NCBI GenBank assembly: GCA_025462735.1
Contig: JAOAPC010000024.1
Location: 496,001-560,000 of the forward strand
Length of the DNA: 64,000 bases
Source: Acidobacteriaceae bacterium
GTDB taxonomy: Bacteria; Acidobacteriota; Terriglobia; Terriglobales; Acidobacteriaceae
Reading direction: 5' to 3'
A model generated the notes under the pieces. It had not been told where the DNA came from. It did no database searches and saw only the letters and a program-made list of their open reading frames with translations. The first letter of the stretch is position 1, and each line of letters starts with the position of its first letter. Shown here one piece after another: positions 1 to 64,000 of this stretch. The translations under genes and the position numbers were made by a program.

Positions 1-236
1 TAACTCAACCAGCACGCGAGGCCCAGACCCATCAGAACCCAGAACAGCTTGGTGCGGCCGTCATGGCGAAAGACGTTTGGCAGGCAGGAGAGCACTGCCG
101 ACAGCAGAAGCAGGCACTGTAAAAGGTCACTCAGCGCAACCAAGCCAAAGCTGCGATGAGACAGCAATGAGGCGGTGATCTGGAGCAATACCAGACACAC
201 CAACCCAGCACCCCACGTTTTGACACGCGAAGACAT
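1..236 (-). CDS. N-terminus of a multi-TM membrane protein, partial (runs off left edge)
   Basis: The minus strand is open from an ATG at 236 to the window edge, giving 78 residues that begin MSSRVKTWGAGLVCLVLLQ. Two hydrophobic stretches (about residues 9-25 and 35-52) and the start of a third at the edge look like membrane helices separated by a short basic loop. Sensor kinases and diguanylate cyclases often carry such multi-helix N-terminal sensor regions, but the effector domain lies outside the window, so the function is unknown. The gene is divergent from the histidine kinase starting at 424, and the roughly 190 bp between them probably holds promoters for both. Confidence 0.6.
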   Translation of the reverse strand, partial: MSSRVKTWGAGLVCLVLLQITASLLSHRSFGLVALSDLLQCLLLLSAVLSCLPNVFRHDGRTKLFWVLMGLGLACWLS

Positions 237-423
237 GTACCTCGCCCCAAGCAATTTTAGGATTGTTTACGGTTTACGCCGATATTACTTCGGTAACTAC
301 CTTGGTGAGACTGGACCCATCTCTCGCTCCGTCGGTACTTGCAGGGTCATCTTTAGGGTTTAAGGGTGGTTTCTGCTTGCCATAGCTATATTCCAGCCCA
401 TAATATCCAGCAAGAACACTGCT

Positions 424-2280
424 TTGCCTGTCCTAAACCGAACTTGGCTGCCTCGCTTCCGCCCTCGATCTTTGTGGCGGAAGTCGCCGTTTAGCCCCGA
501 AGAAAACCTGAGGACTGAGCGCTGGCTGGCGACAGCCAGAGTATTTCTTGCCATATGGGCACTGATTGCTCTGTGGCTTGATCCGGAGGAGGTCCGTTCG
601 CCTTGGGCGTACGCCTTGTTGGGTTTTTACATCGCACACGGCACGGCTGTCCTGGTTCTGCTGAGGTCGCCGCAGCAATCCACGTCCCCGCTTCGTTTGC
701 TGGTTCATTGCGTCGATGTGCTCTGGCCGGCTTTGATTTCTCCATATACCAGCGGGCAGAACAATCCCTTCTTCCTGTTTTTTGTTTTTGTGCTGGCTGC
801 TGCCGCCTACCGGTGGGGACTTTGGGAAACAGTGATGACCGCTGTCGCGTCGGTCTCCCTGCTCTGGTTGGAGAGTGTGTCGTTCGAAGAAGGGATTATG
901 CGCACGCTGAACGCATGGAGTACCCATCATCAGATGCCGGTCGTCCAAATCCGCATCCTTGGCATTGAACCAAGACAGCTGCTCATGGAATCGGTGTACT
1001 TGATCGTAATGGGACTTCTGCTGGGCTATTTGGCCGAGCGCCAGAAGAAGCTGAGCGCGGAAAAAGATATCGTCGCGAGGATGCTGCGACTGGTGCGAAT
1101 AGATGTTGGCTTAGCCGGCAGTCTTTCACATATCGTGAGGGAATTGGTCAGCCTCTACGGCGCCAGAGGAGCGCTGATCGTCACCCGTGAAAGCGGAAGT
1201 CACCGCGTACATGTTGGCGAACTTCAATTGGACAGCGCGTTTCCTGAATTGCGATGGGCTGATGCACGCCCTGGGGCTTCAGAGACATATTTGCGGGAGA
1301 GCATCGCGATAAGTTGGCTTGCAACCCGGGATGGTGAAACAGGTGAGGTCCGCCTCACCGGACTCGGTTCCTCAGGTTCGCCCGTGCGTGATGTCGATCA
1401 TGCCGTGGTTCGCAGTTTTGCCAATCTGCATTCTTTTAATTCGCTGGCTGCGTCTTTCTTTTCCTTCTCACACGAGCTTTCGGGACGAATCTTTCTGCTT
1501 GACCCTACTTTTCCATCTGGGACGGAAGAAGGACTTATCTTTCTACAGGACCTGGTCAGGCAGATCACGCCGGCACTCTACAATCTTTATCTTTTGCGGC
1601 GGCTGCGGAGCAGGGCCGGCGCTGCCGAGCGAGCGCGCTTGGTGCGCGAGCTTCACGATGGCGCGGTGCAGTCTTTGATCGGCGTGGAAATGCAAGTGGA
1701 CGTACTCCGCCGTCATCCACCTGCCGCGGACTCCATGACGGACGAACTGGAGCGCATTCAGGGATTGCTTCGGGAAGAGGTGTTAAATCTACGTGAGCTG
1801 ATGCAGGAGATGAAGTCCACGGAGATGGATGCCCGCCGGCTAGCTGGCTTCTTGCGCGATACTGTGCAAAGATTTCAGCGGGAAACCGGCATTGCTGCGC
1901 AATTTGTCATGGACGGAGACGAGGTCGTCCTTCCTCAATCGGTTTGCCGAGAATTGGCGCGTATTACGCAGGAGGCTCTGGTTAACGTGCGGAAGCACAG
2001 CGGCGCCAAACAGGTTCTAGTGCAGCTCTTGCGGGAAAATGCCGGATGGCAACTAACGGTTGAAGATGACGGCACAGGTTTTCCTTTTGTTGGGCGAATT
2101 ACACAGTCTGAACTCGATGCCACAGGAGGAGCGCCGGCGATTATCCGAGAACGCGTGCGGCTCATCCAGGGTGATCTCACGATAGAATCCAGGCCAGGCA
2201 AAGGCTCGCGAATTGAGGTGTACGTGCCGCAGATCCAAACCGTCGAGGCAAGCAGCGGCGCTCAGAACTTATTCACATGA
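424..2280 (+). CDS. Membrane sensor histidine kinase, NarL/DegS class (HisKA_3)
   Basis: This is a two-component sensor kinase. About six hydrophobic helices fill residues 35-205, a GAF-sized linker follows (about 215-385), then a HisKA_3 dimerisation domain with the H-box ELHDGAVQSL (predicted phospho-His about 411). The HATPase_c domain shows the N-box QEALVNVRKH (Asn about 521) and the G-box VEDDGTGFP. It ends with the usual GKGSRIEVYVP stretch. The start is uncertain: TTG at 424 is the only usual start near the open end of the frame, it has no clear ribosome site, and a second TTG near 472 would also keep all helices. The response regulator gene follows 83 bp downstream, so the two are probably a cognate pair. 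The signal sensed cannot be read from the sequence. Confidence 0.9.
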   Translation: MPVLNRTWLPRFRPRSLWRKSPFSPEENLRTERWLATARVFLAIWALIALWLDPEEVRSPWAYALLGFYIAHGTAVLVLLRSPQQSTSPLRLLVHCVDVLWPALISPYTSGQNNPFFLFFVFVLAAAAYRWGLWETVMTAVASVSLLWLESVSFEEGIMRTLNAWSTHHQMPVVQIRILGIEPRQLLMESVYLIVMGLLLGYLAERQKKLSAEKDIVARMLRLVRIDVGLAGSLSHIVRELVSLYGARGALIVTRESGSHRVHVGELQLDSAFPELRWADARPGASETYLRESIAISWLATRDGETGEVRLTGLGSSGSPVRDVDHAVVRSFANLHSFNSLAASFFSFSHELSGRIFLLDPTFPSGTEEGLIFLQDLVRQITPALYNLYLLRRLRSRAGAAERARLVRELHDGAVQSLIGVEMQVDVLRRHPPAADSMTDELERIQGLLREEVLNLRELMQEMKSTEMDARRLAGFLRDTVQRFQRETGIAAQFVMDGDEVVLPQSVCRELARITQEALVNVRKHSGAKQVLVQLLRENAGWQLTVEDDGTGFPFVGRITQSELDATGGAPAIIRERVRLIQGDLTIESRPGKGSRIEVYVPQIQTVEASSGAQNLFT

Positions 2281-2363
2281 CGCCCTTGATTTGTGTCCTG
2301 ATTTAGTAAGAACATAAGTTGTTTGTTGGGCCTCCGTCCGCGCTTTAAATCCGCAAACGCCAA

Positions 2364-3047
2364 ATGGATAATCGCAGGTTTCAGCCAGTGCGCATTTTGA
2401 TTGCCGATGACCATCCCATCTTTCGGGACGGATTGAAGCGTCTTCTCGAGTCAGAAGGCGAGTTCAAAGTCGTAGGCGAAGCTTGCGATGGAGTTGAGGC
2501 GGTCACGCTCGCTCGTCAACTGATCCCTGAAGTGCTGTTGCTCGATTTAGCCATGCCTCGTCGACGCGGGCTCGACGCGCTCCGGGACCTTGTTTCTGAT
2601 GCCAGAGCAGTTCGCGTGATCCTGCTGACGGCAGCTGCCGAGAAAGAGCAAATCGTCGAGGCCCTGCAGCTAGGCGCACGCGGAGTAGTGCTCAAAGATT
2701 CCGCCACCCAGATTTTGCTCAAGAGCATTCGCGCGGTAATGAACGGCGAGTATTGGGTCGGACGGGAGAGCGTTTCGAACCTGGTCCAATATCTAAGGAC
2801 TATGGTTGCTCCCGCTGAAACTTTCCCGCATAGAAATAGATATCGGCTTACGCCCCGCGAACTGGAAATCGTCGCTGCAGTAGTTGCGGGATTTGCAAAT
2901 AAAGAAATTGCTCAATACTTTAAAATTAGCGAAGACACAGTCAAACACCACCTCAGCAATATTTTCGACAAGATTGGAGTTTCGAGCCGGCTCGAGCTGG
3001 CGCTCTTCGCTGTAAACCAGTCGTTGCCTTTCAAGCCGATTGTGTAA
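2364..3047 (+). CDS. LuxR/NarL-family response regulator
   Basis: A 227-residue DNA-binding response regulator. The receiver domain (about 8-125) has the acidic pair D15/D16 and the phospho-acceptor D61 in LLLDLAMP, with a conserved Lys in VLKDSA. A LuxR-type helix-turn-helix follows at about 160-220, with LTPRELEIVAAVVAGFANKE and the recognition-helix region SEDTVKHHLSNIF. Domain order and length are standard for NarL/FixJ regulators. It sits just after a HisKA_3 kinase, the usual partner class. It converges with the dehydrogenase gene at 3065 with only 17 bp between stops. Its regulon is unknown; control of the neighbouring EPS genes is plausible but unproven. Confidence 0.93.
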   Translation: MDNRRFQPVRILIADDHPIFRDGLKRLLESEGEFKVVGEACDGVEAVTLARQLIPEVLLLDLAMPRRRGLDALRDLVSDARAVRVILLTAAAEKEQIVEALQLGARGVVLKDSATQILLKSIRAVMNGEYWVGRESVSNLVQYLRTMVAPAETFPHRNRYRLTPRELEIVAAVVAGFANKEIAQYFKISEDTVKHHLSNIFDKIGVSSRLELALFAVNQSLPFKPIV

Positions 3048-3064
3048 TCGTCCGGGCGCCGAGC

Positions 3065-4423
3065 TTAGCAGTGGACGACTTTGGGGCTGTGAATACCACG
3101 AGTAGCGTTGCGCGTATCGACGACTAACTTTGATTCCCGCACGATCTGCTCATAGTCATAGTCGGAATGGTCGGTCACGATAAGCACGCAATCGTATTGG
3201 CCTAGGTTATCAAGCGTGGCGCACTTCATCCGGAGGTCGTACTTGCGCCCCCTACCGACTTCGGGGAAGTAGGGATCGTTATAGCTGACCTGGGCCCCCG
3301 CGTTTTGCAAGAGCTCGATGATAGTCAGGGCAGGAGACTCGCGAAGGTCGTCAATGTCTTTTTTGTACGCAACTCCGAGGACCAATACCTTGGATCCATT
3401 GACTGCTTTTTTCTGCTGGTTCAAGGCCCGCGCCACATACTCCAGTACGTGGTATGGCATGTTAGTGTTGATTTCGCCGGCCAACTCGATGAAGCGGGTG
3501 TGAAAGTCCCATTCTTTGGCTTTCCAGGAAAGGTAAAACGGATCGACTGGAATGCAGTGCCCTCCCAATCCCGGTCCCGGATAGAACGGATGAAACCCAA
3601 AGGGCTTTGTGGAGGCAGCCTCTATAACTTCCCAAATATCTATGCCCATTCTCAAGCAAAGCAGTTTCAGTTCATTCACCAGTGCGATGTTGACGCAGCG
3701 GTAAATATTTTCGAGCAGCTTCGTCATCTCGGCAACGGCCGGAGAAGAAACCGGAACTGTGCGATTGAAAATGGCGCCATACATTGCGCCCGCGAGCTCA
3801 GAAGCTTTCGGTTCCAGTCCCCCGACTACTTTAGGTATGTCGCGACGAGCGACCGTCTGGTTCCCCGGATCTTCGCGCTCCGGAGAGAACGCGACAAAAA
3901 AGCATTTGTCGTCGGCATCTCCATTGCGTGCAGCTTTCAGACCCTGCCCATTTCCTTTTTCAAGAATTGGGACCAGAACCTCTTCTGTGGTTCCCGGATA
4001 AGTTGTGCTCTCGAGAACCACCAGCTGTCCCGGCTGAAGGTGAGGCGCAAGCGCCTCGGCCGTTCCAGTGATGTAACTAAGATCGGGCTCGTGGTACTCG
4101 TTCAGGGGGGTGGGGACGCATATGATAATCGCGTCCATCTGCTCAAGCTGGGCATAGTCGGAAGTCGCGGAGAACCCCTGGCTACGCGCTTTTTGAATTT
4201 CCGGCACCGTGATCCGAAAAATGTAGGAGCCACCGGCCGCGAGCGTAGAAATTTTGCGTTGATCGATGTCGAAGCCAGTGACTGGGAATCCCTGGTCGCT
4301 GTAAAGCAAGGCGAGAGGAAGTCCCACGTAGCCGAGACCAATCACAGCGACTCGTGCCTGGCGTTTCTCAATCTTGCTTTTTAATTCGGAAAAATGGGTT
4401 GCGGAAACCGCGTGGCTCTTCAT
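3065..4423 (-). CDS. Nucleotide-sugar 6-dehydrogenase, UDP-HexNAc type (WbpA/TviB/WecC-like)
   Basis: A 452-residue UDPG/MGDP dehydrogenase that would oxidise C6 of a nucleotide sugar to a uronate using two NAD+. The N-terminal Rossmann domain carries VAVIGLGYVGLPLAL (GxGxxG at 29-34). The FSPEREDPGN stretch (about 179-188) is typical of the UDP-GlcNAc/UDP-ManNAc branch rather than of Ugd or AlgD. The catalytic Cys is C290 in GPGLGGHCIPVDP, and the third domain has VAYKKDIDDLRESPA. Length is normal. The likely product is UDP-GlcNAcA or UDP-ManNAcA. With the AlgD-like enzyme at 55171, this is the second uronate-forming dehydrogenase in the window. The exact substrate cannot be settled from sequence alone. 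Confidence 0.9.
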   Translation of the reverse strand: MKSHAVSATHFSELKSKIEKRQARVAVIGLGYVGLPLALLYSDQGFPVTGFDIDQRKISTLAAGGSYIFRITVPEIQKARSQGFSATSDYAQLEQMDAIIICVPTPLNEYHEPDLSYITGTAEALAPHLQPGQLVVLESTTYPGTTEEVLVPILEKGNGQGLKAARNGDADDKCFFVAFSPEREDPGNQTVARRDIPKVVGGLEPKASELAGAMYGAIFNRTVPVSSPAVAEMTKLLENIYRCVNIALVNELKLLCLRMGIDIWEVIEAASTKPFGFHPFYPGPGLGGHCIPVDPFYLSWKAKEWDFHTRFIELAGEINTNMPYHVLEYVARALNQQKKAVNGSKVLVLGVAYKKDIDDLRESPALTIIELLQNAGAQVSYNDPYFPEVGRGRKYDLRMKCATLDNLGQYDCVLIVTDHSDYDYEQIVRESKLVVDTRNATRGIHSPKVVHC

Positions 4424-4555
4424 AATCAGATAAAGATTCTAGCATCTCGGTTTGGGTTACTCGGCAGGTACAGGCTCGCAAATTTGGCCGGCGTGCGTGT
4501 TAGAAATCCATTTCACAAGAGTTACTTCCGTTACCCAGGGAGACAGGCTCAGGTC

Positions 4556-5131
4556 ATGAGAAAGCGGCAACTGGCGTTCCTGATATCTCTGGCTGGATTG
4601 CTGCTTTTCGCGACCGTGTCCGGCAAACTCCTGGTAATCAATGATCCGCAAACCGCCGATGTAATCGTAGTCCTGGCGGGAGAAACGGACAGTCGTCCGG
4701 CACGCGCGCTCGAGTTGTTGTCTCAGAATTACGCGCCCAGAATGCTTTTGGATGTGCCCGCCGCAGCGAAGATATATAAACCCACAATGCTGGAGATCGC
4801 CCGCGACTATGTTCAACAATTGCCGCAGAAGCGCTCGGTAAGCATTTGTCCGATTGTCGGACTTTCCACGAAAACGGAAGCGCGTGATGTGGCGCAATGT
4901 TTGAAGCAGTGGAATGTCCACAGCGTATTGCTGGTCACTTCCGATTACCATACCCGGCGCGCCCTCAGCATCTTCAAGCATGAGCTTGCAGGACGTCGAT
5001 GTTGGGCTGCATCGGCGACCGACCCGCAACAATTCGGAATAGAGTGGTGGCAACAGCGGCAATGGGCAAAATTGAACTTTGGGGAGTGGTTACGGCTAAT
5101 GTGGTGGGAAGCAGTGGACCGTTGGATATAG
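4556..5131 (+). CDS. DUF218/YdcF-family membrane-anchored protein
   Basis: A 191-residue protein starting at ATG 4556, preceded by a purine-rich GGGAGACAGG ribosome site; the frame is open further upstream but that extension overlaps the divergent gene and looks non-coding. One N-terminal helix (about 6-26) is followed by a DUF218 domain: ADVIVVLAGETDSRPARAL, then the Thr-rich STKTEARDVAQCL and VLLVTSDYHTRRAL. These match the YdcF/SanA/ElyC fold, whose members are linked to envelope polysaccharide or peptidoglycan metabolism. It is divergent from the UDP-HexNAc dehydrogenase. The family assignment is good; the specific role is unknown. Confidence 0.82.
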   Translation: MRKRQLAFLISLAGLLLFATVSGKLLVINDPQTADVIVVLAGETDSRPARALELLSQNYAPRMLLDVPAAAKIYKPTMLEIARDYVQQLPQKRSVSICPIVGLSTKTEARDVAQCLKQWNVHSVLLVTSDYHTRRALSIFKHELAGRRCWAASATDPQQFGIEWWQQRQWAKLNFGEWLRLMWWEAVDRWI

Positions 5132-5231
5132 ATTCAGCATGCGGGCATCGGGCAAGTCATGTCCTACGTAACTCTTATTGAGCAATGAGCAAAGAGCAAA
5201 GAGCAGGTCGCGTATGCCCTCCCCAGAAGCG

Positions 5232-7550
5232 CTATGATTTCAACTGCGCCAACTGCTTCTTGACGTCGTCGGCACTTCTGTACTTCGGGTCGATCTTAAG
5301 AACGCGCTCTAAATGTTGTCTGGCGAGGGCGGGTTGCTCGGTCCGGGCGTATGCCAGGCCGAGGTGATAGTGATAAGTAGGGTTCTCCGCCTCTTTGTTC
5401 TTGGCCCCCAGCTTGATGGCTTCCTGAAACATGCCAATAGCAGACTCATACACGCCCTTTTGGTAAAAGGCCCACCCTAGGGTGTCCGCGACATTGGAGG
5501 ATTCGGGCAGATTGCGGCGAGCAGTTTGCGCCAACTGTAAAGCCATGTCCACATTATCATTGCGTTCCAGCAACACGTACGCCAAGTTGTTAGACGCTTG
5601 AGGATTGTCGGGCTTTAATTGCAATGCGGTCTGGTACGCCGATTTGGCCTTATCTAGATCGTGTTTACGCTCGTAGGCCACCCCCGTGAGAATGTAAAAA
5701 GCCGCCTCCTTCGGGTTGGCCGCGGTCGCCTCGGAGTATGTACCCAGCGCTTCATCCACCGCACCGGTCGTAAGCTGAGACTGGCCGAGTTTCACATATG
5801 CGTCCACGTTGGTTTTGTCTAGCTGTACCGCTTTTTTGAACGCTGTTTCTGCCTCTGGATAATTCTTCTTGCTCAACAGGACCGAGCCAAGCAGGTAGTA
5901 GAAACCGCTGTTGTTCGGAGAAGCCGCGATTTGACTATTGATTCGTGAAATCGCTTTGTCCGTTTGTTTCTGGGCAAGATAGACGTTCGCCAGACCGCGC
6001 AAGGCATCGACGGAGCCGGGCTCACGGCTGAGTGCCTGCTCAAACCACCTAGTTGCGTCTGGGAATTTCTGCTCTTGAGTGCTCAGATTGCCCATTTCCA
6101 TATAGCCAGCGGGCGATTGCGGGGAGACTTCAATGGCTTTGCGAGCATCCAGTTCGGCGGCCGGATACCGCTTGCGCGTCATCAGCGAAATGGATCGCAA
6201 CGCATAACCGTCTGGAGAAGCTGGCTGCAGTCGAATGATCTCGCTGGCATAGCGCTCGAGGCCTGGTATGTCTGATTTCTGCAGCGCAAGTCCTGCGAGT
6301 GCGCGATCGGCCTCTACCATGTTGGGCTGGAAGTGAACTGCCTGCTGCCATTCTGTTCCGGCGCGGTCTAACTCACCCCGCCGGTCCAAGGCTAGGCCCA
6401 GCTGATAATGTGCCACAGCCAACTCGGGATTCTTGGTGACGACGTCCTGCAAGGTTTGCACTGCTTCGTTGACTTGGTTTCGCCGCAGTTGGATCTCTCC
6501 GCGGAAGGTCAGTGCCTCTTCGTCTTTGGCCTTGGAACTGAGAAGAGACTCGTTGAGTTTGTCAGCTTCATCCAACCGGTTTTTCAGAATCAACAGCTGG
6601 ACGTAGTTCTTCGACACCTGCACGTCTTTCGGATGTTCCTGATGGAGCGATCCGTACTCAGCCGCCGCTTTGTCAAGATCGCCTTCGGCAAAGTAGTAGT
6701 CGCCGAGCATTCTATAAGCAACGGTGTTTTTGGGTAGATCTCGTTTGACTTCCCCGAGAAATTGTTCTGCTTCGGCCCTCTTACCTTGTGCCATGTATAG
6801 CTTGGCCAGCGACGCGCGCGCGTTGACATCTTTAGGGTCAGCCGCAATAATCGCCCGCACCTCCTGTTCGGCTTCCGCATAACGCCCGCGACCTTGGTAA
6901 AAGGCCGCCAGCGCCATACGCGGATTCTCGCCCTGGGCCTTCAGTTCGATGGCCTTCTTGTAATTTGCCTCCGCCAAATCAAATTGCCCGGTTTTAGTCT
7001 CAACCAGCGCGAGATTCAAATATGAGTCACCGTGATCCGGGGCCAGCGCGATCGCCTTCTGAAGTTCTGCCACCGCTTCAGGATACTTTTGCTGTGCGTT
7101 CAACAAATTGGCGACGGCAATGTGAGTGTCCGGATCATTTGGCTGCTTTTCGAGAAGCAGATCGGTGTGTTCCTTGGCGGTGGTCAGATCAGCGCGGTTC
7201 GAAGTTGAAGCGTAGTCCGCAGCCAGCATGTTTGCCATATCCGCGTGCGCCTTGTAGTTGTCCGGCTGCAACTCCAGAGTCCGCATGATTTCCAGATAGG
7301 CATGTTGCCAATCCTGCAGTTTGAGATAGCTTTGGGACAATTGATAGTGCGCCGCCGCGAAAGTACTATCGACTTGAGTGGCGTTCAGGAATTGAATGAC
7401 CGCTTCCCGATACTTCCCTTCAGCGTAATATCTTTGACCACTCTCAAAGTACTTCTGCTTTCGCACATTTGGATCGCGCGAACAGCCAGTCAACACTACC
7501 GCGAGTAAACCGAGCACCAGCGTTAAACGAAAATGGGAAGAACTTCTCAT
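5232..7550 (-). CDS. prsT: TPR-repeat lipoprotein, PEP-CTERM/EPS-associated (PrsT-like)
   Basis: A 772-residue lipoprotein. The signal peptide ends in a lipobox VVLTGC (Cys23), and the rest is an almost unbroken array of tetratricopeptide repeats up to the C-terminus, recognisable by recurring A-x-x-x-Y/L-G and P-A/G-N/D patterns. Length and architecture match the PEP-CTERM system TPR lipoprotein family, usually found beside exosortase genes. It lies downstream of EpsI and exosortase in the same direction after a 118-bp gap, so it may be in the same operon or have its own promoter. It probably acts in the periplasm as a scaffold for the assembly or export complex; the partner is not known. 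Confidence 0.88.
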   Translation of the reverse strand: MRSSSHFRLTLVLGLLAVVLTGCSRDPNVRKQKYFESGQRYYAEGKYREAVIQFLNATQVDSTFAAAHYQLSQSYLKLQDWQHAYLEIMRTLELQPDNYKAHADMANMLAADYASTSNRADLTTAKEHTDLLLEKQPNDPDTHIAVANLLNAQQKYPEAVAELQKAIALAPDHGDSYLNLALVETKTGQFDLAEANYKKAIELKAQGENPRMALAAFYQGRGRYAEAEQEVRAIIAADPKDVNARASLAKLYMAQGKRAEAEQFLGEVKRDLPKNTVAYRMLGDYYFAEGDLDKAAAEYGSLHQEHPKDVQVSKNYVQLLILKNRLDEADKLNESLLSSKAKDEEALTFRGEIQLRRNQVNEAVQTLQDVVTKNPELAVAHYQLGLALDRRGELDRAGTEWQQAVHFQPNMVEADRALAGLALQKSDIPGLERYASEIIRLQPASPDGYALRSISLMTRKRYPAAELDARKAIEVSPQSPAGYMEMGNLSTQEQKFPDATRWFEQALSREPGSVDALRGLANVYLAQKQTDKAISRINSQIAASPNNSGFYYLLGSVLLSKKNYPEAETAFKKAVQLDKTNVDAYVKLGQSQLTTGAVDEALGTYSEATAANPKEAAFYILTGVAYERKHDLDKAKSAYQTALQLKPDNPQASNNLAYVLLERNDNVDMALQLAQTARRNLPESSNVADTLGWAFYQKGVYESAIGMFQEAIKLGAKNKEAENPTYHYHLGLAYARTEQPALARQHLERVLKIDPKYRSADDVKKQLAQLKS

Positions 7551-7668
7551 CCGAGACTCTCCAGACGCTCACAGCGCCCAATCATTGATTTCACTACTTA
7601 CCAACGTTAGTGCATCGAAAAAAGTACTCAAAGCTACTCTAGTAACCGGCGAATTCCGTGAGAGCCCA

Positions 7669-8307
7669 TCAGCGTGGAACATAATTGTCAATCACGGGGA
7701 CGACGTTGTTCGCCAGAGTGAGCAAGCGCTGTTGAGCTGAATCGATACTCTCCCCTGGCAAAAATCTAGTTGTAAGCCGAATTAAAGATCCATCAGAGCG
7801 TCGCATGCGAATGGAATCAAGAACCAGATAATATTTTGCCCAATATTCGCTGGCCACAGCGCGGTCGTGCGCCCAATACCAGTACAAGACCAACTGCCGC
7901 TCCTGTCCCAGCGCGATCAAATACCTGTTGGCTTTGAACGGGGCATTGCCGTTCAGATTCAGAGTGATCCGATCCGATCGCAACGGAGCCCAACCGGCGC
8001 CAGGCAAGCAGTTTTTGGGCGAGTGAATCGTGTCTCCTGAGCGCTGACTGGGGAAATATGCGATGAACAGACCGACCGCCGGCGTGCTTGACCCGGACTG
8101 ATACTCGCGTGTCAGGAAATCACCCGGCCCCAAGACGTCCAGCACATCCTTGCTAAGGGGAACATCTGTCGAAAGCCATCCGTCAAATGTTCGCGGAAAC
8201 GACTGAAGGGGCTGGTGCGCGGGAATGATTTCCGCCGTGTTACGCGCCTGTAACAGCAATGCTGTTGCCGCCAGCAGCGCCACGACGGTGATGAAGCGCC
8301 AGTTCAT
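7669..8307 (-). CDS. epsI: Exosortase-associated protein EpsI (DUF3485)
   Basis: A 212-residue protein with one N-terminal membrane helix (about 5-20) and a periplasmic EpsI/DUF3485 domain. The family signature is clear: HSPKNCLPGAGW at about 95-106 (Cys100), followed by the conserved aromatic LVLYWYW and a YWAKYYLVLDSIR stretch. In many genomes EpsI is fused to or follows exosortase; here the start overlaps the exosortase stop by 4 bp (ATGA), which indicates translational coupling. The biochemical role of EpsI is not established, although it is nearly always found with exosortase in EPS loci. Confidence 0.92.
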   Translation of the reverse strand: MNWRFITVVALLAATALLLQARNTAEIIPAHQPLQSFPRTFDGWLSTDVPLSKDVLDVLGPGDFLTREYQSGSSTPAVGLFIAYFPSQRSGDTIHSPKNCLPGAGWAPLRSDRITLNLNGNAPFKANRYLIALGQERQLVLYWYWAHDRAVASEYWAKYYLVLDSIRMRRSDGSLIRLTTRFLPGESIDSAQQRLLTLANNVVPVIDNYVPR

Positions 8308-9200
8308 GCGGCACGCTCGCTATCGCGGCGGAAGAACGAAAACGCTTGATGCAGTGCAAACAGCATCAATAGTGAAACTACGAAAACCAACCATCCGGAG
8401 AAAAGATGGAAAAATCCTTCCGCTTTGTCCGGATCCCAATATTGGACGATCAAACCCGTTCCCACAATTCGCAACGCATTAGCTGCCACGGCAATGGGAA
8501 CGGAAGCCAAAGTCAGCGCGATTCGGATCCACGTTCGCCGCTCCATGAGGTAGCCATACATAATCGCCAGAGTCATCAGAGACATCAAAGACCGGATCCC
8601 GCTGCATGCCTGGGCCACCTCTAATGGCATAGCGGGTAAATTAATAATGTTGCCTTCCCGCAGTACTGGCACGCCGAAAGCCGGAAGCGTCCATGCCGCC
8701 AACTTCGAAGCCAATATCTGCAACGGTAACGTAATCTGGCTGAAAACGATCGCCGGAATTGGAACCATCAACACCAGGAAAAACAAAGGGAAGAGAACTG
8801 CACGGAATATGGCCCATCCGAGAAAAAAAATCACCAAGCCAGAAATCAAAACAATCAACGACACCCGCGAGAGGAAGAGTTCCGCGCCAAAGATCCCGAC
8901 GACTAACATTGCCAGAGACGCTAAGATAATGGGCAAACCCCAAGTAGAAGGTTTTCGGTGTATCTCCTGCAGGCGTGCCCGATTTTGCCAAAGTATGAAA
9001 GCCGAAAACACCGGAACGAAAAAGCCGTGCGAGAAGTTCGGGTCCGCCCACCACTGGCGAACCAATCGGAGAATGATTGGAACATAGAGCCAAGCCGCCA
9101 GAAGCAGGAGGGTCGCCGTGTACCAACTGATCAGTCTAGCTCTGGGACGGCTGGTCCTCATCGGCTCGGAGACTGAAACAGCCTGTGCCAAATCGCTCAT
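8304..9200 (-). CDS. xrt: Exosortase (integral membrane cysteine transpeptidase family)
   Basis: About 298 residues with roughly eight membrane helices. All exosortase hallmarks are visible: the N-terminal SHGFFVP, the catalytic-type Cys199 in QACSGIRSL, Arg244 in VAANALRIVGTG and His265 in EGFFHLFSGW. Exosortases process proteins with a PEP-CTERM-type tail and are tied to EPS production. The start is not certain: ATG 9200 (MSDLAQAV) fits the family best, ATG 9236 has a GGAG about 11 bases upstream, and a frame extending to 9377 encodes a Cys/Phe-rich leader that does not look like this family. EpsI follows with a 4-bp overlap. No protein with a convincing PEP-CTERM tail is encoded in this window. 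Confidence 0.93.
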   Translation of the reverse strand: MSDLAQAVSVSEPMRTSRPRARLISWYTATLLLLAAWLYVPIILRLVRQWWADPNFSHGFFVPVFSAFILWQNRARLQEIHRKPSTWGLPIILASLAMLVVGIFGAELFLSRVSLIVLISGLVIFFLGWAIFRAVLFPLFFLVLMVPIPAIVFSQITLPLQILASKLAAWTLPAFGVPVLREGNIINLPAMPLEVAQACSGIRSLMSLMTLAIMYGYLMERRTWIRIALTLASVPIAVAANALRIVGTGLIVQYWDPDKAEGFFHLFSGWLVFVVSLLMLFALHQAFSFFRRDSERAA

Positions 9201-9291
9201 CTTAAGCTTTAGCCGGGCAGGAATGCTCACAAACATATTGCAACCCTGCTCCGTTTGCAATTGCAGGGCCGACTCCTGCTCGATAAAATGC

Positions 9292-9312
9292 CTGTTTCCG
9301 CGGCTGAAACAG
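9292..9312. repeat. Short inverted repeat upstream of exosortase
   Basis: CTGTTTC, a 7-nt spacer and GAAACAG form a perfect 7-bp inverted repeat 56-112 bp upstream of the plausible exosortase starts. The right-hand 9-mer CTGAAACAG recurs at 9173-9181, just inside the gene. It could be an operator half-site arrangement or an untranslated-region hairpin; chance cannot be excluded. Confidence 0.3.
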
Positions 9313-9638
9313 CAACTGCCGAAGGGCGGGATACCGAAACTAAACCGGAGATTCAAGACCCCGCAGGGCGGGAACATATGAAATTACTGGGGTTATGAGT
9401 GCACCGCCGGTGCGCCGCGGCGGCAGCGGGGCGTCGTCACCGACTCCAATGATTAGGCTCGCTTTTGCCAAACGCTCGTGTGGCCATCTCTTGAGAGCAA
9501 AAAGAGACAATTACTTTCCACTGGGCCGACACGGTTTTATCAACATTCCGCAGTGTTCTACTACTCTGGTTATGAGCGGCTTAGGGCAAAATGGTTCTAG
9601 TTTGGTAGGCTGTTGATTTCTCTCCATATCGGAAAAAT

Positions 9639-9675
9639 GGGAAAAGATTTTCCCTTTTATCCGAATTGGTATAAC
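9639..9675 (+). promoter_or_regulatory. Candidate operator palindrome plus extended -10 promoter
   Basis: GGGAAAA-GA-TTTTCCC (9639-9654) is a perfect 7-bp palindrome flanked by A-run and T-run sequence that extends the symmetry with one mismatch. Thirteen bases further on, TGGTATAAC (9667-9675) fits an extended -10 element (TGn plus 5 of 6 to TATAAT). The -35 position for that -10 falls inside the palindrome, the geometry expected of a repressor site. Transcription from it would give a leader of about 200 nt before the regulator gene at 9885. Confidence 0.4.
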
Positions 9676-9884
9676 TTTACAGAGTTCCTTGCGGCTGGCC
9701 TCGACTCGTGGTAAGTCTCTGAAAACAGGGTTGCGGCACTTGCAAAATCGCGTTATCCAACCGAAAGCAGTCACTCTGGCCACAGCCGTGCTATTTAAGC
9801 GGAGTGGCACTAAGCTGCCGCTTCTTTCCTGCGCCTAGACGATGACCGGGCCAAGGAAAATTTTGAGGAGTTTAAAAAGCCAGT

Positions 9885-10793
9885 TTGCCAGCCTCTACCC
9901 AACCCTCCGGAGCCGACTTACCATTCCTTGACGCCGTGAGCCCTATCATGAAAGGGGTGGAGGCAGTCATTAAAGAACTGGCCCACAGCTCCGTCCCGGT
10001 TTTATTGATCGGAGAACGGGGATCTGGCAAGCGAACCATTGCCAAGAGGATTCATGCCACCTCTGTCAAACCTGGGGGCGAGTTTCGCGTTCTGATCTGT
10101 TCTGATCTGATTCCCACCACCATCATGGGAAGTCTGCAGTTGAACAGAGCCACCCTGTATCTCGACGAGATTGGCGACCTGAGTCCTGACTGCCAGCAAG
10201 GTTTGATGGATGCGCTCTCGAAGCAAAGCGGTGGAGCAGCAACCCACGTGCGTGTGGTCGGCGGCAGTTCCCGCGACCTTGAACAAGAAGTACGCGGCGG
10301 AGGTTTCAAGGAAGATTTGTATTATCGGCTGAGCGGAGTTTGCCTCCGCATTCCGCCGCTACGACAGCGCAAAGAAGACATTCCTGAGCTGATTAGCTTC
10401 TTTCTTGCCCGTTACGCGGAAGTTTTCCATCGCGCGGTGCCGCCACTGAGCTCAAGTACGAAGCAACTCTTCATGGACTACTCCTGGCCAGGAAACCTTA
10501 GAGAGCTCGAAGCTGCGGCGCGGGCGATCGTAGCTGTTGGAGACGAATCGGTTGCAATGGGCGGGTTACGGTCCATGCTGGTACGCTCCGACGGCGGAGC
10601 TAACGGCGGACGAGTGTCCCTGAAAGAAGTAGCGCGGGCAGCTTCCCGCGAAGCGGAGAAGGAGCTGATTTTGAAAGCGCTCACCCGCACCCGCTGGAAC
10701 CGGCGGCGCGCAGCCCAGGAATTGCAGATCAGCTATAAGGCCCTGCTCTATAAACTCAAGCAGATTGGTTACGAGGAATACGGGGCGTCATGA
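9885..10793 (+). CDS. AAA+ sigma-54-activator-like regulator with Fis-type HTH, lacking the GAFTGA loop
   Basis: About 302 residues with no receiver domain. The AAA+ core has Walker A GERGSGKR (about 43-50), Walker B LYLDEIGDL (about 91-99), the sensor-I region around VRVVGGSSRDLEQ, the FKEDLYYRLSGVCLRIPPLR block and the WPGNLRELE sensor-II region. A Fis-family helix-turn-helix closes the protein (NRRRAAQELQISYKALLYKL). Between VLICSD and LYLDEIG only about 17 residues remain, where sigma-54 activators have about 45 including GAFTGA; that loop is absent. The start is TTG 9885 with GAGGAG 14 bases upstream; GTG near 9936 or ATG near 9949 are alternatives. It sits directly upstream of the EPS export genes (40 bp), so it probably regulates this locus. 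Confidence 0.85.
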   Translation: MPASTQPSGADLPFLDAVSPIMKGVEAVIKELAHSSVPVLLIGERGSGKRTIAKRIHATSVKPGGEFRVLICSDLIPTTIMGSLQLNRATLYLDEIGDLSPDCQQGLMDALSKQSGGAATHVRVVGGSSRDLEQEVRGGGFKEDLYYRLSGVCLRIPPLRQRKEDIPELISFFLARYAEVFHRAVPPLSSSTKQLFMDYSWPGNLRELEAAARAIVAVGDESVAMGGLRSMLVRSDGGANGGRVSLKEVARAASREAEKELILKALTRTRWNRRRAAQELQISYKALLYKLKQIGYEEYGAS

Positions 10794-10833
10794 TTCGGCG
10801 CGAAATTGGAGAAGCCGTGAAACGGGAGAAACA

Positions 10834-11448
10834 ATGAGACGCATATTCACAATGTGGATTTTACTGGCCTTCGTGCTGGGAAGCTTACCGGCACTGGCAG
10901 GGCAGGATTCAAACCAATCCAAGGACCCGAAACCTACATCAGACCCCATGCCGGTGTCTCAGGCTGGCCCGTCCTATGTTATTGGTCCCGATGACACTCT
11001 GTTCATCTCAGTGTGGAAGGAACCAGATCTTACGGAAACTCTGCCGGTGCGGGCCGATGGAATGATTTCGTTGCCCCTTTTGAACGACGTTCAGGCGGCT
11101 GGATTGACCCCCATGCAGTTGGGTTCTTCTCTCTCGGAAAAATTAAAGAAGTACGTTGCCGACCCTCACGTCACGATTGTTGTAACTCAAATGAACAGTC
11201 AACGCGTATATGTGACCGGCGAAGTGCTGCACCCGGGCGCGATGAACCTGACCCCCAACATGACGGTGTTACAGGCATTAGCGACATCTGGGTTCACACA
11301 GTTTGCCAACACCAAAAGCATTTATGTTTTGCGCAACGAAAACGGGGCAGACAAGAAATTCCCGGTGAATTACAAGAAATTAATCAAGGGCGAAGCCGGC
11401 AACCAGAACATTGCGCTAAAGCCTGGAGACACAATCGTCGTTCCGTAA
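10834..11448 (+). CDS. Polysaccharide export outer-membrane protein (Wza/Poly_export family)
   Basis: A 204-residue export protein starting at ATG 10834 with GGGAG 7 bases upstream; the open frame begins earlier but overlaps the regulator gene. A signal peptide ends near LPALAG (about residue 22). The Poly_export domain follows (YVIGPDDTLFISVWKEPDLT, then DGMISLPLLNDVQAAGLTP), with an SLBB-like beta-grasp segment (RVYVTGEVLHPGAMNLTPNM) and the closing LKPGDTIVVP. It is shorter than E. coli Wza and corresponds to the short export proteins of exosortase EPS loci. It should form or contribute to the outer-membrane exit channel, with the barrel protein 6 bp downstream as a likely partner. Confidence 0.93.
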   Translation: MRRIFTMWILLAFVLGSLPALAGQDSNQSKDPKPTSDPMPVSQAGPSYVIGPDDTLFISVWKEPDLTETLPVRADGMISLPLLNDVQAAGLTPMQLGSSLSEKLKKYVADPHVTIVVTQMNSQRVYVTGEVLHPGAMNLTPNMTVLQALATSGFTQFANTKSIYVLRNENGADKKFPVNYKKLIKGEAGNQNIALKPGDTIVVP

Positions 11449-11454
11449 GCGGTT

Positions 11455-12999
11455 ATGAACAAACTAGCGATACAAATCGCATTCGCGCTGTTGTTGCTGG
11501 TGGCGCACGCCCATAGGACGTCGGCCCAGGCAAGCGGTGGTCAGAACACCAGCGGGGCAGCTCCAGCGGCGACAGGTCTGGATACCACGACGCAGATGAC
11601 CGAGAATCCACCGCTTTCGGGATTGGATGAACCCACGTTTGAGCCCGGATACGGGGCCCGCAGTTATCTGGCGCCCAAGGCGGAGGTTAGCGAGTCAGTA
11701 AACTCGAATGCTACTAATGAGTTTTCGAACACGAACATCACTACAACCAGCCGCGCTTTAGGTTCAGTCGAACTACAGAAGCTATGGAAGATGCATCCGC
11801 TCGCCGTTGATTATGTTGGAGGTGTGGACTGGTATAACGGGCCTAGAAGCCACGTTTATCAGGTGCATTCCCTTGCGGCGACGCAGCGCTTTCTGTGGCG
11901 AACCGGCCAGTTCGCATTGCGCGATTCCTTCAGTTACCTTCCCGAAGGCGCATTTGGTTTTGGCTCCTTTGGCGGTGCCGGCGGTGCCTCCGGAGGTGGA
12001 GGTTTCGGCGGCGGTGGACTTGGAGGAGGAGTTACAGGCGGCACTGGAGGGATTTTCACTAACGGCCAATTTGGATCGGTCGGAACCCGGCCGCGTATAA
12101 CCAACATGGCGATTGCAGACGTCACCCAGTACCTGAGTCCGCGTAGCTCAATGGTTCTTTCTGCAGGCTACGGCTTAACGCACTTCCTCAATAATCCTCA
12201 GACGTCATCGTGCGCATCGACGGCGGGCTGTTACTTCAACAGTCAGGAGACCATATTGCAGGCGGGCTACAACCGCCAGATTTCCCGACAAAACCAAGTT
12301 AGTGTGGTTTACGCGTTCGAAGAACTGCACTTTCCCACCTCGTCAGCTGGCAGCTTGAATGTGAATTTGTTGCAGTTGCTGTTTGGTCATCGCATATCAG
12401 GCAAGTTGGATTTCCTTATAGGCGGCGGACCGGAATGGGTGCACCGCAGCCAGTCCGAAGAGGAACTGGTCACACCCACCGGTACTTTTCCGCTCGGTCT
12501 GCCGTGCTTACATCCGACCGTTTTAACGCCGTGCGTTGTTGTTAAGAGTAGTTTTCTTGCCGGATCGGCTCGGGCCTCATTGAGGTATCACTGGTCAGCG
12601 CGCACAGAGTTGTTGTTGACGTATCTCAGATATATCAGCCCAGGTTCGGGCTTTTTCGGCGGAGCCAATACTAATGTGGTCCGCTTCGCGGCTACTCACA
12701 GCCTGGCGCGACGTTGGAACGTCACGGCGGACACCGGCTACTCGCGAAGTTCGCGTCTGTTGACGGCAACAGCAAGCATAGCCACCGGTAGTGCGAACTA
12801 CCACTATTGGTATGTGGGCGGAGGGGTTCATCGCCAGCTTGGCCGGTACTTTGGGGCTTTCGCGAGCTACCAATATAACGCCTTCGGTTTCGGCTCGAAT
12901 GGTTGCACTGGAACGTCATCAGTTTGTGGCCGAAGTTATGGCCGGAATGTCGGGTTGATTGGTCTGCATTGGACCCCGCACCCGATTCGGCTCGATTGA
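11455..12999 (+). CDS. Outer-membrane beta-barrel protein of the EPS export operon, with glycine-rich insert
   Basis: A 514-residue secreted protein beginning 6 bp after the export gene stop. A signal peptide ends near residue 24 (RTSAQA). The body consists of alternating polar/aromatic strands typical of an outer-membrane barrel, for example MVLSAGYGLTHFL, LDFLIGGGPEWVH and FGAFASYQYNAF, ending in a C-terminal hydrophobic strand. Its position matches the PEP-CTERM-associated outer-membrane protein family, but the similarity is by architecture and context. Residues 166-200 are nearly all Gly, with Phe, Ala and Ser, a low-complexity stretch that probably forms a flexible external or periplasmic loop. 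Function in export is inferred. Confidence 0.75.
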   Translation: MNKLAIQIAFALLLLVAHAHRTSAQASGGQNTSGAAPAATGLDTTTQMTENPPLSGLDEPTFEPGYGARSYLAPKAEVSESVNSNATNEFSNTNITTTSRALGSVELQKLWKMHPLAVDYVGGVDWYNGPRSHVYQVHSLAATQRFLWRTGQFALRDSFSYLPEGAFGFGSFGGAGGASGGGGFGGGGLGGGVTGGTGGIFTNGQFGSVGTRPRITNMAIADVTQYLSPRSSMVLSAGYGLTHFLNNPQTSSCASTAGCYFNSQETILQAGYNRQISRQNQVSVVYAFEELHFPTSSAGSLNVNLLQLLFGHRISGKLDFLIGGGPEWVHRSQSEEELVTPTGTFPLGLPCLHPTVLTPCVVVKSSFLAGSARASLRYHWSARTELLLTYLRYISPGSGFFGGANTNVVRFAATHSLARRWNVTADTGYSRSSRLLTATASIATGSANYHYWYVGGGVHRQLGRYFGAFASYQYNAFGFGSNGCTGTSSVCGRSYGRNVGLIGLHWTPHPIRLD

Positions 13000-13038
13000 T
13001 TTTTTCAGGCCAGCCTGGCTGGCAGAATTGGAACAAAT

Positions 13039-14634
13039 ATGATTGAAAACCGTGTACTAACCATGGACGATTACGGCGCAATGCTGCGTCGCCGCCTGAA
13101 GACAATTCTCGTTCCCACGCTTCTGGCGCCCGTTGTCGGTTTTCTGATCTCGTATGCTTTTCCGCCCAAGTACACCTCGCAGTCGCTGGTTTTAGTGGAG
13201 CAACAAAAAGTCCCTCAAGGCTATGTGGCGCCGGTGGTTACGGAAGATCTTTCGCAACGCATCGCTACCTTGGAGCAGAAGGCCCTGGGCGCGGATCGTT
13301 TGCGGCTTCTTATCGACAAACTGAACCAGCAGGGTATATTGCACGGCGCGAATGCGGAGGACGTGATCGATCAGATACGCAGCGGAGTCACGATTGAACC
13401 GGTGCAGATGGTGATGGTCCCCAATCCCAGCGCCACCAAGGGAAGCGGATCCAGGCCCGGTTTCGGTCCGAACCCATCGAAATCGCAAGCGCAGGTTCCA
13501 GGCTTCAATTTGAACTACACAGCGAAGAACCCGCACGAGGCGCAGGCGATTTGCGCCGGTGTAACCGACATCATGCTCCAGGAAAATCTGAGAGACCGTG
13601 AGCAGGTGGCCCAAAATACCACCAATTTCCTCACCCGGCAGGTTGAGGATGCAAAGAGCAATCTGAACGACCTTGACGGCAAGCTTGCTGCTTTCAAGAG
13701 GCAGTATATGGGTCAGCTTCCCGGGGACGCAGACAGCAATTTGAAAATCCTGACGGCGATGAACTCGCAGCTGGACGCTACAACGCAGACTTTGAATCGC
13801 GCGCAGCAGGACAAAACCTACACCGAATCCTTGCTGGCCCAGCAGCTTGCGGCGTGGAAGTCTTCTCAGTCAGCCAGCAATCCGCAAACTCTGCAGCAGC
13901 AACTTGCACTGGCCCAAACGCAGTTGATTTCGTTACAGGAACGCTACACCGACGATTATCCAGATGTAGTGAAGACGAAGAAGCAGATTGCAGACCTGCA
14001 AAAGAAACTGAATGAGATTAATTCTGCTGCACCGAATTCCTCAGCGCCTTCAGGGAGCCAGGCCAATGCGACTGAACCGGCGGAGGTTCAGCAGCTCCGG
14101 ATGCAAGTCCATCAATATGAGCAGGTCATCGCGCAGTCAACGCGGGACGAAAAAAACCTCCAGAGCCAAATCAAGATTTTTCAGGGCAGGGTCTCGCTCA
14201 GCCCCGCGATCGAACAACAGTACAAACAATTGACCCGTGATTACGACACGGCGCAGAAATTTTATGACGACCTGCTCGCGAAGAGGACCCAATCAGAGAT
14301 GCAGACCGCGATGGAACGTGAGCAGCAAGGAGAGCAAATGCACCTACAAATTCCGGCCGGCCTGCCCGACTCTCCAAGTTTTCCAAACCGGCTCATGTTT
14401 GCAGGTGGTGGGCTGGGTGGCGGATTGGCGCTAGGAGTTTGTTTAGGCCTTCTGCTCGAACTGCGCGACAAGTCCCTGCGCAACGAAGGTGACGTCATTG
14501 CCGCGCTCGAGCTGCCGGTGCTCTCACAAGTGCCATGGGTGGGCGTGGAGACAGCCGGCCAGAATGCGAACGGCAAGCGCAGGCTCGGCTTCATGTCGAG
14601 TCCCGGGAACCGGGCAGGCAACGTAGAGGTTTAA
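13039..14634 (+). CDS. Chain-length determinant / Wzz-like inner-membrane protein (GumC/EpsF type)
   Basis: A 531-residue polysaccharide co-polymerase. A Wzz domain with the first membrane helix at about 21-40 is followed by a long periplasmic region rich in coiled-coil heptads (about 180-420, for example RQVEDAKSNLNDLDGKLAAFKR cut short by a helical break). The second helix is at about 450-470, preceded by the family-typical PSFPNR. It lacks a fused kinase domain; the tyrosine autokinase is a separate gene two positions downstream. It would set chain length and link polymerase to export channel. The start at ATG 13039 has GGAACA upstream; an internal ATG at 13063 is also possible. Confidence 0.92.
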   Translation: MIENRVLTMDDYGAMLRRRLKTILVPTLLAPVVGFLISYAFPPKYTSQSLVLVEQQKVPQGYVAPVVTEDLSQRIATLEQKALGADRLRLLIDKLNQQGILHGANAEDVIDQIRSGVTIEPVQMVMVPNPSATKGSGSRPGFGPNPSKSQAQVPGFNLNYTAKNPHEAQAICAGVTDIMLQENLRDREQVAQNTTNFLTRQVEDAKSNLNDLDGKLAAFKRQYMGQLPGDADSNLKILTAMNSQLDATTQTLNRAQQDKTYTESLLAQQLAAWKSSQSASNPQTLQQQLALAQTQLISLQERYTDDYPDVVKTKKQIADLQKKLNEINSAAPNSSAPSGSQANATEPAEVQQLRMQVHQYEQVIAQSTRDEKNLQSQIKIFQGRVSLSPAIEQQYKQLTRDYDTAQKFYDDLLAKRTQSEMQTAMEREQQGEQMHLQIPAGLPDSPSFPNRLMFAGGGLGGGLALGVCLGLLLELRDKSLRNEGDVIAALELPVLSQVPWVGVETAGQNANGKRRLGFMSSPGNRAGNVEV

Positions 14635-14640
14635 TCAGGA

Positions 14641-15594
14641 ATGTACAAAGAATTCTTTGGGTTAAGGGCGAACCCGTTCAATGTCAATCCCGATCCGCGT
14701 TATCTGTTTCTGACGCGGCACACGGAAGAAGCACTGGCATGCCTGACTTATGGCATCCAGAGCCGCAAAGGCTTCGTGCTGCTGACCGGTGAAGTCGGGA
14801 CTGGCAAGACCACGCTCATCAACAAGCTGCTCGAGTGGTTACGCGCGCAACAGGTTCCGACCGCTTTCATCTTCAATTCGCGAATGGACGTGCCACAGTT
14901 CCTAGACTACATGATGGCAGATTTCGGCCTGCCTTTGGAGACCAGCTCGAAAAGCCAGATTCTGATGCGTCTCTACAACTGGTTGCTCGAACGCTATCGC
15001 GCCGGCGAGACCGCGGTTCTGATTGTCGATGAGGCGCAAAATCTTCCCGACGAAGTGCTCGAAGAGATCCGCATGATGACCAATCTGGAGACGTTCACCG
15101 AGAAACTGCTGCAGATTGTTCTAGTGGGACAGACGGAATTAGAGCATCGGTTAAAACACCCGAATCTGCGCCAGTTGCGGCAGAGGCTGACACTCCGGGC
15201 AAAGACGCATCCGCTGACCGCAGAGGAAAGCCGGGCTTACATTCACCAGAGATTGCGGATCGCGGGATCAAACGGTCAGCAGATTTTTGAACCTGAGGCG
15301 CTGACTGCGATTCACCGTTATTCAGGTGGCATTCCGCGCGTGGTCAACTTACTCTGTGAACATTGCCTGGTTAGTGCATTCGTTGACCAGCACAAGACGG
15401 TCAATACTGATGTTGTAGACGCTGTGGCGCGGGACTTTGATCTCGAAAGCAGCCATAGCGTCGGGCCGGCCTCGCAGACGACGCCGGACAAGTTCGATTT
15501 GGTGGATGCGCTGAAGACAATTTCAAACCTCACGGAGCGCTTAAAAGAATCGCAACGCGACGCGAGCGAGATAAGCAAAGAAGGGAAACTATGA
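14641..15594 (+). CDS. ExeA-like AAA ATPase of exosortase EPS loci
   Basis: A 317-residue AAA ATPase with the family start MYKEFFGLRANPFNVNPDP. Walker A is GEVGTGKTT (50-58), Walker B VLIVDEAQNL, and the Arg-rich sensor LRQLRQRLTLR follows, then a helical lid with YSGGIPRVVNLLCE. This matches the general-secretion ATPase ExeA/GspA relatives found in PEP-CTERM EPS operons. It starts 6 bp after the chain-length gene, and its stop overlaps the tyrosine kinase start by 4 bp, so co-translation is likely. It is cytoplasmic and probably energises or organises the assembly complex; no direct function is established for the family. Confidence 0.9.
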   Translation: MYKEFFGLRANPFNVNPDPRYLFLTRHTEEALACLTYGIQSRKGFVLLTGEVGTGKTTLINKLLEWLRAQQVPTAFIFNSRMDVPQFLDYMMADFGLPLETSSKSQILMRLYNWLLERYRAGETAVLIVDEAQNLPDEVLEEIRMMTNLETFTEKLLQIVLVGQTELEHRLKHPNLRQLRQRLTLRAKTHPLTAEESRAYIHQRLRIAGSNGQQIFEPEALTAIHRYSGGIPRVVNLLCEHCLVSAFVDQHKTVNTDVVDAVARDFDLESSHSVGPASQTTPDKFDLVDALKTISNLTERLKESQRDASEISKEGKL

Positions 15595-16496
15595 GTCGAA
15601 TTCATGAAGCCTTGAAAAAAGCAGAGCAGGAAAGAGGGACCTCGGAGGTTGTGCAGCAAATGGATCCCGACCCGGCGGTTTTGGATGCATTGATCCATCC
15701 TGACGTAACGACTTCTGGCGTGCGGTCGCCCTCGGTCGCTGCTCCCGCCGCGGCCATGTCGGGCGATTCCTTGCTCGCCAGCATCCGCCAAACGGACTGG
15801 AGGCCCGACCCGAAGACCATGCTTTTTTTCACCGGCGAAGAGCACCTCTACGGCATGGAGGAGTTCCGCACCTTGCGCAGTCGCCTCTATCAAGCCCGCG
15901 AGAAACACCCCCTTTCGAAGCTGCTCATTACCAGTCCTCTGCCCAAGGAAGGGAAGTCTTTCGTGACGGCAAATTTGGGGCAGGTCCTGGTGCAGCAGCA
16001 TGGGAAACGTGCTCTGCTCGTAGACGCCGATTTACGAAATCCGCACCTGCATTCGGTGCTTGGCGCGGAACCTGGGCCGGGACTTTCCGATTACTTGCGC
16101 TCCGAAATAGACGAATTTTCAATCATCCAGCGTGGCCCCATGGAGAACCTTTTCCTCATACCGGCCGGCAGCAGGAACGAGAATCCGGCGGAGTTGGTTG
16201 GTAGCGGACGTATGAACACTTTGCTGACCCGCCTGCAGCCGTTGTTTGATTGGATCATTGTTGATTCTCCGCCCGCCGTTGCGGTTTCCGATGCTGGCCT
16301 TCTGGCGAAGTACTGCGATGGCGTGATCATGGTTGTGCGCTCCAACGCAACGCCTTTCGATATTGCCAAGCGAGCGCGGCAAGAGTTTGGCGACAACCTG
16401 GTCGGGGTGGTGTTGAACGGGATAGACACTTTGCCCGCTTATTCACAGTATTACTACAGTGCATACGGCAACCCGAATGGAAAGGGTGAAGCCTGA
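15591..16496 (+). CDS. Bacterial tyrosine autokinase (BY-kinase), EPS-associated
   Basis: A 301-residue cytoplasmic BY-kinase. The N-terminus MSRIHEALKKAEQERG is typical of stand-alone kinases of exosortase EPS loci. Walker A variant SPLPKEGKS is at 115-123, Walker A' ALLVDADLR at 141-149, and Walker B WIIVDSPP follows. The C-terminal tail ends SQYYYSAYG, a short tyrosine cluster that would be the autophosphorylation site. It overlaps the ATPase stop by 4 bp (ATGA). The Wzz-like protein at 13039 is the expected membrane activator. Such kinases control polymer length and export through cycles of autophosphorylation. Confidence 0.93.
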   Translation: MSRIHEALKKAEQERGTSEVVQQMDPDPAVLDALIHPDVTTSGVRSPSVAAPAAAMSGDSLLASIRQTDWRPDPKTMLFFTGEEHLYGMEEFRTLRSRLYQAREKHPLSKLLITSPLPKEGKSFVTANLGQVLVQQHGKRALLVDADLRNPHLHSVLGAEPGPGLSDYLRSEIDEFSIIQRGPMENLFLIPAGSRNENPAELVGSGRMNTLLTRLQPLFDWIIVDSPPAVAVSDAGLLAKYCDGVIMVVRSNATPFDIAKRARQEFGDNLVGVVLNGIDTLPAYSQYYYSAYGNPNGKGEA

Positions 16497-16628
16497 GATA
16501 TTTGCAAGAAATTTCAAGGCGATGGGTGAGTGTTTCTGGACCGCACCGCGCATCGGGCAACGTTTGAGTCACAGATAACGAGTGCAGCAGCTTCGCTGAA
16601 CGCTCAGCGATGGAGAAAACGGGTCGAG

Positions 16629-18017
16629 ATGGTTATCCGGTTGTTCAACGCGTATTTTCCCAGCCGCACTCTGCTGTTGGCGTTTTCTGAAGCTTGTGTA
16701 GTGGTATTGGCGTTCACGGTCTCATGCGTATTCTGGATGGGCAGAGACGCGGATATTTTCCTGAATTATGACGGTGGTTTCGCCAACATCGCTCTCATTA
16801 CAGTTGTCTTCGTTCTCTGCATGTATTACGGGGACCTCTACGACTCCCTCATTCTCACGAACCGCCGCGAAGTAATCATTCGACTGATCCAGGTTTCCGG
16901 AGCGGGAACCCTGGTAATGGCAATACTTTATTCCGCTTATCCCAAAACCCGGCTAGGAGCAAAAAACTACGCTCTGGGTTTAATCCTCTTGCTACTCCTG
17001 GTGTGGTTCTGGAGGGAGCTGTTCCTGTGGTTGTTTCGTTCCAAACACCTTCTGGAACGGGCGATTCTGCTGGGCGACGGCCCGCTAGCAAAAAAACTGG
17101 CCGCAGAGATTCTTAGCCGACCGGACTTGGGCCTCCAGCTCTTAGGTTACGTCAGCGCTTCGATGGCCCCAGCACGAAGTGACTTGCCGTATCTCGGTAC
17201 GCCAGATCATCTCTCGGATGTGGTGCGAACGCGCGGAATCCGCCATGTATTGGTTGCCATGTCGGACCAGCGTGGAAAGCTTCCGATGGACGAACTTCTG
17301 TCCATCAAATCGCAATATGCTCGCGTTCAGGATGGCGCCGAGATCTACGAGAAACTTACCGGAAAACTCCCCATCGAATCACTACGTTTGAGTTGGCTTT
17401 TGTTTTCTCCCGGATTCCACACCTCGCGGTGGCTCTCCGCATGGAAAACTGTGTTCTCTTTCTTTATCTCGCTATCTCTGTTGCTTATTTGTCTCCCGGT
17501 GTTGCTGCTAATTGCTCTTGCCATCCGCTTGGATTCGGCTGGTCCAGTCGTTTTCCGGCAAAAGCGAGTCGGTAAAGGGGGAAAGACTTTCACCCTATAC
17601 AAATTTCGTTCCATGTTCCACGGTCGGGATGAGGGCGGTAACCACCGTCCTGCTGAAGAGCAGGATGGCCGCATAACCAGACTGGGGCGGCTGCTTCGCC
17701 GCAGCCGGCTCGACGAGCTACCGCAGCTCTACAACATTTTGCGCGGGGACATGCATTTTGTGGGACCGAGGCCTTTCGTGCCGGATCAAGAGGAGGAACT
17801 GGTAAAGGCCATTCCTTTTTACAATCAACGCTGGAACGTCAAGCCCGGCGCTACGGGGTGGGCGCAGATCAATCGAGGCTACTGCGCAACTATCGACGAC
17901 AACGCTGATAAGTTGGCGTATGACTTGTTTTATATCAAGAATATGTCGATCTCGCTTGACCTATTGATCCTGTTTAAAACGTTAAAGATTTTGGTGCTGG
18001 GGCGTGGAGGGCGATGA
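16629..18017 (+). CDS. Polyprenyl-phosphate sugar-1-phosphate transferase (initiating glycosyltransferase)
   Basis: A 462-residue enzyme that would load the first sugar phosphate onto undecaprenyl phosphate. I chose ATG 16629 because family members begin at this point (MVIRLFNAYFPSRTLLL); an in-frame GTG at 16530 would add 33 atypical residues. Four to five helices (about 10-135) precede a Rossmann-like CoA-binding-type middle domain (ILLGDGPLAKKLAAEIL). After another helix (about 275-300) comes the catalytic Bac_transf domain with KRVGKGGKTFTLYKFRSM, RSRLDELPQLYNILRGDM and FVGPRPFV. It is followed, with a 4-bp overlap, by a GT2. The acceptor sugar cannot be predicted. Confidence 0.93.
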   Translation: MVIRLFNAYFPSRTLLLAFSEACVVVLAFTVSCVFWMGRDADIFLNYDGGFANIALITVVFVLCMYYGDLYDSLILTNRREVIIRLIQVSGAGTLVMAILYSAYPKTRLGAKNYALGLILLLLLVWFWRELFLWLFRSKHLLERAILLGDGPLAKKLAAEILSRPDLGLQLLGYVSASMAPARSDLPYLGTPDHLSDVVRTRGIRHVLVAMSDQRGKLPMDELLSIKSQYARVQDGAEIYEKLTGKLPIESLRLSWLLFSPGFHTSRWLSAWKTVFSFFISLSLLLICLPVLLLIALAIRLDSAGPVVFRQKRVGKGGKTFTLYKFRSMFHGRDEGGNHRPAEEQDGRITRLGRLLRRSRLDELPQLYNILRGDMHFVGPRPFVPDQEEELVKAIPFYNQRWNVKPGATGWAQINRGYCATIDDNADKLAYDLFYIKNMSISLDLLILFKTLKILVLGRGGR

Positions 18018-19204
18018 CCGCGGACACTGTGTGGGTGGCGAAAGTCGCCTTTTGGCTGAGTCTCGGGCTGGTGATTTACCCATACCTCTTATATCCTCTT
18101 GTCTTGTTTCTCACCTATTCGGTGACACAGGCTTGGCGGGACTTGCGCTACCTGGGTTCTCCGCGTAATCGCCGTACAGACACGCCTTCGTCGTCGGCAA
18201 TGCCGGGCGTCAGCATCATTATCCCTGCCTACAATGAAGAGAAGGTTTTGCTGCAGAAAATCGAGAATTTGCGCGAGCTCGATTTTCCCCGGGAACGGCT
18301 ACAGATCATATTCGTCTCCGATGGTTCAGAGGATGGAACCAATCAGATTCTTCAAAACATCAAAGAACAAGGTTACCAGTGCATTCTGCTGAATGAGCGC
18401 AAGGGTAAAGCGAATGCGTTGAACCAGGCGGTGGCGCGTGCCACAAACCAAATTTTAGTGTTCTGTGACGCCAGCACATTGTTCGAACCGGAGGCGATCA
18501 AGAACCTCGTACGGCATTTTTCCGACCCTCAGGTTGGCGCAGTTTGCGGCGCCGTCAGCTATCGGGCGAGCGCGGACGCGCAACAGACCGAGGGCGCCTA
18601 CTGGAAATACGAAAGTGCTTTGCGGATGATGGAAGCGCGAATGGGCGCAATTCTAAACGCTAGCGGGTGCATCTATGCGCTACGGCGCGACTGTTTTTCG
18701 CCGATCCCGCAAAATACCATTCTTGAGGACTTTGTAATTCCCATGCGCGCTCGCCGGCTGGGGTTCTCTGTTCTTTATGATCCAGAAGCTGTCGCTGTGG
18801 AATTCCCTGCCAGCACAGTCTCGGGAGAATTTACCCGCCGCGTGAGACTGGCGGTTGGAAGTTTCCGAGCACTGGGAGACCTGGTTCGGGTTCCGTGGCG
18901 AGGCTTTACTCCATTTGCCCTGATTTCGCACAAACTGTTGCGCTGGCTGGTGCCTTTCTTTGCGGTTACGTTGCTGATAAGCAATGTCGTTTTAATGCGC
19001 AGTCCGTCTTACCGCGTGGCTCTTGCGGTGCAGGGGTTGTTTTACTTCTGGGCTGGACTTGGCTTCTTTTTTTATCAGCGTATGCGTCGCGTCCGCTACG
19101 GCTTGGTTCCGTATTTTTTGTTTGCCATGCACCTGGCATTCCTCGTCGGTTTTGTTCGCTGTTTGACAGGCTCGGATAGGGCGGTTTGGCAAAAGGTCAG
19201 TTAG
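18014..19204 (+). CDS. Membrane glycosyltransferase family 2 (processive-type architecture)
   Basis: A 396-residue GT2. An N-terminal helix (about 9-35) is followed by a GT-A domain with VSIIIPAYNEE, IIFVSDGSEDGTN (first Asp motif), VFCDASTLFEPEA (DxD-like metal site) and NTILEDFVIPMRARRLG (the ED catalytic pair). Three C-terminal helices occupy about 300-390. This layout is that of chitin synthase/NodC/PgaC-like enzymes, but the QxxRW motif of processive enzymes appears only as a degenerate RRVRLAVGSF, so it may add single residues. It overlaps the initiating transferase by 4 bp. Confidence 0.9.
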   Translation: MTADTVWVAKVAFWLSLGLVIYPYLLYPLVLFLTYSVTQAWRDLRYLGSPRNRRTDTPSSSAMPGVSIIIPAYNEEKVLLQKIENLRELDFPRERLQIIFVSDGSEDGTNQILQNIKEQGYQCILLNERKGKANALNQAVARATNQILVFCDASTLFEPEAIKNLVRHFSDPQVGAVCGAVSYRASADAQQTEGAYWKYESALRMMEARMGAILNASGCIYALRRDCFSPIPQNTILEDFVIPMRARRLGFSVLYDPEAVAVEFPASTVSGEFTRRVRLAVGSFRALGDLVRVPWRGFTPFALISHKLLRWLVPFFAVTLLISNVVLMRSPSYRVALAVQGLFYFWAGLGFFFYQRMRRVRYGLVPYFLFAMHLAFLVGFVRCLTGSDRAVWQKVS

Positions 19205-19345
19205 GAACGCACGGATCTTAACGCTGCCTTCGATTGGCATTCGCCGGTGTATCAGTCGAAGCAAACTTCGAACCGCCGCTCACACTTCAGGGCGCACTAC
19301 GTAAGTCCAGTCGCGCGGGCAGGATTCGGGGGATCACCAAGAATT

Positions 19346-21271
19346 ATGTGTGGTATTGCCGGAATGTTGGGCACAGAGCGCGGGTGTGTAGCCGATGCGG
19401 CAGTGGTACGCCGCATGTGTGATGTGATTGCCCACCGCGGCCCTGATGACGACGGGTATTACGTCAATGGCCCGGTCGGACTTGGCATGCGCCGGCTCAG
19501 TATTATCGACCTCTCGACCGGCCACCAGCCCATCGCTAACGAAGACGAAACCATCTGGATCGTCTTCAACGGCGAAATCTACAACTTTGTTGAGTTGCGG
19601 GACGAGCTTCGCGCCCGCGGCCACGTTTTCCGCACTAATACCGATACTGAAGTCATCGTGCATCTCTACGAGGAGTTCGGCAGCGACTGCGTTCGCCGCC
19701 TGCGCGGTATGTTTGCATTCGCCATTTACGACTCCAAGAATCGTTCACTGCTTCTAGCCCGCGACCGTCTCGGCAAGAAGCCGCTACATTATGCTCTCGA
19801 TGGAGAGTGGCTGGTATTCGGCTCCGAGATCAAATCATTGCTTGAGGCTGCACCTGGGTTGGCTGATGTAAATCGCGAGGGAATTCTCAACTATTTTTAT
19901 TTTGGCTACATTCCTGATCCGCAATCTGCGTTTCGCAACATCCACAAACTCCCCCCCGGACATGTTCTCGAATATCGCAACGGCCGCCTGGATGTAAAGC
20001 AATACTGGGATGTTCCCGCCTACGGGACCAACGAATCGATCTCCGAAGAGGAATGCCTTGAGGAACTGGAACGACGATTGGCCGAAGCTGTCCGCATGCG
20101 GCTGATGAGCGACGTGCCACTTGGCGCCCTGTTGAGCGGAGGCGTGGACTCGTCAGTCGTCGTCGGGCTGATGGCGAGGGCCAGTTCACGTCCGGTGAAA
20201 ACGTTCACCATCGGTTTTGATCACAGCGAATTCGACGAAACTCACTACGCGCGGCAAGTCGCAAAAGGTTTTTCTACTGAGCATCACGAGTTAATACTCA
20301 AGCCGGATGTCGTCGGCACGCTGGAAAAACTTACTCCGGGGTTGGAAGAGCCTTTCGCGGACTCCTCCATCTTGCCGACTTATTACGTGTCACGCCTGGC
20401 GCGGGAGCACGTAACTGTGGCCCTCTCGGGCGATGGTGGCGACGAGTTATTCGCTGGTTACGATCGATATACTCGTTTGCTGCGCCGCAGTCAGCTGGAT
20501 CGTCTTCCGCAATGGCTCGGACGGATATACCGCGAGCAGGTGTTCCACAAAGTCCCAAGTTTTTACGGACGTCGTTTTCTTTTCAATATTTCTCTTCCGT
20601 TGCGAGACCGCTACATTGACAGCGTCTCTCATTTTCCAGCATGGGGGCGCGAGAGGGAGCTGTTCAGCCCCGATTTTCTGGCGTGGGCTGATTCAGTGGA
20701 GTCTCCACTTGAGCTGTTTCGCCGTTATTTCGATCAGGCTCCGGCGAAGGACTTTGTTTCCCGGATGCTCTACCTGGACACCAAGACCTATCTTCCATTC
20801 GACATCCTGACCAAGGTTGATCGCATGAGCATGGCGACTTCGTTGGAAGTGCGCGTGCCAATGCTGGACCATGTGTTTCTGGAGTGGGTTACGAGCCTGC
20901 CGGTCTCGCTCAAGCTCCGCAACATGAACGGAAAATATATTCTCAAGAAGCTGGCGGAACGAATTGGAGTTCCCGCCGAGGTACTGCATCGTCCAAAACG
21001 CGGCTTCGCCATGCCCCTGGTGCACTGGATGCGCCGCGAGTTGAAACGAGATCTGGTGGAGATTTTGCTCGAGCGGCGTACTCTGGAGCGCGGTTATTTC
21101 TCAAAGGATGCACTGCGCAAACTGGTCGACGAACATACCAGCGGCCGTCGTGATCGCTCCCACGAGCTATGGCTTCTCCTGATGCTGGAACTCTGGCACC
21201 GCAACTTCCTCGAAGCCCGAGCCGGAAGCCAGCTCCAGCCCACCGCGGTTTCAGTACTCAGCTCCACCTGA
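19346..21271 (+). CDS. asnB: Asparagine-synthase-like amidotransferase, EPS/exosortase-associated (first copy)
   Basis: A 641-residue class II glutamine amidotransferase. The start is fixed at ATG 19346 because the mature protein must expose Cys2 (MCGIAGML). The glutaminase domain has RGPDDDGY and VFNGEIYNF; the synthetase domain has the ATP-pyrophosphatase loop LSGGVDSSVV and SGDGGDELFAGYDRY. The C-terminal KRGFAMPLVHWMR block is also typical. Members located in exosortase EPS loci form their own subfamily and are thought to amidate a sugar or intermediate rather than aspartate. It lies 2 bp upstream of a GT4. A second copy at 52979 is on the opposite strand. Confidence 0.92.
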   Translation: MCGIAGMLGTERGCVADAAVVRRMCDVIAHRGPDDDGYYVNGPVGLGMRRLSIIDLSTGHQPIANEDETIWIVFNGEIYNFVELRDELRARGHVFRTNTDTEVIVHLYEEFGSDCVRRLRGMFAFAIYDSKNRSLLLARDRLGKKPLHYALDGEWLVFGSEIKSLLEAAPGLADVNREGILNYFYFGYIPDPQSAFRNIHKLPPGHVLEYRNGRLDVKQYWDVPAYGTNESISEEECLEELERRLAEAVRMRLMSDVPLGALLSGGVDSSVVVGLMARASSRPVKTFTIGFDHSEFDETHYARQVAKGFSTEHHELILKPDVVGTLEKLTPGLEEPFADSSILPTYYVSRLAREHVTVALSGDGGDELFAGYDRYTRLLRRSQLDRLPQWLGRIYREQVFHKVPSFYGRRFLFNISLPLRDRYIDSVSHFPAWGRERELFSPDFLAWADSVESPLELFRRYFDQAPAKDFVSRMLYLDTKTYLPFDILTKVDRMSMATSLEVRVPMLDHVFLEWVTSLPVSLKLRNMNGKYILKKLAERIGVPAEVLHRPKRGFAMPLVHWMRRELKRDLVEILLERRTLERGYFSKDALRKLVDEHTSGRRDRSHELWLLLMLELWHRNFLEARAGSQLQPTAVSVLSST

Positions 21272-21273
21272 AA

Positions 21274-22485
21274 ATGCAAACCTTGTCCTCATCCAGTGTG
21301 CTTGGTCACGCGGAAGATGCCCGCGAAGGGCATCCTTCGGCAGCGGACTCTGCCGAAGTCAGGCGCGTCTTCTTCCTGGTGGATTCACTTCACGTGGGGG
21401 GAACGGAGACTCAGGCCGTGGAACTGGCCCGGCGTCTCGATCCTGCGCGCTACCAGGTTACGTTGGGATGTTTGCGAGTGCGCGGGCCTCTGCTTGCCAG
21501 GCTCGAGGGCTCGGCAGTTTCGCTGATGGAATGCTATCCCTCTGGAGGCGTGGACTCACCCAGCGGCATTTACCAGATACTGCGGCTGGCGCGGTTTCTG
21601 CGGCGCAACCGGTTCCACATCGTACACACGCACGACCTGTGGTCCAATCTGCTGGGGATTCCCTCCGGGCGTTTGGCGCGCGTTCCCGTTGTCATCTCCA
21701 GCCGGCGCGATCTCGCGCATCTTTCCTGGTACACCCCGCGACGGCGAAAAATTCTTCGTCATTTGCAATCGCTTTCGTCTGCGGTTTTGGTGAACTCTGG
21801 ACAAATTCGCGAGCAGTTAGTTCGCGAGGACGGATTTTCACCGCAGTTAATTCGCGTGGTCCACAACGGTATTGATCTGGAGCGGTTCCGAAATGTCGTG
21901 CGAGATCGCGAGGGATTGTTTCCTGGGCTCGAAAATTGCACGCTCGTGGTCAACGTCGCAAATATGCACAGCGACATAAAAGGCCAGCCAACGTTGATAA
22001 AGGCCGCGCGAGAGGTCTGCTCAAAATTCCCCCAGGTGAAGTTTGTCCTGATCGGAGACGGCGCCCGCCGCGCGGAATTCGAATCCATGGCCAGCGAACT
22101 CGGACTGAAGCAGAACTTCTTATTTCTGGGGCAACGTCAGGACGTTCCGGAGCTGCTGGCTTGCTGCGACATGGCTGTATTGCCTTCCAAGGCGGAAGGT
22201 TTCCCCAATGCTCTGCTCGAATATATGGCGGCAGGATTACCGACGGTCGCAACCGACGTTGGGGGCAACCGCGAGATTATCCAGCATGGAGTAAACGGTC
22301 TGCTTGCCCCCACCGATAGTCACGAGGCTTTGGCAAAGTCGATTCTGTATTTGCTCGAGAATCCGGCCGCTGCCTCGGAACTGGCTCATGCGGGGCGTGA
22401 ACGCGTACGCAGGGAGTTCAGTTTTGAACGCCTGATCGCCGAGGTGGACGTCATGTACACCCAGTTGCTGCACGCGCGGCACTGA
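21274..22485 (+). CDS. Glycosyltransferase family 4 (exosortase-locus type)
   Basis: A 403-residue GT-B glycosyltransferase. The start is ATG 21274, two bases after the amidotransferase stop; the frame is open farther upstream but only as an overlap. The N-terminal half has VFFLVDSLHVGGTETQ and IVHTHDLWSN; the C-terminal half has VVHNGIDLERF, VLIGDGARRAEFE and the EX7E region PSKAEGFPNALLEYMAAG, which binds the nucleotide-sugar donor. It closes the long plus-strand assembly run and converges with the methyltransferase, leaving 3 bp between the stops. The sugar transferred is unknown. Confidence 0.92.
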   Translation: MQTLSSSSVLGHAEDAREGHPSAADSAEVRRVFFLVDSLHVGGTETQAVELARRLDPARYQVTLGCLRVRGPLLARLEGSAVSLMECYPSGGVDSPSGIYQILRLARFLRRNRFHIVHTHDLWSNLLGIPSGRLARVPVVISSRRDLAHLSWYTPRRRKILRHLQSLSSAVLVNSGQIREQLVREDGFSPQLIRVVHNGIDLERFRNVVRDREGLFPGLENCTLVVNVANMHSDIKGQPTLIKAAREVCSKFPQVKFVLIGDGARRAEFESMASELGLKQNFLFLGQRQDVPELLACCDMAVLPSKAEGFPNALLEYMAAGLPTVATDVGGNREIIQHGVNGLLAPTDSHEALAKSILYLLENPAAASELAHAGRERVRREFSFERLIAEVDVMYTQLLHARH

Positions 22486-22488
22486 TGC

Positions 22489-23136
22489 CTACATCGTGAC
22501 CGTCACGAAGTAATCGCGTGCGATCCGCTCACGGCGAAGTTGACCACGACCGACGCCAGAAAACAATTGATCGAGCTGTGCCTGGCTGTAGAGGTAAAGC
22601 GGGCAGCGCTGCTTATAACGAAGCTTGCGTTGCCAAGCCAGGATGCCTCGATCCGTGGGGAAACTGAAGAACGCCTTCCCTTTGGTGACGGAGAGAACTT
22701 TTTCGATCGTCTTGCGCGGATCGGCCATGTAGTCCATAAATCCCATGGCAACGGTGTAGTCGTATTTTCCGTCGATGGGGTCAGCCAGAAAATCGTGGCG
22801 GGCAAACTGGCAGCGGCCTTCAACCCCTGACGCCGCGGCATTTTGGCTGGCGATGGCAATCATTTCGTCGGCGAAATCTATTCCGTAAACACGCGCCGCG
22901 CCATTTTTCGCCAGCGCTACACTGTAATGGCCGGGACCGCAGCCAATATCGAGCACGCTCTTGCCCTCAATGGGATTGCAGCCCGCGATGGTCTTCTCGT
23001 ATCTCAGACGCATGCTGGCCCGCAAATAGCGGTTGATCCACCGGTTCACAAACGTATTGCTATTGCCGTATATGGCGTTGAAGTCGTGGGCGTACGAGTG
23101 AAAAAACTCAGACGTACGATTTGCGGACACGGTCAT
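22489..23136 (-). CDS. Class I SAM-dependent methyltransferase
   Basis: A 215-residue methyltransferase. Motif I is VLDIGCGPGHYSVALA, followed by the acidic VYGIDFADEM (ribose-binding Asp) and the post-I stretch ARHDFLADP. The N-terminal helical segment and moderate length fit small-molecule or sugar O-methyltransferases. Its start overlaps the deacetylase stop by 4 bp (ATGA), so it is the last gene of the minus-strand operon that begins at 28188. Methylation of an EPS residue or an intermediate is likely from context; no substrate motif is visible. Confidence 0.88.
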   Translation of the reverse strand: MTVSANRTSEFFHSYAHDFNAIYGNSNTFVNRWINRYLRASMRLRYEKTIAGCNPIEGKSVLDIGCGPGHYSVALAKNGAARVYGIDFADEMIAIASQNAAASGVEGRCQFARHDFLADPIDGKYDYTVAMGFMDYMADPRKTIEKVLSVTKGKAFFSFPTDRGILAWQRKLRYKQRCPLYLYSQAQLDQLFSGVGRGQLRRERIARDYFVTVTM

Positions 23137-24032
23137 GCGGCCTCCGAGACCGATTTAGCTTTAGAAACGGATTTGGGCGGACGCGCCGAGACGGCGCTTT
23201 CGTCGAAAAAATCGGGGTTCTCAGCGATAAATGTGGCGAAGCTCGTTACCTCGAACTCATCCAGAATTTTTCGCAGCTTGGGCTCGGTGCTGTGAAGATT
23301 TACGTATGACTTGAAAGCCCGAATGGGACTCAATCGAAGCCGGGGATGAGTCGGGTCTATTTCCCGAGGATGAACGTAGAAGACCACGGGCCGGTTCTCG
23401 GCCAGCACCTTGCGCGTCATTTGTTTAACCACAGCGTACGGAAACAAACGAAGATACCCTCCACCAAAGAAACAAAGGCGCTGTCCCAGCACATTGGTCA
23501 CGGTAATAGGAAATTCCATTAGCTCACCTGATACCAGGTGCGGCGAATAGTGGTCCGTATCCAGGCCGCCGTGTTGTCTAGGAGCCGGGAACACCGAAGA
23601 GTCGTAACGATAGCCGGCTTTGAGGATCGTCTCAAAAAACCAGGGCGTCTCGGCAGTGACCGAAAAACCCGGACCGCGATAGCCGAGAACAGGCTCGCCG
23701 GTGATGCTCTCGAGAATAGATTTGCTCTTAGTCGCGTCTTCCAGGAAGGCCTGCGGCGTCATCGTATAAATCAATCGATGGGCATAGCCGTGGGAAGCGA
23801 TCTCGTGGCCGCGTTTATGAGCTTCTCGGACCAGATGGGGATATCTCTCCGCGATATAGCCGAGGAAAAAACAGGTTACGCGGACATCCTTTTCGGTGAA
23901 TATGTCGAGCAGCTTTCCAAAATTGCGCTCGACGCAAGAAGGCAATGAGTTCCATTGCGAAATGTCTGGGGCAGATGGAAAATCCAGTATGTGAAACCAA
24001 TCTTCGACATCGACCGTGAATATGTTTTTCAT
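23133..24032 (-). CDS. Polysaccharide deacetylase, exosortase-locus type (DUF3473)
   Basis: A 299-residue NodB-fold deacetylase. It begins MKNIFTVDVEDWFHI, the TxDVExW signature of this subfamily. The metal-binding His pair lies in HEIASHGYAH, and GYRGPGFSVT gives the third motif. A DUF3473-type C-terminus follows (VVFYVHPREIDP, then the RFD-like tail). These proteins remove N- or O-acetyl groups from the polymer or its lipid-linked precursor. No signal peptide is evident, so it probably acts on the cytoplasmic face. A 4-bp overlap couples it to the methyltransferase, and 37 bp separate it from the other deacetylase upstream. Confidence 0.92.
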   Translation of the reverse strand: MKNIFTVDVEDWFHILDFPSAPDISQWNSLPSCVERNFGKLLDIFTEKDVRVTCFFLGYIAERYPHLVREAHKRGHEIASHGYAHRLIYTMTPQAFLEDATKSKSILESITGEPVLGYRGPGFSVTAETPWFFETILKAGYRYDSSVFPAPRQHGGLDTDHYSPHLVSGELMEFPITVTNVLGQRLCFFGGGYLRLFPYAVVKQMTRKVLAENRPVVFYVHPREIDPTHPRLRLSPIRAFKSYVNLHSTEPKLRKILDEFEVTSFATFIAENPDFFDESAVSARPPKSVSKAKSVSEAA

Positions 24033-24069
24033 GATTGCTGACCCTTTTCCCTATTTCCTAAGTTGTCTC

Positions 24070-24909
24070 TCAAGCCGATCCACTTTCGCCGAAACAGAGA
24101 TCACGAAAACGTTCGTAGTAATTTCCACCGATGCTCTTTAGCGCCATCTTCATTTTCCAGGCCACTAGCTGCTGAACGCAGGGCGCCCAACGGCCGGCCG
24201 CGAGGTTGGCTGCAGAAGCAGCCGACATCCCGCGTACTATTCCGTACCTTCCTAAGACTTGGCACCCGTCAACGATTTGGGGGCGCACCGTAGGCTCCGA
24301 GGTAAACAACACTTTCATGCCCGCTTCCGCGGCCGCTTGCGCAACTTTGCGCGAGTAATTGCCTCCAGGCACAGATGCGACGCTGATCGGTTCTCCCACT
24401 ATCTGCGCGAGAATATCGGCGCTCTGCTTCCACTCAATTAACAATTGATCCCATGAGCAAGAGGACATGCGCCGCGGATGTGAGCAGGAGTGCGATCCGA
24501 TTACATGCCCGTTCCGCCGCAGCTCAACGATGTGCTGGGATTTCAAAAAGCCCGCCTTCCCCACGTAATCAGTTGAAATAAAGAAATGTGCCCGCCACCC
24601 GTATTCCTGGAGCCGCTCCGCGATTCGCAATGTGCTGATGCCGCCGTCGTCGAAGGTGAGAAGAAAACCAGCTCTGGGTGAAGTTTCGGCCAAAAGATCA
24701 AGAATCGTCGCCGGCGCCGACTTTAGAATGCCGCGTATCGCTTCGAGGTGCCGTTCGAAATCTGGCCACGCCAGTTTGTAATGTCCGGCCGCGGGACCCG
24801 AGAACCCCGAACTGTCGTAGTCGCCCGGCTCGGTCACATCGTGGTAAAGAATCGAGCGCGCCTTAAGGCTCGTCGCTTCCCCCGTCAAATTTTGTTCACG
24901 AAAATGCAT
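24070..24909 (-). CDS. Polysaccharide deacetylase (NodB-fold), second type
   Basis: A 279-residue NodB-type deacetylase. ILYHDV and the motif-1 FLLTFDDGG (catalytic Asp pair) are followed by VIGSHSCSHPRRMSS, which gives the HxxxH metal ligands, and VASVPGGNYSR, the motif-3 segment with a Pro-Gly in place of the usual Arg-Pro-Pro-Tyr. The altered motif 3 may change substrate range. No signal peptide is evident. The gene lies 19 bp downstream of the ATP-grasp/PHP fusion and 37 bp upstream of the other deacetylase. Substrate unknown; amino-sugar deacetylation is the family norm. Confidence 0.9.
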   Translation of the reverse strand: MHFREQNLTGEATSLKARSILYHDVTEPGDYDSSGFSGPAAGHYKLAWPDFERHLEAIRGILKSAPATILDLLAETSPRAGFLLTFDDGGISTLRIAERLQEYGWRAHFFISTDYVGKAGFLKSQHIVELRRNGHVIGSHSCSHPRRMSSCSWDQLLIEWKQSADILAQIVGEPISVASVPGGNYSRKVAQAAAEAGMKVLFTSEPTVRPQIVDGCQVLGRYGIVRGMSAASAANLAAGRWAPCVQQLVAWKMKMALKSIGGNYYERFRDLCFGESGSA

Positions 24910-24928
24910 TCAGTCTGTGACCGCTTAC

Positions 24929-26944
24929 CTAGAAAATCCTGCGCAGCTGTGACTTCACACTTTGGGGAACAGCCAATCCGAATCGTCCGCCGGCGTTCTT
25001 GCAATACTTCGCGATCTTTCTGAGCCGGTCTGAGTTGCGGTGTTCGAGCTCAAAACGCAACAGGGTATCTTGGTCTAACTGGCCGCTCGACGGCAAACGA
25101 AGGTCCCCTTTAGTTCCTGAAAATTCGCCCTGTGTGAGAGCATCAAGGATTTTCTCCCTGTCAGTTGCTGAACCGTTCAATGAAGTGAACAAGCCTCGGA
25201 ACTGGCGCTTCCAATGCAAATCCTGCCCATAGAAAGCCCGCAAGGTTGGCTTGATCTGTTGCATGCGTTCCAGCAGATGAAAAGTTTCGGTGCGAGGCGC
25301 GTAACGGCCATCGTACTTAGTGTTCCAGACCTCGATGCCGTGGGGCAACACCGAAAACCCTTCAATCGCAGAGAACATTCTATCGGCAGGGTGGGCGATA
25401 ACCGGGATCCCACCGTGTTCGTGGATGTGCTCGATGACTTGCTGCGGATCTTTGGAATTCGCAAGTTTTGTGCAGCCGTATCCCAGGATATGCATGCCGC
25501 CTTCGCACCCATATTCCAGGCCGGGCACGAACAAAAAGTCGCCGCCTGAAAGCCGATCACATTCGCTGACATATTGTTCCAGCTTCGAATCGTCAAAGCT
25601 CTCGGCGTGGTCGGTCACGCAAACAAATTTGCAACCCGCCGGTTGAAATATATCCTTGAGTTCCGGCAGGGTGAATTCGCCATCCGAATACTTGCTGTGA
25701 ACGTGAAGAACTCCGAGTGCGCCCTTCGCCGGCTGCGATTTCGGCTTTCGCAGAAAACTGGGAACACGATGCGCAGCAAAATGCAGCCAATCTCCCACTT
25801 CTGGGAGTGGATCCTCAATGCTGAAATTGTCGTGATAGGTTCCACGCACCGGTTTCAGAAAGGTCAACAGTGTGGGAAGACGTTTGGGAAAATTCCCAGG
25901 AAAGCCTGCGGGAGGTCCCGCGAAGGTATCTACCAGATGCTGAACATCGCCGAGGAACCAGCGGCAGCGCACTCCTTCGTGGTAGCCGGCGGGGCCGGTC
26001 ACATCGCCGGTTTCCGCCATCTGCGCCAACATGGCTGGAAAGTCCACGCCCGCGTGGATAGCGAGGGGCAAGGAAGTCCAGAACCGGCCATTTACCTCGA
26101 CGAAGACCGGTCGTCCGTCGGGGCGCACGCGAAACTCAACCATCGCGACACCATGCCAACGCAGAGCTTGAAGGATGGCCAGTCCAGCATTCCTTAACTC
26201 GGGTTGCGGCGCGATGCTGACGCGCAACGAACTCCCAGAGCCGGTGGGGCGGACATCCCGAATTCGGCGATGGAAAAATTCCGCGCGGACTTCGCCTTCT
26301 CTCATGAGGGCGAAGTAGCCGCTTCCGACGCCTTCTATGAATTCTTGCACCAGCGTGCTGGAGCTGCGCCGCGCAATTGATCCATAGGCTGACCGAAATT
26401 CCTCTGCGTTGGTCGCATATAGCGGCTTGCCGGTAGCGCGGAGCTGGCCGTCCTTCTCTATCTGGTTTGAGCTGCGCGGCTTCAGCACTACGGGATAGCT
26501 GATGGATTCAGCAATCTGCTCAGCTTCAGCAGCAGAGTTTATAAGCCAGGTATGCGGAGTTGCGATCCCCAGCGATGCGGCAAGCGAGGTCGTATGCCGC
26601 TTGTCAAAAGCTTGCAGCACCGTGGAGTGCGAAGGAAGCAGAAGCTTTCCTCCCGCAGAGAAAATGACATCCCGATGGGCCGACAGGGGCAGCATGCTGA
26701 GTTCAGTCATCGGCAGGATGAGGCTTTTGGGATGCTTTTGGATCTCGGTGGCGATGTGCTTGACGAACGCCAGCGGATCACGGTCCGGAGCGGGATAGGT
26801 GAACGTCCCATTTGCATAGCGTGACCATCCGGCCTTGGACCAGGAGAACGTCGAGCCAACCACAACCGAATGTCCGGCGCGGCAAAGCGAGCGAACACAT
26901 GCCACCGCCTGGTTCTCGTTCCCGTCAAGGACAAGAATATTCAT
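24929..26944 (-). CDS. ATP-grasp ligase fused to a PHP-family phosphoesterase domain
   Basis: A 671-residue two-domain protein. Residues 1-320 form a pre-ATP-grasp plus ATP-grasp unit: MNILVLDGNENQAVACVRSL, the lysine VVLKPRSSNQ (about 152-161), LVQEFIEGVGSGYFAL and FVEVNGRFWTSLP, the Mg/ATP site. After a linker, residues 410-600 are a PHP domain with HVHSKYSDG (414-422), CVTDHAESFD, PGLEYG, GYGCTKL, PVIAHPADR and GQDLHW, so all metal-ligand motifs look intact. ATP-grasp enzymes join a carboxylate to an amine; PHP domains hydrolyse phosphoesters. It overlaps the GT4 stop by 4 bp. I know of no characterised protein with this pairing and give no function beyond the domain chemistry. Confidence 0.88.
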   Translation of the reverse strand: MNILVLDGNENQAVACVRSLCRAGHSVVVGSTFSWSKAGWSRYANGTFTYPAPDRDPLAFVKHIATEIQKHPKSLILPMTELSMLPLSAHRDVIFSAGGKLLLPSHSTVLQAFDKRHTTSLAASLGIATPHTWLINSAAEAEQIAESISYPVVLKPRSSNQIEKDGQLRATGKPLYATNAEEFRSAYGSIARRSSSTLVQEFIEGVGSGYFALMREGEVRAEFFHRRIRDVRPTGSGSSLRVSIAPQPELRNAGLAILQALRWHGVAMVEFRVRPDGRPVFVEVNGRFWTSLPLAIHAGVDFPAMLAQMAETGDVTGPAGYHEGVRCRWFLGDVQHLVDTFAGPPAGFPGNFPKRLPTLLTFLKPVRGTYHDNFSIEDPLPEVGDWLHFAAHRVPSFLRKPKSQPAKGALGVLHVHSKYSDGEFTLPELKDIFQPAGCKFVCVTDHAESFDDSKLEQYVSECDRLSGGDFLFVPGLEYGCEGGMHILGYGCTKLANSKDPQQVIEHIHEHGGIPVIAHPADRMFSAIEGFSVLPHGIEVWNTKYDGRYAPRTETFHLLERMQQIKPTLRAFYGQDLHWKRQFRGLFTSLNGSATDREKILDALTQGEFSGTKGDLRLPSSGQLDQDTLLRFELEHRNSDRLRKIAKYCKNAGGRFGLAVPQSVKSQLRRIF

Positions 26945-28188
26945 CCGCTCACCGCATCCACGTGCAGGGGATCGTGCGTGTTTGAACTTCTGGCCTGAGC
27001 TGTTCCGGCGAGCACCTCAGCGAATCGTTCTGCCACCAAAGACCAATCAAAGCGTGCCACCAGCTCGGCTGCCGCGCGCTCGTAACGTTTCCTCAGTTCC
27101 GGCTCGCGCAATAACGTAATGACTGCTTGCGCGAAGGTTTCGACTCCATCGGCGAGGAGAATATCTTTGCCGTTACGTACGTCGAGGCCCTCGGCTCCGA
27201 TCGAAGTGGAAACAACCGCCCGGCCTGTTGCCATCCCCTCGTAGATCTTGAGGCGTGTGCCGCCTCCCATTCTTAAAGGCACTACGAGCACCCACGCCTG
27301 TTGCAGGTGCTCAGCGACGGAGGGGACAGTGCCGGTGACCTCGACGGTCTCCGATGCAAGACGTCGCACTGCGGCGACCGGGTTCTTGCCGACTATCCGA
27401 AACCGCGCGTCAGGCACTGACTCCAGAACTCGTGGCCAAACTTCGCGACAGAAGTATTCCACGCCGTCAACGTTCGGTTCGAAATCCATTGTGCCGGTGA
27501 ACGTTACCAGTGGTCGAGTTGACTGGCCGCCGGAACTGGTCCGGTACTGTTCGAGGTCTACGCCCGTGGGCACGACGCTGATTTTGTCCGAAGGTATGAA
27601 CTGGCTCATTACTGCGCGGTCTTGTTCTGAAACAGCGATGACGCGCTGAAATTTTGCGATGCTCGATTGCTCGTAACTCCTCATCTTCGCGGCCTCAAAT
27701 CGATAAACCAATCGCTTTATCCAATTGCCTTCGTTTTCGACCATCCGCTCCCAGAGCACGGTTTCAACATTATGTTGAAACAAAACTGTCTGTCCCCAGC
27801 GTTTGGAAGGAAAAGTAAGCGAAGCAGACAGGAAGTCACAGACAGCGGCATCGAACTGCTTTTCCTGGAATAACTTTTCGATCTGCCTGCCCGCGCTCTT
27901 GTCGGTGAATTTTCTGACCGCGAATGGAGCGCGCGACGGAAGGCAATAGAGATAATGCAAGACCCGAGCCATGGTGTTCGAATTTGGGGCTCCGGTCCAA
28001 ATTGGTACCGCGGCTGGGAACTGTTTCCTGATCTCGGTTTCGTACCATAGATCACGAGTGCCCCCGTAATGCGTAAGGAATACAAGCTCATGATTCTTCT
28101 GCAGTTGCCGCAGAATGTTGTAGGAGCGGATCTTGCCGCCTGCGTCCACAGGCAGAAGCTTTCCGGCTTTAACCCACAGTATTTTCAT
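26941..28188 (-). CDS. Glycosyltransferase family 4 (exosortase-locus sugar transferase 1 type)
   Basis: A 415-residue GT-B enzyme. It begins MKILWVKAGKLLPVDAGGKI, a family start with the GG loop, and has VLFQHNVETVLWERM, VVPTGVDLEQY, VTFTGTMDFEPNVD and the donor-site region VVPLRMGGGTRLKIYEGMA. Start and length agree with the sugar transferase found in exosortase loci. It is the first gene of a five-gene minus-strand operon; the ATP-grasp/PHP gene follows with a 4-bp overlap. The promoter probably lies in 28189-28471. Confidence 0.92.
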   Translation of the reverse strand: MKILWVKAGKLLPVDAGGKIRSYNILRQLQKNHELVFLTHYGGTRDLWYETEIRKQFPAAVPIWTGAPNSNTMARVLHYLYCLPSRAPFAVRKFTDKSAGRQIEKLFQEKQFDAAVCDFLSASLTFPSKRWGQTVLFQHNVETVLWERMVENEGNWIKRLVYRFEAAKMRSYEQSSIAKFQRVIAVSEQDRAVMSQFIPSDKISVVPTGVDLEQYRTSSGGQSTRPLVTFTGTMDFEPNVDGVEYFCREVWPRVLESVPDARFRIVGKNPVAAVRRLASETVEVTGTVPSVAEHLQQAWVLVVPLRMGGGTRLKIYEGMATGRAVVSTSIGAEGLDVRNGKDILLADGVETFAQAVITLLREPELRKRYERAAAELVARFDWSLVAERFAEVLAGTAQARSSNTHDPLHVDAVSG

Positions 28189-28471
28189 ACATTTACATTA
28201 GTATGAGCTGAGCGATAACCGCCGCAAAGTAGCCTGCGTAACCGACCACATACTCTTCCGATTGCGCCCGCGTCACCTGTCGACCCAACTAAGACTCACG
28301 GTTATCTTGGCACGTAGTCTGCCGAAAGCGTCCGCTAACTTGTATGCAAAATGGTTATATCTCGCTTTTTTTCAATAACTTAATACGAGGTAGTGCCTCA
28401 AACGAAAGTTCCGGCACAGAGTTGCAAGTGAAAAAACTTGCACAATGTTCCCGCATTTTCCCAATGTTGCC
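28189..28471. promoter_or_regulatory. Intergenic region with candidate -10 (minus strand) and hairpin
   Basis: These 283 bp lie between two minus-strand operons. On the minus strand, TATAAC (28354-28359) is a possible -10 for the GT4 operon, with only a weak -35. At 28423-28442 TGCAAGT, a 6-nt spacer and ACTTGCA form a perfect 7-bp stem about 30 nt after the sulfotransferase stop; on the minus strand the loop is U-rich, but no U-tract follows. It could be a weak terminator or an operator. Nothing else is recognisable. Confidence 0.35.
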
Positions 28472-29566
28472 TTATACACGCCGGGACGTTACAGGAAGAT
28501 GAATTGGCGGCGGAGTTACATCATCGGCCATCACGATGTAGTTGATTCTAGAGATGTTAACGCTGCGATCAAGCAGGCCGTAATAGGCCCGGTAAAGCCA
28601 ACTATTCTTTAGCCAAATCTTCAGGTCGAAATAGCGGCGATAGAGCGCGCGTTTTCGGGGGGCCGTAGACGAGTGATTTGAGGCGGCACTGTTCGCCACT
28701 GTATACCCTAATTCCTGGAGATAGGGTCCGACAGCATCCTCGAATTCCGCCAGTTCAGACGGCGAGAACGACGTTTTCCATCTACCGATCGGGTTAAATC
28801 CGGCGTTCTTTGATTCTTGCGGAAAAGAAGTATTAGGTTGGCCGACGGACCCGATGCCCACCTGCTGAATACGCTCGTAGTCAAGATCGTGATCGAGGAA
28901 TTGCCCCAATTCTGCCAAGATCTGTTTCCGGCGCGCAATCAAATCCTCGAAGCGAATCTCCATGTAATTGGCGCCCAAGGCCTTGCCATAACTGCGTCCT
29001 TTCCGCACGATCCATTCCCAGTACATACCGGAGGCCAGCAGGCGCCGATCCCCGGGAAGCGGACGAATCCAGCCTTGCTTGTTCAGGGATGCGGCGGCGT
29101 CTCTTCCATCACGAATAATGTGGACCACCAGCGCATTCGGAAACAGGCGCTTGATAAGCGGCAGGTACAAAATCTCTTCGGGAGAATTATCTGCCCAGCG
29201 ATTTACCTGCTGTGTACGACAAATCTCTTCCATGAAAATTCGCAGAAAATCTCCGGCATGGTGACACTCGGCATCAAGCCGTGCTTGCAAGGGAGCAGGT
29301 TCGATGTGTCCGGCGCGAAATAGCTTGGTCTGGAGCCAAACGTCCAGGAGGCGGCGGCGATTGTTCTCCACGCCCGGATTCCCGAAGCGCGGAACCAAGA
29401 GATTGAACACATTGGATTCGGCCAGATAAACCGCAAAGCCACCTGCCGAAAGCAGCATGTCGTACAGGAGTGTGGTTCCGGATCGTGGACAGCCAACCAC
29501 AAAAACCGGGGCTGTGCTTCTTGTGGATTGAGGCGGGTTAGTCATTGTGGATTGGTCATTGCTCAT
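28472..29566 (-). CDS. Sulfotransferase family protein (PAPS-dependent), type 3
   Basis: A 364-residue sulfotransferase. The 5'-phosphosulfate loop is VFVVGCPRSGTTLLY (about 21-35) and the 3'-phosphate site is VVHIIRDGRDAAAS (about 150-163). The next conserved stretch, ANYMEIRFEDLIARR, also fits the family. It would transfer sulfate from PAPS to a hydroxyl or amine of a carbohydrate. It is clearly different from the two shorter sulfotransferases at 38295 and 40974. It is the last gene of a minus-strand operon with a GT4 (21 bp upstream) and the two-domain oxidoreductase. An internal ATG at codon 8 is an alternative start. No signal peptide is seen, so action is cytoplasmic. Confidence 0.9.
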   Translation of the reverse strand: MSNDQSTMTNPPQSTRSTAPVFVVGCPRSGTTLLYDMLLSAGGFAVYLAESNVFNLLVPRFGNPGVENNRRRLLDVWLQTKLFRAGHIEPAPLQARLDAECHHAGDFLRIFMEEICRTQQVNRWADNSPEEILYLPLIKRLFPNALVVHIIRDGRDAAASLNKQGWIRPLPGDRRLLASGMYWEWIVRKGRSYGKALGANYMEIRFEDLIARRKQILAELGQFLDHDLDYERIQQVGIGSVGQPNTSFPQESKNAGFNPIGRWKTSFSPSELAEFEDAVGPYLQELGYTVANSAASNHSSTAPRKRALYRRYFDLKIWLKNSWLYRAYYGLLDRSVNISRINYIVMADDVTPPPIHLPVTSRRV

Positions 29567-29587
29567 TGCGTCTTCTATCGCACCAGA

Positions 29588-30634
29588 TTAGCTTGCCAAT
29601 TCTTTGTAAAGCTCGAGCACCGCGAGCAAATTGCCGTCCTCAGTTTGCTCGGCCGGTTGGATCCGTGGGCGCGGGTTTCGGAGAACGTCCTCTATCGCAG
29701 CGAGCAACGCCTCCAGATCGCGTGCGGGAATCAGGCGCACCCCTTCCGGCCTCATGCCATTGTCAGTGGCAATAACCGGTAAACCGAAGTGGAGGGCCTC
29801 GCGCACTGACAGCGCGTCGCCATCATACCAAGTCGTCCGTAACATGAGATCGGCGCGGGCTATGGCTTGCAGCGTGGCGGCATGAGGCAGATCGCCGTAT
29901 AGCAGGATGTGCCCACCATAGGATTGCCTCTGGATCTCTTTCTCTAACGAGTCATGCAAGCTTCCAGAACCTGCAATCACCAAACCAGCAGTCGGCCATT
30001 TCTCTCGTACCCGCCCTAGGGCAGCGATCTGAAGGGGCAAATCGTATTCTTTTTCGAGTAATCCGACCGTAATCAGCAGCGGATGATGTTCCCGGAAAAA
30101 TGATTCGACCGCAGGCGGAAGTTCAACCGAATCCCTGGCATGACTTGAGGGCAGCGAGTGGGGTGAAATCAGCCGGATGCGTCCCCGCCGCACGCCTATG
30201 CGCTCGAAGAAGGCGGCAATTTCGGTGTTCACCGCGATGATTCGATCAAATCGCCGGAAGACGAATGCTTGCAAACTGTGACGAGTCGTTGACATGCCTT
30301 CGCTGGAAGAAGGGTAACCACCGGAGTGGAATGTAAGCACAGATTTACGGCCCGGAAGAATTGAACAGACCACTCCCAAAGCCAGTTGGCGGGCCCAGAC
30401 CCTTCCCCCGATGTGCAAATGCAGAATGTCATACCGCCGCCGTAACAACAGCCAGAGGACTTGCAGTCCGCTGCTTGGGTAGAACACATCGTCGCTCGAA
30501 GGCTGGCGCGTTCGCGTGAGGTTCACAACAGCACAGGGAATGTCGCGCTGGCGCAACATCTCGCGCAACGCCACAATGTGAGTCTGAATTCCACCATGAG
30601 GAGGCGGATAGGGACCAAGTTGCAATACCGTCAT
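29588..30634 (-). CDS. Glycosyltransferase family 4
   Basis: A 348-residue GT-B enzyme, started at ATG 30634 because this overlaps the upstream gene's stop as ATGA and begins the family N-terminus MTVLQLGPYPPPHGGIQTH; a longer frame exists only as an overlap. The N-terminal domain has ILHLHIGGRVW; the C-terminal domain has LITVGLLEKEYDLPL, VIAGSGSLHDSLE and the donor region YDGDALSVREALHFGLPV. It probably adds one sugar to the repeat unit. It lies between the oxidoreductase and the sulfotransferase in one operon. Confidence 0.9.
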   Translation of the reverse strand: MTVLQLGPYPPPHGGIQTHIVALREMLRQRDIPCAVVNLTRTRQPSSDDVFYPSSGLQVLWLLLRRRYDILHLHIGGRVWARQLALGVVCSILPGRKSVLTFHSGGYPSSSEGMSTTRHSLQAFVFRRFDRIIAVNTEIAAFFERIGVRRGRIRLISPHSLPSSHARDSVELPPAVESFFREHHPLLITVGLLEKEYDLPLQIAALGRVREKWPTAGLVIAGSGSLHDSLEKEIQRQSYGGHILLYGDLPHAATLQAIARADLMLRTTWYDGDALSVREALHFGLPVIATDNGMRPEGVRLIPARDLEALLAAIEDVLRNPRPRIQPAEQTEDGNLLAVLELYKELAS

Positions 30635-32805
30635 TGGGCGTTGTGACCAACTCCTGCTTGCCAATCGATGGTGAAGGGGAGCAGTTCGCGGGCGGAGCTG
30701 AGCATTCGCAGGCAGCAGATGGTAGCGCGTGCGCCATCAGCAACCGTGACCTCCGGTGGCTGGCCTTGGCGGAGGCGGCTGAAAAAAGACTCCATCTGCG
30801 CCCGGTATCCCTTTTCGGCGAACCAAAGATTGCGGGTGCTCACAAGATTTTTCTGCACAACCAGCCGTTTGAAATTTTCGGTGGCCGCCCCTAGTCCCGG
30901 CGCGAATGCCTCAACCCGCTCACCTGCCGAGGTTGTGCTGCCGACGGTGCAATAAGTCAGATTGCCCACCGAGCCGTCGGCAAAACGGAAACTCGCGACC
31001 AGATTGTTCTCCCCGATAACGTCTTTCCCCGGCGGCAGTGAGTATGCGGAAACACTCACCGCCTCGGCATCGAGCAGCCAATACATTAGATCGGTGAAGT
31101 GGCAGGCTTCGCCCAGTATCGCACCGCCCTCTTTAGGGTCGGCCATCCAGTAATTACCAGAAATACCTGGGCTGTTGATGCGACAGTTGAGCACGGCAGG
31201 TCCGGTTCGTTTTGCAAGCTGGCGCTTGATCTCCTGGTAGAACGGGACGAAGCGGCGATTGAACCCGACAGTGAGATGGCGACCGGTCTCCTCGACCGCG
31301 TCGCAAAGAGCACGACACTCTTCCTCGGTAAGGGCCATAGGCTTTTCGACAAAGACGTGCTTGCCTGCGCGTAGCGCATCCAGGGCTTGCTGGCTGTGAG
31401 ATCGATTGCGCGTGACTAGGACAACGGCGTCTACTTTTGGGTCGGCAAGAATCTCGTTGTAATCGGTGCAACAGTACTCGCTGCCAAAGCGAATCGCGTA
31501 ACTTTTGGATCGCGCGGTGTGTGCGGAGCAGACCGCGCGCAGGCGCACACCAGGTATTTTCTTGATGATAGGTAAGTGGACCCATCGAGAGAGATTGCCG
31601 GCCCCGACGAGCGCCACCGCGGTTTCCGCGGTCGCTTTCGTTTGAGGAGCAACTGAAACTCTCCGCGCTGGCGTAAACGTAACCTGCGCATCGAGCTCAG
31701 ACACGGGATATCTCAGCAAGACGGCCAAACTGCCGGAGGCAGAATCCATGATGGTTTCGTAAGCATGGGCGGCTTCTTCCAGTGGGAAGCGATGAGTGAC
31801 CAGCTGCTCCACTGAAACCTGTCCGCGGCCTACGAGCCGGAGAAATTCCTCCATATTGCGGTTCTCCGTCCATCGAACGTAGGCGAATGGGTAATCCTGG
31901 CCCTGTTTTTCATATTGCGGGTCGTAACTGCCCGGGCCATACGCGCGCGCCATAAGCAGCTTCAGTTCTTTGCGGTACATCGTATTCCAGGGGAAGCTCA
32001 GCTCGACGGCGCCCACATCCACAATGCGCCCGCGGTCGCGACAAATATCTACCGCCTGTTCGCACGGGCCGGCCGATTTTGCCGCGGCAGCGATCACCAC
32101 GCAGTCGAGGCCGCGGCCATCGGTGAATGCGCTGGCTGTTACTGCGGCGGAACTGGGATCGGAAGAAGCTTCGATTCCCAATTGCTTCGCTAATGTCAGG
32201 CGCTCGGGTCGGAGGTCAATTCCCATAACTACTCCGCCCTGCAGACGAACCAGTTGCGCGACTAACTGACCGAGCAGACCCAACCCGATCACTGCCACCT
32301 TTTCGCCGAGTGCGATGTCGGCAACTCGCACGGCATTTAGGGCAATGCTGCCCAGAGTGGCAAAACAAGCTTGTTCGAACGGGACCGTCTCCGGTAGTTT
32401 CACCACGAGGTTGGATCCCGCCAAAATCGTTTCCCCGTGACCGGTTCCTTCTCCGCCGTAGGCTACGCGATCGCCAATCTCGAAAGCGGTTACCGTGGGA
32501 TGCTTATCCACCACTACCCCAGCGCCCGAGTATCCCAACACGGCATATTCTTTGAACTTGGCCTGCACCTCCCGCAACGAGCGCAGCGGGCCCTGATTTC
32601 GCATCGCTCTCCACACTTTCGTCAAATGCGAAGGATCATCTGCCACCGCTTTGATGACGCTCTCATTGTGAATGCTGGCGGTTTCGGTTCCGCTGCTGAT
32701 GAGGGAATAATGCGGACGAATCAGAACGTGATGCGGGACGAGGATGGGGTCGGGAACTTCATCTACCACGATCTCTTTGAGCCCTTTGCGCAACACTTGC
32801 TTCAT
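30631..32805 (-). CDS. Two-domain oxidoreductase: MDR alcohol dehydrogenase fused to Gfo/Idh/MocA
   Basis: About 724 residues. The N-terminal half is a zinc-type MDR dehydrogenase: MKQVLRKGLKEIVVDE, YSLISSGTETASI, VLGYSGAGVVV, FATLGSIALNAVRV and the Rossmann loop VAVIGLGLLGQLVAQ. The C-terminal half (from about 390) is Gfo/Idh/MocA: VALVGAGNLSRWVHLPIIKK, VLVTRNRSHSQQALDALRAG, HVFVEKPMALTEEE and the GEACHFTDLMYWLL substrate-side motif. Such fusions are common in EPS and O-antigen loci but are poorly characterised; a role in making or epimerising an unusual sugar precursor is likely. ATG 32805 is preferred over 32817 (MMVV leader). It heads the operon with a GT4 and a sulfotransferase. Confidence 0.9.
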   Translation of the reverse strand: MKQVLRKGLKEIVVDEVPDPILVPHHVLIRPHYSLISSGTETASIHNESVIKAVADDPSHLTKVWRAMRNQGPLRSLREVQAKFKEYAVLGYSGAGVVVDKHPTVTAFEIGDRVAYGGEGTGHGETILAGSNLVVKLPETVPFEQACFATLGSIALNAVRVADIALGEKVAVIGLGLLGQLVAQLVRLQGGVVMGIDLRPERLTLAKQLGIEASSDPSSAAVTASAFTDGRGLDCVVIAAAAKSAGPCEQAVDICRDRGRIVDVGAVELSFPWNTMYRKELKLLMARAYGPGSYDPQYEKQGQDYPFAYVRWTENRNMEEFLRLVGRGQVSVEQLVTHRFPLEEAAHAYETIMDSASGSLAVLLRYPVSELDAQVTFTPARRVSVAPQTKATAETAVALVGAGNLSRWVHLPIIKKIPGVRLRAVCSAHTARSKSYAIRFGSEYCCTDYNEILADPKVDAVVLVTRNRSHSQQALDALRAGKHVFVEKPMALTEEECRALCDAVEETGRHLTVGFNRRFVPFYQEIKRQLAKRTGPAVLNCRINSPGISGNYWMADPKEGGAILGEACHFTDLMYWLLDAEAVSVSAYSLPPGKDVIGENNLVASFRFADGSVGNLTYCTVGSTTSAGERVEAFAPGLGAATENFKRLVVQKNLVSTRNLWFAEKGYRAQMESFFSRLRQGQPPEVTVADGARATICCLRMLSSARELLPFTIDWQAGVGHNAQ

Positions 32806-33002
32806 AACGACCATCATCTCCTAGCCGAACGCCAACTATGCGTGACTTAAGGCATTTACAAATGTTACTCAAGACACTTGGCATTCGGGCCTTGGCCCGA
32901 AGTTAAGCCATCCTTTAAACTGCTGTGTGCGCGAATATTAATTTCCGCGCTTCGATTTGCGGAACAGTCGTTCTTGTGGGGCAGCACCTGCACCCAACTT
33001 AT

Positions 33003-34088
33003 ATGCTCAGATACATTCGTGCCGGAGCGCTTCGGCTGCTGAAGAGTTCCGGAATTTTTGATCTGGCGAAGAACAGCCGCTGGCGTAGTCAACGCCTGCT
33101 CATTCTGTGTTACCACGGCATTGCTCTGGAAGAGGAGCACAAATGGATTCCGGCACTCTACATGCATCCGGATTTGTTTGAGCAACGGCTGCAAGCGCTG
33201 CGAACTGGCAACTATGCCGTATTGCCTTTGGGGGAGGCGATACAACGGCTCTATCGGAACGATCTGCCGCCCAAAAGCGTAGCCATCACCTTCGATGATG
33301 GCGCCTATGACTTTTATGCGCAGGCCTATCCCCGCCTGAAGGACTTCGGTTTTCCCGCGACAGTATATCAAACCACTTTTTACTGCGATTATCGTCAGCC
33401 GCTTTTCCATTTGATTAGTTCCTATATGCTCTGGAAGCGTCGCGGGCTGGTGGTGAAAGCGGCGGGAATCGCGGGAATTTCCGGGCCACTCGATCTGCGC
33501 ACAGCCGCGGGACGCGCCAAGACTCTGAACGATCTGGTCGAGTTTGTGAAAAACCAGAAACTGTCCGAGGAACAGAAAAACGAACTGGCGGCCAGTTTGG
33601 CTTCGGTGCTCGACCTCGATTATTCGGATCTCGTTCGAAAACGAATTCTTCAGCTCATGCGCCCAGACGAGATTTCCCACCTTGCGGCCGAGGGCATTGA
33701 TTTTCAACTTCACACCCATCGGCACCGCACGCCGATGGACGAGGGCTTGTTCCTTCGCGAGATACGAGACAACCGTAAGAGATTGATGGAAATGACCGCT
33801 GGTGCGGTGCCTTCTCATTTTTGTTACCCAAGCGGTGTGTATCATCTGGAATTTTTGCCGTGGCTGCAAAAAGAGGGTGTGGTTTCGGCTACAACCTGCG
33901 AACCCGGTTTGGCCTCGCTTGGCGACAGCCCACTTCTGTTACCTCGGCTCATTGATGTTAGCGGCCGCAGTCCACTTGAGTTTGAAAGCTGGCTCACCGG
34001 CGTCGGCTTTTTTACTTCGCGACCTCGCCGGCGTTACAAACTACCTTCACGCAGGACGCGCCGTACTGAGGCAGCATATTCGCCATAG
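33003..34088 (+). CDS. Polysaccharide deacetylase family protein
   Basis: A 361-residue NodB-fold protein, started at ATG 33003 (MLRYIRAGALRLLKSSG); the longer open frame reads into non-conserved sequence. LLILCYHGIALEEEHKW and SVAITFDDGAYDFY give the first motif and catalytic Asp pair; FQLHTHRHRTPMD gives metal-binding His residues; HFCYPSGVYH gives the third motif. Residues 140-240 hold a helical insertion of about 80 residues between motifs 1 and 2, longer than in simple deacetylases. It is the third deacetylase of the locus and converges with the O-antigen-ligase-type gene. Confidence 0.9.
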   Translation: MLRYIRAGALRLLKSSGIFDLAKNSRWRSQRLLILCYHGIALEEEHKWIPALYMHPDLFEQRLQALRTGNYAVLPLGEAIQRLYRNDLPPKSVAITFDDGAYDFYAQAYPRLKDFGFPATVYQTTFYCDYRQPLFHLISSYMLWKRRGLVVKAAGIAGISGPLDLRTAAGRAKTLNDLVEFVKNQKLSEEQKNELAASLASVLDLDYSDLVRKRILQLMRPDEISHLAAEGIDFQLHTHRHRTPMDEGLFLREIRDNRKRLMEMTAGAVPSHFCYPSGVYHLEFLPWLQKEGVVSATTCEPGLASLGDSPLLLPRLIDVSGRSPLEFESWLTGVGFFTSRPRRRYKLPSRRTRRTEAAYSP

Positions 34089-34156
34089 CTGGCTTTGAAA
34101 CTGTCTCTACGCAGCAAGAGGTTCGATATTTCAACTTGCAACAAAAGATTACAAGG

Positions 34157-35449
34157 TCAACCGACCTCAACCGACGCCGGGTCTGGCAAAGTGCTGAAGC
34201 GACTTTTTATCTGCGGTGTTGCCACCTGCGGGTTCTCCTTGCATGCGTTGTACAGCACTCCGGTGAAAGCCACTAGAGCGTAAATAAACAGTTCATAGCC
34301 GTATGCGGCGAAGAACGCACTTACCAAGTACCCTACAAATGCAGCTCGAAGCGTACTCGCGAATACTTGTGCTTCGGGGTCGGACCGGAAACGCTCTGTG
34401 TTGCGGATGTCTTTTAGATTACGAAACGCTTGCCGCAACAGCAGGATAAACAAAAGTATTCCGGGAATACCGGTCTCAGAGCTCAACTGCGTATACGTGT
34501 TGTGGGTTAAGAACCAGGTTTGCGTGATGTTTTGAAATTGTCCTGGTCCGACTCCAAAAATCGGATGTTGGGCGGTGAGTTTTAAGCTCATGATGAGAAG
34601 CCGACGGCGGGCTTCTGCTGAGCCCTGGTCCATCGGATCGATGCTCGGATTCACAATTGATTCCAGACGTCTGCCGTAATGAGATGGAAGCAAGACAGGC
34701 AACAGGAAAAGTGCCAGAAACCCAGCCACAACTACCAGGTACTTTCGTTTTCCCTTGACCCCGAACTCGTAAAACGAATAAATCACCGCCGCAGTAGTAG
34801 CCAGGAAGCCGCTTCGGGAATAGGTAAGGGTCACCGCCCAAAGCATGAAGATGAGGCCTGTGGCCCATAATATTTTCTTGAAGGGATTGCGGGTCGCCAG
34901 CAGGAATCCAAAGCAGATCGGCCAGTTCAATTGGATTATGATCGCGAAATCATTTGGATTGCCGTAAAGCCCGGTCCCCATGTGAAGCCGCATGAGCCCG
35001 CGAAAGAAGATGCAGCCTACCGCCGCAGTGATGGCAGTCGCACTAGCCTGGATAAACAGCAGCGTCCGAAGCCTTTTCACAGAGGTGACGGCAAGACCAA
35101 TCATTAGCGTCATGATCACGACTTTTGAAAATTCCAAAACAATTTGTGCCGCACCTCCTCTCCAGGCTGCGAAGGGCACACAAGCGCAGAACCAACAAAA
35201 GAGCAGAAACACGAGTTTCGCGTCCTTGGTTAACTGAATGCTGCGCCCCTGCCCGAGCGTGCCTACAATCAAACCAAGCAATGCCAGGACGCCCAGGATT
35301 TTTGCTTCAGGAATTACGTAAAGGGAAGTGAAGATGTCTTGCGGCCGGAAATAGTAGAAAGCCCAGAACACGACGATCGTGCCATAGGCGAACGCGAGGC
35401 GGTTCTGCTGCGTGTTTAGGGCGGTTACGGTTTTCCAGGGACTGGTCAC
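34157..35449 (-). CDS. O-antigen ligase / Wzy-like polymerase family membrane protein
   Basis: A 430-residue protein with about ten to twelve membrane helices and one larger periplasmic loop. The family-defining region is LTAQHPIFGVGPGQFQN followed by FLTHNTYTQLSSETGIPG, with an Arg-containing segment (LTYSRSGFLAT) earlier, matching the Wzy_C/O-antigen ligase fold. It resembles the O-antigen ligase type of exosortase loci (starts LAFAYGTIVVFWAFYYFRP). In this locus it is the only candidate polymerase, so it probably joins repeat units on undecaprenyl diphosphate at the periplasmic face or transfers the finished chain to an acceptor. Confidence 0.9.
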   Translation of the reverse strand: MTSPWKTVTALNTQQNRLAFAYGTIVVFWAFYYFRPQDIFTSLYVIPEAKILGVLALLGLIVGTLGQGRSIQLTKDAKLVFLLFCWFCACVPFAAWRGGAAQIVLEFSKVVIMTLMIGLAVTSVKRLRTLLFIQASATAITAAVGCIFFRGLMRLHMGTGLYGNPNDFAIIIQLNWPICFGFLLATRNPFKKILWATGLIFMLWAVTLTYSRSGFLATTAAVIYSFYEFGVKGKRKYLVVVAGFLALFLLPVLLPSHYGRRLESIVNPSIDPMDQGSAEARRRLLIMSLKLTAQHPIFGVGPGQFQNITQTWFLTHNTYTQLSSETGIPGILLFILLLRQAFRNLKDIRNTERFRSDPEAQVFASTLRAAFVGYLVSAFFAAYGYELFIYALVAFTGVLYNACKENPQVATPQIKSRFSTLPDPASVEVG

Positions 35450-35957
35450 AATTTCCCCAATTCTAGTTGAAGCCGGCTGTTGCGCGAGCCCGTATGCAAG
35501 GCTGTGTAGATGTGGGCTCTCCCCTGATACCTCTGGTCATGATGACATGAAGGCGGTAGCAATTCGCTCTCCAGCTCCGGTCTGACTCCTAAGTACCTGA
35601 ATCAAGAGATGATATGGGTTCAGGTTCGCCGCACGTTGAAGTCCCGAAGCAGGTCGGGCAGGTAGTGGTGTAGAACTTCCGGTCGTAACCACTAATCCCT
35701 GAAGCAAATGAGCGATCATGGTAAAAGGCGTGGCACATTTGCCCCAAGCCTTACCCACAAGTGAAAAGGAATTGCACACGGTACTAATTCGCTAGAAACC
35801 GGGGACGATAAGCGATTTATGATACGAGGGGTTGTGCAGGCGGACGGGACAGCGTCTGGCATTCCGGGTGCCTAAGAATCTGTAGACCCTGGTAGGGGTG
35901 TTATCGAAGGCCGATTTCAGCCCGCAACCGCAAAGACAGACTCAAAGGGGAGATAAC
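35450..35957. other. Divergent intergenic region
   Basis: About 500 bp between the O-antigen-ligase-type gene (minus) and the FAD oxidoreductase (plus). A short minus-strand frame at 35537-35779 has no family signature and is not called. A GGGGAG at 35947-35952 is the ribosome site of the plus-strand gene. I find no convincing -35/-10 pair, RNA gene or repeat, although promoters for both directions should lie here. Confidence 0.55.
35947..35952 (+). promoter_or_regulatory. Ribosome-binding site fixing a TTG start
   Basis: GGGGAG lies 5 bases before TTG 35958. It is the best site near this gene and places the start there rather than at GTG 35898, which is followed by 20 codons without family conservation. 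Confidence 0.6.
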
Positions 35958-37268
35958 TTGAAAAATCGGGAAATATGCATCCTAGGTGGAGGCATGACGG
36001 GGCTGGCTGCCAGCATGGCCTCGGGCTGGCCTATCTACGAGGCATGTGAAGAACCGGGCGGCATCTGCTCCTCCTATTACGTAACTCCCCAAGGTGCTAA
36101 GCGTCCGGATTCTCCGGAGGACGGTGAGGCCTATCGGTTTGAAATCGGCGGTGGCCACTGGATTTTTGGCGGCGATCCGGCAATCTTGCGCCTAATTCGT
36201 TCAATCACTCCGGTAAAACAGTACCAACGCAGTTCGGCCGTATTCTTCCCTGAGGGGGAGAATTATGTCCCCTACCCGCTGCAAAACCATCTTTCGTACC
36301 TTCCCGAAGATGTAAGGCTTAAAGCCGTCACCGAGATGTTGAGTGGCCCGAAGGGCACGGTTCACACAATGGGGGATTGGCTGGAGCAGAGCTTCGGCCG
36401 TACCCTAACGGAGATGTTTTTTGCGCCCTTCCACAAGCTCTACACTGCCGGTCTGTGGGAACAGATTGTTCCGCAAGACGGCTACAAATCTCCAGTGGAT
36501 GCGGCCCTAGCCCTGCGCGGCGCCTTCGGCAAAACTCCAGCCGTTGGCTACAACACTGGCTACCTCTACCCTGAGGAAGGTCTGGGGACTCTGGCTCGAC
36601 GGCTGGCCGAAAAAGCGAAGATCAACTACTGCAAGCGCGCCGCCCGAATTCATCTCGACAAGAAGGAAGTCGAGTTCGCCGATGGCTCGGGAGTTCACTA
36701 CGATGTACTGATTTCTACTTTGCCCCTGGACAAGACACTGCTCATGGCGGGAGTTGAAGTCGACGAACGTCCTGACCCATACTCCGCCGTGCTGGTGCTT
36801 AATATAGGAGCTCGCCGCGGCCCGCGCTGCCCTGATGAACATTGGCTCTATCTCCCCGACACGCGCGCTGGTTTTCACCGCGTCGGCTTTTACAGCAATG
36901 TCGACGAAAGTTTTCTGCCGGCATCTTCGCGGAAAAACAAAGACCGTGTCAGTATTTACATTGAACGCGCATATCCTGCAGGCAAGAAGCCCTCAGCCGA
37001 ACAAATCGCAAGCTACGTCAAGGCCACGATCGCTGAATTGAAAGAATGGGGCTTCGTGGAAGATGTCGAAGTCGCAGACCCCACTTGGGTGGAGGTGGCT
37101 TATACCTGGGCTTGGCCTGGTTCCCGCTGGCGCAGCAAGGCCCTGCAACTTTTGGAAAAGCGTGATGTAGCAATGGTCGGCCGTTACGGGCGCTGGATAT
37201 TTCAAGGCATCGCTGATTCGCTACGTGATGGACTATACGTGGGCGCGGCATTGCGGGCGGGACAATAA
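35958..37268 (+). CDS. FAD-dependent oxidoreductase, amine-oxidase / UDP-galactopyranose-mutase-like fold
   Basis: About 436 residues. The N-terminus REICILGGGMTGLAASMA is an FAD-binding GxGxxG, and YEACEEPGGICSS continues the adenosine-binding half of the Rossmann unit. Mid-protein there is LYPEEGLGTLARRLAEKAK, and the C-terminus AMVGRYGRWIFQGIADSL has the Gly-Arg-Tyr-Gly stretch that contacts FAD in this superfamily. The TTG start at 35958 is chosen from its ribosome site. Relatives in EPS loci are annotated as protoporphyrinogen-oxidase-like; UDP-galactopyranose mutase is another possibility, which would give a furanose sugar. The GT2 gene begins 24 bp after its stop. Confidence 0.85.
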   Translation: MKNREICILGGGMTGLAASMASGWPIYEACEEPGGICSSYYVTPQGAKRPDSPEDGEAYRFEIGGGHWIFGGDPAILRLIRSITPVKQYQRSSAVFFPEGENYVPYPLQNHLSYLPEDVRLKAVTEMLSGPKGTVHTMGDWLEQSFGRTLTEMFFAPFHKLYTAGLWEQIVPQDGYKSPVDAALALRGAFGKTPAVGYNTGYLYPEEGLGTLARRLAEKAKINYCKRAARIHLDKKEVEFADGSGVHYDVLISTLPLDKTLLMAGVEVDERPDPYSAVLVLNIGARRGPRCPDEHWLYLPDTRAGFHRVGFYSNVDESFLPASSRKNKDRVSIYIERAYPAGKKPSAEQIASYVKATIAELKEWGFVEDVEVADPTWVEVAYTWAWPGSRWRSKALQLLEKRDVAMVGRYGRWIFQGIADSLRDGLYVGAALRAGQ

Positions 37269-37292
37269 ATGGAGAGAGTGGGAGAACGCATC

Positions 37293-38249
37293 ATGCCGAA
37301 GGTCAGTGTGATCATGCCGAGTTACAACACGGCCACTCTCATTGCCGAGGCCTTGGACTCCGTGTTCGCGCAGGACTACAGCGACTTTGAAGTGATCGTA
37401 ATCAATGATGGGTCGCCCGATACCCCGGAGCTCGAGCGCGTTCTCGAACCGTACCGCGATCGCATTGTTTATTTGAAGCAGGAGAATCGGCGTGCCTGCG
37501 GAGCGCGCAACAACGGCATCAACCACGCTCGGGGGGAGTACGTTGCTTTTCTCGACAGCGATGACAGTTGGATGCCGACGTATCTACGGACGCAGATGGG
37601 GCACCTGGAGAAAAACCCATCGCTGGACATGATCTATTGTGATTGCCTGATTTATGGGGGAGGAGCGCAGAGCGGCAAAACTTTCATGCAGACTTGCCCC
37701 TCCGACGGGCCGGTGAACTTTGAGAGTCTGCTGCTGGAGATGTGCCAAGTGCCGATTTCAGGAACCATAGTGCGGCGGGAGTTGCTCATTGCTGCCGGCG
37801 GCTTCGACGAGCGTCTGCCCATGTGCGATGACTACGAAATGTGGCTTCGCCTCGCCTACCGCGGAAGCCGCATCGTTTATCATCCCGGCGTGCTGGCGCG
37901 GCTCCGCATTGGCCGCCCCAATAGCTTGTCCGCATCTGAGGCCCGCATGCTGGGTGCTTTGCTTACGATCCTGTCAAAGGTAAAGACGGACTGGAATCTT
38001 TCGAAGGAACAACAGATCCTGCTTGCTAAGAAGTTTGATAGGACGACGGCGCTGTTTGACCTGGAGCGCGGCAAGGAATTTCTGAAGCAGAACGAGTTCA
38101 ACCAGGCACGGACCCTGCTCGAACAAGCCAACGGCCAATTGCGGCGAGGCAAATTGAAATTGACTCTGTTTGGATTGCGCGTCGCGCCCGCTCTGACGGC
38201 TTTCGCCGCTCGTGGCTGGGATCGATTTCGGCTCCGGTTTGTCGGGTAA
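37293..38249 (+). CDS. Glycosyltransferase family 2
   Basis: A 318-residue GT-A enzyme: MPKVSVIMPSYNTATLIAE, VIVINDGSPDTPELE, RACGARNNGINHARGEY, and the DxD-type metal site AFLDSDDSWMP. MCDDYEMWLRLAYRG is the usual acceptor-side motif. ATG 37293 is preferred because GGGAG lies 8 bases upstream and the family begins there; ATG 37269, directly after the upstream stop, would add eight residues. A C-terminal helical tail (about 215-318) carries no recognised domain. It probably adds one residue of the repeat unit next to two sulfotransferases. Confidence 0.9.
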   Translation: MPKVSVIMPSYNTATLIAEALDSVFAQDYSDFEVIVINDGSPDTPELERVLEPYRDRIVYLKQENRRACGARNNGINHARGEYVAFLDSDDSWMPTYLRTQMGHLEKNPSLDMIYCDCLIYGGGAQSGKTFMQTCPSDGPVNFESLLLEMCQVPISGTIVRRELLIAAGGFDERLPMCDDYEMWLRLAYRGSRIVYHPGVLARLRIGRPNSLSASEARMLGALLTILSKVKTDWNLSKEQQILLAKKFDRTTALFDLERGKEFLKQNEFNQARTLLEQANGQLRRGKLKLTLFGLRVAPALTAFAARGWDRFRLRFVG

Positions 38250-38294
38250 AACGGAAAAAGATTTGCTATAGAAAGTCACATTGAGGATACCGCA

Positions 38295-39158
38295 ATGATC
38301 GCGCGTTTTATCGCTGGAACCAAGCTGTTTCTCCGCTTGCACGCACCCGGCCGCACGCTAAAGATTTTTCCCGACGACGTCTTTCTGGTTTCCTTTCCTA
38401 AGTCCGGCAATACCTGGACCCGTTTTTTGATCGCGAATCTGGCTAATCCTGAAACCCCAGCGACCTTCGCAAACATTCATGCCTTAGTTCCCGATCCGGA
38501 AGGCACCGCCAAGAAAATTCTGGACCGGATGCCTCGCCCGAGGATCATCAAGAGCCACGAATGCTTCGATCCCAGGTATCCCCGGGCCATGTATATCGTT
38601 CGTGACCCGCGCGATGTTGTTTTATCGCAATATCATTACCATCGCAAATGTAGAAAGATCGATGACGACTATCCCATCGAAAAATTTATCGGACATTTCC
38701 TTGCCGGGCATACTTGTCCTCATGGATCTTGGGGAGAAAACGTTTCCACCTGGCTAGTCACGCGCAAGAATGACGCAAGATTTTTGCTGCTCCGCTATGA
38801 AGATATGATCGAAAATACGCCGCGTGAACTGTCTAAAATTGCAGCGTTCTTGGGCATTGACGCTACTAAGGAACGGATCAGCCAAGCGGTAGAGCGCAGC
38901 TCCGCTGACAGCATGCGGAAACTCGAAAAGGCCCAGAGCCATCTTTCGACGCTTACCAAGACCTCGCGCAAGGACCTTCCGTTTGTGCGTGCTGCTGGTT
39001 CGGGTGGTTGGAAATCGGGGCTGCCCGAAGCTCAGGTTGCAAGAATTGAAGCTGCGTGGGCCCCGCTCATGCGCTCTCTCGGGTACGAACTAACTACACG
39101 GCCCCGTTCGGAGTCCTCAGAATTCGATCTGGTGCTGAACGGAATCCGGGCTAATTAG
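38295..39158 (+). CDS. Sulfotransferase domain protein (paralogue of the gene at 40974)
   Basis: A 287-residue PAPS-dependent sulfotransferase. The 5'-phosphosulfate loop is VSFPKSGNTWTRFL (32-45), the catalytic-region His is in IIKSHECFDPRYP, and the 3'-phosphate site is YIVRDPRDVVLS. The late motif RKDLPFVRAAGSGGWK matches the usual RKG-type PAPS contact in altered form. It shares long identical or near-identical stretches with the gene at 40974, such as GNTWTRFLIANL and YIVRDPRDV, so the two are paralogues. No signal peptide; cytoplasmic action before flipping is likely. Confidence 0.92.
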   Translation: MIARFIAGTKLFLRLHAPGRTLKIFPDDVFLVSFPKSGNTWTRFLIANLANPETPATFANIHALVPDPEGTAKKILDRMPRPRIIKSHECFDPRYPRAMYIVRDPRDVVLSQYHYHRKCRKIDDDYPIEKFIGHFLAGHTCPHGSWGENVSTWLVTRKNDARFLLLRYEDMIENTPRELSKIAAFLGIDATKERISQAVERSSADSMRKLEKAQSHLSTLTKTSRKDLPFVRAAGSGGWKSGLPEAQVARIEAAWAPLMRSLGYELTTRPRSESSEFDLVLNGIRAN

Positions 39159-39341
39159 TGAGAAAAGGCAATTGGCAGTCGGATATCGGACATTCCTGCG
39201 CAATCCGAAGACGAAAGGCTTGTCCGCTCTGGTCGCACAGCTTTGCCACTAGCCGAGTTCCCACGACGTGTTTCCACATAGATAAATCACGGGCGGCCGT
39301 TCAGCTCAACGCGGCGCATATCTCTCCAATGGCCACCGCCT

Positions 39342-40913
39342 ATGCGTAAGTGGGAAAAAATCCAAATCGTGAAAAACGTGGGTTCCAGCTGGTTTGCGCT
39401 CGGAATCAACGTACTTGTGGGAATTCTTCTTTCTCCCTTTATCCTCCACCGGCTGGGTGATGCCGCGTTCGGAGTTTGGGTCCTGATCTTTTCGCTTACC
39501 GGATATTACGGTCTCTTTGATCTCGGGATACGTTCATCCATCGTCCGTTACGTTTCGAAATTTTCGGCAACTGAAAGTAAAGAAGAAATCGCGAAGCTGA
39601 TCAATACTAGCTTATTTAGCTACAGTTGCATCGGCGCCTTCTGCATGCTGCTGACCGTGGTCGGTTGTCTGTATTTGGACCGGTTATTTCGTATACCGCC
39701 AGAATTTCGCTCAACCGCACGCTGGTTGCTGCTGATGGTGGGCGCTTCAGTCGCTTTGGGATTTCCGCTCGGCGTTGCTGGCGGAATGCTGGAAGGCTTG
39801 CAAAAATTCTACATCCTTAACTGGACCAGCATTGTTTCCACACTGCTTCGCGCCACGCTGATCGTCTTAGTTCTCGAGCGTGGACACGGGCTGCTGGCGG
39901 TCGCGTTCATTACTATCAGCCTGCCGCTCGCCATTTCCATAGTCCGGACCGGCATTGCCTTTAGCATTTTGCCGGTTCGGCTGGCCCGGCATTACATCGA
40001 CGGGGCGATGTTTCGCAAGGTGGCAGTGTACGGCGGCACCACGTTCATGATCATGGTGGCGGGCCGGCTAAAGTTCAAGACTGACGAGATCGTGATTGGA
40101 GCTTTCCTCTCTGCTGCTGCTATCACCTACTTCAATATAGGCGCGCGAATTGTGGATTACGCGGCGGAAGTCGTCGTGAGCCTGGCGCAGATATTTGTTC
40201 CAATGTCCAGCGAGTCCGAGGCCACAGGACAGGTGGACCGGCTGCGCAAGATATTTGTTTTGGGAAATCGGTCCTGCGCTTTTGTGATCTTCCCTATCGC
40301 GGCAATTCTTATCATCTTGGGTAAGTCTGTAATCGAGGTTTGGGTTGGCCGGAAGTATGTTGCAACCAGCTATCCGGTTTTGCTGATCATGATCATACCT
40401 TCGACTATCTGGCTGGCGCAGGGCGCGTCTGGGCGGGTTTTGTTCGGTATGGCAAAGCACGGCACTTGGGCGGTGGTTACGCTCATCGAGGGAGTTTGCA
40501 ACTTGATCTTGAGCATCCTTCTGGTGCGTCCGTATGGGATAGTCGGGGACGCGCTCGGAACTGCCATTCCACTAACCTGCAGCATGGTATTTTTCATGCC
40601 GGGCCACTTGTGCCGCAAGCTCGGAATTCGCCTGCAAACCTATTTGCGCGAAGCCTATATGCTGCCCCTTCTCACCTCGGCGCCTTTGGTGGTTACTCTG
40701 GTGCTGCTGCATCGCTGGTTCGTGGCGCACAATTATTGGCAGCTCGGAATTCAACTGCTGATCTGCGGAGCGGTGTACGGGCTGGCACTGCTTTGGGCCT
40801 CGCTTACGGGACGAGCTCTTCGGATAGGAAAACTCGCAACCTCTCCGGATGTAAAGTCACCCGAGGTCGGGCTGGTGGCTACGGGTTTTGAAAGCTATCA
40901 ACAGGATGCATAA
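39342..40913 (+). CDS. Wzx-type flippase / polysaccharide export MATE-fold protein
   Basis: A 523-residue protein with about twelve to fourteen membrane helices. It opens with the family-typical KNVGSSWFALGINVLVGILL and FGVWVLIFSLTGYYGLFDLGI, and has a basic central loop (LKFKTDEIVIGAFLS). This is the PST/Wzx flippase class that moves undecaprenyl-linked repeat units across the inner membrane. It is the only flippase in the window and lies between two paralogous sulfotransferases. A C-terminal soluble tail of about 30 residues follows the last helix. Confidence 0.92.
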   Translation: MRKWEKIQIVKNVGSSWFALGINVLVGILLSPFILHRLGDAAFGVWVLIFSLTGYYGLFDLGIRSSIVRYVSKFSATESKEEIAKLINTSLFSYSCIGAFCMLLTVVGCLYLDRLFRIPPEFRSTARWLLLMVGASVALGFPLGVAGGMLEGLQKFYILNWTSIVSTLLRATLIVLVLERGHGLLAVAFITISLPLAISIVRTGIAFSILPVRLARHYIDGAMFRKVAVYGGTTFMIMVAGRLKFKTDEIVIGAFLSAAAITYFNIGARIVDYAAEVVVSLAQIFVPMSSESEATGQVDRLRKIFVLGNRSCAFVIFPIAAILIILGKSVIEVWVGRKYVATSYPVLLIMIIPSTIWLAQGASGRVLFGMAKHGTWAVVTLIEGVCNLILSILLVRPYGIVGDALGTAIPLTCSMVFFMPGHLCRKLGIRLQTYLREAYMLPLLTSAPLVVTLVLLHRWFVAHNYWQLGIQLLICGAVYGLALLWASLTGRALRIGKLATSPDVKSPEVGLVATGFESYQQDA

Positions 40914-40973
40914 GCTGCAAAAATCTGGAACTATGAAGTTGGTCTCAGCAGTCCAAAGGAGTTCGTCAACGCA

Positions 40974-41843
40974 GTGATATACGGTATCAAGACCGTCCTG
41001 AAGTATCTGCTCGGCCGTGATATTGCCGACCGCGACGTGGCCGTCTATCCGGACGATACCTTCGTGGTTTCTTATCCGCGCTCAGGAAACACCTGGACGC
41101 GTTTCCTGATCGCGAATCTCCTGCATCCAGAAATTGAAGTCGGCTTCGCAAACATCGACAGTTTAGTTCCAGATACAGCTGCGCTATCGAGCCGAACGCT
41201 GAAGCGCGTTCCCCGACCCCGCGTGCTTAAAAGTCATCAATACTTCGCCCCCCGATATCCCAAGGTGTTGTATATCGTGCGGGATCCGAGAGACGTTGCG
41301 TTCTCCTATTACCAGTTCCACCGCAAGTACGGCTTCGTCAAAGACAATCATCCGATAGAAGAGTTCGTCGCAGACTTTGTCGGCGGACGGCTGATCTCCG
41401 CGGACTGGGGAACGTGGGCGGAAAATGTGGCAAGTTGGTTTTACGCCCGTGGCCAGAACCGGGGTTTCCTGCTCGTTCGGTATGAAGATTTGAAACGCGA
41501 CACCAAAAGAGAACTGGGCAGGATCTCCGACTTCCTGGGAGTTGATCCAAGTCCCGACCTTTTGTTGCGCGCAATCGCACAGAGTTCTGCAGAGCGCATG
41601 CGTGAGCTCGAGCAAAAGCAACAGCACCAGTGGATCGGAACTAAGAAGCACCGCAAGGATATTCCGTTCGTCGGCGAAGCTAGCGCTGGCTTATGGGATA
41701 AAAAATTGCCCGCGTCGTCGGTTTCGCTTATCGAAGCAGCATGGGGAGAATTAATGGTTACGCTGGGCTACGAACTCTCGGTTCATGCCAGCGACTCCGT
41801 GAAGAGGACTGTTCCCGCCGAACTCTCGCCCGGACACGTGTAG
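40974..41843 (+). CDS. Sulfotransferase domain protein (paralogue of the gene at 38295)
   Basis: A 289-residue sulfotransferase with GTG start and AGGAG about 11 bases upstream. The PAPS sites are VVSYPRSGNTWTRFL (31-45) and YIVRDPRDVAFSYY, with the catalytic-region His in VLKSHQYFAPRYP. The C-terminal RKDIPFVGEASAGLWDKK aligns with the equivalent motif in the gene at 38295. Differences are concentrated in the middle region (about 115-150) and the C-terminus, where substrate contacts are expected. Different positional specificity on the same polymer is therefore plausible but unproven. Confidence 0.92.
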   Translation: MIYGIKTVLKYLLGRDIADRDVAVYPDDTFVVSYPRSGNTWTRFLIANLLHPEIEVGFANIDSLVPDTAALSSRTLKRVPRPRVLKSHQYFAPRYPKVLYIVRDPRDVAFSYYQFHRKYGFVKDNHPIEEFVADFVGGRLISADWGTWAENVASWFYARGQNRGFLLVRYEDLKRDTKRELGRISDFLGVDPSPDLLLRAIAQSSAERMRELEQKQQHQWIGTKKHRKDIPFVGEASAGLWDKKLPASSVSLIEAAWGELMVTLGYELSVHASDSVKRTVPAELSPGHV

Positions 41844-41917
41844 AACTCCACGCTCGTCTCTGTCCATTCCATCGAATATGATCTCGTTGAGAAGTCGATA
41901 ACCGTCTTTCAACAGAA

Positions 41918-44251
41918 ATGGCAAAAACCTGGAAAGAGATCTCCGACAAGCTGCGCAAAATGGACCGGCGCGAGTTTCTGGATCGCAGCCGTCAAGAGCT
42001 CTCGAAACGCGCTGATGCGATGCTGTCGGCCGTCAGATACGACTTCGCAAGTCGGATTCAACGCGCCGGCTCCGCGCAACCGGGGAAGTTTTTCTTTCGT
42101 TCGGATCAGGTCGAAAATCTGCTCCAGTTAGTTCGCGACCGCTTGCCCGAGCAAGCCGGCAAAATTATTGAACGCGCCGAGAAGATTTGTTCTCACCGCT
42201 TCGATCTTTTGGGATACACAGATCTCGATTATGGACAGCCGATCGATTGGCACCTCGACGCCGTCCATCAGAAAAACGCGCCCTGGAAGCCCTTCCACCG
42301 CATCAGGTACCTCGATTTTGCCGAAGTGGGCGACAGCAAAGTCACATGGGAATTGAATCGCCATCAACATCTGGTCACGCTGGCGAAGGCATACCGCTTA
42401 ACGGGCAGTGACCGGTTCGCGCGCGAGATCCTCTCGCAGTGGGGCAGCTGGCATGCACAGAATCCGTATCCGATCGGTATTAATTGGGCAAGCAGCCTGG
42501 AAGTAGGTTTTCGCGGCCTCTCCTGGATATGGATGCACGCGTTTCTCGAAGGCACAAAATTTCTCACCGCGGATTTTCACGCTGAGTATCTACGGGCGCA
42601 AGCGTTGAACGCACGTCATATCGAGCGCTACCTTTCAACCTACTTTTCTCCTAACACTCATCTGCTGGGAGAAGCCGTTGCCTTATTTTTCCTCGGCACG
42701 CTGTCCCCTGAATTGCGTGGCGCGGAACGGTGGAAGTCGCAAGGCTGGCAAATGGTGCTGCAAGAAGCAGCACGGCAGATAAATCCTGACGGTATGCACT
42801 TCGAGCAGTCGGTCTATTACCACGTTTACGCGCTCGACTTTTTTCTGCACGCCGCATTGCTGGCATCGGCCAATGGCGTGGAACTTCCCGCGGATTTCGA
42901 AAACACGCTCGAGCGGATGTTGCACGCTCTTTACCTTCTGGGGCGTGCAGGACCGCCGCCGCGCTTTGGCGACGATGACGGTGGCCGTCTGTTCGACTCT
43001 ATGCGAAACCGGGATGAGCATCTGCTTGATCCGCTTGCCACCGGCGCCGTTTTATTTGGCCGTGGAGACTTCAAAGCGCTAAGTCAGGAGCTGTGCGAAG
43101 AGACAATCTGGTTGCTCGGCGAGGCAGGGGTGCTCGCGTGGGACAGTCTCGAACCTCAGCCAGTGCCGGTAAGCTCCGCTTCTCTAGAAAGCAGTGGGAT
43201 TTATATCTTGGTCGCGCCGCCGTCTAAGAGCCAGTTAATTGTCAAAAGCGGTCCGTCGAGAGCACAGACCCGAGGACACGCCCATGCTGATGCGATGAGC
43301 TTGTGCTTGCAGAGTTCGGGCCACGCCTTGCTCATCGATGCCGGTGCCTATGAATATGTAGGCGAGGGTGGCGAGCGAAATCTATTCCGCGGCACGGCGA
43401 TGCACAACACACTGACTGTGGATGGGCAGGACCAGGCTGAACCCGATGACCCGTTTTCATGGAAACAGGAAATTGGCGCGAAGACCGAGCGATGGATTGT
43501 GGGTGAAACCTTTGACCTGATTATTGGTTCGCACAGTGGATATTCACGTTTGCCGGACCCAGTGACACATCGGCGCTGGATCGTCGGTTTGAGATCAGGC
43601 GCTTTTCTGGTGCGTGATGTGATCGAAGGTGAAGGTGAGCATCGGCTCGAGCTCTCCTGGCAATTGTCGCCTGACTTGCAAATGCAGCAGAAAGACCTTT
43701 TCCGCGTGAAGCAATCTTCGCAAGGACTCGCCATAGTCACTGTGCAGAGCCACGGTTGGTCTGAAGAAGTTCATAAGGGTCCATGGTCTCCCGTTTATGG
43801 CTTACAGCGTTCGACGACGGTTCTGAAGTTCGGAACGACCTCACGATTGCCCGCGGAATTCGTGACGCTGCTCGCGCCACTACCGGAGGCTAATGCAAGG
43901 CCAGGAAAATTATCACGCGCGGAAACCTCTGAATCAGTTTGCGCATACCGGTTTGAGGCAAATGAAGTGATTTACCAATTCTTTTTCGGCAAGACCCAAC
44001 GACCATGGGTTTCTGGACAAGTTGCCAGCGATGGCGAGTTTGTTTGCATCACAACCCGGCAAAACCAGGCAGCGGACATAATCCTTTGCCATGGAACCTA
44101 TGTTGAGTTGGACGGGAAACGCGTGGTCGCCGCTGCGCATGCGGTCGCTCGATATGAAGTGGTCAATGGTGAGACCGTCCAGGTCTTTTGTTCCGATCCG
44201 TCAGCGATTACGAATTTCGGGGTTTTGGGACCGGAAAAAACGATTGGATAA
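41918..44251 (+). CDS. Heparinase II/III family protein (polysaccharide lyase-like)
   Basis: A 777-residue protein. The N-terminal half is an (alpha/alpha) toroid region with IDWHLDAVHQ, WELNRHQHLVTLAKAYRLTG and FSPNTHLLGEAVALFFLG; the C-terminal half is the Hepar_II_III beta-sandwich domain with RGHAHADAMSLCLQSSG and LFRGTAMHNTLTVDG, which carry the His residues expected at a metal/active site. Proteins of this type, often encoded in EPS loci, cleave or modify uronate-containing polymers by beta-elimination. There is no signal peptide: the first 35 residues are highly charged (MAKTWKEISDKLRKMDRRE), so export is unclear. Activity here is inferred. Confidence 0.9.
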   Translation: MAKTWKEISDKLRKMDRREFLDRSRQELSKRADAMLSAVRYDFASRIQRAGSAQPGKFFFRSDQVENLLQLVRDRLPEQAGKIIERAEKICSHRFDLLGYTDLDYGQPIDWHLDAVHQKNAPWKPFHRIRYLDFAEVGDSKVTWELNRHQHLVTLAKAYRLTGSDRFAREILSQWGSWHAQNPYPIGINWASSLEVGFRGLSWIWMHAFLEGTKFLTADFHAEYLRAQALNARHIERYLSTYFSPNTHLLGEAVALFFLGTLSPELRGAERWKSQGWQMVLQEAARQINPDGMHFEQSVYYHVYALDFFLHAALLASANGVELPADFENTLERMLHALYLLGRAGPPPRFGDDDGGRLFDSMRNRDEHLLDPLATGAVLFGRGDFKALSQELCEETIWLLGEAGVLAWDSLEPQPVPVSSASLESSGIYILVAPPSKSQLIVKSGPSRAQTRGHAHADAMSLCLQSSGHALLIDAGAYEYVGEGGERNLFRGTAMHNTLTVDGQDQAEPDDPFSWKQEIGAKTERWIVGETFDLIIGSHSGYSRLPDPVTHRRWIVGLRSGAFLVRDVIEGEGEHRLELSWQLSPDLQMQQKDLFRVKQSSQGLAIVTVQSHGWSEEVHKGPWSPVYGLQRSTTVLKFGTTSRLPAEFVTLLAPLPEANARPGKLSRAETSESVCAYRFEANEVIYQFFFGKTQRPWVSGQVASDGEFVCITTRQNQAADIILCHGTYVELDGKRVVAAAHAVARYEVVNGETVQVFCSDPSAITNFGVLGPEKTIG

Positions 44252-44269
44252 TGCAATTCTGCCGATTTG

Positions 44270-46138
44270 TTACTCGGCGTTAGCCGTTGCTTTTTCAACT
44301 GCGTCGACGTCTGCACCCACGTCCTTCTTGTCTGTACCAGCGTGTTTCTGAGGACTGTCGGCAGATAAACGGTAGTCCCCGCCGTTTCCTTCATGGTGCT
44401 TCGCGAATTTGACATCCTTGGGATCGCGTGGAAAAAAGTTCCCCTTTGGCCAGGCGTCATTCCCGCCCACCAAAACGTTACGTTCGAATTGGAGCGAAGC
44501 GATACACGCACCAAAGCGCTCTGCAGCGCTTCGACCTTTAAAGGCACAAGGCCCTTTTGGGCCGCTGCCGCTGACCGGAGAATCCGACGGGACCGTAACA
44601 ATATTGTTTGTGAATATGACGTTCCGAATAGGCGTGTCCTCGGAAGCGCCGAGAATCATGAGCTTCCTCGGAGCTTGTAGGAGCATAGTGACGTGGTTGA
44701 TGGTGATATTTTGCAACGGAGCACAGCTCGGGCACTGCGTCATCTGAAAAGCTAGGCCGACTGCGGTGGTATCGCCGTTGTAGTAGGCCGGGCTTAAGTC
44801 GTCAAAAATGTCATCGTGAATGCTGAATCGTCCGGCAAACTTGGGAACGGACCAGGTAGTATTGCCGACGCCGATAATGCCCATCACCAGACCACTGGCC
44901 GCGTGGGAGACCCGATTGTAACGGAAGGTGATGTCGGCCACGGTGTCATTGGGGTTGCCCGTGGCACCGCCCTGACTCATGGCTGTGAAAAGCACGGCCG
45001 CGCCATGCTGACTGAATCCCGGCCAGGTGTGCTCAAGGGTATTGCCTTCGACCAACACACGCTGGGCGTTTTTAAATTCCAGCAGATTCTTTACGATGAA
45101 TGGGCAGAAACCGGGAGTGTTGAAGCGGACGCATTTTGTAGGGTCATGGTTTATGGCGCCTACGAAGCCGGGTTGACCCGGCATCCAAGTCAGGGGTTTG
45201 AACAAATGATTGTGGCGGATTTCGATATCGGTGGGCGTGGTGGTTCCTGCGGATCCGCCAAAGATAATGTTTTCTGCTGCTGCCTCGAGGAAATTGTTGA
45301 CGATTTTCCAGGTGCCCATGGCTACGTTGCCGCTTCCGCCAGCGATGGCCTGAGAATCAATGCAAGCACCGATGCCGGCGGTGCAGTGAAAGTCGGAGAA
45401 ATATGAATCGACCACGGCAGCATAGGTGATGCCGTTCAGGTGAAAGCCTCGTGTGGTCTCATCTTGCGCTGTACCGTGGACCCAATCACGGTCGAGGATG
45501 ATGTGGTTCGCGGCAGCGTCTTTTTCTTCTTTCGCGACCAGGACGTAGTTGATTCCTGTCCCTTCAGGACGAGTGATCTCAAGTCCAGGGCCCAGCCGAT
45601 AGTGGTTTGCGCCAGGGGCAAACATGATCGGCCCGCCACCCTTCTCGGCCATGAGCGTAGCCATTACTTTTTTCGTTGATTCGCAAGGGAAAGCCGGTCG
45701 GCCGGGCAGTGAGGCCACTCCCGCGTAGCACGGCGAAATGCGAGAGCCCTCGGGTGGAAGCGCGCTGTCTGGAGCATCGGTGCGAATAATGATCCAGTGA
45801 TTGTCATCGCAACTCTTATTCGGCAGAGCGAACTTGCCGACGAACTCTGCTCCTGCCTGAAGGGCGATCGTATCTCCACAGCCCGCGCGGTCTATAGCGG
45901 ATTTCAAATCGTCGCCGGAAGCTATCTTCCAAGTCTTGCCGGGCGCAGGTGTCTCTGCCAGTGCGCTATGAACGTACACTCGCGGCAATTCCGCGGGGCC
46001 ATCGAACCCGGAAGTGGGCGAGATCTCAGAGGTGTTGGGTTTCGCCGACGGCCTTCCCGGCTGGGGAGTCTGAGCAAAAGTACCCGATAGCAGCAGCAGC
46101 GTGGTCGGCAAGAAATACCCAACCCGAGCCAATATCAT
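44270..46138 (-). CDS. Secreted right-handed beta-helix protein, Cys-rich (shorter paralogue)
   Basis: A 622-residue secreted protein with a signal peptide (about 1-22, ending GTFAQT). After a Pro/Ser/Thr-rich linker, FDGPAELPRVYVHSALAETP opens a module of about 550 residues shared with the gene at 49941. It shows repeated short beta-strand turns such as VLVEGNTLEHTWPGF, ADITFRYNRVSH and LQNITINHVTML, typical of pectate-lyase-fold helices. About a dozen cysteines, many in closely spaced pairs (CGDT, GIGACIDSQA, MTQCPSCAP), suggest disulfides. Polysaccharide lyase or epimerase activity is possible. No catalytic motif is recognised, so the function is unknown. Confidence 0.8.
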   Translation of the reverse strand: MILARVGYFLPTTLLLLSGTFAQTPQPGRPSAKPNTSEISPTSGFDGPAELPRVYVHSALAETPAPGKTWKIASGDDLKSAIDRAGCGDTIALQAGAEFVGKFALPNKSCDDNHWIIIRTDAPDSALPPEGSRISPCYAGVASLPGRPAFPCESTKKVMATLMAEKGGGPIMFAPGANHYRLGPGLEITRPEGTGINYVLVAKEEKDAAANHIILDRDWVHGTAQDETTRGFHLNGITYAAVVDSYFSDFHCTAGIGACIDSQAIAGGSGNVAMGTWKIVNNFLEAAAENIIFGGSAGTTTPTDIEIRHNHLFKPLTWMPGQPGFVGAINHDPTKCVRFNTPGFCPFIVKNLLEFKNAQRVLVEGNTLEHTWPGFSQHGAAVLFTAMSQGGATGNPNDTVADITFRYNRVSHAASGLVMGIIGVGNTTWSVPKFAGRFSIHDDIFDDLSPAYYNGDTTAVGLAFQMTQCPSCAPLQNITINHVTMLLQAPRKLMILGASEDTPIRNVIFTNNIVTVPSDSPVSGSGPKGPCAFKGRSAAERFGACIASLQFERNVLVGGNDAWPKGNFFPRDPKDVKFAKHHEGNGGDYRLSADSPQKHAGTDKKDVGADVDAVEKATANAE

Positions 46139-46515
46139 ATTTTTATTCCAACCAGAGAGGGAATAACACCACCCAATGCTAGTACAAGTCGCCTGTGGAT
46201 GGCAGAATCATACGTGCCACACTTGGGGGTGCAGCTAGTCTGGGTACAATTTGAATTATGGCGGGAACGGACGGGAGCGTCGAATGAGAGCGTTTGGGTA
46301 AGCGTTAAAGTTTAGGGTAGCCATTTATGTGAAAACTTCTGCACACAACGTGCAATCGAAACCTCCGGCTCACTCATTGGGTAAGGATGCTCTTTACTCG
46401 TTATTTCTAGCCACTTAGGACTAAAAAAGTGATTAGGGCACGTGCTCTAAAACGGGAATAACACTTGCTGTAATTAAAGGCTTCTGCGCTGCATGTTTTT
46501 CTTCTAACAGGTGCG
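46139..46515. other. Divergent intergenic region with an 11-bp direct repeat
   Basis: These 377 bp separate the beta-helix gene (minus) from the GT39 gene (plus). GGGAATAACAC occurs at 46159-46169 and again at 46454-46464 in the same orientation, near the two ends. No good hairpin, RNA gene or strong promoter pair is visible; A/T-rich stretches at 46420-46500 may hold the plus-strand promoter. Confidence 0.5.
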
Positions 46516-48249
46516 ATGAGAGCAGATTCAATTTCAGAGCCAACTTTTACCGAGAGATCGTTCCAGGACCCGAAGCCGCTTCGCGTCGATCCTCCTCGAC
46601 CGGGTTGGACGTCACGCCTGTTTCAGCCGGCCATAGCGACTCTATTTCTGACTCTAATCGTAGTTTTGCAATGGCTTGGTGGGGCATATCGCACTGAATT
46701 CGCCGGGTACCCTGATGAGGGTGCCCACTATATTACCGGCCTGATGGTGCGGGACTACATTGCCAAACACCAACTCCATTCTTTTAGGCAATTTGCGGAG
46801 AACTATTACATGCACTATCCGAAGGTGGCGATTGGACACTGGCCGCCTTTCTTCTACGTCGTGCAGGCGGCTTGGACTTTGCTGTTGCCCATATCGAGGC
46901 CGTCGCTACTTTTCCTCATGGCGATGTTCACCGCCCTGATGGCTTTCACTTTATATCGCATTGTGGATGACGAATTCGGACGCATGCTGGCGACAGCCGT
47001 AGGGTTCCTCTTGATCGCTTTATCTGTAATTCAGGCCTATAGCGGCATGGTAATGGCCGACACTCTGGTTGGACTGTTAAGTTTCTGGGCAGTCTTGTGC
47101 TTTGCGAGATTCATGGATCGGGGGAGTTGGCAGGATGCGGCGTGTTTTGGAGTCTTGTGCGCGCTGACGATTCTTACCAAGGGGACGGGCGTGGCGCTGG
47201 CTCTGGTGCCGCCGCTGGCTCTATTCTTGACCGGTCGTTGGGACCTGATACGTCGCGCGGTGTTCTGGCTGCCGGTTGCGATCGTGGTTCCCCTGTGCGC
47301 TCCCTGGTACTGGGTCACGCGGAACATGCTTCCAAACACCTGGCAACAAGCAAAACCGGGGCTAAATTACTTTGCCAAGGCGCTCCGTTTTTACACTTTG
47401 CATTCGCTTCATGTTTTCGGCATTGGCCTGATCGCGCTGGCGGTAGTAGGGCTCGTGGTCCGGATTGTCACCCTTCGGCGCGAACAAGTCACAAGCAAGT
47501 GGGCTGTTCTTGCGGCACTGCTCTTCTCTACCGCTCTGCTGGCTTTCGTAGTGCCTGCGGGATTGGAAGATCGATTTCTCATTCCTGCAGTTCCACCCGT
47601 GCTGGCTTTCGCTGTGGCTGGATTAGACTTTGTTGCGCGCCGGTTGTTCCCCGGAAGGCTGAGCTTACCGGCCAGAAGGCTCGCATTGATATTGCCCCTC
47701 CTGGCCCTCTTTCTGCTGAGAACGTTTTACGTTCCCAGGAGTGCATCTTTCGGTTTTGCTGCGGTCGCTGAATACGTATTGTCTCAACCCGAATTGGCGA
47801 AGGCAGTCCTCCTGGTGTCTTCCGATGTGACCGGCGATAGCATGTTTATTTCAGAGCTGGCCATGCGGGAGGCGCGACCGGGTCATTACGTGTTGCGCGC
47901 CACCAAGGTGCTGTGCGACTGCAGTTGGTCAGGAGATCAGCACGCCTCCCGCTATTCGACTCCGGAGGCATTGATGAACTACTTTGACCATAGTCCCATT
48001 CAGATCGTGGTGGATGATGAATCCATCCCGTCTCGCTCTCGCCGTGATTTCCATCTCATGCTCGATAAAGCGATCGCTACCTATCCGCGGCGTTGGAAGC
48101 TGCTGGGCACTTATCCGGTTACGCGAGACGGAGTCCTTCATTCCACCGGCGCTCTTGTGTATAGCCTTTCAGGCACAGATCCTTCTGCGGCCGTAGACAT
48201 CGATTTGCGGCGAATGTTGAACAAGACTATTCAACTGCAAGCCCACTGA
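46516..48249 (+). CDS. GT39-like (ArnT/PMT superfamily) membrane glycosyltransferase
   Basis: A 577-residue GT-C enzyme with about ten membrane helices. After a cytoplasmic N-terminus and first helix (about 38-56), the periplasmic catalytic loop has YPDEGAHYITGLM, with the Asp-Glu pair at 67-68, the hallmark of GT39 polyprenyl-phosphate-sugar enzymes. SGMVMADTLVGLLSF and TKGTGVALALVPP are also typical. A soluble C-terminal domain (about 430-577) follows the helices. It would transfer a sugar from a polyprenyl phosphate carrier to the polymer or an envelope acceptor at the periplasmic face. The next GT39 gene starts 10 bp downstream. Confidence 0.87.
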   Translation: MRADSISEPTFTERSFQDPKPLRVDPPRPGWTSRLFQPAIATLFLTLIVVLQWLGGAYRTEFAGYPDEGAHYITGLMVRDYIAKHQLHSFRQFAENYYMHYPKVAIGHWPPFFYVVQAAWTLLLPISRPSLLFLMAMFTALMAFTLYRIVDDEFGRMLATAVGFLLIALSVIQAYSGMVMADTLVGLLSFWAVLCFARFMDRGSWQDAACFGVLCALTILTKGTGVALALVPPLALFLTGRWDLIRRAVFWLPVAIVVPLCAPWYWVTRNMLPNTWQQAKPGLNYFAKALRFYTLHSLHVFGIGLIALAVVGLVVRIVTLRREQVTSKWAVLAALLFSTALLAFVVPAGLEDRFLIPAVPPVLAFAVAGLDFVARRLFPGRLSLPARRLALILPLLALFLLRTFYVPRSASFGFAAVAEYVLSQPELAKAVLLVSSDVTGDSMFISELAMREARPGHYVLRATKVLCDCSWSGDQHASRYSTPEALMNYFDHSPIQIVVDDESIPSRSRRDFHLMLDKAIATYPRRWKLLGTYPVTRDGVLHSTGALVYSLSGTDPSAAVDIDLRRMLNKTIQLQAH

Positions 48250-48259
48250 TTTCCCCCCA

Positions 48260-49873
48260 ATGAGATTCGTTGCAGCACCGGCGCACACCTACGTTGAACC
48301 AGCTAGCCAGCCCCAGTTAGCGGGAAGTTGGCGATCGAACAAACCCTGGATTGCAACCGCACTATGCGCAGTGCTCATATTCCTGGCGCTCGCCATTGGC
48401 ACCGCCCTCACATCACGTCCTATCACGGATGAAGGTTTGTTCGCTGACCCGGCCTACACGCTGGCGACAAAGGGGTACATGGGATCTCCGGCCCTGCGCG
48501 ACAATGCTCATCTGCTGCGTATCGAGGAGCGGACGTACTGGATTTTCCCGCTCGATCCCGTGCTGCAAGCGGCTTGGTACCGGCTGTTCGGCGTTGGCCT
48601 ATTCGCCATGAGGAGCTTGTCAATCTGTTTTGGCTTGCTTGGGTTGGCTGCTTTGTTCACCTTGGTTGAGAGACTCTCGAAGGATTCGAAGATTGCGTCA
48701 CTTGCAGTGGCTTTGACCGCGCTGGATTACTTTTACATGTACGGTAACGCCTCAGGTCGTATGGACGTGATGTGTGCTGCGCTGGGCTACGCCGGTTTAG
48801 CGTCCTACGTTGCGTTGCGCGAACGCAATCTGGTTCTCGCCGTCTTGGTGAGTCACACCCTGATCGTGACCAGCGGAATTACCCACCCCAATGGATTTCT
48901 CTACTTTATGGGGCTGGTGTTTCTAATGCTGTATTGCGACCGCCGTCGCATTAACTTGCGGCACGTCGCACTGGCAGCAGTGCCTTACGCGGTGGGCGCA
49001 AGTTTGTGGGGCTGGTACATCCTTCAAGATCCGCTAGCGTTTCTGGCGCAAATCAAGGCGAACGCGTCTGACGGAGGCCGCTTTCAAGGCTTGAGAAATC
49101 CGCTCCTGGGTTTCGTCAGAGAGATTACCGTACGCTATGCGAGTGCCTATGGGTTTGAAGCGCATTCATTCGGCCACGAAGGGCCAATCTACCTGAAGGT
49201 GCTGGCGCTATGCGCTTACATGGCCGGCATTATCGGAGCGCTTTCGATTTCGGCTCTTAGGCGCAAAACCGAAGTTCGGGTGATACTCTCGCTCATTACT
49301 ATTTGGTTCATCTATCTCGGCATCTTTGACGGGCAGAAAGCTTACTACTACCTGGTGCACTTTATACCAATGTACGCAGCACTGCTTGCGGTGTTTGTGT
49401 CATGGCTCCTACTAAACCGCAAGTTGAATTCGAAAGCCGTGTTGTTGCCGTTGAGCCTGGTTGTGGCAATTCAGGTGGGTGGAGTGGCTTACAAGATCAG
49501 CTTGAACTCATATAAGAATATCTACCAGCCTGCGGTCGAGTACCTGAAGCAAAATGCGCGGGGCTCTCGACTGATCAACGCCAATATTGCCTTCCAGTTC
49601 GGGCTGGGTTTTCCGAACAACCTGGTTGATGATTCGCACCTGAATGAGACCGCGGATTATTTCGTCATCGACAATGAAGTGGCGCAACGGTTGAAAAATT
49701 CCCGAACGGGAAATCCGAGCACATACAGGCACGTCACCGATATGTTGGAGAGCTGCTACGAAAAGGTCTACGACCTTAAGTCGGTGGAGATTTACACGCT
49801 TCGCAAAAACACGCACAGCATTTGCGAACCAGCCGAGAAGAACAGCACGGGGACCGTGAATGGTCCCCGTTGA
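48260..49873 (+). CDS. GT39-like membrane glycosyltransferase, second copy
   Basis: A 537-residue GT-C protein with about ten helices. The catalytic loop after helix one reads SRPITDEGLFADPAYTLATKG (Asp57-Glu58), and the family Asn-Ala-Ser-Gly-Arg-Met stretch MYGNASGRMDVM is present. Another soluble domain of about 100 residues closes the protein. It is only distantly similar to the upstream GT39 gene beyond the family motifs, so this is probably not a recent duplication. Together the two genes form a plus-strand pair between the two minus-strand beta-helix paralogues. Confidence 0.86.
   Translation: MRFVAAPAHTYVEPASQPQLAGSWRSNKPWIATALCAVLIFLALAIGTALTSRPITDEGLFADPAYTLATKGYMGSPALRDNAHLLRIEERTYWIFPLDPVLQAAWYRLFGVGLFAMRSLSICFGLLGLAALFTLVERLSKDSKIASLAVALTALDYFYMYGNASGRMDVMCAALGYAGLASYVALRERNLVLAVLVSHTLIVTSGITHPNGFLYFMGLVFLMLYCDRRRINLRHVALAAVPYAVGASLWGWYILQDPLAFLAQIKANASDGGRFQGLRNPLLGFVREITVRYASAYGFEAHSFGHEGPIYLKVLALCAYMAGIIGALSISALRRKTEVRVILSLITIWFIYLGIFDGQKAYYYLVHFIPMYAALLAVFVSWLLLNRKLNSKAVLLPLSLVVAIQVGGVAYKISLNSYKNIYQPAVEYLKQNARGSRLINANIAFQFGLGFPNNLVDDSHLNETADYFVIDNEVAQRLKNSRTGNPSTYRHVTDMLESCYEKVYDLKSVEIYTLRKNTHSICEPAEKNSTGTVNGPR
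49847..49870 (+). terminator. Hairpin at the 3' end of the GT39 pair
   Basis: ACGGGGACC, a 6-nt loop and GGTCCCCGT form a perfect 9-bp stem ending just before the TGA stop at 49871. No U-tract follows, so it is not a textbook intrinsic terminator. Its place between converging genes suggests transcription end or mRNA protection. Confidence 0.4.
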
Positions 49874-49940
49874 GGGTTAAGCCCTGAAGCCGAACGCTCA
49901 ATTTCGGTTTTCGGACTGTTCAGATTGCCGTTGCGGATGA

Positions 49941-52622
49941 TCACTGTGCGCCGGCTATTGCTTGATCTACGCGGTCGACATCGGCCCCCATCGCTCTACC
50001 GTCGGTAGCGGCCGTCTTATAGGGGCCTGAAATAATGTGATAGTCACCCCCGTTTGCGTTGTTGTAGTTTACAAACCCCACATCCAGAGGCGACGGTGGG
50101 AAAGTGTTGCCCGCGGGCCAAGTATTGCTCGCGCCTACCAGCGCGTTCCCGACGAAACGATAAGTCGATGCGGTACAGTTGTTAATCCGCGCCACGTCTG
50201 TGGCCCCGTAGAAAGCACACGGAGCTTGCGAGCCAGTACCAGTGACAGCCAGCCCCGCGGGTGTAGACGCGATGGTATTGGTAAGCGTGATGCCGCGGAC
50301 GGGGGTAGCTACCGGTGCGCCTAAAATCAAGAACATTCTGGGAGCTTGCAAGAGCATGGTGACGTGGTCGATTGTGATATTTTGCAGGGGAGTGCAGATC
50401 GCACACTGGCTCATCTGAAATGCCAGACCAACGGCGGTCGTGTCGCCGTTGTAGTATGCCGGACTTAAATCGTCAAAGATATCGTCGTGCACGCTGAAAC
50501 GTCCGGCAAATCGGGGAATCGACCATGTGGTATTGCCCACGCCGACAATCCCCATGACCAGGCCGCTGGCGGCATGCGAGACGCGGTTGTAGCGGAAGGT
50601 GATGTCGGCCACGGTGGCGTTAGGGTTGCCCATGGTGCCGCCCTGGCTCATGGCAGTGAACAGTACGGCCGCGCCGTGCTGAGTGAATCCAGGCCAGGTG
50701 TGCTCAAAGATATTGCCTTCGACCAGCACGCGCTGGGCATTTTTGAACTCCAGCAGGTTCTTCACCGCGAACGGGCAGAAGCCCGGAGTGTTGAACTGCG
50801 CACATTTTGTCGGGTCGTGATTCACCCCGCCGACGAAGCCGGGCTGGCCGCGCATCCAGGTCAGGGGTTTGAAGAAATGGTTGTGGCGGATTTCGATGTC
50901 AGTGGGAGTAATGGTTCCCGCGGATCCGCCAAACAGGATGTTTTCCGTCGCGGCTTCGAGGAAATTGTTTACGATCTTCCAGCTGCCCATGGCCACGTTG
51001 CCGCTTCCGCCAGAGATGGCCTGGGAATCGATGCAAGCACCAATAATCGCTGTACAGTGAAAGTCGGAGAAGTAGGAATCTACCACACCGACATAGGTGA
51101 TCCCGTTCAGATGTAAACCGCGGGTGGTTTCGTCTTGGGCAGTGCCATGAACCCAATCGCGGTCGAGAATGATGTGGTCAGCAGAGCTAGTAGGATCCTT
51201 GCTGACAAGATTGTAGTTAACACCCGTGCCGAGTGGCCGGGTGATCTCCAGTCCAGGTCCCAGCCGGTAGTGGTTGGCCCCCGGAGCCAGTGTGATAGGC
51301 CCCCAGTTTTTGTCCGCCATGAGCCTAGCCATGACTTTCTGAGTGGAAGCGCAATTCAGCGCTGGCCGGCCAGGCAGCGAGGACAGGCCTGCGTAGCAGG
51401 GCGTGATTCGGGTGCCCTCAGCTGGCAGTGCGCTATCCGGCGCACTGGTGCGAATAATGATCCAGTGATTGTCATCGCAATTCTTATTCGGCAGAGTGAA
51501 TTGACTGGTGAATGTTGCACCCGCCTGAAGTTGAATGGTGTCTCCGCAATTCACGCTATTGAGAGCAGACTGAAAACTGCTGCCTGCGTTTACCTTTATT
51601 GTGTTGCCGGGCGCTGGCGTGTTGGCTAATGCGCTTTTGACGTAAACACGCGGTAACTCTGCTGGGCCGTCGAAATTGCCTGAACTTACCGTAGTGGCGT
51701 TCAGAGTGAGTTGCCGGGTGCTGCTATGCGCCATCGCGTCGGTCACTCTGGCGGTGAAGGTGTACGTGCCAGCCTGACCAACCGTTCCTGCAATCACACC
51801 ATTCGTCGGATTAAGCGTTAATCCGCTGGGCAATGATCCCGAGTAGAGTAACCAGACGTAAGGCCCCTGGCCGCCCTGCGCGATCATGGCGACGCTATAA
51901 GGAGAGTTAACCTGCGCATTCATCATCGTCGACGTAGCAATGGTCAGGGGCGCCGAAGTCTGTACCAAGATGTTGGCAGATGCCCGAACCCCGCTGCTCG
52001 CAGCCGCAGTCGCGGTTATAACCGCGCTGCCTGTGCGCGCGGGCGCTGTGAACAGTCCGCTTGGCGAAATTGTTCCGGCGCTAGCGGACCAAACCACCGC
52101 GGTTTGCGCCGTGTTCCTCACTGTCGCCGCGAACTGTACTCTTGCGCCAGGTGCGATCTGCGCGGTTTCCGGAGTGAGTGCTATCGATATTTGGCTCTGC
52201 GGGATAGATCCAACGTTGAGCTGCAGCACGTGCGTCCCGTATCCGAATTGGGAGTCGGTTGCACTCACGGCAAACACAAACGCCCCACTTACTGTTGGTA
52301 TACCGGAAATCGTCCCTGTGCTCGAGTTCAGCGACAAACCGGAAGGAAGCGCTCCCTGTGAGACCCAAAATTTGTAAGGCGCAATACCGCTCTGTATGCC
52401 GATCGTCGAGGCATAGGACTGCCCTTGCGTCGCGGGAGAGAAGGCTGCGACAAGCACAAGGGGATGAACACGTGGAATTCGGGGCGAGTCGATCAAATCC
52501 TGTCTTGCACCAAGCATTTGTTCTGCCGCAAGAAAAGGGACGAATAGGAAGAAAATAACCGCCAAGCAGAAGCAACAACCGCGATTTGTGGTTCGTGCAT
52601 CAGCCAAGGCAATGGGGGACAT
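49941..52622 (-). CDS. Secreted beta-helix protein with N-terminal Ig-like domains (longer paralogue)
   Basis: About 893 residues. The start is ATG 52622, with GAGGA 4 bases upstream; a longer frame from 52667 adds 15 unlikely residues. A signal peptide (about 16-33, FCLAVIFFLFVPFLAAEQ) precedes two putative-Ig (He_PIG-like) domains (about 60-140 and 225-305), with a Big_2-like domain between them. From about 325, FDGPAELPRVYVKSALANTP begins a module very similar in order, motifs and Cys positions to the protein at 44270. The extra domains may anchor the module to the surface or to a polymer. The function is unknown; lyase or epimerase activity is a hypothesis from the fold and neighbours. 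Confidence 0.82.
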   Translation of the reverse strand: MSPIALADARTTNRGCCFCLAVIFFLFVPFLAAEQMLGARQDLIDSPRIPRVHPLVLVAAFSPATQGQSYASTIGIQSGIAPYKFWVSQGALPSGLSLNSSTGTISGIPTVSGAFVFAVSATDSQFGYGTHVLQLNVGSIPQSQISIALTPETAQIAPGARVQFAATVRNTAQTAVVWSASAGTISPSGLFTAPARTGSAVITATAAASSGVRASANILVQTSAPLTIATSTMMNAQVNSPYSVAMIAQGGQGPYVWLLYSGSLPSGLTLNPTNGVIAGTVGQAGTYTFTARVTDAMAHSSTRQLTLNATTVSSGNFDGPAELPRVYVKSALANTPAPGNTIKVNAGSSFQSALNSVNCGDTIQLQAGATFTSQFTLPNKNCDDNHWIIIRTSAPDSALPAEGTRITPCYAGLSSLPGRPALNCASTQKVMARLMADKNWGPITLAPGANHYRLGPGLEITRPLGTGVNYNLVSKDPTSSADHIILDRDWVHGTAQDETTRGLHLNGITYVGVVDSYFSDFHCTAIIGACIDSQAISGGSGNVAMGSWKIVNNFLEAATENILFGGSAGTITPTDIEIRHNHFFKPLTWMRGQPGFVGGVNHDPTKCAQFNTPGFCPFAVKNLLEFKNAQRVLVEGNIFEHTWPGFTQHGAAVLFTAMSQGGTMGNPNATVADITFRYNRVSHAASGLVMGIVGVGNTTWSIPRFAGRFSVHDDIFDDLSPAYYNGDTTAVGLAFQMSQCAICTPLQNITIDHVTMLLQAPRMFLILGAPVATPVRGITLTNTIASTPAGLAVTGTGSQAPCAFYGATDVARINNCTASTYRFVGNALVGASNTWPAGNTFPPSPLDVGFVNYNNANGGDYHIISGPYKTAATDGRAMGADVDRVDQAIAGAQ

Positions 52623-52978
52623 AATTTCCTCGAAAGAAGATGCCGGGCCTAGAATCGCCCGCTTCAAGCACTCTAGCGTCCCGAGTGCAGATGCAACAGA
52701 TCACCAAGGGTCACGGGACTTTAAGCACGAGGACGTATGAGTTGGACACGTGGCAGGTAACAGGTGACTGTCTTTAGTTCTCTCCTATAACGTGTTTCAG
52801 TCAAAGAAATGTGCCGACGCTGGCGTGCTTTGCTCTGATCTGGTGAAGACCGGGGAGGCATTCCATGCCAAGGAAGGTAAGGACAGACGGGCCAACATGG
52901 TTCATCAGCCTGGATATTGAGGATTTTCGTGAATCCAACTTCGCCCGAAACCAACTGGCGACCCCATTGGGCGAACGG
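52623..52978. other. Intergenic region between the beta-helix and amidotransferase genes
   Basis: About 350 bp with both flanking genes on the minus strand. It should hold the promoter of the beta-helix gene and the 3' end of the amidotransferase transcript. A plus-strand frame at 52865-53134 runs antisense into the amidotransferase and has no family signature. I see no repeat, RNA or clear promoter. Confidence 0.5.
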
Positions 52979-54931
52979 TTAGCTTCTCTGCACAGTCTCA
53001 GCGGTACCGGCAGCCGACGACATCAGCTCGCGGCCATCTCCTTCAACACAAACGCGGTGCCAAAGCTCGAGATTAAGAAGGCGCCAGATACGATCGTAAT
53101 GGTCGATACGACCAGCGCGGTGGGCGTCGAATAGCCGCTCGATGGCGGAGCGCTTGAACAGGTTCCGGTCGACACTGCGTGGCTCTAGCAGCAGATCTCG
53201 GATGGCCTGCAATTGTGGCCCTGCAAGCCAGCGGCTCCATGGAGTGGGGAATCCAAGTTTCTTGCGATAAAGAATTGAGTGCGGCAGCAGATCCTGCACG
53301 GCCTTTTTGAGAATTCGTTTTCCAGTAAGTCCGTGCAATTGAAACTGCCGCGGTATGTTGGTGGCGAACTCCACCAGCGGGTGATCGAGGAAAGGCACGC
53401 GACTCTCGATGGACGCCGCCATGCTCATGTTGTCCTGCTTCATAAGCAATTCGACAAGATAAGTCTTAATATCGGTATAAAGAAGGCGTTGCAACATATC
53501 GCCCGACGACTGGTCCCAATACTTGAGAGAACTGTTATAAGGCGCCCCGGGTTCGAATTCAGCAGCTATTTCATCCGACAATAAACCTCGTTGTTCCTGC
53601 TCGCTGAAGGCGCACAGGAAATTATCGAAGTACAACGACGCCCAGGAATTTCCGTCGCGGGCGAGTGGAGTATGCGCTAGTTTTCGTCTAAGCGCAGCGC
53701 TGATCCAGGAGGAGTCCTGGATTGCGTTGCGAATCTGGCCGCGAATCGATCCAGGAACCAGACCGCGGTAATAGCGGTCTAACGAAGCATTTTTCAAAGT
53801 GAATGCATAACGCGCATAACCGCCGAGTGTCTCGTCACTGCCTTCACCCGTAAGCACTACCTTCACGCGCTCGCGCGCCAGTTGGGCCACAAAATATAAG
53901 GGAACACTCGAGGGCCAGGCGATTGGCTCGTCTTCGTGCCAGATGAGACGCGGCAGAGCATCGAAAAACTGTTCGCGACTGACCAGTACTTCATGATGAA
54001 CGGACTTCAGATGTGTAGCGACGACGCGAGCGTAGGGGAGTTCGCTGTAATCGTCTTCCGCGTACCCGACCGAAAATGTCTCCACCGGCCCGCGGAGTTT
54101 GGTCATTATGGCTGCTACCGCGCTCGAATCGACTCCCCCACTAAGGAAAACCCCGAGAGGAACATCGCTCATTAAATGGCTGCTGACCGCCTGCTCCAGA
54201 AGATCGCGGTATCGTTCGATGTAGTAGGTTTCGCTGCGAGGTGAATCTTCGGTGCTAATCGGCAAGTCCCAATAGGGCTCAATGCTCGCGCGCCCGTCCA
54301 GACCTACTTGCATGGTGTGGCCGGGCATTAACTTCAAGATGCCGTCGTAAAAAGTCTCGGCCCCGGAGATATATCCAAAAGCCAAATACTCAGGCAGCAC
54401 TTTGCGATGAAATTTGGGTTCATATCCTTCAGCGAGAACCACTTTGATTTCCGAGCCGAAGACAAGCGACTCAGAGGTCAAACGGTAGTAGAGAGGTTTA
54501 ATACCGAGCCGGTCGCGCGCAATGAACAGGCATTTTTTCTTCGCGTCCCAAATGGCGAAAGCGAACATCCCGCGGAGGTGGCGCACACAGTCGCGGCCAT
54601 ACTCTTCGTAAAGGTGAATGATAGTTTCCGTGTCGCTCTGAGTGCGGTAATGATGCCCGCTTGCCTGCAGGTGCGCGCGCAACGACGCGTGGTTGTAAAT
54701 TTCTCCGTTGAATACGATCCAGGCAGTAGCGTCTTCGTTGCTGATTGGCTGGTGCCCGGTCGCCAGATCGACGATGCTCAATCGCCGCATCCCAAGCCCG
54801 ACCGGGCCGTGTACGTAAAAACCATCGTCGTCCGGACCGCGATGTGCCATGACTGAACACATCTGACGAAGGGTATCGGAATCTACTCTCGCGTCCCTCC
54901 CGAATTGCATTATGCCTGCGATACCGCACAT
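52979..54931 (-). CDS. asnB: Asparagine-synthase-like amidotransferase (second copy)
   Basis: A 650-residue class II amidotransferase with the nucleophile Cys2 (MCGIAGIM) fixing the start. RGPDDDGF, VFNGEIYNH, the pyrophosphatase loop LSGGVDSSAVAA and TGEGSDETLGGYARY are present; the last differs from the usual GDGGDELF by Glu, Ser and Thr substitutions. KLGFPTPWSRWL is the C-terminal block. It is a diverged relative of the gene at 19346 rather than a recent duplicate. In this setting it probably amidates a uronate or an assembly intermediate, although ordinary asparagine synthesis cannot be excluded. Confidence 0.9.
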   Translation of the reverse strand: MCGIAGIMQFGRDARVDSDTLRQMCSVMAHRGPDDDGFYVHGPVGLGMRRLSIVDLATGHQPISNEDATAWIVFNGEIYNHASLRAHLQASGHHYRTQSDTETIIHLYEEYGRDCVRHLRGMFAFAIWDAKKKCLFIARDRLGIKPLYYRLTSESLVFGSEIKVVLAEGYEPKFHRKVLPEYLAFGYISGAETFYDGILKLMPGHTMQVGLDGRASIEPYWDLPISTEDSPRSETYYIERYRDLLEQAVSSHLMSDVPLGVFLSGGVDSSAVAAIMTKLRGPVETFSVGYAEDDYSELPYARVVATHLKSVHHEVLVSREQFFDALPRLIWHEDEPIAWPSSVPLYFVAQLARERVKVVLTGEGSDETLGGYARYAFTLKNASLDRYYRGLVPGSIRGQIRNAIQDSSWISAALRRKLAHTPLARDGNSWASLYFDNFLCAFSEQEQRGLLSDEIAAEFEPGAPYNSSLKYWDQSSGDMLQRLLYTDIKTYLVELLMKQDNMSMAASIESRVPFLDHPLVEFATNIPRQFQLHGLTGKRILKKAVQDLLPHSILYRKKLGFPTPWSRWLAGPQLQAIRDLLLEPRSVDRNLFKRSAIERLFDAHRAGRIDHYDRIWRLLNLELWHRVCVEGDGRELMSSAAGTAETVQRS

Positions 54932-55157
54932 AAGCGCTTAGTCTTGATCTCCCCAGATCAGGCTACAACACTGGCTTGCTACGATCCAGTGCGGCATCTG
55001 AAATCGCGTTACTGGCGGGATCTAATGAGCAGTCTACGCAGGCTGACCAATGTAACCTTCGCGGCCAACACTCGCCTAAGCTAAACTGAATGCTCGACGC
55101 GAAAGCCGTTGAGCTATCAGACTCAGCCCACTGTGCTGAAAGACCCGATCTATCTCT

Positions 55158-55164
55158 GGAGGAG
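55158..55164 (+). promoter_or_regulatory. Strong Shine-Dalgarno site selecting a GTG start
   Basis: GGAGGAG is followed by 6 bases and GTG 55171. It is among the best ribosome sites in the window and places the start of the dehydrogenase 27 codons inside the longest open frame. Confidence 0.7.
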
Positions 55165-55170
55165 CAAAGC

Positions 55171-56490
55171 GTGAGTTCGTCGATCAGTGTTTTTGGACTG
55201 GGTTACGTCGGCTCAGTGACAGCGGCATGTTTTGCGCACATGGGCCATCGCGTGGTTGGTGTGGACGTAAGCCCGGCCAAAGTCGAGATGATGGCGGCGG
55301 GCCGCAGCCCTATCGTCGAAGGGCGCATGAGCGAACTGGTCGCCGAGGCCCATGAAGCTTCCCGGTTGAGCGCCACCACCGACTCCTGCGCCGCCATTCA
55401 ACAATCGGATATTTCGTTTGTTTGCGTGGGCACTCCTAGCTTACGCAGCGGAAAGCTGGACCTGAGTCACGTGGAGCACGTTGCATCCGGAATTGGCGCG
55501 GCCCTAAAACGCAAGGATTCTTATCACGTCGTGGTGCTGCGCAGCACCGTACTGCCGGGAACAACAGAATCGCTGGTCATTCCTGCGGTCGAAAAAGCCA
55601 GCGGCAAGCGAGTCGGGAGTGACTTCGCGGTCTGTTACAACCCGGAATTTATGCGCGAGGCAAGCGCCGTCGCCGATTTTCTGAACCCGCCTTATACCAT
55701 TGTCGGAGCCAGCGATCCCAGCCAGCGAACGCTGATTCGCGAACTCTATAAAAGCGTTCCTGGCCAGTTCTTTGAAACCACTATCCGGGTGGCCGAGATG
55801 GTGAAATATGTTTCCAATGTCTTCCATGCCGTGAAAGTATGCTTTGCCAACGAGATTGGCACCCTATGCAAAGGGATGGGAGTTGACGCTGAGGACGTGA
55901 CCCGGATTTTCACTTCGGACACTAAACTCAATATTTCGCCGGCATATCTTTCTCCCGGCTTTGCGTTTGGGGGATCTTGTCTTCCAAAAGACCTGCGCGC
56001 GCTTACTTATAAAGCCAAAGAATTGGATTTGATGCTGCCCATGCTCGAGTCCATCCTGCCGAGCAACGCAGGTCAACTGGATCGCGCCGTGGACACAGTC
56101 TTACGCGCGAATCGGAGAAAAATTTCCGTGCTCGGGCTCAGCTTTAAAGCCGGCACTGACGATTTGCGGGAGAGTCCTCAGGTCCAACTTGTTAAGCGCC
56201 TGCTGGGCGAAGGCTGCCAGCTCCGTATCTGGGACAAGGATGTTTCGCTCGGCAGGCTGGCGGGCTCGAACCGCCAATACATTGAGGAAGTCATACCCCA
56301 CATAGGGTCCCTGCTCTCCTCGGACTTTGAGGAAGTCGTGCGGAGCGGCGAAGTAGTGATTGTCGGCACCAGGGTCGACAAGGAACAGCTGATCCGATGC
56401 CTTCATCCAGACCAGATCGTCATCGATCTAGTCAATTTAAGCGCGAAGGCACGACCCGACGCCGCCTCCTACGAAGGAATATGCTGGTAA
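55171..56490 (+). CDS. UDP-glucose/GDP-mannose 6-dehydrogenase, AlgD-like
   Basis: A 439-residue enzyme, the expected AlgD size when the GTG start at 55171 is used. The NAD site is ISVFGLGYVGSVTAA (GxGxxG 9-14). FVCVGTPS, VLRSTVLPGTTE, YNPEFMREASAV and VKYVSNVFHAVKVCFANEIG are present, the last with the catalytic Lys. The catalytic Cys is C270 in FGGSCLPKDLRAL, and LSFKAGTDDLRESP closes the UDP-binding domain. AlgD oxidises GDP-mannose to GDP-mannuronate; a UDP-glucose enzyme of this branch would give UDP-glucuronate. Either product points to a uronic-acid polymer. A hairpin at 56557 lies downstream. Confidence 0.92.
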   Translation: MSSSISVFGLGYVGSVTAACFAHMGHRVVGVDVSPAKVEMMAAGRSPIVEGRMSELVAEAHEASRLSATTDSCAAIQQSDISFVCVGTPSLRSGKLDLSHVEHVASGIGAALKRKDSYHVVVLRSTVLPGTTESLVIPAVEKASGKRVGSDFAVCYNPEFMREASAVADFLNPPYTIVGASDPSQRTLIRELYKSVPGQFFETTIRVAEMVKYVSNVFHAVKVCFANEIGTLCKGMGVDAEDVTRIFTSDTKLNISPAYLSPGFAFGGSCLPKDLRALTYKAKELDLMLPMLESILPSNAGQLDRAVDTVLRANRRKISVLGLSFKAGTDDLRESPQVQLVKRLLGEGCQLRIWDKDVSLGRLAGSNRQYIEEVIPHIGSLLSSDFEEVVRSGEVVIVGTRVDKEQLIRCLHPDQIVIDLVNLSAKARPDAASYEGICW

Positions 56491-56556
56491 AACCGGTCAC
56501 CATCCCGCCCGATAGCTTATCCATGACTCCGTAGTGGAATTACTTTAGTAACAACT

Positions 56557-56593
56557 GGAAAATGTTTCGCCTCTTACGAGGCAACAATTTTCC
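56557..56593 (+). terminator. Imperfect hairpin after the AlgD-like gene
   Basis: GGAAAAT...GCCTC, a TTAC loop, then GAGGC...ATTTTCC form a stem of about 15 pairs with one or two bulges, 67 bp after the stop. The U-run after the stem is weak. It may terminate the dehydrogenase transcript or mark the leader of the gene at 56694. Confidence 0.4.
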
Positions 56594-56693
56594 GTTTCTG
56601 ACTCTGACTGTTCCTGCGCAGGAGATTCAGCTTCTCAGAATAATGGGCTTACGCGTCCTGCTTTGGTTGCTCTCTTGCACTTGCTAGTCGCGC

Positions 56694-59033
56694 ATGAACC
56701 CTTCGCGACTAATTACCTCAACCCGTAGCGGAATGTTCGCCATCGTACTCAGCTCACTATTCGCCATGCTCGGCTGTGGCGCCAGCGGCGGATCCAATAA
56801 CGGCACCCCTCCGCCAGCCCTAGTTTCTATTGCAGTCACCGCGCCTAACACAAATCTTATTGTGGGCCAGACCGAGCAATTGGCGGCCACAGGCAAGTAC
56901 AGCGACAAGACAACCAAGGATCTGACGGGGTCAGTGACGTGGAACACTTCTCCCGCAGGACTCGCGACTGTTGCCACAACTGGGATGCTCACGGCACAGT
57001 CGAGCGGCAAGGTTTCAATCACCGCAACCATGAGTTCAGTTAGCGGCTCGTTCAACTTGACAATCGCCCCGAAACTCGTCTCCATCGCGATCACGCCAGC
57101 CAGCGCGACTATCGCCGCGTCCACAAAACAGCAGTTCGTCGCTAAAGGGACCTATAGCGACAACACCACTCAGATCATTACCGGCAGCGTAACCTGGAGT
57201 TCATCGAATACGGCGTTTGCGGCCATTAGCGACACTTCTCCAACCAAAGGACTTGCAACAGGCGTTTCGGGTCCAGGGACCACAACCATTACCGCGACTT
57301 CCGGAGCAATTACGTCTGCGCCAGCCTCACTAACTGTGACTGCGGCAACGGCTACCTCGCTCGCGATCACGCCTAACCCTGCTTCCATGGGCTTGTTCGT
57401 AAGTCAGCAGTTCACGGCCACGGCGCAGTTCTCAGATGGGACGTCTCAGGACATCACCAATGTGGCGACCTGGAGCTCGTCTTCAACGCAGAGCGCCACA
57501 ATCACCGCAAGCGGTCTTGTTACCGCCAAACAGGTGACGCCCCCGAATACACCTGTGACGATTTCAGCTACATTCGAATCCGTTTCTGCCAGCACGCCGC
57601 TAACAATCGACGATCACAATCTCGTTTCGATTGCGATTTCTCTTAATGGCAGTACTGCGCAGGGAAATGGCGTTATTGCGCAGGGGACGAAGGTTCAGCT
57701 CGCCGCCACCGGAACATTTATAGATGGAAGCACCCATAACCTCACGTCACAGGTCGCATGGTCTTCATCAGACACTTCGGGATCGATCATTCAATTCCTT
57801 CCCGGGAGCACAGTGCAGGGTGTCGCGCCCGGTCAGGTGACGATCACGGCCACTCTAACTTCCTCGACGGGCTCGATATCAGGATCGATTCCCTTCCAAG
57901 TGACCAATGCAGCTATCCAAGCCGTCTCGGTGACTCCTTCAAAGGCAACCGTTCCCATCGGGGGGCGCCAGAGCCTTACCGCGACTGGGCAGTTTAGTGA
58001 CGGCACTACCCAGGACATCACCACGAGCGCACAGTGGACTGCATCGCTCGGTGCCGGGAATACCGTAATCGCCACAGTGGGAAGTTCCGGCAGCACTTAT
58101 GGCGTCGCACTCGGACAAAGTCAGGGAACAACCACAATCAGTGCAACTTTTGGCGCCATCACCGGCACGACGCCACTGACAGTGACCGGAGCGACTCTTA
58201 GATCGATTAAAGTGGCCCCAACGCGCTTTTTGCTAGCGCCGGGTTCGACACACCAGTACACGGCCATTGGAACGTGGACCGACGGAAGCACTCAGCCCAT
58301 CAGCCAGAATGTAACCTGGTCCGAGACCGACGTCTCGGGTACCAGCGTCGCCCTGGTTAGCGGCTCGGGTGTGGTGACCGGTTGGTCAGCGGGAACCGCG
58401 ACAGTGACGGCAGTATTCGGCTCGCTAGCTCCTGCGAGTGCGAACGTCGTGGTGGAAGGATCGCCGCTCAGCTGCATCGGGATCACACCTCAAGGCGTGC
58501 CGCCGGCAACCAGCTGTAGTCAGGTAACGCCTCCATCGGTCAGCGTCCCGGAAACCATCCAATTTTCGTTTATCGCGACAGGAATCTTTGCTGACGGCAC
58601 GCCTCTCGATCTGACATCAACAGTGAATTGGACTTCCTCGTCGCCTTCGGCTGCGACGGTCGGGAACGGTTCCGGTAACGGCGGCGTGGCCACTGGAATC
58701 GCTCCTGGAAGCACAACAATTGCCGCTAGTTTTGCGGGCCAGAGTGGCACGGCGATGTTGGCAGTAACGAACGCGACGCTAACTTCGATCGCAGTTACGC
58801 CCATGAACTCGAGCATCACGCTGGGAAACTCACAGCAATTCACGGCAATAGGAAGCTTCACCCCCCCAAGTCCGAACATTACGATTACTAACCAGGTCAC
58901 CTGGAGTTCGTCAGACCCTTCAGTTGCCGTCATCAAATCGTCCGGAGTGGCTGTTAGCGCCAACACCGGCACGACTGCAATCAAAGCAACTTTGGACGGT
59001 GTGAGTGAGACAACGAACCTTACTGTGCAATAG
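56694..59033 (+). CDS. Lipoprotein with eight Big_2-like Ig repeats
   Basis: A 779-residue surface or periplasmic lipoprotein. The signal ends in a lipobox AMLGC (Cys28), followed by a Gly/Ser/Asn-rich linker. The remainder is eight tandem Ig-like (Big_2) units of about 85-105 residues, each opening with a form of VSIAVTPxxxxL, containing QFTATGxFSDGTTQDIT and VTWSSS, and closing with GTTTITATxG and LTV. No catalytic or PEP-CTERM domain is present. Such proteins usually act as adhesins or as stalks displaying other material. It lies between the AlgD-like gene and a DPM1-like GT2; a link with the EPS is only by position. Confidence 0.87.
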   Translation: MNPSRLITSTRSGMFAIVLSSLFAMLGCGASGGSNNGTPPPALVSIAVTAPNTNLIVGQTEQLAATGKYSDKTTKDLTGSVTWNTSPAGLATVATTGMLTAQSSGKVSITATMSSVSGSFNLTIAPKLVSIAITPASATIAASTKQQFVAKGTYSDNTTQIITGSVTWSSSNTAFAAISDTSPTKGLATGVSGPGTTTITATSGAITSAPASLTVTAATATSLAITPNPASMGLFVSQQFTATAQFSDGTSQDITNVATWSSSSTQSATITASGLVTAKQVTPPNTPVTISATFESVSASTPLTIDDHNLVSIAISLNGSTAQGNGVIAQGTKVQLAATGTFIDGSTHNLTSQVAWSSSDTSGSIIQFLPGSTVQGVAPGQVTITATLTSSTGSISGSIPFQVTNAAIQAVSVTPSKATVPIGGRQSLTATGQFSDGTTQDITTSAQWTASLGAGNTVIATVGSSGSTYGVALGQSQGTTTISATFGAITGTTPLTVTGATLRSIKVAPTRFLLAPGSTHQYTAIGTWTDGSTQPISQNVTWSETDVSGTSVALVSGSGVVTGWSAGTATVTAVFGSLAPASANVVVEGSPLSCIGITPQGVPPATSCSQVTPPSVSVPETIQFSFIATGIFADGTPLDLTSTVNWTSSSPSAATVGNGSGNGGVATGIAPGSTTIAASFAGQSGTAMLAVTNATLTSIAVTPMNSSITLGNSQQFTAIGSFTPPSPNITITNQVTWSSSDPSVAVIKSSGVAVSANTGTTAIKATLDGVSETTNLTVQ

Positions 59034-59100
59034 TTGATTGCGCCGCGATGTTGAGGGACTGCCTACCTGCGATCGACCTACAAGCCAGAGGGGCGTCGTG

Positions 59101-59862
59101 CTAACCCTGGACGTGTTCGTGCTTTGCCGAGGGCTCTGTTAAGACCCGGTCACCGGCCGGTCGTGGGCTAACTGGCTCGGTCAGCGAGTACTTCAGAAGA
59201 CACCAAAGAGCCCGCACTCCATCCTTCCACCCGATCTTTTTACCTTCCTCGTAGGTACGGCCCCAATAGCTGATGCCCACCTCGAAGATACGAAGTCGTC
59301 GCTTAGCGATCTTGACCGTTATCTCGGGTTCGAAGCCAAATCGATCCTCCTCGATGGGAATCGACTGGATAACTTCGCGGCGAAAAACCTTGTAGCAGGT
59401 CTCCATGTCGGTGAGATTAATATTCGTCAGGCAATTGGACAGCAGGGTGAGAATCGAATTACCAACAGAATGCCAAAAGTAGAGAACGCGGTGCGGCCCG
59501 CCCCCAAGAAATCGTGAGCCATACACGACATCCGCCTTTCCCTCGAGCAAAGGGCCAATCAGCACAGAATATTCGGCGGGGTCGTATTCGAGGTCAGCGT
59601 CCTGGATGATGACAAAGTCGCCGGTGGCCGCCTGGATTCCGCGCCGCAGAGCGCACCCCTTTCCCATGTTTTGCGGTTGGAGAAGGACTGTGATCTGTGG
59701 GTGCGCGGCCTGTAATTCCTTCAGGATTTCGCGCGAGCCATCCTGCGATCCATCATCCACGCACAGGAGTTCGATTTCCAGCGGAACAGCCAGAACGCGC
59801 TCGACAACCGCACGCAGCGTGCCGCGCTCGTTGTACACGGGCATCACGACTGAAAGTTTCAT
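59101..59862 (-). CDS. Glycosyltransferase family 2, DPM1-like (polyprenyl-phosphate glycosyltransferase)
   Basis: A 253-residue GT-A enzyme begun at ATG 59862 ([20 protein letters not shown]), where the family starts; ATG 59904 would add 14 residues. [30 protein letters not shown], and the metal site [12 protein letters not shown] are followed by [11 protein letters not shown] and the MetGlu-Thr-Cys-TyrLys stretch [11 protein letters not shown]. This is the dolichyl-phosphate-mannose-synthase-like class that loads a sugar onto polyprenyl phosphate. It is a natural donor-maker for the GT39-type enzymes at 46516 and 48260. It converges with the Ig-repeat gene. Confidence 0.9.
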
Positions 59863-60283
59863 GCCGAATCGCCGACCAAGTAGTGTAGAGGATTCCTCGA
59901 ACATCGCACGGGAATTTCTCCTCCTCTGTTGCCAAACTAACTCACTGGAACCGTTGTGTGTGCAAATCGCTTGCCAGAGCGATGGCAGTGCAGAGTCAAC
60001 TCTTTTTTTGCTAGGGCGAGCTTAATCCGACATCAAACGTTTTGCTGAGACGTGATGTAATGTTAATCTCGCAATCGAATGGGCGAATTGGAACTGCAAG
60101 ATTTGAAGAAGTTACCGCCGGCTACCGTTGGTCGGCTCTCATCGTGGGGTGCGGGATGCTGGCTCGTGGCGGCATACCTCAGCTTTGGAGCGTGGTTGGC
60201 CCACAGTTTTGGCGTGAGATTCTTTCTACTGTCCATTCATCGGCTCCTGGTCAAGTTCTTAGTCAAGGCGTAAACGCTTGCAC
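59863..60283. other. Intergenic region with one candidate small ORF
   Basis: About 420 bp between the divergent GT2 gene (minus) and the membrane glycosyltransferase (plus). The first half shows no gene, repeat or clear promoter. A 64-codon frame at 60079-60273 is listed separately. Confidence 0.5.
60079..60273 (+). CDS. Possible small membrane protein
   Basis: A 64-codon ATG frame ends 10 bp before ATG 60284 of the glycosyltransferase. Residues about 20-42 are hydrophobic (GAGCWLVAAYLSFGAWLAHS), followed by a basic C-terminus, like a single-pass small membrane protein. There is no clear ribosome site and no family match that I recognise. It may be a leader coupled to the next gene or a chance frame. 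Confidence 0.3.
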   Translation: MGELELQDLKKLPPATVGRLSSWGAGCWLVAAYLSFGAWLAHSFGVRFFLLSIHRLLVKFLVKA

Positions 60284-62188
60284 ATGGACGCATTCCTGGC
60301 GGCATTCTTTTTCCTCGCATCCGCCGCTTCGGCATACCTCTGGACCACTCGTCTACCCCTTCCACCAGACCTCGGTGTGCGGGTTCTTTCGTTCCTCATA
60401 TTATGGCAATTGCTGCAATTAGTTCCTGTTCAGCTATTGGCCGCTTTGCAGATCGCCGGGTTAGTTGGACGAGTCACGATCGCCGCCATCGCGGGGCTCC
60501 AGGCAGTTTTGCTCGCAGTCTCCGTTGTCTGGGCAACCACTCACCGGACGGCCCCAGCTAACGCTCCCGGTTGGATCGGTACCCGCCGGGCATTGCCGCC
60601 GTACCTTCTGGCAGCGGCTGTAGTGCTCGTCGGCTCCTATCTAATCTTCGCGATCGATCTCTTCTCATCGTTTCCAAGTGGATCTGATGCAGTTGCTTAC
60701 CACCTGCCAGTTGCGCTCCGTTGGTTGCAGACCGGCTCCCTGGCGATTCCGGTCTCGAAAGCATGGCGTTTTAGTTTGCCAGGCAACGCCGAAATCGGCA
60801 TGATGATACTTCTCGCGACCGGGAAAGAGTCTGCGGTCGTGCTGATTAACTGGACCGCTCTGGCAGTACTGGCGATCTCAACCTATCTGCTCGCGAAACG
60901 TATCAGCCAGGGTAACCGGTTGATTGCGGCGACTACTACTCTGCTGTTGCTCAGTATCCCCATGTTCGAGTTCCAGGCCCTCTCGGCCTACGTCGATCTG
61001 TTTGGGACGGCGTTCCTGGTGGCGGCGTTCACTCTCTTTGTCTACCGGAAACCGAACGGAAGCACTCTCAGGCTAGCGAGCTGTCGATGGCTGGTTTTTC
61101 TCTCTGCGGCAGCTTGTGGGATTAGCCTGGGAACAAAGCCGATCTATGACCTGTATGCAGCGGCATATGCGGTGCTCGTGTTGTTTTCGCTTTATCGTGA
61201 TCGTGACCGAAAACAAACAATGGTCGTCCAGACCGCTCTTCTCGTGGCCGGTCTAGTTCTGCCTTCGGCGTTTTGGTTTGGAAGGGCCACCGCCGCCACC
61301 GGTAATCCCGTATTCCCCATGCGAGTAGCGGTTGGTAACCATGTTGTTCTTGCCGGCTATGCTTCTTCACAGATCACGAACCCCGATTTTGACCTGAACT
61401 TCGTGCGCAGCCGGGCAGAATGGCTTATTTATCCGTGGACCGAATGGAAGCGAGACCCAGGGTACTTAATGATTCCTTACGGAGAAGGCAGCGGAGTCGG
61501 CGCGGTGTTTACGAGCCTCGTTCCCGTCGGGCTCCTCTTCCTTCTTTTTCGCGCTTTCAGGGAATTTGGGCGAAATTCTGCTGACTCAATGCTCTTGCTG
61601 GCGCTAGTGCTGTCACTGCTGGCGTGGTGGTTTTTTTTATCACGAGTTCCGCGTTTCGCTCTGCCCATTGTCGTGCTGGCCTGCGTCCTTACTGCGCCGC
61701 TCATCGAATTGCTACAAAGGCATCAAGAGCGGCCATTCGCGTTTTTATTTCTCGTTTCGCTGCTTATCACGTGCACAATTTCAAGCTTCGTGCCCTTTCA
61801 TATGCTCGTGAGTCGGCTCCGGAGTGGCCGTTGGGCAAGGTCGGACTTCTATTCATACCCGCGATTGCTGGATCAGCTGCCTGCGGGAAGCTGCGTAATG
61901 AACTACACCCAGTTAGAAGAGAAGAACTTCGCATTGGCCGGAAAAGGCTTGCGGAATTGCGTGGTGCCCGCTTTTGAGATACCCAGTCCGATCACGCGAG
62001 AGTTCTTGCAGCAGCACCATGTAGACTTCGTCGCCGAGATCGTTCCCCACCATGAGGAAACACTGGCCCATCCTGCTAGCGCTGGGATGTCGCTGGTGAG
62101 CGATCAGCTAGTGAAGTCGGGAGAAGACAACATTCAATGGCGCGTTTGGAAGGTGGAACAGTCCCATCCCGAGCCGGCAGGCCGATGA
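60284..62188 (+). CDS. Large multi-TM protein, GT-C-type glycosyltransferase-like
   Basis: About 634 residues with roughly twelve membrane helices. SSFPSGSDAVAYHLPVALRW lies in the first large periplasmic loop, with an Asp-xx-Val-xx-Tyr-His-Leu-Pro arrangement as in some GT-C enzymes, but the GT39 Asp-Glu pair is not obvious. A C-terminal soluble segment (about 530-634) has NYTQLEEKNFALAGKGLRN and ends in EQSHPEPAGR. I prefer ATG 60284 over TTG 60278, which has no ribosome site. It is likely another periplasmic-facing sugar transferase, but this is an inference from topology and location. Confidence 0.7.
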   Translation: MDAFLAAFFFLASAASAYLWTTRLPLPPDLGVRVLSFLILWQLLQLVPVQLLAALQIAGLVGRVTIAAIAGLQAVLLAVSVVWATTHRTAPANAPGWIGTRRALPPYLLAAAVVLVGSYLIFAIDLFSSFPSGSDAVAYHLPVALRWLQTGSLAIPVSKAWRFSLPGNAEIGMMILLATGKESAVVLINWTALAVLAISTYLLAKRISQGNRLIAATTTLLLLSIPMFEFQALSAYVDLFGTAFLVAAFTLFVYRKPNGSTLRLASCRWLVFLSAAACGISLGTKPIYDLYAAAYAVLVLFSLYRDRDRKQTMVVQTALLVAGLVLPSAFWFGRATAATGNPVFPMRVAVGNHVVLAGYASSQITNPDFDLNFVRSRAEWLIYPWTEWKRDPGYLMIPYGEGSGVGAVFTSLVPVGLLFLLFRAFREFGRNSADSMLLLALVLSLLAWWFFLSRVPRFALPIVVLACVLTAPLIELLQRHQERPFAFLFLVSLLITCTISSFVPFHMLVSRLRSGRWARSDFYSYPRLLDQLPAGSCVMNYTQLEEKNFALAGKGLRNCVVPAFEIPSPITREFLQQHHVDFVAEIVPHHEETLAHPASAGMSLVSDQLVKSGEDNIQWRVWKVEQSHPEPAGR

Positions 62189-62226
62189 GCCGTCCCGGCC
62201 ACGAGGCTGCCCGGAAACACGGATTC

Positions 62227-63030
62227 TTACCTTCTCGGCACCGGCTGGACATGCGGCGCCAAAAACTGCAGCAGTTCGTCTTTGAGACTCGGTCCGCAGG
62301 CGATCAAGCCGTCGATTAAAGAGTCTTTGCGGTTGAGTGTAAGACGCGAATTAAGTGTTTGAACGAAACCGCCGGCGCTCGCAATGAGCGCTGCGCCTCC
62401 GGCGATGTCCCATTCATTTTTTGGAGTCAAGGTGAATGTGATGTCCGCTAAACCGGCTGATACGCGCGCTAATTTGTACGCTACCGAGCCCATCGGCTGA
62501 ATCTTGAACGGGGCGTTTTGAAATTGCAGCCACTCCCCGCGCTTGGTCTCGCTGCGGCTGGCTAGAACCAGCGCACCTTGCAATTCACCTCGTTGGCTGG
62601 CGCGAGCTGCTGCGCCATTGTAGGTGAGCCCGCATCCGACCGCGCCGAGGAAGACTTCATTTGTGGCCGGATTATATATCCCTCCCGCGACCGGCTGTCC
62701 GCGCTCAACCATCGCAATCGAAACGCAGAACTCCGGGATTCCCTGCACAAATTCGCGTGTACCGTCGAGGGGGTCGACGACCCAAACCCGCTCGCGATCC
62801 AGCCGCGCAAGATCATCCACGCTTTCCTCTGAAAGCCATCCTTCGTCATCCCGCAGCAAATTTTTGCGGAGCACGGAATCAAGTGCGCGGTCCGCCTCGG
62901 TCACCGGATCATGTCCAGCCTTGTATTCGGCAGCGATCTCTCCCGGCGTGAAGCGGCCAAAAACTTCCCGGGCCGCTTCGACCGCAGCTTGAATCCTATC
63001 GAGTACGCCGGAATAAGAAGACTTGGACAT
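62227..63030 (-). CDS. cysQ: Inositol-monophosphatase-family phosphatase, probably CysQ (PAP phosphatase)
   Basis: A 267-residue IMPase-fold protein. DPVTEADRALDSVLR (Glu/Asp metal ligands), WLSEESVDDLA, the central VVDPLDGTREFVQGIPEFCVS and WDIAGGAALIASAGG are all present. The spacing around DPLDGT and GGIYNPATNEVF fits the 3'(2'),5'-bisphosphate nucleotidase branch, which hydrolyses PAP to AMP, and the gene follows a sulfate-activation gene. An inositol-phosphate role cannot be excluded. The start is uncertain: ATG 63030 lies 8 bp after the transporter stop, and ATG 63057 is an overlapping alternative. It would remove the PAP that sulfotransferases release and that inhibits them. Confidence 0.82.
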   Translation of the reverse strand: MSKSSYSGVLDRIQAAVEAAREVFGRFTPGEIAAEYKAGHDPVTEADRALDSVLRKNLLRDDEGWLSEESVDDLARLDRERVWVVDPLDGTREFVQGIPEFCVSIAMVERGQPVAGGIYNPATNEVFLGAVGCGLTYNGAAARASQRGELQGALVLASRSETKRGEWLQFQNAPFKIQPMGSVAYKLARVSAGLADITFTLTPKNEWDIAGGAALIASAGGFVQTLNSRLTLNRKDSLIDGLIACGPSLKDELLQFLAPHVQPVPRR

Positions 63031-63038
63031 TTGGCTGA

Positions 63039-63818
63039 TTAATGAAAGGGTACCCATAGCATTCTGGCGCCAGTTGCCAACAAAATCGCGCACAGTATGC
63101 GCCGCAGCCACAACACCGGAACTCGAGTGCTGAAGTAAGAACCCAGGATGCCCCCGGGAACTGAGCCAATGAGCAGATAAGCCACGAGCGACGGATCGAC
63201 ATTGCCCAAACGGAAATGCATAAAGCTGGTGACCCCAGTGAGCACGACTGCATGCACGATGTCTGTACCCACCATTACCTTGGGTTGATAACTGTAGAAC
63301 ATCAGCAGGAGCATCATGATGATGCTGCCCGATCCGACAGAGGTCATTCCGACTAGAAATCCAGCGATCAATCCAATGATTGCCATTCCGGTGAAAGATT
63401 TGGTTGTGGGAGGCCTGCTCGCCACCTGGCGCTCGATTTTTCGCTGTAAGAGCAGCAGAGTAGAAACGATGATCAGCAGAATGCCTACAGCTGACTTGAT
63501 GAAGTCGTTGACACCCGCGCCGTGAACAACCCGGAGGTGCTGGAGTAGTCGGACGCCAAGGATCGACCCTGGTACGCTGCCAACTGCCAATGCCAGCACG
63601 ACCCGGCGGCGGACGGTCCCTTTCATGAGATGGACTGCGCTCGAAGGGATCTTGGTGAGGAAATTGAACGCCGCGTCGGAACCCACGGCGATAATCGCAG
63701 GTATTCTGAGGCCGAAGATCAGGATCGGCAGGAGCAGCACGCCCCCGCCAAGCCCGGTAAGGCCAATCAGGAAGCCAACCCCAAGTCCGATCAGGACTTT
63801 GATTGCGATCAATTCCAT
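63039..63818 (-). CDS. TSUP-family (TauE/SafE) sulfur-compound transporter
   Basis: A 259-residue membrane protein with about eight helices in two repeats. The family GLTGLGGGVLLLP (about 20-32) and the second-repeat GMTSVGSGSIIMMLLL are clear, along with GSVPGSILGVRLL and GSVPGGILGSYF in each half. TSUP proteins move sulfite, sulfate, organosulfonates or similar anions. It lies between a CysQ-like and a CysC-like gene, so sulfate or sulfite transport tied to sulfate activation is likely; direction is unknown. Confidence 0.87.
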   Translation of the reverse strand: MELIAIKVLIGLGVGFLIGLTGLGGGVLLLPILIFGLRIPAIIAVGSDAAFNFLTKIPSSAVHLMKGTVRRRVVLALAVGSVPGSILGVRLLQHLRVVHGAGVNDFIKSAVGILLIIVSTLLLLQRKIERQVASRPPTTKSFTGMAIIGLIAGFLVGMTSVGSGSIIMMLLLMFYSYQPKVMVGTDIVHAVVLTGVTSFMHFRLGNVDPSLVAYLLIGSVPGGILGSYFSTRVPVLWLRRILCAILLATGARMLWVPFH

Positions 63819-63872
63819 CGTAATCGTGCCGGATCCATCTTGATGCCGGAGTTGCGTGTTCCGGGATGCGTT

Positions 63873-64000
63873 TTACGCTCCAGCAGAAAGCGCAGGCTCG
63901 GGACTGACTCCGATGAATCCCTGTTGCTCAAGATGAAGAATAATTTCCTGGGCAGCCTCTTCTGCACTTAACTCCGCCGTGTTGATCACAACCTCGGCAT
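63873..64000 (-). CDS. cysC: Adenylylsulfate kinase (CysC), C-terminal fragment at the right edge
   Basis: The last 41 codons of a minus-strand gene whose 5' part lies beyond the window. The sequence reads AEVVINTAELSAEEAAQEII and continues LHLEQQGFIG, which is the conserved C-terminal beta-strand and helix of APS kinase, followed by a short Pro/Ala/Ser tail and a TAA at 63873. The fragment cannot show whether it is a stand-alone CysC or the end of a CysNC fusion. It begins a minus-strand run, 54 bp before the TSUP gene, and would make PAPS for the sulfotransferases. Confidence 0.75.
   Translation of the reverse strand, partial: AEVVINTAELSAEEAAQEIILHLEQQGFIGVSPEPALSAGA

Follow-up and report, generated by a model that had tools for sequence, protein, structure and literature searches.

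A sigma-54 activator homologue that lacks the GAFTGA loop heads a conserved, probably sigma-54-driven EPS operon in Acidobacteriota

The first gene of an EPS export and assembly operon in the Acidobacteriaceae bacterium analysed here (positions 9885–10793, + strand) encodes a GAFTGA-less, receiver-less AAA+/Fis-HTH regulator of 302 amino acids, whose sequence predicts that it cannot contact sigma-54 through L1. Positions are those of the window, i.e., the whole analysed stretch of 64,000 nucleotides, which belongs to a genome of 4.36 Mb whose named relatives are Acidobacteriota/Terriglobia, including a Candidatus Sulfotelmatobacter. The operon that this gene heads carries a conserved sigma-54-type promoter and a palindromic candidate enhancer, and the loop-less protein is probably a built-in modulator of its own operon, perhaps a brake.

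The initial annotation described the protein as a sigma-54 activator look-alike that lacks the GAFTGA loop, with a Fis-type HTH and without a receiver domain, and alignment, orthologues and structural modeling all agree with this description. A TTG codon is the likeliest start and is also found in a relative with 84% identity (L061). In Pfam, the protein matches Sigma54_activ_2 (84.9 bits), Sigma54_activat (78.9), AAA_lid_14 (62), and HTH_8 (41.4); the first of these scores lies above the gathering score of 25 bits for PF14532, a sequence family with no function attached, the model of which is 30 positions shorter than that of PF00158. No receiver domain was detected by Pfam, and about 18 residues precede the AAA+ domain. 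The distance from VLICSD to the Walker B strand, estimated in the annotation at about 17 residues, was counted as 16, as compared with 37 in a canonical, GAFTGA-containing paralogue from the same genome (L007), and the L2 region is likewise short. In an AlphaFold2 model (pLDDT 86.9), the helix at residues 77–83 joins the strand at residues 90–94 directly, with no L1 hairpin, and the fold is that of a bEBP AAA+ domain (NtrC1, Z 24.9; VpsR, Z 22.3). The AAA+ fold, the P-loop, and the R-finger are present, and the glutamate-switch Asn and sensor-I Asn are lost.

A search of 200 genomes of the family gave orthologues in 45, and one of 250 genomes of the class gave them in 53; GAFTGA is absent from all 64 aligned Terriglobia (Acidobacteriota) orthologues, namely the window protein and 63 others. 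These proteins form a monophyletic clade (support 100/100), and the branch that would decide whether the clade is closer to one or the other of two canonical activators, EBP7 and EBP11, has a support of 86/40. A sequencing or assembly error, or a frameshift, that conceals a loop is thereby ruled out, because every aligned orthologue lacks it and homologues with an intact GAFTGA at this position, which would have pointed to such an error, number 0 of 64.

The pattern of conservation within the clade is uneven. Mean pairwise identity reaches 0.84 in the HTH and 0.78 in the R-finger segment but only 0.48 in the AAA core. All 64 proteins retain the P-loop Lys and 58 retain the R-finger Arg, whereas the Walker-B Asp is kept in just 30 (lost in 34), the glutamate-switch Asn in three, and the sensor-I Asn in one. 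At the sequence level, this pattern indicates selection for DNA binding, and perhaps for nucleotide-dependent assembly, rather than for remodelling sigma-54 through cycles of ATP hydrolysis. ATP hydrolysis is probably not essential, because the Walker-B Asp is lost in half of the proteins and the switch and sensor-I Asn residues are gone from almost all of them. With its P-loop Lys and R-finger retained, the protein may act as an ATP-switched repressor, as suggested earlier, but the losses argue against essential hydrolysis. The erosion of the ATPase residues might also be taken to mean that the gene is a decaying, functionless relic of an activator; this is highly improbable, however, given that all 64 ORFs are intact, that dN/dS is 0.05–0.11 over the gene as a whole (ten close pairs), that the HTH is nearly invariant, and that synteny is kept across several families. 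Pseudogene status is ruled out by the same purifying selection. As a separate observation, Cys153 of the regulator (SGVCLR) and the surrounding GVCLR are kept in 60 of the 64 loop-less proteins, and none of the canonical EBPs compared has them.

The gene that follows the regulator is wza in 62 of the 64 loci, and the stretches of the other two contain no wza match. In the window, this gene encodes a Wza/EpsY-type polysaccharide export protein (10834–11448, +; PF02563 and SLBB) and is followed on the same strand by a conserved EPS-operon protein, recognized by synteny and probably of the outer-membrane beta-barrel type (11455–12999), a polysaccharide chain-length determinant (13039–14634; TIGR03007, 195 bits), an XrtA/PEP-CTERM-associated ATPase (14641–15594; TIGR03015, 302 bits), a BY-type tyrosine autokinase (15591–16496; TIGR03018/TIGR01007), and an EpsB-type polyprenyl glycosylphosphotransferase (16530–18017; TIGR03013, 396 bits, above the cut-off). 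The same downstream order (wza, then ChnLen, ATPase, TyrK, and EpsB) is seen in the orthologous loci. On the far side of the regulator, genes on the opposite strand encode an exosortase of the EpsH family (8304–9236, −; PF09721, 264 bits; TIGR02602, 212 bits), the start of which is uncertain between 9236 and 9377, an EpsI-type exosortase-associated protein (7669–8307, −; PF11984, 188 bits; TIGR02914, 134 bits), and a PrsT TPR lipoprotein (5232–7550, −; TIGR02917, 413 bits, above the cut-off). This divergent EpsI/exosortase/PrsT arrangement recurs wherever the orthologous stretches extend far enough. Beyond these genes, at 424–3047, lie a HisKA_3 histidine kinase and a LuxR-type response regulator, which may also regulate the EPS locus.

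A −24/−12 promoter, which the initial annotation had not been able to see, emerged when the orthologous upstream regions were scored position by position. A TGGC-N8-TGC core located 74–155 bp before the start codon is present in 53 of the 61 distinct orthologous loci counted, as compared with 1.4 expected from shuffles, and no good sigma-54 element was seen in the remaining eight; a locus devoid of a sigma-54 promoter is thus ruled out. The window copy, TGGCCACAGCCGTGCT (9777–9792, +), scores poorly by itself (9.1 bits, a value reached by 6% of shuffles) and ranks among the weaker ones of the loci, so that its assignment rests on the position and core conserved across loci. Upstream of the −24 element by 139 bp lies a palindrome, TGGGAAAAGATTTTCCCT (9638–9655), which is a candidate enhancer (UAS) on account of its conserved spacing. 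The form TGGGAAA-N4-TTTCCCA is found in 36 of the 61 distinct loci (0.21 expected), at a fixed spacing of 112–159 bp upstream of the −24 element in loci of family f1, and is weaker in genomes of families f5 and f7. Only one place in the 4.36-Mb genome, the window locus itself, matches a pattern that joins the palindrome core to the promoter core at this spacing, and the reversed control gave no match. A weaker copy of the palindrome with five mismatches, AGAGACAATTACTTTCCA (9503–9520), may be present about 135 bp further upstream, and similar second copies occur at −270 to −280 in five other loci (L053, L055, L056, L059, and L064). On the opposite strand, a tentative sigma-54-like element, CGGCCCTGCAATTGCA (9256–9271, −), precedes the divergent exosortase gene; similar elements recur 28–67 nt before the start codon in L061, L053, L064, and L070, and none was seen in the other loci. 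The divergon may therefore be controlled by sigma-54 on both sides. The genome also contains rpoN. It is thus very probable, judging from the conservation of these elements, that the regulator and the EPS operon are transcribed by sigma-54 from an enhancer. If the operon itself is driven by sigma-54, the regulator is made from a sigma-54 operon and is not a sign that the locus has left sigma-54.

This consideration bears on the fate that has been documented for other bEBPs without GAFTGA. In TyrR, DhaR, and HupR (PMC3162934), as in NtrC of R. capsulatus and Caulobacter (PMC10274813), L1 is deleted or changed and contact with sigma-54 is lost, as in the regulator; these proteins, like VpsR (PMC3162934), act on sigma-70 promoters. 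VpsR, the master regulator of EPS in Vibrio cholerae, is likewise a bEBP homologue with an AAA+ domain and a Fis-HTH and no functional GAFTGA, and it matches the regulator in both sequence (E 2e-20) and fold (7v2b; Z 22.3). By analogy, the regulator could act, as an activator or a repressor, on EPS promoters that depend on sigma-70 or another sigma factor, being switched by a nucleotide or second messenger without hydrolysis; retention of the P-loop with loss of the hydrolysis residues would fit ATP binding of this kind. We nevertheless regard this, the principal alternative to the model favoured below, as unlikely. The conserved promoter of the operon is of the sigma-54 type, and a crude scan of 9150–10900 found no sigma-70-like site. 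The palindrome lies at about −150, a distance typical of an enhancer and not the position of a class I/II activator site or an operator. VpsR, which works at sigma-70 promoters with c-di-GMP, and NtrC have a receiver or receiver-like N-terminal sensor domain, which the regulator lacks. Furthermore, these papers (PMC3162934, PMC10274813) describe none of TyrR, DhaR, HupR, or NtrC as heading a sigma-54 operon with an enhancer motif common to canonical paralogues.

Such paralogues are present in the same genome. The recognition helix of the loop-less proteins, ISYKALLYK[LI], is matched among the canonical EBPs of the genome only by those of EBP7 (L007, ISYRALLYKI), a GAFTGA-containing protein without a receiver, and EBP11 (L011, ISYKALLYKI), a receiver-EBP; a degenerate EBP (L014) has a related helix. 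A recognition helix in common suggests a binding site in common. The EBP7 gene is itself preceded by the palindrome, both in this genome (C1:70874–70891) and in L034, L064, L072, and L047; in L064 and L072 the palindrome is followed by a good sigma-54 element. In the window genome, the kinase/receiver-EBP pair lies on another contig (C1); sister genomes carry it close to the EPS locus. In genomes with the loop-less gene, the receiver-EBP is sometimes located within about 8–12 kb of it. The receiver-EBP was found in 38 of the 45 genomes positive for the loop-less gene and in 42 of the 155 others (Fisher p 6e-12, a value that ignores shared ancestry); in the seven positive genomes where it fell below the threshold, completeness was below 85% in four and 91–100% in three. 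In the window genome, EBP7, a PilZ protein, a histidine kinase, and the receiver-EBP form one block (L078, G000:C1:61000–80900, at 8626–12912), members of which adjoin PrsT in the EPS locus of the sister genomes G003 and G021. The PilZ protein hints at a possible link to c-di-GMP.

The model that we favour is that the regulator is a pseudo-activator, a bEBP homologue that lost L1 and much of its hydrolysis machinery while keeping the Fis-type domain that reads DNA, the P-loop, and the arginine-finger interface, and that is encoded by the first gene of the EPS export/assembly operon, behind the sigma-54 promoter at 9777–9792 and the palindromic enhancer at 9638–9655. EBP7 and EBP11, the latter being the receiver-EBP of the kinase pair on contig C1, would bind this enhancer and thereby activate the promoter. 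Once made from the operon, the loop-less protein would bind the same palindrome, either by itself or by contributing subunits to the ring of the activator, and would lower or tune activation by sigma-54, resulting in negative feedback on EPS production. We infer the protein that binds the palindrome, the mixed assembly, and the damping sign of the effect from features that are all visible in the sequences: the loss of the loop, its conservation and synteny, the promoter and palindrome, the common recognition helix, and the palindrome before EBP7. That the product of a sigma-54 operon damps activation in this way, by occupying the enhancer of the activators or co-assembling on it, appears to us an evenly balanced proposition.

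Loss of the loop has occurred more than once among the activators linked to wza. In family f2, a relative of EBP7 lies upstream of wza; it is intact in L039, L040, L041, L044, L048, and L051, and also in L170, which resembles L039 in this respect, and its loop is eroded in L035–L038, which are nested within the EBP7 clade. A second EPS locus in the window genome (L167, G000:C19:27000–46000) has a receiver-EBP, E14 (8540–10162), before wza, in which the loop reads GYGGRLANRG and the P-loop Lys is replaced by Arg (GAGR). GAFTGA is lost in 19 of the 20 members of the E14 clade (orthologues L147–L166); the exception, L156, branches among the losers, and at least two losses must therefore have occurred in this clade unless the loop was regained. 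Taken together, the sequences indicate at least three, and probably four, independent losses of the loop in the wza-linked EBPs of these bacteria. Elsewhere in the genome, a receiver EBP with no link to wza (L012, G000:C13:223132–223629) has GSIPSV in place of GAFTGA, and an EBP gene about 25 kb before the window (G000:C12:470516–471003; L013/L016) is split between two frames with an internal TAG, representing either a frameshifted gene or an assembly error.

These losses also bear on the sign of the proposed modulation. The loop-less protein might instead be a positive helper that co-assembles with EBP7 or EBP11, assists ring nucleation or DNA looping, and stimulates sigma-54 transcription in a positive feedback. 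The invariant P-loop Lys and the well-conserved R-finger segment point to preserved contacts between subunits, and an EBP7 that is intact and presumably activates itself occupies the same genomic position in family f2 (L039, L170). Even so, a protein without L1 and the glutamate-switch Asn should remodel sigma-54 less effectively, not more, and repeated independent loss of the loop agrees with selection for losing the activator function, which makes the helper role distinctly improbable. It is also tempting to speculate, more tentatively than for the damping role itself, that activators at the head of wza operons in Acidobacteriota recurrently lose the loop and pass from self-activator to dedicated inhibitor, poisoning the canonical ring on the common enhancer.

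Control of PEP-CTERM genes by sigma-54 has been described in Proteobacteria, where it involves PrsK/PrsR and a cis-motif that is not common to other phyla (PMC1569441, 2006), and one PEP-CTERM gene depends on RpoN (PMC9850573). The present system resembles that of PrsR in the sigma-54-linked regulation of exosortase and EPS genes, and PrsT and the kinase/receiver-EBP pair have relatives here. PrsR (TIGR02915), however, contains a receiver, and its cut-off is 502.6 bits, as compared with scores of 364 for the receiver-EBP on C1 and 138.2 for the regulator; membership of the regulator in PrsR is thus ruled out, in keeping with the view, already taken in the initial annotation, that it is unlike PrsR-type activators. 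Likewise, the proteobacterial motif, with its TTTACA end and 63-nt spacer (PMC1569441), is unlike the palindrome of the present locus, with its 121-bp spacer. No report of a loop-less paralogue acting as an inhibitor was found in the literature collection searched. GAFTGA-less bEBPs and the proteobacterial sigma-54 control of PEP-CTERM genes are already known; what is new is the loop-less clade, the position of its gene at the head of a conserved sigma-54/enhancer operon, the palindrome common to it and canonical paralogues, and the repeated loss of the loop.

The known activator homologues without GAFTGA are single cases and have been treated as having moved to sigma-70. Here, by contrast, a whole clade, along with further independent losses, stays in sigma-54 operons, its DNA reading nearly unchanged and its ATPase decaying. 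The clade thus opens a direct question, namely whether a loop-less subunit can serve as a built-in brake on sigma-54 transcription. For the control of EPS and exosortase genes in Acidobacteriota, a specific promoter/enhancer pair can now be proposed, together with a candidate kinase and candidate activators. If activators at the head of wza operons do repeatedly become inhibitors, they would constitute a recurrent module, the "pseudo-bEBP," comparable to the regulatory pseudokinases.
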